Positions 1 through 20,849 of a stretch of 20,849 nucleotides of DNA are shown here, in pieces (the stretch's first letter is position 1; every line of letters starts with the position of its first letter). The DNA lies in the IMG/VR virus record IMGVR_UViG_3300027770_000301, positions 1 to 20,849 of that record, one strand, 5' to 3'. Origin of the DNA: a virus. The notes beneath the pieces are model-generated. The model saw only the letters and a program-made list of their open reading frames with translations. It was not told where the DNA came from and did no database searches. A program made the position numbers and the translations under genes.

Positions 1-183
1 ACGCCAACGGGTCAACTTGAGATTTCGAGCACATCCGCAACCTTCTCGGGCGTTATTTTCCCAAAGCAAGCCACTACCGCAGCCGCTCCCGCCTACGTTA
101 AAGGCGCGATCTACTTCGACACCACGCTCAACAAGCTCCGCGTCGGTGGAGCTATCGCTTACGAAACCATCACCTCCGTTTAA
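1..183 (+). CDS. C-terminal end of a tail-fibre-like phage protein (partial)
   Basis: Frame 1 is open from the first base and stops with TAA at 181-183, giving the last 60 residues of a protein that begins before the window. The ending contains KGAIYFDTTLNKLRVGG, a pattern I associate with C-termini of phage tail fibre and other exposed virion proteins, rich in Thr, Ala and Gly. It ends 12 bases before the next gene on the same strand. Codons favour C at the third position, unlike the large structural genes further right. A tail or capsid-decoration role is inferred from this pattern and from the structural neighbourhood. The overlapping ATG-initiated frame at 17-199 is a shadow. Confidence 0.7.
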   Translation, partial: TPTGQLEISSTSATFSGVIFPKQATTAAAPAYVKGAIYFDTTLNKLRVGGAIAYETITSV

Positions 184-195
184 TCTCACACACCC

Positions 196-453
196 ATGAC
201 TATTCCAATCGCACCTTACACAATTGGGTCTCCAAAAGCCCCTAAAGTCGGAACTCAGTTTGAAATCCGCTATATCAACTACACGTCGCCAACCGCCGTA
301 GCCGACTGCCACCTCCTCGACGCTCAGGACGTGGAAATCATGCCTGTGGGCCTTGTGCCTGCGACGGCAGAGCAATGTGCCGCGTGGACTGATGACGCGA
401 CGTTTGCCGGCGTGCTCGCCGTCAATGCGGGGTTTGCTCTTGTAACGAAATAA
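196..453 (+). CDS. Small hypothetical phage protein, 85 aa
   Basis: An ATG-started frame of 85 residues follows the tail-fibre-like gene by 12 bases. The protein has no membrane segment, no signal peptide and no motif I recognise. The middle is beta-rich (QFEIRYINY, VEIMPVGLVPA) and there are two cysteines. Codon use matches the GC-richer upstream partial gene, which suggests the two belong together. A tail-fibre accessory or assembly protein is possible from position only. I do not recognise the family. Confidence 0.65.
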   Translation: MTIPIAPYTIGSPKAPKVGTQFEIRYINYTSPTAVADCHLLDAQDVEIMPVGLVPATAEQCAAWTDDATFAGVLAVNAGFALVTK

Positions 454-457
454 TTTA

Positions 458-535
458 GTGAGCCTACAACGCTCATTGTTTCTTGGGGTGCTTGCGCTTG
501 GGTTAGTGCTAACCCTTGCGTCCGGTAGCCTTTAA
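458..535 (+). CDS. Possible 25-aa hydrophobic peptide, GTG start
   Basis: A GTG-started frame of 25 residues, essentially one hydrophobic segment (SLFLGVLALGLVLTLASG), ends one base before the ATG of the next membrane protein. Its spacing fits translational coupling, and it fills an otherwise empty gap. There is no clear ribosome binding site and the length is at the limit of what can be believed. It could be a small membrane or lysis-associated peptide, or chance. Confidence 0.25.
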   Translation: MSLQRSLFLGVLALGLVLTLASGSL

Positions 536-536
536 C

Positions 537-683
537 ATGGATGCAATTGAAATCCTTGTTAAAGGTTGGCCTATTTTTCTGGGTATGATTACGCTAATAA
601 TTGTACTAAGCAAACTAGATTTACGGGTGTCAGTTTTAGAGGAGAAGGCCAAGAGTCTATTTGATTTGTTTAATAAAAAGTAG
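537..683 (+). CDS. Small single-pass membrane protein with coiled-coil tail, 48 aa
   Basis: A 48-residue protein starts at ATG 537. Residues about 10-26 (GWPIFLGMITLIIVLSK) form one membrane segment, followed by an amphipathic, charged helix with LRVSVLEEKAKSLFDLF spacing typical of a short coiled coil. This layout is common in small phage proteins that sit near holins or spanins, and the next genes include two more likely membrane proteins. A role in lysis is inferred from topology and position only; no holin family signature is present. The frame was too short for automatic listing but is clean, with a TAG stop at 681-683. Confidence 0.55.
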   Translation: MDAIEILVKGWPIFLGMITLIIVLSKLDLRVSVLEEKAKSLFDLFNKK

Positions 684-750
684 ACTAATTTAGTCTGAAT
701 TTGGATTCTTAACAGTTGACTTCTTAATTTACAGATTAACCATTTCTCGG

Positions 751-921
751 ATGCCTACAATTCAAGCTCTAAACAACCTCTATAACGCCAGCCGTCGTGC
801 TGGCCTAACCGCCGACGAGCATGATTTGCTCAAGAAGTGCGCGGAACAGATTCTAGCCGAAATTCAGCCAAAAGAACCAAAAGACGACAAAGTGGTCGAG
901 TTCGCGGATAAAGTGTCTTAA
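751..921 (+). CDS. Small helical hypothetical protein, 56 aa
   Basis: ATG at 751 opens 56 codons ending in TAA at 919-921. The protein is helical and soluble: LNNLYNASRRAGLTADEHDLL is followed by a second helix and a charged tail rich in Lys, Asp and Glu. The 'AGLTADEHDLLKKCAE' part resembles short helical proteins often seen in phage structural arms, but I cannot name a family. The 67 bases before it contain a short inverted repeat (AGACTAATTTAGTCT, 682-696) and no convincing promoter. Confidence 0.55.
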   Translation: MPTIQALNNLYNASRRAGLTADEHDLLKKCAEQILAEIQPKEPKDDKVVEFADKVS

Positions 922-1016
922 AACGCAAGGAATGGGTGTTTAATGGGCCTCCTAATAGATAGCGAAATAGTCATTAACCCCATAATCGGGCAATAAAGCA
1001 TAAAATACGATCACTT

Positions 1017-1478
1017 ATGGACCTTTCAACATTACTGGCTGGTCCGTTAGGTGGCGTCTTAGGACTTGGGGGGGCCATTTTCCAGAAATGGCTCTCCATG
1101 AAAGAGGCGAAGGATAATCACGCGATGAAGATGGAGGAGCTTAAAGTTGTGTCTCAAATTGACCTACAGAAAGCAGACATCAATCTACGCCAGACAACGG
1201 AAGAAACGAATGGAGTTCTATTTGGAAAGGCTATTGATGCTCAGGCTGCTCTTCGTCCAAGTTCTAGCATTGTAACGGACATCATTTCGTTGTTTCGTCC
1301 CGGCCTCACCTTGGCTCTTTGGGTTAGCTCCACTGTGCTATCAGTTTGCTATCGCAATGAACAGCCAGAACTAATGAACTTCATTATTACGTCTACATTT
1401 GGGATGTTCTCTATTTCCGTGGGATATTGGTTTGGAGTGAGGACGGAATACAAAATGGCAATTAGGAATGTAAAATGA
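1017..1478 (+). CDS. Holin-like membrane protein (three-TM phage holin type)
   Basis: A 153-residue protein. Residues 6-24 are a hydrophobic Gly-rich segment, residues 28-75 a charged helical stretch, then FRPGLTLALWVSSTVLSVC (about 93-111) and a second C-terminal segment ending GYWFGVRT. The RP before a membrane segment and the aromatic YWFG-R ending resemble the phage/GTA holin family with three transmembrane segments. Holins permeabilise the inner membrane so that the endolysin can reach peptidoglycan; no endolysin is visible here. The gene ends in an ATGA overlap with another membrane protein, which suggests coupled synthesis. The 95 bases before it hold no other convincing gene. Confidence 0.65.
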   Translation: MDLSTLLAGPLGGVLGLGGAIFQKWLSMKEAKDNHAMKMEELKVVSQIDLQKADINLRQTTEETNGVLFGKAIDAQAALRPSSSIVTDIISLFRPGLTLALWVSSTVLSVCYRNEQPELMNFIITSTFGMFSISVGYWFGVRTEYKMAIRNVK

Positions 1479-1657
1479 ACTATTCCAGAAATTCTTTTAG
1501 CGACATTCTTGCCGTAGTTAGCGCATCATCTTCCATTGCCGCTTGGCAGGAACAGCTAGATTGGGCATTGCGAATCATTGCCTCACTGCTGGCCGTTACC
1601 GCTGGTATCTACTCAATCATTGCGCGCTATCGCAACAATAAGAATGAACCCTCGTAA
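1475..1657 (+). CDS. Small single-pass membrane protein, 60 aa
   Basis: It starts at ATG 1475, overlapping the previous gene's TGA (ATGA), so translation is probably coupled to the holin-like gene. A polar N-terminus is followed by one membrane segment at about residues 30-48 (ALRIIASLLAVTAGIYSII) and a basic C-terminus (ARYRNNKN), giving a likely N-out, C-in orientation by the positive-inside rule. Its partner position suggests a second lysis component, such as an antiholin or small holin, but no family signature is visible. Its end overlaps the next gene by 14 bases. Confidence 0.6.
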   Translation: MNYSRNSFSDILAVVSASSSIAAWQEQLDWALRIIASLLAVTAGIYSIIARYRNNKNEPS

Positions 1658-1886
1658 TCTTCCGTGTAATAAGCCCCGACGAGATGTTCATGGCGGTAAG
1701 AAGTCGGTTGTTCGCGCTTGTCAGGATGGTAAGTCAAAAGTAGTTCGTTTTGGTGATGCCAATATGACTATTAAAAAGTCTTCTGCCGCTCATAAGGCGT
1801 CCTACTGCGCTAGGTCTGGTGGTATCAAGGGCACAGACAATAAGCTATCCGCCAACTATTGGAGCAGGCGCGCATGGGGATGTTAA
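1644..1886 (+). CDS. Conserved small basic phage protein, 80 aa (RFG...AxYW pattern)
   Basis: The frame is open from 1578, but the ATG at 1644 is the better start because it gives the phage-like N-terminus MNPRNLPCNKPRR and only a 14-base overlap with the upstream gene. The protein is basic, with VVRFGDANMT in the middle and KLSANYWSRRAWGC at the end. This order (an RFG motif, a basic stretch, then S-A-x-Y-W) resembles small proteins of unknown function that I associate with podovirus-like structural arms. Four cysteines are visible, one in each of NLPC, ACQDG, YCARS and WGC, but not in a standard zinc pattern. A virion or assembly role is possible; function unknown. Confidence 0.65.
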   Translation: MNPRNLPCNKPRRDVHGGKKSVVRACQDGKSKVVRFGDANMTIKKSSAAHKASYCARSGGIKGTDNKLSANYWSRRAWGC

Positions 1887-1895
1887 AATTAAGCC

Positions 1896-2042
1896 ATGAG
1901 CAAACCTAACGAGAAGTACAAGTCTAAGAAGCAAATGATGAAGCACGAACGCAACGAAGGCAAGCGTGAGCGTGAGATGGAATATGGCAAGGGCGGTAAG
2001 ATGTCTGGAAATGGCTGCACCAACCGCAAGTCCTGCAAGTAA
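1896..2042 (+). CDS. Small very basic, Gly/Lys-rich protein, 48 aa
   Basis: ATG at 1896 opens 48 codons of a strongly charged protein: KYKSKKQMMKHERNEGKRER, then YGKGGKMSGNGC and a final NRKSCK. It has no hydrophobic core and is probably disordered or nucleic-acid binding. It lies 9 bases after the previous small basic gene, and its TAA shares one base with the next ATG (TAATG), so the three small basic genes look like one translational group. No family can be named. Confidence 0.5.
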   Translation: MSKPNEKYKSKKQMMKHERNEGKREREMEYGKGGKMSGNGCTNRKSCK

Positions 2043-2185
2043 TGCCACTCACTAAAAAGGGTAAGGCAATCTTTGCCGCCATGAAGTCTGAGTATGGCCC
2101 AAAGAAGGCCAAACAAGTCTTTTACGCGGCAGAGAACAAGGGCACCATTAAAGGTGTTCATTACGCACGCAAAACTGTTCGCTAA
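2042..2185 (+). CDS. Conserved small phage protein, 47 aa (KKGKxI...FYAAxNKGTIKG)
   Basis: ATG at 2042 overlaps the preceding stop by one base. The 47-residue product begins MPLTKKGKAIFAAMKSEYG and continues with FYAAENKGTIKGVH. I recognise this pattern (a basic N-terminal helix, then F/Y-Y-A-x-x-N-K-G-T-I-K-G) from tiny phage proteins in structural gene clusters, including podoviruses; their function is not known to me. The gene ends 18 bases before the large tail gene. Confidence 0.65.
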   Translation: MPLTKKGKAIFAAMKSEYGPKKAKQVFYAAENKGTIKGVHYARKTVR

Positions 2186-2203
2186 GGGTGGTAGAATGAC
2201 GCG

Positions 2204-4378
2204 ATGCCAAGATATGCCTCATTCGGTCGGCTTGATAGTCAGCTAATTGACGATGGAGACACGGCTTTTGCCAGTCTCAATCAACGTCTTCGTCCTGACC
2301 AGCTTAAAGCGGGTGAAGTTGCCGTAAGCCAAAATGGTCGGATGGACTTGGATGGCTCTTGGCAAACACGCAAGGGCTATCGCAACGTCTTTGCCACGAT
2401 TACATCTGGAGCCGGTGCACCAGTTCTTCCTATAAATCTTCCATTCAATTTGAATGATGGTGCGGTTAATGCAATTTATGGAACCGGAATATATTCTGAT
2501 CCAAACAGCCAATCTTCTGAGTATGTTGTCTTGGCGACCAATAGCTCTGCTAAATTTGTAAACACTTCTACGCTTGTTGCCACAACTATCAGCTATCCCA
2601 CTGGCTATACGGTGGATTCTAGCTGCACGGTGTTACAAGCATTTGATAATCTAATCATATTCCGTGATGGTCAAGTTGCATTTGTGTGGCACGGTTTTAT
2701 TCCGACAACTGTTTCAATAGTTCGTCAGTCGAACGAAGTTGTCATCACCCTTGCAAGCAATCACAACATCCAGAAAAGCGACACAATTGTTGTTTCTGGA
2801 ATTACTGGTTACACGGGAACTAATCCTAATGGTACGTTTGTAGTTAGCAGTGTTACTGACACTGAGATTCATTACACTAATACGGGTAGCAACGAGAGCG
2901 GATGGGTAGTTTCATCGGCTACTATAAATAATTCATTTGAACTTGTTAATCGTGGTGTTTACACTCAACCGCTGGTTTATGACACAGCAGGAAACACTGC
3001 TATTTCTAATGGCATTGTTACAGTGACGGAATCTGGACATTTAATTGAGTCCGGAGACTTGGTGATGTTGAGCAATGGTGGAGATACCGATCTAAATCCA
3101 CTTACAGAATATAGAGTTTACGAGGTTACGGCTACCACATTTCTATTTAAGGCAGATGCTAAAGACATTGCTGGTGCGACTATTTCTGTTGGTAAACGTC
3201 AGTCAATTGGTCTTGGATTTACGCATATGCCAGCCCCGCCTTGGGCAATCCATCACCAGCGTCGCTTGTGGATGCCATTTAATTACACAATGGCGGGAAC
3301 ATCTTCAAGTCCAATTATTACGTCTAGAAATGTTAAGGATGAGCTTATTGCTTCAGATATCCTAGACGGTCAAACCTACGACCAGATTCTAAATCAGTTC
3401 AAAATTGCATCTGGTGGTGCAGATTATATTGTTGGATTACAGCCATTTGCAGAGGACTCTCTAGTTGTTTTTGCTCGTAATTCCATTCATTTGATTCGTG
3501 GCGTTGGTGCAGATTTGGGAAATAGTTCTGTACAGGAAATCACCCGTGAAGTTGGGGCTGTTGCTCGCAAGTCAATTGTTCAGGTTGGAAATCAGATTTT
3601 CTTCCTATCTGACAATGGAGTTTATGCCGTAGATTTCGATCAACTTTACAATTTGCGTGGTGCAACCGTTCCATTGTCAGAGGCTATTAATCCAATAATG
3701 TCTCGGATAAATAAATTGTATGCTGCCAATTGCGTTGGTATCTATCACAATAATCGTTACTATCTAGCTGTTCCATTAGATAGTTCTACGGTGAATAATA
3801 CTATTTTAGTCTATAATTTCCTTAATAAAGGATGGGAGTCTATTGACACAATTAATAGTGATAAGTGGAATATTATTGGGTTTGTTAGGTCTGGAGCTGG
3901 TTCAACCAATCGACTTCACGTTATTAGCAAGGATGGCGGCATTCACATGATTGACGAGGTTGTTAATAATGGACAAAATGACTATCAAGACTATCTTTGT
4001 CTTGGGATTGGTACATCTCCCGCATATCAGAACATAAACTCAATTTTGACTACTCGCCAATACACCTACTCAACAATGGATAGGAAGAGATTCAACAGTT
4101 ATGAACTTCATGTTGAAAGTGCCACGAACGTGCAGTCTGATGCTCTTCTATCGCTAGAGATTGAAAATCCAGATTCAATCGTTGATTTAAGTGATATTTC
4201 TAGCATTTATGGTAGTAGTTTGGCATCTGGAGAAGACTTGTCTCTGCGTGGAAGACTAGGCAATAAACGAGGATATGGTGGTCAATTAACCATTACACCT
4301 ACATCTGGAAGACCAAAAATTCGATCTATCAAGATTTCTAGTGCGTTGCAAAATGGTGGGACTATCTCTGCTGAATAA
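2204..4378 (+). CDS. Large beta-rich tail protein, likely tail tube/nozzle or stabilisation beta-propeller
   Basis: A 724-residue protein. It starts with a leader found in related tail proteins ([20 protein letters not shown] followed by TRKGYRN), then beta-strand repeats. Residues about 170-236 and 266-332 look like two inserted beta domains, each with an N/GHxIxxxDxVxxS pattern as in small FCCH-like modules of phage tail proteins. The region after about residue 400 ([20 protein letters not shown], later [18 protein letters not shown]) has repeating blades reminiscent of propeller proteins such as the P22 gp10 or T7 gp12 class. It would close the portal or form the tail nozzle. The assignment rests on pattern and gene order, not a decisive motif. 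Its TAA overlaps the tailspike ATG (TAATG). Confidence 0.6.
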
Positions 4379-6924
4379 TGTCAGACATCACTAAAGGTTA
4401 TACGTTTAGCGATTCTAAGGCAGATTGGGCCTCTGAGAAGGATACGGCTTTGCGTCTCAACAAGATGGTTGATGATGCCAAGGTTAATCTTGTCGCTGGA
4501 ACCAACGTCACTATTAGCCGTGGGTCTAATGGAATCACCATTAACTCTACTGGTAGTGGCGGTGGTGGAGATGTAGTTGGACCTTCATCTTCCGTTAATG
4601 ACAAAGTTGTATTCTTTAACGGAACAACCGGAAAGCTAATTAAAGATAGTGGTTTATCACTTAGCGGCAGCAATACTGGCGATCAGACAATCTCTCTAAC
4701 GGGCGACGTGACGGGTAGTGGAAATGGATCGTTTGTAACATCCATTGCAGCAGGAGTTATAGTAAACGCCGATATTAACGCAAGTGCGGCCATTGTGGAC
4801 ACTAAACTTGCAACGATTTCAACAGCCTCAAAGGTTTCCAATAGTGCAACCACGGCAACATCGGCAAATACTGCCTCTGCGATTGTCGCTCGCGATGCAT
4901 CTGGAAACTTCTCTGCCGGGACAATTACGGCAAATCTCACTGGCAATGTTAGCGGCTCATCTGGCTCAACGACGGGCAATGCGGCAACTGTAACTACTAA
5001 TGCAAATTTAACCGGAGATGTTACTAGCGTTGGAAACGCCACAACTATTGCATCTGGTGTTGTAAGCAATGCAAAACTAGCAGATGTAGCGACATCAACA
5101 TTTAAGGGTCGTACAACCGCAGGAACTGGCTCTCCAGAGGACTTAACATCCACTCAAGCTACTGCACTCCTTAATGCTTTTAGTTCTACGCTAAAAGGAC
5201 TTGCTCCAGCATCTGGTGGTGGAGCAAGCAATTTTCTTAGGGCAGATGGAACTTGGACTACTCCTACTGGTGGTGGAACCGTAACGAGTGTTTCCGGCAC
5301 TGGAACAGTTAATGGAATTTCGCTTACCGGAACCGTTACTTCTACTGGAAGCTTAACGCTGGGAGGAACACTTAGTGGGGTTAGTTTAGCTTCTCAGGTT
5401 ACAGGCAATTTGCCTGTAACAAACTTAAACTCGGGAACATCTGCTAGTGCATCAACATTTTGGCGTGGAGATGGAACTTGGGCCACACCCACTGGTGGTT
5501 CTGGTACTGTTACATCGGTTTCGGTTACTACCGCAAACGGTGTTTCTGGAACCGTAGCCAATGCAACCACAACCCCAGCAATCACTCTTTCACTTGGGGA
5601 CATTAGTGCTGCAACATCAAAGCCTAGTGCCACTGGGTCTTCTCTTCGCAGTTTTGCTGCGCGTGAAGGAGACGTATTTAATGTTAAGGATTTTGGTGCA
5701 GTCGGAAACAATTCAACTGATGATTATGCAGCATTTTTAGCCGCAATCACTGCTCAACAAGCTGCAACTCTTGGTGCTGTTGTTTATGTTCCTAGCGGGA
5801 TATATATATTAAATACAAGATTGGTTATCTCAAATTCTAGACCATTGGTTATTATTGGCGATGGTCAATCTTCTCGTATCTCTGCGGCAGGGGCTAACGG
5901 CTTTTTGAAGGCTACATCAAGCGCAAGCTTTGCAAATCATGAGTTTCGGGATTTGCGTATCAGTTGCAGTGTAGCCAACTCTACGGCCATAGAGACCATT
6001 GGATCGCCCACCACGTCAAGCCACGAGCAGAAGCAGCTTTATGTGCACAATGTGGTGTTTGATTATGGCACCGTTGCTTCATGGGCAAAGTGCTTGCTGG
6101 TGACAGCCGCCAACAATGGTGTTATTAGTGACTGCGTATTTCGCGGAACGACCTCGGGCAGTAATGGAACCGGAAAAGGGATTGAACTTTTTGGATTTAC
6201 GGTAAACCTAGCCATCACAAACTGTTCATTCTTTGCATGGGAATATGGCATCTACTGTCCGAGTTATCAGGAAGGTCTTTTTGTGACAGGTTGCTTTATA
6301 ATCCAAGTTAAATTTGGGGTATATTATGCATCTAATGATGCATCTATTTTGACGGCTGGTTCTTTTGTGACTGGTTCGTGGTATCAGATCGAGACATCTG
6401 GAACCACAAATTTCACGTTAATTGGTGCGGCAAATAACTCGGTGGGCACGGTCTTTCAGGCCACAGGTCCCGGATCAAACACAGGCACGGCAAGTGGGCT
6501 GCGTAGCACTCAGCTCATCATGAATTCAACGCACATCGACGCCCGTGGCAGCGGCAGTGCAGCGTTGTGGGCCTCCAACGCAGCAAATGTTCTCGTCTCT
6601 GGGTGCTACTTTATTTGCGACGGTGGCACATACACTGTCTATTTGGAGCGTTGCTTTGAGTCGGCCTTTACAGGAAATATGATTTATGGCGCAACGACTT
6701 ATGGCATCTACCTCGCCAACGGCCCAAGCAGTTTAAGCTGCATTGCAGTCTCAATCTACGGGAATGCATTTCGTGGGCCAACGACCGACATCTACGCAGA
6801 TACAAATGCTGTTATGATTCGCGCACAGGGTAATGTTAAAGCTCCAAGCAGCAATACATCAATGACCGTTACATACATTTCATCCGGTGGGCGTACGGCG
6901 GATAATGACATTCAGACAACTTAA
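4378..6924 (+). CDS. Tailspike/tail fibre with pectate-lyase-like beta-helix domain
   Basis: An 848-residue protein. Residues 1-36 ([11 protein letters not shown]...NKMVDDAK) look like a virion-anchoring segment also seen in the gene at 6964. Residues about 37-430 are low-complexity Ser/Thr/Gly/Ala fibre sequence with two imperfect LTGDVT...GN repeats and two DGTWxTPTGG repeats. From about residue 432, [20 protein letters not shown] is the classical start of the pectate-lyase-3/tailspike right-handed beta-helix, which binds or cleaves host surface polysaccharide. Catalytic residues cannot be assigned. Residues about 656-704 hold an inserted small module ([20 protein letters not shown]). Codon use becomes GC-richer from about 5950. 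Start overlaps the previous stop by one base. Confidence 0.85.
5245..5274 (+). repeat. Direct repeat in tailspike fibre region, copy 1 (copy 2 at 5470-5499)
   Basis: Thirty bases encoding [10 protein letters not shown] recur at 5470-5499 as [10 protein letters not shown], with a few mostly third-position changes. The block is a standard tail-fibre repeat and is followed both times by a (G)TVTSVS segment, so a longer unit of roughly 225 bases is imperfectly repeated. Confidence 0.8.
5398..5420. repeat. Perfect 10-bp inverted repeat inside the tailspike gene
   Basis: GTTACAGGCA at 5398-5407 and TGCCTGTAAC at 5411-5420 are exact reverse complements separated by ATT. It encodes VTGNLPVT, part of a fibre motif (xVTGxLPVxN) common in phage tail proteins, so the palindrome may partly reflect protein sequence. 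There is no T-run after it, so it is not an obvious terminator. Confidence 0.7.
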
Positions 6925-6963
6925 TTATCTCAAAATGCCTCGCAATCTGTGATACAATAAACC

Positions 6964-7452
6964 ATGCCAATCCTATTAAAAGGTTACACCTTCACCGCCG
7001 CTGAACAAGTTACGTCTACCAAGCTGGGCAATCTTGTTGACAGCTCAACCTTCACCTCTGGTGCCGTTGACGGGGTTACAACCGATCTTTCATCGGGAGC
7101 AATCATTGTAAAAAACGGAGGAATTACACCCACTAAACTATCGACAGGCTATCCAAATTGGGATAGTTCTAGCAATTTGACCGTGGGTGGAACGCTAACG
7201 GCTACGGGAGCCATTAGCACATCAAGCAATCTCGCCGTAACGGGCACTTTATCCACTACCGGAACGTCCACGTTTGTTGGAAACGCTACGTTTACCAATC
7301 AAATCATACGTTCTGGCACAGCATCTAGTCGTACCGTTGAATTAAAAACTGGGTCTGTTTCTCCTAACGCTATTAGCTTTGGGTTTAATAGCGGAGACCT
7401 TCTTGTTACTATTGACGGCTCTGAGTTTAAGGTTACGATGACACCAGTTTGA
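6964..7452 (+). CDS. Small tail fibre protein, 162 aa, shares N-terminal motif with the tailspike
   Basis: The protein begins MPILLKGYTFTAAEQVTSTK and continues LGNLVDSS, matching the KGYTF...L..(M/L)VD pattern of the tailspike N-terminus, so both probably dock on the same virion structure. The rest is Thr/Ser/Gly-rich fibre sequence (LTVGGTLTATGAIS, LAVTGTLSTTGTS) ending in a short beta-rich tip. It lacks a beta-helix enzyme domain. It follows the tailspike gene after 39 bases with no clear terminator. Its TGA overlaps the next gene's TTG start. A short fibre or an accessory to the tailspike is the likeliest role. Confidence 0.75.
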   Translation: MPILLKGYTFTAAEQVTSTKLGNLVDSSTFTSGAVDGVTTDLSSGAIIVKNGGITPTKLSTGYPNWDSSSNLTVGGTLTATGAISTSSNLAVTGTLSTTGTSTFVGNATFTNQIIRSGTASSRTVELKTGSVSPNAISFGFNSGDLLVTIDGSEFKVTMTPV

Positions 7453-7805
7453 ACCCTATTAAGCAAGCTAAAGACTATTACCAATCTAAGGGATGGGATT
7501 TTGAGCAGGATTTGGGGTTCTATCTATGCCAAGGGTATGTTTTCAGCACTCCAGATAGGCTTCTTTTAGCAAAGCCAGTGAGGAAGGACGTTGGGGAGTC
7601 GGATTGGCATCCAGAACACCCCGACTGTTGGTATGTGCATTACGCCGCTGGTAAGGACGCTTTAAGCTGGTTTGTCAGCAAAGCACCCTACTACTTGCCA
7701 TTCTTAGGATGGATGCGTAATAAAGGCTGCAATGATAGGTTTAGGGCCTATCCAACGAGTCTGCTCTGTGCTAAACTAAGCATCAAAGAATATGGCATCC
7801 GTTAA
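7449..7805 (+). CDS. Conserved hypothetical phage protein, 118 aa, TTG start
   Basis: The frame opens with TTG at 7449, which shares two bases with the previous TGA (TTGA), a coupled junction. There is no in-frame ATG close by that would keep the clearly protein-like N-terminus KQAKDYYQSKGWDFEQDL. The protein is rich in aromatic residues and mixed alpha/beta, with STPDRLLLAKPVRKD, CWYVHYAAGKDALSWF and a basic end. Similar proteins with a 'xSTPxxxLMARPV' strand occur beside tail and internal virion genes, function unknown. The last 14 bases overlap the next gene. Confidence 0.65.
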   Translation: MNPIKQAKDYYQSKGWDFEQDLGFYLCQGYVFSTPDRLLLAKPVRKDVGESDWHPEHPDCWYVHYAAGKDALSWFVSKAPYYLPFLGWMRNKGCNDRFRAYPTSLLCAKLSIKEYGIR

Positions 7806-8691
7806 AACTCCAACTCCACCACCCGCACCGACCCCGATTAGCGCGGCGGATGAATATCGTAAGACGGCTGATATGATGTCTGATCCGGCGTTGCAGCAGA
7901 AGATGCTGGACGTTGAGAAGCAGCTTCGGCCTCAATATGCTGCGCTCAATCTAGCTGACCTGCAGACCTATCAGGGCGGATTGCTAGGCTTGCAGGAGGC
8001 GACCACCCGTCAATCTGCTGCATTGGAGCGTGAGACGCTTGCTGCTCAACGTCAGGCAGACATTGGTGACGTGGAGAAGTATGGCGGGCGTGCAACGGCT
8101 GCAATGCGTGCTGCTGACCCCTATTCTACGCGCATGGCTGAGTTGAGCCAACAAGCGGCGGAAACTGCCTATGCGGCTTCTGGTCGAGTTACGCCTGAGC
8201 AAATGCGTGGGGCGCAACAGGCGGCACGAGAGGGCGGGCTTGCGCGTGGTCGCGTAGGCGATCAATCTACCATTGCTTCTGAGATTTTGGGGCGTGAGGA
8301 CATCCTTGCTCGGCGTCGTGCGGAGGCTGCACAGGCTGGTCAGATGGCTTTTGGCATGAATCGGTCTATTAGTGCAGACCCATTCCAAGCCATTCTTGGG
8401 CGTCAATCTGGTGCCCTAGGCTATGGTGCTCAACAGATGGGTATGGCCCAGCAATTGGGTTCTCAGGCCATTGGGCCGCGTGCTGTGGACTACAACGCGG
8501 GATTGAACTTGGCTATGCAGAATCAAAAGAATCTTGGAAGCTATAATACGGCTATTTATGGTTCTCAGGCACAGGTTGCCGGGGCTAATGCTCAGGCTCA
8601 AGGAGCAATGATTGGCGGTTTGCTTGGTGGTCTTGGTTCTGCTGCTGGTGGCGGGTTTACCAGTGGATTCTTTGGAAAAGGTTTAGGTTAA
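7792..8691 (+). CDS. Probable internal virion (DNA ejection) protein, 299 aa, Ala/Gln-rich
   Basis: The protein begins with a proline-rich segment (KTPTPPPAPTPIS), then long Ala/Gln/Arg-rich helices from about residue 20 to 190 (AALERETLAAQRQADIG, EDILARRRAEAAQAGQMA), then Gln/Gly-rich repeats, and ends in a glycine zipper-like segment GAMIGGLLGGLGSAAGGG at about 271-288. Helical, repeat-rich proteins with a membrane-active end, placed after the tail genes and before two larger helical proteins, fit the short-tailed phage ejection proteins that leave the capsid with the DNA. No enzymatic motif is visible. It overlaps its upstream neighbour by 14 bases. Confidence 0.6.
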   Translation: MASVKTPTPPPAPTPISAADEYRKTADMMSDPALQQKMLDVEKQLRPQYAALNLADLQTYQGGLLGLQEATTRQSAALERETLAAQRQADIGDVEKYGGRATAAMRAADPYSTRMAELSQQAAETAYAASGRVTPEQMRGAQQAAREGGLARGRVGDQSTIASEILGREDILARRRAEAAQAGQMAFGMNRSISADPFQAILGRQSGALGYGAQQMGMAQQLGSQAIGPRAVDYNAGLNLAMQNQKNLGSYNTAIYGSQAQVAGANAQAQGAMIGGLLGGLGSAAGGGFTSGFFGKGLG

Positions 8692-8702
8692 TATAAACTA
8701 CT

Positions 8703-10205
8703 ATGGCTATTGCAACTGGCAGTCAAATTAGACCTGAACTATCGGCTGTTGATTACACGCCGTTCTTGCAAGCGTCTGGACAAGCTGCTCAGATGCAAGT
8801 AGCCGGAACTCAAGCAATCGCCAAGGGGCTTGAGGAAGTGATGAATAAAGTCGGTAAAGCCGTTAATGAACGCAAGGCACAGAACGAAGGCGTTGCGCTT
8901 ATCAAAACTCTTTACCCAGATATTGATGACAAGACGGCTCGTTTCGGACTAAAAGCGGCTGGTGGAGCACCGGCATTTATCAAGCTTAAAACTGATTTTG
9001 ACCAATATAAGAAGATCACTACTGACCGGAGTAAGTCTGCTGAGTATGGTCAAAAGCTCTTGGAAAACAAAGGAGCTGCTCCATCTGGAGAATATACCAA
9101 TGAGCAAGTTATTGGTGGCACAAATATCTATCTTGATTTCTTGAAGTCTCAGGGTAGCCTTTCAAAAATGGGGGCAGAAACTGTAAACATTACTGAACGA
9201 TCTAATGCCCTCAAAGCCGAAACTGCTGCAAAAATTAAAGATGAAACAATCATTTCTGCTCTTATAAAGGAATTTACAGCAGATGAAGGAATTCCTTCTG
9301 GTCTGCGCAATCCAAATAGGCCAAAGGTTGATCCACAAAGTTTACTTATTAATGCTGCTCAACGGGGTATTAGCACCGATGGACTTGGCAAAGTTTCTCA
9401 ACTTGCAGGCGCACTTACACGCACCCGTGAAGCTGGATTTGATAATCCAGAAGATGCGGCTTCCTCTATTAAAGAAAATACTCTTCCAGTTGGTTATGTA
9501 GTGATTCCAGAGCAAGATAAGAAAACTGGCAAATGGTTTGCCAATCCAACGCAGGGTGCTGCACTTAAAAGTCTTTCGTCTGATTATACATTGGTTCGCG
9601 ATCCAAAAACGGGAATTTCAACAGCCAAAGCAATTCCCGGTAGTTCGGCAGACATTAAACTTGATGATAAGGTAAAGAAAGAAAAAGAATCAACGGAGAC
9701 ATATAATTATCATATATCCTCAGACCGAGATAATGTTCTTCGTGCATTGTGGTTGTTAAATCATGGAGCGAATACGGGAACCCTTGCATTGACCGGAATG
9801 ATTGGGCCACTATCTGGTACAAGAACACAACAATATGTAAGGCTTGTTGATTCAGTTAGGAATGCAGTTGGAATTAATTCTTTGATGGAACTTAAACGTT
9901 CATCACCAACCGGAGGTGGTCCACTCGGAACGACCTCTGATAAAGATTTTTCCGCTGTTATCAATTCTTCTGCTCCTTATTATGCAACCGATAAAGAAGA
10001 GAATGTTCGTGATGGACTATTAAAGACTCTATCACTTTATAACAATCTTGCATCAAAAGAAGGTGGTATTGGTCGCCTTGAATATAATGATTACGAAAAG
10101 CAAATAATGCAAAGTAATTTAAAGAAAAAGCAGATTTCTGGAGAAATTCCAGCATCATCTTCTACGGATTTTTTTAATATGTATTATAACGGAAATAAAA
10201 AATAA
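8703..10205 (+). CDS. Probable internal virion protein, 500 aa
   Basis: A helical protein that starts with a likely capsid-directing segment (LSAVDYTPFLQASGQAAQMQ) followed by a long amphipathic helix (LEEVMNKVGKAVNERKAQNE). The remainder is soluble, mixed helical and polar, with no catalytic motif I recognise. N-termini of this 'DYTPFLQASGQAAQMQ...GI/L...' kind are usual in phage proteins that follow tail genes and precede the largest virion protein. It starts 11 bases after the previous stop and its TAA overlaps the next ATG (TAATG). An ejection or core role is inferred from size, order and composition. Confidence 0.55.
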   Translation: MAIATGSQIRPELSAVDYTPFLQASGQAAQMQVAGTQAIAKGLEEVMNKVGKAVNERKAQNEGVALIKTLYPDIDDKTARFGLKAAGGAPAFIKLKTDFDQYKKITTDRSKSAEYGQKLLENKGAAPSGEYTNEQVIGGTNIYLDFLKSQGSLSKMGAETVNITERSNALKAETAAKIKDETIISALIKEFTADEGIPSGLRNPNRPKVDPQSLLINAAQRGISTDGLGKVSQLAGALTRTREAGFDNPEDAASSIKENTLPVGYVVIPEQDKKTGKWFANPTQGAALKSLSSDYTLVRDPKTGISTAKAIPGSSADIKLDDKVKKEKESTETYNYHISSDRDNVLRALWLLNHGANTGTLALTGMIGPLSGTRTQQYVRLVDSVRNAVGINSLMELKRSSPTGGGPLGTTSDKDFSAVINSSAPYYATDKEENVRDGLLKTLSLYNNLASKEGGIGRLEYNDYEKQIMQSNLKKKQISGEIPASSSTDFFNMYYNGNKK

Positions 10206-13200
10206 TGGCACCCACAGACCAAGAAATTAGCGACAACGTATCTAAGCTTTCCAAATCTGGGGCACCAGATGAGGTTATTTCTAAATATGTGGATATGGCG
10301 CGTTCTGAGCAAACAGCTAATGTTGGTCGTAAAGGATTTTCACCAGAACAACTTACTAGTTTTATTACTGGAAGTAGTAGTATTTCAAATGATAAACAAC
10401 AAAGTGGCAATGTTTCAACAACTACTGGTTTAACTGAAGATCAATATGGTCGTCGTCAACAGACTGCAGAAGCATCGTTGCAGGCACTAGAACGTGATTT
10501 TGGAGATGTTTCTGGTTCTCTTATTGAAGTTGGTGTTCCAATTGCTGTAACCGTAGCCACTGGAGGAATGGGACTTCCCGCTGCAATTGCGTTAAGAGCG
10601 GCATCTGGTGCTCTGGGAACCGCTGGTCGTCGATTCCTTCAAGGAGAAGAAGTATTTTCCAGCAGGGGCATTGGTCAAATTGTTGAGAGCAGTGTGCTTG
10701 CTGGTGCTCCAATTCCTGCGTTTGGAAGAGGAATTAAAGAAGTTTCCAAAGCGGGTTTAACTCTTGGTGGAATATCTACTGGAGCATCTGTTTCTGGACA
10801 ACTAACTGAGCGTTCCCTTAGAACTGAAAAAGAGCAAAAATCAATTGATGATCGTCTTGCATCTATTGAAAGCAGTGAGGGTGCGGTTATTGCTTCAAAT
10901 GCTCTTAAATCAGGATTTACTGGATTTGGATTTGGTGTTGGACTTCATGCTCTTTCTTCTGCATTTGGAAAGCTAGCATCTAATCGTTCAGAAATAGATG
11001 CATCGCGTCGTTATTTTGAAGAAGCTGGAGTCAATCCTACATTTGGAATGCTAATTCCAGAACGTGCCGGACTTGAGAAAGAAGTTGCAAAGAGTCGCCC
11101 GGAACTTGCCGCTCGCATTGATTCTGCACCAAGTTCTGTTTTCAAGTCTTTCTGGACTAGGCTTGGTGATGTTCCCGATAATGCATCAATGCGTGATCGT
11201 TTCGCAAAGATTGTTCCACTTGTTGATGATGCGGAAAATCTTGTAATGGAAGCACGTTCGCGAACAAAACAGTCGCTGGATTCACTAAATCAGCTAAAGG
11301 GTAGTGACGTTATTGATCCTATTGTTCTTCAAAAAGCAGAGGCAGATCATGCCGCAAAAATGCTTGAGGAACTATCTATTGGTGCATCTGCTGATGGAAA
11401 GATTGCAAAGTTAATGGGTGATTCTGTTGGCCCTACTGAACACGCAAATATTGTAACCAATCTCCTTAATAGTTTAAATAAAAATGTTAGTGAAATAACA
11501 GGAATTTTATACAAGAAAACTGGTCTATCTACAGATACGGCGGTTATTCCAAGAGATAGGATTGTTTCTGTTGCCGAAAAACAACTAGGTAAGATCGGGG
11601 CAATTGATACTGCTTATGGCAAATCCATTATGGATGCGGTTCGCGGTGAGTCTGCCGAGCTTACTCCTGCTCAAAAACAGATTTCTGCAATGTTTGGCGA
11701 TGTTCAGGATTCCGTTTCTTGGTCGCAATATCAAGAGCTTAGATACAAAATGTCGTCTCGTTTTGGGAATATCAACCCCGGTCAACTTGATGCCGCAGAG
11801 GCTGCGGCAAGCAAAGTCTATCGCGCAATTGGCGATGAATTGATGAGTCACTTTGAAAAGACACCAAGTCTTAAGTCTGCTGCTGCTCCACTGCGTACCG
11901 CAATGGATTTCTATAGAGATATTTCTCACATTAGAGACAGCAATATTGGACGTGAATTATTTAATATCCCAATATTTGTTGATCCATCTAGTCCACAGTT
12001 TAGGATTTCTGGTGTAAAAGCATCGTCACTTGATTCAATTGCTGAATCACTTCGCAATGGCGATACAGATACACTTAACAATCTTTATGCGATGGTTTCG
12101 CGTGTATCAAAGTATTCTCCAGAAGTTGGACAGTCGCTCGTAGGTGCTGTTCATGCTTCGATGCGTGATAACTTCCTTCGCAAGAATATTGGAAATCCAG
12201 TTGGGGTCATTGATGATTTGTTGTATACGGCAAGAACTGCCGATATGATTCCATTTGTTGAATCGCTTGGATTTGGAAATATTGGACGTATTAAACAAAT
12301 GAAAGAGGGTTTTAAACCCTATAAATCTTCTGAAATTACCAGCGATGTAATTGATTCTGTTTTGACCAATCCAGATGTTCCAAATGCTATTCCTCGTGCA
12401 ATATTTGATTCTCGCGTAAAACAGGCGGCTCTTCTTGATGCGATTAATGATAAAGCTGGTGCGCGAAAGAAACTATCTGAAGCAGTTTCTGTTGCTGATA
12501 AAGCAAAATTAGATGAAGCTGATGCTGTAAAATTGTTTGATAAATACAGCAGCGATGACTTGATTGGTGCGTTTTCTGGACTTGGCAAGTATACTATGAC
12601 GGCAGAAGCTGGTATTACTGGTCGTGGAACAATTAGTCATTTGCTTCAACAGATGCCGCAGGAGGTTGCATCTAAAGCAATGGATCATCTTAGAAAAAAT
12701 GATTCAAATCTTGCGGACATGGTATCTAGAAAAATTTGGTCAGATGAAATGAAATCCGCTGTTCGTACTGAACGTTATATTCCCGGTGAGTCTAGTTCTT
12801 TTGATTTGGCTACATTTGGTCGCATTTTTAATCCAAAATCCCCAAGTGATGTTCAGCGGTTCAAATGGTTGAGTACTGTTGCTGGTTCAGCAATGACCGA
12901 CGACATGAAGAAGTTTCTTGGTTCTGTAGCTAAAGTTGAAGATAGTCTTCGTAAGGGTGGTTATGTCGGAGAGGCTAATGTTGAAAAACTATCTACTGCC
13001 GCAAACATAATTGGTGCATCCGGTGTTCCACTCGGCAATCTTGGACCGCTTGGTTTAACTGCATTGACTCGTCGTGTAGCTCGTGCGGCACGCGGTGGTT
13101 ATTATGATTTCTTGGTTTATGTTGCTACAGACAACAATTTTGCCAGAAAAATTGCAGCATCTAACGATATTGTTAATGCTTTAAAACAAGAGCCAATGCA

Positions 13201-13285
13201 AAGAGCCTATCTCTATTATTCCAATGGAACGTTGATGAAAGATTTGGCAAAGCTTTCACAAGAAGAAAGTCGAGGAAGTCGTTAG
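10205..13285 (+). CDS. Large internal virion/ejection-like protein, 1026 aa
   Basis: The largest gene. The N-terminus (TDQEISDNVSKLSKSGAPDE) is a short helical repeat with a flexible linker to about residue 90. Residues about 107-145 are hydrophobic and Gly/Ala-rich (GVPIAVTVATGGMGLPAAIA), with further hydrophobic patches near 183-200 and 230-250, which could insert in membranes. The rest is long helical sequence without recognisable enzyme motifs; no lytic transglycosylase signature is seen. Being last of three large helical proteins after the tail genes, it fits the injected core proteins of podoviruses. Codons are AT-ending throughout. It ends the + strand arm, 6 bases from the opposing gene. 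Confidence 0.55.
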   Translation: MAPTDQEISDNVSKLSKSGAPDEVISKYVDMARSEQTANVGRKGFSPEQLTSFITGSSSISNDKQQSGNVSTTTGLTEDQYGRRQQTAEASLQALERDFGDVSGSLIEVGVPIAVTVATGGMGLPAAIALRAASGALGTAGRRFLQGEEVFSSRGIGQIVESSVLAGAPIPAFGRGIKEVSKAGLTLGGISTGASVSGQLTERSLRTEKEQKSIDDRLASIESSEGAVIASNALKSGFTGFGFGVGLHALSSAFGKLASNRSEIDASRRYFEEAGVNPTFGMLIPERAGLEKEVAKSRPELAARIDSAPSSVFKSFWTRLGDVPDNASMRDRFAKIVPLVDDAENLVMEARSRTKQSLDSLNQLKGSDVIDPIVLQKAEADHAAKMLEELSIGASADGKIAKLMGDSVGPTEHANIVTNLLNSLNKNVSEITGILYKKTGLSTDTAVIPRDRIVSVAEKQLGKIGAIDTAYGKSIMDAVRGESAELTPAQKQISAMFGDVQDSVSWSQYQELRYKMSSRFGNINPGQLDAAEAAASKVYRAIGDELMSHFEKTPSLKSAAAPLRTAMDFYRDISHIRDSNIGRELFNIPIFVDPSSPQFRISGVKASSLDSIAESLRNGDTDTLNNLYAMVSRVSKYSPEVGQSLVGAVHASMRDNFLRKNIGNPVGVIDDLLYTARTADMIPFVESLGFGNIGRIKQMKEGFKPYKSSEITSDVIDSVLTNPDVPNAIPRAIFDSRVKQAALLDAINDKAGARKKLSEAVSVADKAKLDEADAVKLFDKYSSDDLIGAFSGLGKYTMTAEAGITGRGTISHLLQQMPQEVASKAMDHLRKNDSNLADMVSRKIWSDEMKSAVRTERYIPGESSSFDLATFGRIFNPKSPSDVQRFKWLSTVAGSAMTDDMKKFLGSVAKVEDSLRKGGYVGEANVEKLSTAANIIGASGVPLGNLGPLGLTALTRRVARAARGGYYDFLVYVATDNNFARKIAASNDIVNALKQEPMQRAYLYYSNGTLMKDLAKLSQEESRGSR

Positions 13286-13291
13286 TTTAAT

Positions 13292-13546
13292 TTAGGCTCG
13301 CTCAACTAGAGCGTCCCAATGTTCCGAAAATTGACGGGTTACGAAGAACCTAGCCCCGTCAAGAGCATTGCTGTAAAACTCGCAGCAATGGACAACCTCT
13401 TGCGTGTCTGGACGTGGAGCAAGGCAGAGAACCGTAAACCTAGCCCTATTCACTTCCGTTTCTCTCAGTGATCCGTCTGGCATGATTTGATGCACAAACT
13501 TGACGACTCCGCTTAGTCTCCACAGCTCATTTTCTTGTGATGTCAT
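13292..13546 (-). CDS. Hypothetical protein, 84 aa, last gene of the minus arm
   Basis: An 84-residue soluble protein begins ATG at 13546, one base after the upstream stop, with AAGGG a few bases before it as a possible ribosome binding site. It is predicted beta-rich at the start (WRLSGVVKFVHQI), then TVLCLAPRPDTQEV, HCCEFYS and an amphipathic C-terminal helix. I recognise no domain. As the distal gene of the operon it meets the structural arm tail to tail. A short hairpin (CGCTC-AACTA-GAGCG, 13299-13313) lies in its last codons but has no T-run. Confidence 0.6.
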   Translation of the reverse strand: MTSQENELWRLSGVVKFVHQIMPDGSLRETEVNRARFTVLCLAPRPDTQEVVHCCEFYSNALDGARFFVTRQFSEHWDALVERA

Positions 13547-13547
13547 A

Positions 13548-13781
13548 TCACTTACCCTTGTTTTCTGATTTTAGTTTCCACTTTTTGCCGAATTTTCCAA
13601 CTGAAAGTGTGCCGCTCCATTCGTCAAGCAATTTGTCATTAAGCATTTTGCGAATAGTACGAGTTGCTGCGCCATCTGACATTTTATAGTGAGACATTAA
13701 CTCGCTCTTTGTGAACCAGCCAAATCCCGTTGGCTCAGGGATTCGTTTGATAATCCTATCCATTTCAGCCCAAGGATTCAT
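13548..13781 (-). CDS. Small winged-helix-like DNA-binding protein, 77 aa
   Basis: The sequence FTKSELMSHYKMSDGAATRT followed by IRKMLNDKLLDEWSG, then KFGKKWKL, has the helix - turn - recognition helix - beta hairpin order of a winged helix: a 'ksEL...ymsd.aA.r.i.kml.dgl' core and a basic wing. This suggests a DNA-binding regulator. The assignment is by pattern only. It starts one base after the phosphoesterase stop and is followed by the last gene after one base, so it is co-transcribed and possibly a late-acting repressor or modulator. Confidence 0.55.
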   Translation of the reverse strand: MNPWAEMDRIIKRIPEPTGFGWFTKSELMSHYKMSDGAATRTIRKMLNDKLLDEWSGTLSVGKFGKKWKLKSENKGK

Positions 13782-13782
13782 G

Positions 13783-14514
13783 TTAGTATTCGGCTATATT
13801 TGTTGGTGCGTAGAACTTTCCATTAACTCCCCTAGTTTGAAATATGGCGTATGTGCCATCTTCGTGGAGCCAGCCATAAGCCCATCCGTGAGACCAACGT
13901 AGCTTTCCGGTCTTTCTGTTGACGTAGGACGGGTTGAGGTCGCATAGGCAACCAATGCTACGAGCCTCCTTCTGCTTGATTCCCGGCGTCTGGAAGCTCT
14001 CGATGGAGTGGATGTGTCCAAAGACCACGTTGCCATAGACACGAGCGTGGGCTGCACAGGCTGACATCCCAGAGTGGAAGCCATGCACTACGTTAAGCTC
14101 GCCAAGCTGGTAAACGCCATCTCTGGCGTCATAGTCGATTAGCTTGGCTTTATGTTTGGCGGCAAGTGCCTTGATGTCTGCAACCATGCGCTCGCCCAAA
14201 TCGCCCTTAACAGCATCCCTACTGTCTCGTAGGTCGTATGCGCGGATGTCGTGATTTCCGAGCATAAGGACATTCTCTGAGGTGCGCCCAAAGAAGTCGT
14301 TGGCGAAGTCCTTTCCGGCCTCAAAGTCGTCCTGCATGGACACTGCGCGTTCGTCTTCACTTGCTCCTGTGCGTATGGCTGAGAAGTCCCAGAGGTCGCC
14401 AGCAATGATGCGGATTTCTGGCCTAAATTTCTTAGTGAATGCAATGGCTGCGTTGCACGCTGTTTTGTCTTTAAGGTTGCCGTGGATGTCACTGACTATG
14501 ACGAACTTTTTCAT
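13783..14514 (-). CDS. Calcineurin-like metallophosphoesterase, 243 aa
   Basis: All metal-binding blocks of the family are visible in order: D9-x-H11 (VSDIHGN), G39-D40 (IAGDLWD), G86-N87-H88-D89 (LGNHD), H144 in VVHGFHSG, and G166-H167-I-H169 (FGHIH). The protein should be an active two-metal phosphoesterase; substrates in this superfamily range from phosphoproteins to cyclic nucleotides and nucleic acids, and the sequence does not decide among them. It lies directly downstream of an HNH gene (26-base overlap) in a replication/recombination operon, so nucleic-acid or nucleotide processing is plausible. An upstream GAAAGG can serve as ribosome binding site. Confidence 0.9.
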   Translation of the reverse strand: MKKFVIVSDIHGNLKDKTACNAAIAFTKKFRPEIRIIAGDLWDFSAIRTGASEDERAVSMQDDFEAGKDFANDFFGRTSENVLMLGNHDIRAYDLRDSRDAVKGDLGERMVADIKALAAKHKAKLIDYDARDGVYQLGELNVVHGFHSGMSACAAHARVYGNVVFGHIHSIESFQTPGIKQKEARSIGCLCDLNPSYVNRKTGKLRWSHGWAYGWLHEDGTYAIFQTRGVNGKFYAPTNIAEY

Positions 14515-14881
14515 TGGCTAACCTTTCGTTACGGACGTTTCTTTGCTTGGCAGTAATTTCGGAGTGGCAAGTCGTGCAAATGGCTCGAAAACCGTTGATT
14601 TCCACAAATAGACGAGTAATGAAGTCGTCCCACGTTGTGAATCCCTTGGTGGGATCAACGACAGGGATGATGTGGTCAATGTGTATGTCCGTGTTGCCGA
14701 AAGTTTTGGCACATGAGGCACATCTGTATGTGTTCCTAGCAATGCGCGCAGCGGCTTTTGCGTCGTTCTTTGGTGCCCATCTTCCACTGGCGCGGCGCAA
14801 TGCGGAGACGATGAAACCACGCTTTCTTGCCGCAGTCCACCGTCCCCCGCAATGTAGCTTTGCTGGAGCATTAGATGCCAT
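14489..14881 (-). CDS. HNH endonuclease, 130 aa
   Basis: Counted from the ATG at 14881: a basic N-terminal region (residues 15-50), C54-x2-C57 (RCASCAKT), the core H67-I-D69-H70-I-I-P (HIDHIIP), an asparagine in EINGF (N96) and C102-x2-C105-H106 (CTTCHSEIT). This is a zinc-stabilised HNH nuclease with all expected ligands. A GTG one codon upstream (14884) is an alternative start. It overlaps the previous gene by 11 bases and the phosphoesterase by 26. It may be a free-standing homing-type nuclease, or a packaging or DNA-processing nuclease; there is no terminase nearby to favour the latter. Confidence 0.85.
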   Translation of the reverse strand: MASNAPAKLHCGGRWTAARKRGFIVSALRRASGRWAPKNDAKAAARIARNTYRCASCAKTFGNTDIHIDHIIPVVDPTKGFTTWDDFITRLFVEINGFRAICTTCHSEITAKQRNVRNERLANEKVRHSQ

Positions 14882-15083
14882 CACGGATTCCTAATGTTGC
14901 AAAGAACAATGCCACTTCTTTTGTAGCAGCATTTGTTGATCCAGACCATCCAGACATTCCATTGGAATGCTTCCATTGCCAGCAGAACCCATCTCCAAAT
15001 GGCCATAGAGCCAGCTTAAAACCGTTTTTACTAGCCCACTCGCATCTTTCTTTAATTGCATCAATAGTTTGTTTATTTGTCAT
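14871..15083 (-). CDS. Hypothetical protein, 70 aa
   Basis: Its ATG at 15083 overlaps the upstream TGA (ATGA), and its end overlaps the HNH gene by 11 bases. The protein opens with a helix (KQTIDAIKERCEWASKN), continues with aromatic-rich strands (LALWPFGDGFCWQWKHS) and ends with a hydrophobic helix (EVALFFATLGI). It looks like a compact alpha/beta fold but I cannot assign a family. The opposite strand has an equally long open frame, judged a shadow because this strand shows coupled junctions on both sides. Confidence 0.55.
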   Translation of the reverse strand: MTNKQTIDAIKERCEWASKNGFKLALWPFGDGFCWQWKHSNGMSGWSGSTNAATKEVALFFATLGIRDGI

Positions 15084-15334
15084 TTAATACATCCAATAAT
15101 GGCTTTATTTGCAACGAAAAGAAGCACTTGGTTTATATGTTTGCATCGTGTTCTTTCAGGATTTCCATATTCTACAACACTCTTGCGTTCACGGTAGAGG
15201 GGTTTGCAGCGCACAACGAAGTCTCTGCAACTGCATTCCCCGTTCTGGTCCTTGAACTCAACATTATAAAACGCGCCCTCTTCCTTGTTTGAGGATTCAA
15301 CGTGGAATCTAAGTCCACCCGCGTTGGTTACCAC
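15080..15334 (-). CDS. SWIM-type zinc-finger-like protein, 84 aa, GTG start
   Basis: Residues 33-66 carry C34-x-C36 (ECSCRDF), then C64-x-H66 (RCKHINQV), the CxC...CxH signature of SWIM zinc fingers, with the usual aromatic/acidic residues between. SWIM domains bind DNA or proteins and occur in recombination- and transposition-related proteins; small phage versions are known as hypothetical proteins. The start is GTG at 15334: a perfect GGAGG lies at 15342-15346, seven bases before it, and there is no in-frame ATG near. It begins two bases after the previous stop and ends in an ATGA overlap. Confidence 0.7.
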   Translation of the reverse strand: MVTNAGGLRFHVESSNKEEGAFYNVEFKDQNGECSCRDFVVRCKPLYRERKSVVEYGNPERTRCKHINQVLLFVANKAIIGCIK

Positions 15335-15336
15335 GG

Positions 15337-15507
15337 TTAAGCCTCCACACGTTCGGCTTTAATCCGTACAGATCGGGCCTCTACGAATTTGGCGTAGCGT
15401 TCAATGGCTTTGAATTGGTCAACAGGGTCTTGGCTTCCGCCAATGTCCTGCACGAAATCTTCCATCAAGGATTCTTCAAGCTCTTCAAGTTTACGATTTG
15501 GTTTCAT
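15337..15507 (-). CDS. Small charged helical protein, 56 aa
   Basis: ATG at 15507 opens 56 codons ending TAA at 15337-15339. The product is almost entirely helical and charged: NRKLEELEESLMEDFVQDI, then VDQFKAIERYAKFVEARSVR. Its length and heptad-like spacing suggest a small adaptor or coiled-coil protein; I recognise no family. Its start overlaps the end of the preceding zinc-ligand protein by 17 bases and there is no clear Shine-Dalgarno, so reinitiation or coupling is likely. Its final codons contain the ribosome binding site of the SWIM-like gene. Confidence 0.6.
   Translation of the reverse strand: MKPNRKLEELEESLMEDFVQDIGGSQDPVDQFKAIERYAKFVEARSVRIKAERVEA
15342..15346 (-). promoter_or_regulatory. 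Ribosome binding site deciding the GTG start at 15334
   Basis: The minus strand reads GGAGG here, seven bases before GTG. It is the main support for a non-ATG start of the SWIM-like gene, and it overlaps the last codons of the upstream gene. Confidence 0.7.
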
Positions 15508-15688
15508 TTGATTTTATGTGGTGTTGTTTAGTAACAAAATAGGCATCACCCCACGAAACAATTCTTTCGCAGAAGGCAGGGTTTGCTCGCTCACAACGAT
15601 GGTCGTGACCATCGCTAGATACGTCCCTGCGGGATGATGAAAGTGGTGCGAGGGAGTAGGGGTTGCCTACATCTTCGTATGAATGCAC
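15491..15688 (-). CDS. Small protein with Cys/His zinc-ligand pattern, 65 aa, possibly frame-broken at its 5' end
   Basis: The frame read from GTG 15688 (GAGG five bases upstream) gives 65 residues. The C-terminal half, GHDHRCERANPAFCERIVSW then GDAYFVTKQHH, fits the H-x-C...C-x-x-I...G-D-x-Y...H layout of small zinc-binding phage proteins. Open reading continues upstream of the GTG to TAA near 15717 with protein-like sequence (AGDRPIEDFVHSYEDV). A second frame starting at ATG 15741 (MLLGAGGFKRG) would join it if the G-run at 15709-15713 were one base longer, so the true gene may span 15491-15741. Confidence is moderate for coding, low for the exact start. Confidence 0.45.
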   Translation of the reverse strand: MHSYEDVGNPYSLAPLSSSRRDVSSDGHDHRCERANPAFCERIVSWGDAYFVTKQHHIKSNETKS

Positions 15689-15865
15689 GAAATCCTCAAT
15701 TGGACGATCCCCCGCTTAAACCCGCCTGCGCCTAGAAGCATTTCTGCTTACTCGGGTGAACCCGCATTCAGCACAGGAGGGAAGTGAATAGGGTGGCTTA
15801 GTCTGCGCTCCAGTTTATCAACTGTTGCATGACCGCTTTCCATCCTTGATGGATGGCGCCCTAAA
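15689..15865. other. Least gene-dense stretch, between helicase and downstream small genes
   Basis: No convincing intact gene. On the minus strand there is a 31-codon ATG frame (15843-15748), the possible 5' part of the next gene (ATG 15741), and a hairpin just after the helicase stop (CCATCC-TTGAT-GGATGG, 15840-15856) without a T-run. No clear promoter elements were found. An RNA element is possible but unsupported. Confidence 0.4.
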
Positions 15866-17206
15866 TTATGAATGAACGATTGACTCAAACGATGTGATGG
15901 GACGATTGAACATCATCCCGACTCTATCCTGTCCCTCTCCTCGCCCCTTGGCTTGGATTGCATTTACAAAGATACGCCTAACTGCTCCGTCGTTTAGGTC
16001 TTGGGTACTACCATCGGGCGTATTTGTAGGTGCGTCAAGGAAAATAACGCGGTCTGCGTCTTGCTCGATGTTTCCTGACTCGCGCAAGTCGGACAGCATA
16101 GGCTCACGATTTTCCCGTTCCACACTGCGACTAATCTGGGCAAGTAGGACAATGGGGATGCCGCACTCAATTGCTGCATCCTTAATGGCCATAGTCATAC
16201 GCCCAATCGCCACGTCTCGGGTTTCCCCTCTGTCCTGCTGTGGGTCGTAGCGTTGCAAGTAGTCGATGACAATGCCCTTAATTGGCTTAATCTGATGGAA
16301 TGCCTTAATGCGAGCCGTAAGCTGCGCCAACGTCCTGTCTCTATCATAAATGTGAATCCTCTTATTTGCCTGCACTTCCTTGACGGACTCAATGAACGTA
16401 GCGGAGTCTGCCGAAATTAGCTCGTTGCGACGAAACTCACGCCAACTACTACCGCTAAGGCTCTGGGCAAAGAGCTGGGGAAGGCCACAGACTGGCATTT
16501 CCCTTGAGAATAGCAGCACATCCCCTGCTTTCTGGCTCCAATGCCATGCAATCTGCCTTCCTGCGCTAGATTTGCCTCTGCCGGGACGGGCCGCAAGGAC
16601 GATTAGTTCCCCCGGTTGCGCTGGGCCAAAGCGTTTATTCCAGTCCGGCCAAGGCCAAGGCAAGCCGCGATCCACTTCTGTGTCTTCTCCCGCAAGAATA
16701 CGCTGGCAAAGGTCAAAAACATCAGTAGCAGCCGACGATAGCGTTTCTTGTTTCTGGCTCGCATGACGGATGGATAGGATACGGGAAGTTGCTGCCACGA
16801 AGTCTTCCACGTTGCCCTTGTAGCCGTAAGCGCATTCCCGCACTTCGTTGGCGCATTTGATGAGTTCCCGCAACACGTAGGTTTCCCGCACTTGCTCAAG
16901 CCAGTGGGAAAAACCAGCCGTAGTGGGGATACTACCGGAAACACTGACGATGTGGTCAACACCGATTGAGTCAAGTTTGTCGATTTTGCGGAGTTCATCT
17001 ATTACAATTGCTGTTTCTATTGGTCTGCCGTGATTGTGGTTCCAAATGATTGCACGCCAAAGCTTGGCGTTCTTTGGTTCGTAAAAGCACGCTTCTGTAA
17101 TCTTTGAGTCAAGTGCGGTGACAAGTGCTGCCGCTCCGTCTAGCAAGACACAGCTAATGACGTTGCGCTCGGCTTCATCTGAGTGTGGCAAATCGCGTTC
17201 AATCAT
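15866..17206 (-). CDS. dnaB: DnaB-family replicative DNA helicase, 446 aa
   Basis: The N-terminal domain starts with PHSDEAERNVISCVLLDGAA, as in DnaB. The RecA-like domain contains Walker A AARPGRGKSS (205-214), the H1a glutamate in FSREMP (233-238), Walker B GIVIDYLQR (311-319), and the H4 region LAQISRSVERENREP with LRESGNIEQDADRV (374-387). It should unwind the replication fork as a hexamer. Length is near that of bacterial DnaB (about 450-470). The start is ATG 17206 with AAGGAGG four bases upstream and an ATGA overlap with the nuclease gene. No primase domain or separate primase is visible in the window. Confidence 0.95.
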   Translation of the reverse strand: MIERDLPHSDEAERNVISCVLLDGAAALVTALDSKITEACFYEPKNAKLWRAIIWNHNHGRPIETAIVIDELRKIDKLDSIGVDHIVSVSGSIPTTAGFSHWLEQVRETYVLRELIKCANEVRECAYGYKGNVEDFVAATSRILSIRHASQKQETLSSAATDVFDLCQRILAGEDTEVDRGLPWPWPDWNKRFGPAQPGELIVLAARPGRGKSSAGRQIAWHWSQKAGDVLLFSREMPVCGLPQLFAQSLSGSSWREFRRNELISADSATFIESVKEVQANKRIHIYDRDRTLAQLTARIKAFHQIKPIKGIVIDYLQRYDPQQDRGETRDVAIGRMTMAIKDAAIECGIPIVLLAQISRSVERENREPMLSDLRESGNIEQDADRVIFLDAPTNTPDGSTQDLNDGAVRRIFVNAIQAKGRGEGQDRVGMMFNRPITSFESIVHS

Positions 17207-18030
17207 ACGACCTCCTTCGTGCGAGGATCGTAGTTATTCTGCAATCGCCATAGCGTCAGGCAGGCAAGAAAGCCCTCCCATTGCTTTGCAAGCTCGGCGG
17301 AATCATACTTAACAACGTCAACACGGCCAATCTCGGTGGTGGAGATGTAGAGGTTGATTCCTTCGTGATTCGGCTGGAAGTGCGGCTTATCCTTGATGCC
17401 CCAGCAAGCGTAGTGATAGGCTGCAATCTGCATACACTGTCCCTGCCTTACCTCAATCTTCTTGGTGGGCTTGGTTTTGGTGGACTTGAAGTCTAGAACG
17501 CCAGCTACATCGCCCTTAACGTAGGAAACATCCATCTGTCCAGCGTAGCCATGAGATGAGCAAGTGACTACCTTTTCGGTTTCAACAATGTTAATTCCGA
17601 GTTCTTCTAGTTTCGCCAATGCTGGATCAACGAGTTCCTTAAGCTCTACTTTATTGCCGTCAGCCAACTCAACCGTTTCGTTTTCCCATTGTTGGCATCC
17701 TAATGCGGACTCAATCGCCGCATGAATCTTCACCCCGAGGTCTGCTGCCGCTCCTGCTACCTTATTGGATTCTGCTCGGATTTCAGCGTAAAGCTTATCA
17801 GCATCCATATCCCCATAAGCAAATGGAAAAGCATATTTAAGTGCCGATTCAATTGTTATGTCTTGCTTCCAGCGATCAAGACCGGGATTCGCCATCATCT
17901 TCGTAATCCCACTGACCGATGGGAGCAAACCCATGATCCGTGCGTCCGCTACCGTCGTGTCCCGCTCGGCAACTGTCTTGCCGGGAACTCTGTGCATTGC
18001 TTGTCCGTTTTTCGTGTACCAGTGACTCAT
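17203..18030 (-). CDS. PD-(D/E)XK (RecB/Cas4-like) nuclease, 275 aa
   Basis: The order of motifs matches RecB/Cas4-type phage exonucleases: GVKIHAAIE (H103), acidic residues in VETEKVV (about 150-152), GQMDVSYV (D167), VLDFKSTK (D180, K182) and QCMQIAAYHYAC (Q201, Y205). D180-x-K182 with D167 forms the metal centre. It lies two to four genes from an ERF annealing protein and an SSB-like protein, so it probably resects double-stranded ends for ERF, as the lambda exonuclease does for Red beta. There is no Shine-Dalgarno before ATG 18030 (upstream is A-rich), so translation probably depends on coupling with the preceding small gene, whose stop is not at the expected place. Confidence 0.85.
   Translation of the reverse strand: MSHWYTKNGQAMHRVPGKTVAERDTTVADARIMGLLPSVSGITKMMANPGLDRWKQDITIESALKYAFPFAYGDMDADKLYAEIRAESNKVAGAAADLGVKIHAAIESALGCQQWENETVELADGNKVELKELVDPALAKLEELGINIVETEKVVTCSSHGYAGQMDVSYVKGDVAGVLDFKSTKTKPTKKIEVRQGQCMQIAAYHYACWGIKDKPHFQPNHEGINLYISTTEIGRVDVVKYDSAELAKQWEGFLACLTLWRLQNNYDPRTKEVV
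17211..17217 (-). promoter_or_regulatory. Strong ribosome binding site of the helicase gene
   Basis: AAGGAGG on the minus strand, four bases before ATG 17206. It lies inside the last codons of the nuclease gene and shows that the host uses a canonical anti-Shine-Dalgarno. Confidence 0.8.
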
Positions 18031-18118
18031 TGTGTGTTTTTGTTTTTCTGAATATACTATCGTAGTTTTCCCGATATTTCGGGCCTAAATTGCGTGGACT
18101 GTCTCCTTTGCCGTTCAT
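17876..18118 (-). CDS. Small MNGKGDSPRN-type phage protein, probably meant to be ~30 aa; frame looks broken
   Basis: It begins MNGKGDSPRNLGPKYRENYD and continues with SIFRK, a pattern I recognise from very short phage proteins of unknown function, usually about 25-40 residues (MNGKGDxPR...W/YDxIF). As read, the frame misses the expected stop and continues 155 bases into the nuclease gene with unlike sequence, reaching 80 residues. One extra base in either A-run (plus-strand T-runs 18037-18041 or 18043-18047) would place a TGA over the nuclease ATG (ATGA) and give about 30 residues. Its start has an ATGA overlap with the gene before. The conserved head is real; the tail is doubtful. Confidence 0.6.
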   Translation of the reverse strand: MNGKGDSPRNLGPKYRENYDSIFRKTKTHNESLVHEKRTSNAQSSRQDSCRAGHDGSGRTDHGFAPIGQWDYEDDGESRS

Positions 18119-18360
18119 GATTTTTCGTTAGCCATAAGGCTCCAACGACGCTTAATGTGTGCGTCTGCTTTTTCCGTGATGATTTCGACGTTGTTGTGCA
18201 ACACGCCATCATGGCGAATCATTGATGCCAAGAACCTAAGCTCAGATATAAGGCAATCCGCTCTATTGCGTTCTTCTGTCATCTCAGCGAGACGAGAGAA
18301 TAAGGAACGCCGCGATGAAGACTGTGCAGACGAAGATGAAGATTGCGACTGTGAGTTCAT
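18115..18360 (-). CDS. Hypothetical helical protein with Ser/Gln-rich N-terminus, 81 aa
   Basis: The first 20 residues are nearly all Ser and Gln (SQSQSSSSSAQSSS), likely disordered. The rest forms helices: LAEMTEERNRADCLISELRF and a second, EIITEKADAHIKRRWSLM. The gene follows the strong hairpin at 18391-18424 and ends in an ATGA overlap with the next small gene. No domain is recognised; the helical part resembles small phage proteins that arrange as coiled coils. Its upstream 30 bases are AT-rich but contain no clear promoter or strong ribosome site. Confidence 0.5.
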   Translation of the reverse strand: MNSQSQSSSSSAQSSSRRSLFSRLAEMTEERNRADCLISELRFLASMIRHDGVLHNNVEIITEKADAHIKRRWSLMANEKS

Positions 18361-18390
18361 TTAGTTGTTTCATTTTCTATGTATTTATTG

Positions 18391-18424
18391 AAATAATGGG
18401 TGGATGTATTTCCACCCATTATTT
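18391..18424 (-). terminator. Strong hairpin after the SSB-like gene, possible partial or bidirectional terminator
   Basis: A perfect 14-bp inverted repeat (AAATAATGGGTGGA and its complement) flanks a 6-base loop. The inner 8 pairs are GC-rich and the base is AT-only, so on the minus strand the stem ends ATTATTT, which can act as a short U-tract. It sits 11 bases after the SSB-like gene's stop and about 30 bases before the next start. Because downstream genes lie on the same strand with no obvious promoter, it may reduce rather than stop transcription, or protect a processed 3' end. Confidence 0.65.
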
Positions 18425-18435
18425 ATTCTATGCGA

Positions 18436-18708
18436 TCAGAAGGGAACGTCTTCGCTGGTCACTGGCTTCGGCTCCGCTTTGTTGAAGGCTGGCTTACTGT
18501 TGCCGCCAATCACCTTGCCGTTGCCAAGGATTGCGCCCTTGGTTCCCGCTGCACGGGCTTCCTTGGTTACGCCTTGGACTACTCGGTAGTCGTTCCCGTA
18601 CTTATCCTCTGGCGTCTCAAAGAGCACTACGTCAAGGTAGGTGCCTTTGGCCCCCTTGTAGAGCAATGCCTTGTCAATTTTCGTTACGTCGATTTTTACT
18701 GTAATCAT
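18436..18708 (-). CDS. Small protein with SSB-like acidic C-terminus, 90 aa
   Basis: The protein starts with beta strands (ITVKIDVTKIDKALLY, GTYLDVVLFETPED, YRVVQGVTKEAR) and ends with a proline/lysine-rich linker and SEDVPF. The final acidic-hydrophobic tip resembles the D-D-I-P-F tail by which SSB proteins recruit partners. It is shorter than normal SSB (about 110-180 residues), so a compact single-stranded DNA-binding protein is an inference. It is coupled to the ERF gene by an ATGA overlap, and an SSB-like partner beside an annealing protein is a usual phage arrangement. A strong hairpin follows it. Confidence 0.7.
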   Translation of the reverse strand: MITVKIDVTKIDKALLYKGAKGTYLDVVLFETPEDKYGNDYRVVQGVTKEARAAGTKGAILGNGKVIGGNSKPAFNKAEPKPVTSEDVPF

Positions 18709-19247
18709 GTTAGTTTGTTGATGATGATGTTCGCTTGACTCTGACTGAGCTTAGTTAGATCAGAAGCCTTGAAGTAGCTCAAGGCTTTTTCGATCATGTC
18801 CTTGTTTTTCTCTGCGTTGGTTTGAATGGCAACAAGTTGTGCCTTTGTGATTGCCGGGTCTTTTGCGGATTCGCCGTCGTCGTCCTCCTGCGTGATGGAG
18901 CAGATGGCTGCGAGTGAATAGCGGCGTAGATAGGTGACGGCAGAGCCTACGCCCTGTGCGTCCTGCTTGGTGAGTGGCGCAGATGCCATATCCTCAATAA
19001 ACTCTCCGCTTTCGTGCAGGAGGCGAGTGCTTACGCAGATCGTTCCGGCACCCACTTCACCCACGGTTTGGATGATGACGATGCCGTTTTCATTCAACGC
19101 TTCCTTCACGGCTTCAATAACCGATTCAAGATTGGCATACTTGCTTTTGAAGTGAGGATTGGTCGCTTGTTTCTTAGCGTTTCCCACTGTTTTTTGAGCT
19201 GCCAGCAAAGCTGGTGCGAGTTTTGTTAATGTTTCTGATGTTTTCAT
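18705..19247 (-). CDS. erf: ERF-family single-strand annealing recombinase, 180 aa
   Basis: The ERF signature is clear: NPHFKSKYANLESVIEAVKE (30-49), LNENGI, and AQGVGSAVTYLRRYSLAAIC then QEDDD (about 97-124). ERF proteins, such as P22 Erf, anneal complementary single strands during phage recombination and circularisation. The start is ATG 19247, which overlaps the preceding gene's TGA (ATGA) and gives the expected N-terminus MKTSETLTKLAPALLAAQK; a start at 19283 would add 12 unlike residues. The C-terminal 50 residues are a helical tail. It is followed by the SSB-like gene through another ATGA overlap. Confidence 0.92.
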   Translation of the reverse strand: MKTSETLTKLAPALLAAQKTVGNAKKQATNPHFKSKYANLESVIEAVKEALNENGIVIIQTVGEVGAGTICVSTRLLHESGEFIEDMASAPLTKQDAQGVGSAVTYLRRYSLAAICSITQEDDDGESAKDPAITKAQLVAIQTNAEKNKDMIEKALSYFKASDLTKLSQSQANIIINKLT

Positions 19248-19528
19248 GTTGTTTGTCTGGCTAAAATCCCTCTTCCAAAGCAACCGTGATAGTGCTTAAT
19301 TTTGTGTGCCGTGGTCGTGGATATACCATGATCCTTGGCGGCTTGAATGAGTGTCTTTCCGCGCTGAAGTTCGCTACGAACCTTAATCACTACCTCGTCA
19401 CTCACCCTTGGTTTATATGCGTAATCTTTTTCCGGCTTTATTTTAGTTTGAACCGATAGGTCAATCTTCTTGAGATGTTTGTTGAACATAAACCTCACCG
19501 ACTCCATTGTGGCAGTTATATCAATCAT
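19244..19528 (-). CDS. Helix-turn-helix DNA-binding protein, 94 aa
   Basis: Residues about 42-78 (VSDEVVIKVRSELQRGKTLI, then QAAKDHGISTTTAHKIK) form a classical helix-turn-helix of the resolvase/transposase-like or 'HTH_23/28' sort: A-A-x-x-x-G-I-S at the turn and T-x-H-x-I-K in the recognition helix. The basic N-terminal extension is unassigned. It overlaps the preceding small gene by 8 bases and is coupled to the ERF gene by ATGA. A role as local transcription regulator of the recombination genes is the natural inference. The opposing frame at 19507 is a shadow. Confidence 0.7.
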   Translation of the reverse strand: MIDITATMESVRFMFNKHLKKIDLSVQTKIKPEKDYAYKPRVSDEVVIKVRSELQRGKTLIQAAKDHGISTTTAHKIKHYHGCFGRGILARQTT

Positions 19529-19661
19529 GTTTCAATAGAATCTCCTTAGCGGTTTCGACTGCTAATTCCTGCTCCGAGCAAGTCGGGGCTGGAAAGCGAG
19601 CAAGTAATTCTTTGATGCAATCCAACGCTTCTTTAATATCTGTTTTCATCGTGTTCATCAT
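19521..19661 (-). CDS. Small helical hypothetical protein, 46 aa
   Basis: ATG at 19661 directly follows the previous TGA with no gap; in-frame ATGs at 19658 and 19649 are alternative starts. The product is two helices around a short Pro-rich turn: DIKEALDCIKELLARFPAP and QELAVETAKEILLKHD. This helix-turn-helix hairpin shape resembles small phage proteins of unknown role. It overlaps the following HTH gene by 8 bases. Confidence 0.5.
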   Translation of the reverse strand: MMNTMKTDIKEALDCIKELLARFPAPTCSEQELAVETAKEILLKHD

Positions 19662-19862
19662 TCAGTTTTGTTTTACTTCTTCAATGTTTTTCTCGGTGTT
19701 TCTCAAAATAAATCCGAGAACGGCTCGGATTGTCCTGAGTTCTCTGGCGGTGAGTTCGCCGCAAATTAGCGACAGTTGCGCGTTGCTTGCGCCAGAAAGC
19801 TTCTCGGCCCGTGCGTGCGCTACGTCTGGCTGACAGGTGGGCGTGGTTTCTTCCGTGCTCAT
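19662..19862 (-). CDS. Small helical protein, 66 aa, with MST start like its upstream neighbour
   Basis: ATG 19862 overlaps the upstream TGA (ATGA), with GGAGG nearby. The N-terminus MSTEETTPTCQPD is polar; the rest is helical and leucine-rich (NAQLSLICGELTARELRTIR). The bases around its start (GGAGGGCGCGAAATGAGCAC) resemble the two start cassettes upstream at 20368 and 20774. Base composition is GC-rich in its first half and more mixed at its end. Family not recognised. Confidence 0.55.
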   Translation of the reverse strand: MSTEETTPTCQPDVAHARAEKLSGASNAQLSLICGELTARELRTIRAVLGFILRNTEKNIEEVKQN

Positions 19863-20611
19863 TTCGCGCCCTCCGTTGCGGCGAGAGCTGCGTCTGCTTT
19901 ATCCATCGCCTGCTTCCACTCTTCTTCTCGCGTGTAAAGCGGAGCACCGTTCTGCTCGTCTCTCAAATTCTCCAACGCCTCCCGCAGCACGCGCACCTTC
20001 TCGCGCTCGGTGGCGAGTTCGGCGCGGAGCTGCCGCACCTCAAATGCCGTTGGCTCGTCGCACGCCTCACAGGCTTTTTGTGCGGCGCGGAGGGTGGCGT
20101 TCTCGGCGCGAAGTTCGCGCTCGACCTCGCACACCCGCTGATAAATCGCATCGGTCCGCTCTGCCTCGGCCTTTTCGCGCTCTAGTCTATGGCTCACATT
20201 ACGGTCGCGCTCGGCGGTGAGGGCGGTGAGTTCGCGTTCAAGCGTCGCGCACTCGTCGCGCATTTGGTTGGCAGCGTTACCTCTGCCTGAAAGAAATGTA
20301 TTTGCGTCGAAGGTTTGCGCCCAAGCGTAGTCGGTGCGAGGTGTTGGTGTGGGTGTGGGTGTGCTCATTGCGCGTCCTTCTTTCATAAAGATTGTTCCAC
20401 GCCTGATGTCTCCAAGCAAGCAATCATATGCATTAAATGCTCCTCTGGCATTTTCTCTTTCACGGCCATGACGCATCAAATCATTCATTAACAGATGATT
20501 TAGATCGCGTAGATGCTTTAGCCATTTGACCAATTTTACTTGATCAATCTCGTACATTGTATCGGCGGGGTAAACCAGTTGGTCTTCCCATTTTTGTGTG
20601 TATTGGAACAT
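19859..20611 (-). CDS. 250-aa frame: AT-rich helical 81-aa head fused in frame to a GC-rich coiled-coil protein (169 aa)
   Basis: The frame opens at ATG 20611 and runs to TGA 19859. Residues 1-81 (MFQYTQKWEDQLVYPADTMY..., HLLMNDLMRHGRE) are coded with AT-rich codons. From residue 82, MSTPTPTPTPRTDYAW begins a GC-rich part: a long Ala/Glu/Arg coiled coil (RELTALTAERDRN, VRQLRAELATEREKVRVLRE) with CEACDE in the middle and an ending (KADAALAATEGAK) common in phage coiled-coil proteins. GAAGGA lies 6 bases before the internal ATG at 20368, so the second part is very likely made on its own (19859-20368), and the first may be a separate gene that lost its stop. Confidence 0.6.
   Translation of the reverse strand: MFQYTQKWEDQLVYPADTMYEIDQVKLVKWLKHLRDLNHLLMNDLMRHGRERENARGAFNAYDCLLGDIRRGTIFMKEGRAMSTPTPTPTPRTDYAWAQTFDANTFLSGRGNAANQMRDECATLERELTALTAERDRNVSHRLEREKAEAERTDAIYQRVCEVERELRAENATLRAAQKACEACDEPTAFEVRQLRAELATEREKVRVLREALENLRDEQNGAPLYTREEEWKQAMDKADAALAATEGAK
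20331..20369 (-). repeat. Start cassette direct repeat, copy 1
   Basis: These 39 bases match 20737-20775 at 37 positions. They encode the N-terminus MS(T/A)PTPTPTPRT of two different proteins and are preceded in both by AAGGA(G) and a C/G-rich spacer. The inner part is a tandem CCCACA repeat. Confidence 0.9.
20375..20380 (-). promoter_or_regulatory. Internal ribosome binding site for the MSTPTPTP start at 20368
   Basis: GAAGGA on the minus strand, six bases before ATG 20368, inside the 250-residue frame. It is as good as the sites of neighbouring genes and supports independent initiation of the 169-residue coiled-coil protein. Confidence 0.65.
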
Positions 20612-20624
20612 ATTTATTCTTTTG

Positions 20625-20774
20625 TTAACCAGTTGTGAAACGCGCGGCGGTGAGGGCGGTGATGAGGCACACTGGGCACGCAGCCCGCTGCTGGTCGTTG
20701 TGGTGCGTGCAGGTGTAGGTTCCGGTGAACGTGATTTCGGTGCGAGGTGTGGGTGTGGGTGTGGGTGCGCTCAT
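20625..20774 (-). CDS. 49-aa peptide with zinc-ribbon-like CxxH/CxxC, MSAPTPTPTPRT start
   Basis: ATG 20774 overlaps the upstream gene's TGA (ATGA) and has AAGGAG eight bases upstream. After the MSAPTPTPTPRT leader, the body reads TYTCTHHNDQQRAACPVC, giving C22-x2-H25 and C33-x2-C36 with 7 residues between, a compact zinc-ligand arrangement. A hydrophobic helix (LITALTAARF) follows. It could be a small zinc-binding regulator or anti-host peptide; the family is not recognised. The frame was too short for automatic listing, and the longer open frame in this place (reading THTHTHT) is a shadow of the CCCACA repeat. Confidence 0.6.
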   Translation of the reverse strand: MSAPTPTPTPRTEITFTGTYTCTHHNDQQRAACPVCLITALTAARFTTG

Positions 20775-20775
20775 T
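20737..20775 (-). repeat. Start cassette direct repeat, copy 2
   Basis: Matches 20331-20369 at 37 of 39 positions by direct comparison. Same orientation, 406 bases apart. Here it starts the 49-residue CxxH/CxxC peptide. Confidence 0.9.
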
Positions 20776-20848
20776 TGCGGGCTCCTTGCTGCTCAAGCTC
20801 GTTTGCAATGCGGGAAAGCTGATTGGCGATGCGGTCGCGGTTATAATT
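20771..20848 (-). CDS. C-terminal end of an unidentified protein (partial)
   Basis: The last 25 codons of a gene entering from the right edge: NYNRDRIANQLSRIANELEQ then QGARK and TGA at 20773-20771. It is an amphipathic helix of the kind found at the ends of small phage helical proteins. Its stop lies in an ATGA overlap with the 49-residue peptide, and its last codons contain that gene's ribosome site. Nothing more can be said without the upstream sequence. Confidence 0.5.
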   Translation of the reverse strand, partial: NYNRDRIANQLSRIANELEQQGARK

Positions 20849-20849
20849 C

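Follow-up and report, generated by a model that had tools for sequence, protein, structure and literature searches.

A repeated coding junction in the small-gene arrays of uncultured phages and its probable part in gene reshuffling

Several uncultured phages appear, on comparison of their genomes, to use one short joint, here called the seam, that ends one gene, bears a ribosome signal and starts the next. It is present in a 20,849-nucleotide stretch of viral DNA (the window; positions 1 to 20,849 of IMG/VR record IMGVR_UViG_3300027770_000301), together with a repeated leader that follows many seams. The likely explanation is an array of translationally coupled cassettes that is reshuffled by homology at its repeated seams. 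The repeat is established, as are the presence of the seam before many gene bodies, the near-identity of array pieces despite diverged capsid proteins and the position of several joints at the seam or the leader.

The window is identical over its full length to part of IMGVR_UViG_3300009161_000012 (G001, 37,189 bp), which extends past the window end (window position = 29867 minus the G001 coordinate). Small genes form an array on its minus strand, next to genes for Erf, exonuclease and DnaB; this would be the end of a phage array in which small genes are joined by copies of a single coding seam. The order in G001 is genes of 91, 71 and 169 aa, a 270-aa gene starting MNTPTPRT, a 73-aa TM-like gene, a 49-aa peptide, a 250-codon frame, a 66-aa gene and a 46-aa gene, beyond which lie HTH-like, Erf, exonuclease and DnaB genes. 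The gene for the Erf-like single-stranded DNA annealing protein (18705–19283, minus strand; PHROG 2324, E=6.9e-46) is downstream of the array on the same strand. The exonuclease (17203–18030, minus strand; PHROG 298, E=2.6e-22) is a possible Erf partner, and the DnaB-like helicase (15866–17206, minus strand; PHROG 19, E=1.2e-65) is at best ~30% identical to those of the top-ranked cultured phages. The array genes are probably early genes. Elsewhere in the window, a 1026-aa protein (10205–13285, plus strand) matched no PHROG at E ≤ 0.1. At L104, a 315-aa protein (5134–6081; PHROG 1221, unknown function, E=1.4e-44) is encoded upstream of the array, and 5' of its gene is a low-complexity region (4460–4790) of repeated cttggcc and cttaagag units.

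The canonical seam has the consensus A(A/C)GGAGG(A/G)CGCGAAATGA. In the frame of the upstream gene it encodes the C-terminal tail (K/T)E(D/G)AK-stop, and its GGAGG is a Shine-Dalgarno (SD) sequence that lies inside the coding end of the upstream gene. Its ATGA is the next start overlapping the upstream stop by 4 nt, so that canonical seams have the same-strand stop/start overlap that defines ATGA coupled pairs. With this overlap and the SD inside the coding end, coupling of translation between each gene and its predecessor is expected; in the cases described in PMC6728339, ATGA overlaps can couple translation by termination-reinitiation. Many post-seam genes begin M(S/N)TPTPRTD, and many cassettes appear to be composed of a TP(R/E)TD(A) leader, a variable head and a coiled coil.

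The seam is widespread. A first set of loci contained 45 distinct junctions before many bodies (reversed-pattern control, 0; slightly looser pattern). Among 30 whole contigs there were 36 seam matches in 20, confined to a single strand per contig (control, 0), and in G027 six successive genes are chained by seams with 4-nt overlaps. In a scan of the viral-contig collection, at least 120 stretches carried the seam, compared with 15 for a scrambled-spacer control that kept the SD and ATGA. The matches listed comprised 121 distinct contexts; the 111 with an ORF of at least 40 aa fell into 47 clusters by body sequence, the largest a coiled-coil cluster of 45 members; because the collection scans selected on the seam, its conservation among their matches is built in, and some single matches are probably due to chance. 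Where found on these contigs, terminases were 32–41% and capsid proteins 33–34% identical to those of G001 (same virus excluded). In a second contig set (L127, L168, L172, L180, L187, L197) the same seam occurs with short TM-like proteins (MKLSPFWYAVG..., MNQLAEAFLAGLF...) and with a small Cys-containing protein (MSFTILGYRVRYYWRK...), and the upstream genes differ. Larger proteins of 265–278 aa, beginning MKTSFHWYDKDG..., MNIETNEHYHA... or MISESNEVYHA..., lie behind seam-like junctions in L063 (near 3931, minus strand), L056 and L082; the MKTSFHWYDKDG... protein is 38% identical to the exonuclease of the window.

The seam could instead be a favoured host ribosome site, reached independently many times. 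GGAGG at short spacing and ATGA overlaps are indeed common in translation as far as described in PMC6728339, but the non-SD spacer CGCGAA is conserved, its scrambled form is much rarer, and identity often continues across the seam into the adjoining coding sequence. This origin is improbable, and pure convergence on a good ribosome site is disfavoured by the spacer control.

The two leader copies of the window lie on the minus strand at 20331–20369 (copy A; ATG and MSTPTPTPTPRTD codons) and 20737–20775 (copy B; ATG and MSAPTPTPTPRTE codons), with their ATGs at 20368–20366 and 20774–20772. The initial annotation had described 39-base copies that differ at two bases and place a shared leader, with a ribosome site nearby, on two proteins. 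Pairwise comparison within the window bears this out: 37 of 39 bases are identical, compared with a best ungapped 39-nt self-match of 28 in dinucleotide shuffles of 18801–20849 (n=100), both copies encode MS(T/A)PTPTPTPRT(D/E), and the purine-rich sites GAAGGA and AAGGAG stand directly 5' of the leader ATGs. A third relative, claimed at 19862, holds for the junction (ACGGAGGGCGCGAAATGAGC; repeat D19, 83%) but not for the leader. A search with the full MS(T/A)PTPTPTPRT pattern returned matches from the same virus only. The codon variant CCT (ACACCTCGCACCGA) is present in both window copies and in 0 of 29 other contigs searched, so that a local duplication or conversion probably also connects the two.

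One leader may have been duplicated in tandem, or converted, recently in this genome, and this might by itself account for both window copies. The shared ACACCTCGCACCGA variant, the 37/39 identity and several partial CTHH-head copies in the array are in its favor. It is insufficient as a whole account, since the same leader and seam precede other bodies in many contigs and the TM cassette with its leader is shared, at 94% identity, with a phage that has 46% identity in its capsid protein. We regard this plain form as possible but not the expected one; the residue of a tandem duplication, suggested earlier, is probably part of the history of the two window copies but does not describe the system as a whole.

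The genes of the window carry their own record of rearrangement. The seam before the 49-aa gene (20771–20791, minus strand) consists of AAGGAG and an ATGA that overlaps the stop of an upstream TM gene (QQGARK*) that has its 5' part outside the window (L003:4513-4734). The 49-aa CxxH/CxxC peptide (20625–20774, minus strand), a truncated paralogue of the CTHH-head proteins, is, by comparison with its relatives, a truncated chimera: it tracks its paralogues through VCL(V/I)TALTA and then becomes the sequence preceding the MFQYT gene in G004. At the chimeric joint (20640–20646, minus strand; GCGCG in common), the CTHH gene is cut and joined to sequence 5' of the MFQYT gene, as read from G001, G002 and G004. 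The MFQYT gene body (20369–20611, minus strand) is in frame here with leader copy A, and in G004 it is a separate gene with its own stop, ending FMKNRS-stop. The fusion joint (20366–20389, minus strand) is a variant seam, TATGAAAGAAGGACGCGCAATG, that is one base longer than usual, so that the MFQYT frame enters leader copy A without a stop. The joint sits within a TATGAAGAA stretch that the MFQYT tail shares with the seam of a relative.

As a result of this fusion, the ATG at 20368 is internal to a 250-codon open frame starting at 20611. The protein of 169 aa predicted from the internal ATG (19859–20368, minus strand) consists of the leader, an AWAxTF head and an ALTAERD coil. Its AlphaFold model has long helices, one from residue 22, and a leader that is not helical (pTM 0.46), and is uninformative on function; no solved structures were found for these proteins. 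The 250-codon frame ends in a canonical seam, ACGGAGGGCGCGAAATGA (19859–19876, minus strand), in which its TEGAK* overlaps the ATG of the 66-aa gene MSTEETTPTCQPD... (19662–19862, minus strand). The latter thus has the same seam and a different body, and its homologues stand behind other upstream genes in G018, G010 and L147. The two leader proteins of the window, previously taken to be unrelated, share more than their N-termini. Both comprise the leader, a head and then a common LTALTA(ER) segment (repeat D2; LTALTAER codons at 20208–20229 and, in the 49-aa gene, 20641–20662, both minus strand), and G002, a close relative, encodes the CxxH/CxxC head together with the coil of the other protein in a single polypeptide (L009:1575-2060). 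The two bodies are thus mosaic relatives.

The initial annotation had proposed a search of other viral contigs. Leader and junction precede many bodies there, and the leader is not confined to the two window genes. The pattern MxxPTPRTD was found in 70 stretches and 35 first-ATG ORFs of at least 50 aa, compared with 42 and 5 for a permuted peptide; 25 leader ORFs carried a LERE-type motif, compared with 0 for the permuted peptide. In 15 leader genes chosen on leader, SD and overlap, with spacer and flanks not among the selection criteria, information was 0.6–1.7 bits at −20 to +29 and ~0.1–0.2 bits outside. Within the leader codons, third positions averaged ~0.8 bit compared with ~1.8 at first and second positions, and this greater variability indicates that the leader peptide itself is constrained. 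Leader and seam do not always occur together: some leader genes are without a seam, and 29 of 50 have no strong SD. The seam-scan matches listed also include a sibling of the leader, MSDTPETDA...ARKLERERDEAR. The PTPRTD proteins matched no Pfam or NCBIfam model above its curated cut-off, and no PHROG matched below E=0.007; for the PETDA siblings, searches of Pfam and PHROGs gave no Pfam match and a best PHROG E of 0.13. Protein and DNA searches of a cultured-phage collection gave no convincing match, where the BLAST low-complexity filter may hide some. The two matches of the leader pattern in genome contigs look like chance. The PTPRTD leader and coil proteins thus appear to lie outside the families described in Pfam, PHROGs and NCBIfam.

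Conservation of the peptide also admits a reading in which the leader is simply the conserved N-terminus of a duplicated and diverged PTPRTD...LEREL family and the junction has no special role. The peptide is conserved across contigs while third codon positions vary (~0.8 vs ~1.8 bits), and it accompanies LERE motifs in the seamless phages L051, L066 and L043. This reading is nevertheless rather unlikely, as the seam also stands before leaderless bodies (MSTEETT, MSAVFWMGF, YWREY, MSCKICG and MKLSPFW), which suggests that seam and leader are inherited separately, and as the spacer outnumbers, by a factor of at least 8, a scrambled version that keeps the SD and overlap. The earlier notion of a 'start module' on different proteins is upheld insofar as leader and junction precede many bodies, and has to be amended in that the unit is not a start only but includes the end of the previous gene.

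Comparison between phages provides the evidence for exchange. Capsid proteins are 40–47% identical, yet pieces of the array are ~89–99% identical in DNA, and some of these pieces end at the seam or the leader. Relative to G001, the capsid proteins of G021, G028 and G018 are 46–47% identical. The TM cassette with both its junctions is 94.4% identical over 286 nt between G021 and G001; the ~94% identity continues across the TM gene, the seam and the leader, and directly after the leader the bodies of the two diverge. G028 shares with G001 a 216-nt block from the seam to the second leader (leader-to-leader, 94.9%), and G018 matches G001 at 98.6% over 69 nt that extend from the seam into the 66-aa gene. 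In the close relative G002, backbone blocks are 86.3% (1,082 nt adjoining the array), 95.0% (6,520 nt), 96.2%, 97.7% and 98.4% identical to G001. Its array is rearranged, with the TM and MFQYT genes absent at the site and the CTHH head joined to the coil. All of these data are metagenome assemblies, in which chimeras are possible.

Shared blocks end at a seam of both partners in 21 of 180 cases, compared with 5.4 (SD 2.6) expected from random rotations, a count to be read with the reservation that a local alignment may end at conserved sequence even if no recombination took place at that point. When contact with a seam in either partner is counted, there is no enrichment (43 observed, 57 expected), which indicates that most exchange ends lie elsewhere, mainly in bodies, and that seams are one of several kinds of joint. 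An autonomous mobile element or an integron-like, site-specific cassette system would likewise set different bodies behind the same repeated joint in arrays confined to one strand. It would not readily account for many exchange ends inside bodies or for the lack of a constant boundary at base resolution, and no integrase was found among the genes scanned near the array; such a system is very improbable. Of the suggestion that the unit is mobile or recombinogenic, the second part agrees with the switch of bodies just past the leader between G001 and G021. Autonomous mobility is not needed for the pattern, since recombination between repeats is enough.

Under the preferred explanation, recombination would take place between copies of the seam, of the leader and of some coil segments, which are repeated within and between phage genomes. 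The Erf-like protein is a candidate recombinase for the shuffling, most likely by annealing together with the phage's own exonuclease. The Erf of phage D3 recombines diverged sequences efficiently, and Erf-type recombinases use short or diverged homology (PMC3945230). Bodies would be gained, lost and swapped while each junction retains a ribosome site and a start, and the resulting diversity may be of benefit. A further proposal is that this uncultured lineage keeps open-ended arrays in which the coding seam is both coupler and recombination homology, so that a joined body is expressed at once, and in which the TP(R/E)TD leader is an N-terminal tag for a common partner; in this full form it is speculative and we would not expect it to hold.

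The described systems most like it are the Start-Associated Sequences (SAS) of Cluster K mycobacteriophages and the PeSLs of T4-type phages. Like the seam, Cluster K SAS/ESAS are short repeats with an SD core that stand before many gene starts and, with few exceptions, share one orientation (PMC3203893). The SAS, however, is a 13-bp sequence, GGGATAGGAGCCC, immediately 5' of the starts, and lies mostly in gaps of >50 bp, whereas the seam has a different consensus, A(A/C)GGAGGRCGCGAAATGA, is coding with a 4-nt stop/start overlap in its canonical form, and in many cases has a shared leader peptide after it. The seam thus departs from the definition of an SAS in both sequence and position. In the account of PeSL cassettes given in PMC4503421, repeated regulatory sequences are reported to mediate gene shuffling in T4-type phages (Arbiol 2010; Comeau 2014). 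By that account PeSLs resemble the seam in being repeats tied to shuffling between related phages, and differ in being promoter-terminator motifs, with an early promoter and a stem-loop terminator, rather than a translational junction within coding sequence. Work on relaxed homologous recombination by Rad52-like phage recombinases describes mosaic exchange on short or diverged homology, and the phage studied here has an Erf-like gene beside its array; that work concerned exchanges between lambdoid phages and prophages and assays in lambda (PMC3945230), whereas here the substrate would be a repeated gene seam and the action of Erf is presumed. ATGA termination-reinitiation pairs share the four-base stop/start overlap of the seam, but as treated in PMC6728339 they are a general property of gene pairs, while here one near-constant sequence is reused between many genes.

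Stop, ribosome site and start all lie within the very joint that is duplicated and recombined, which suggests that these phages may change their small genes rapidly without breaking expression. Gene gain in hypervariable phage regions thereby becomes testable at base resolution, and the seam and leader together provide a sequence handle by which such arrays may be recognized in metagenomes.
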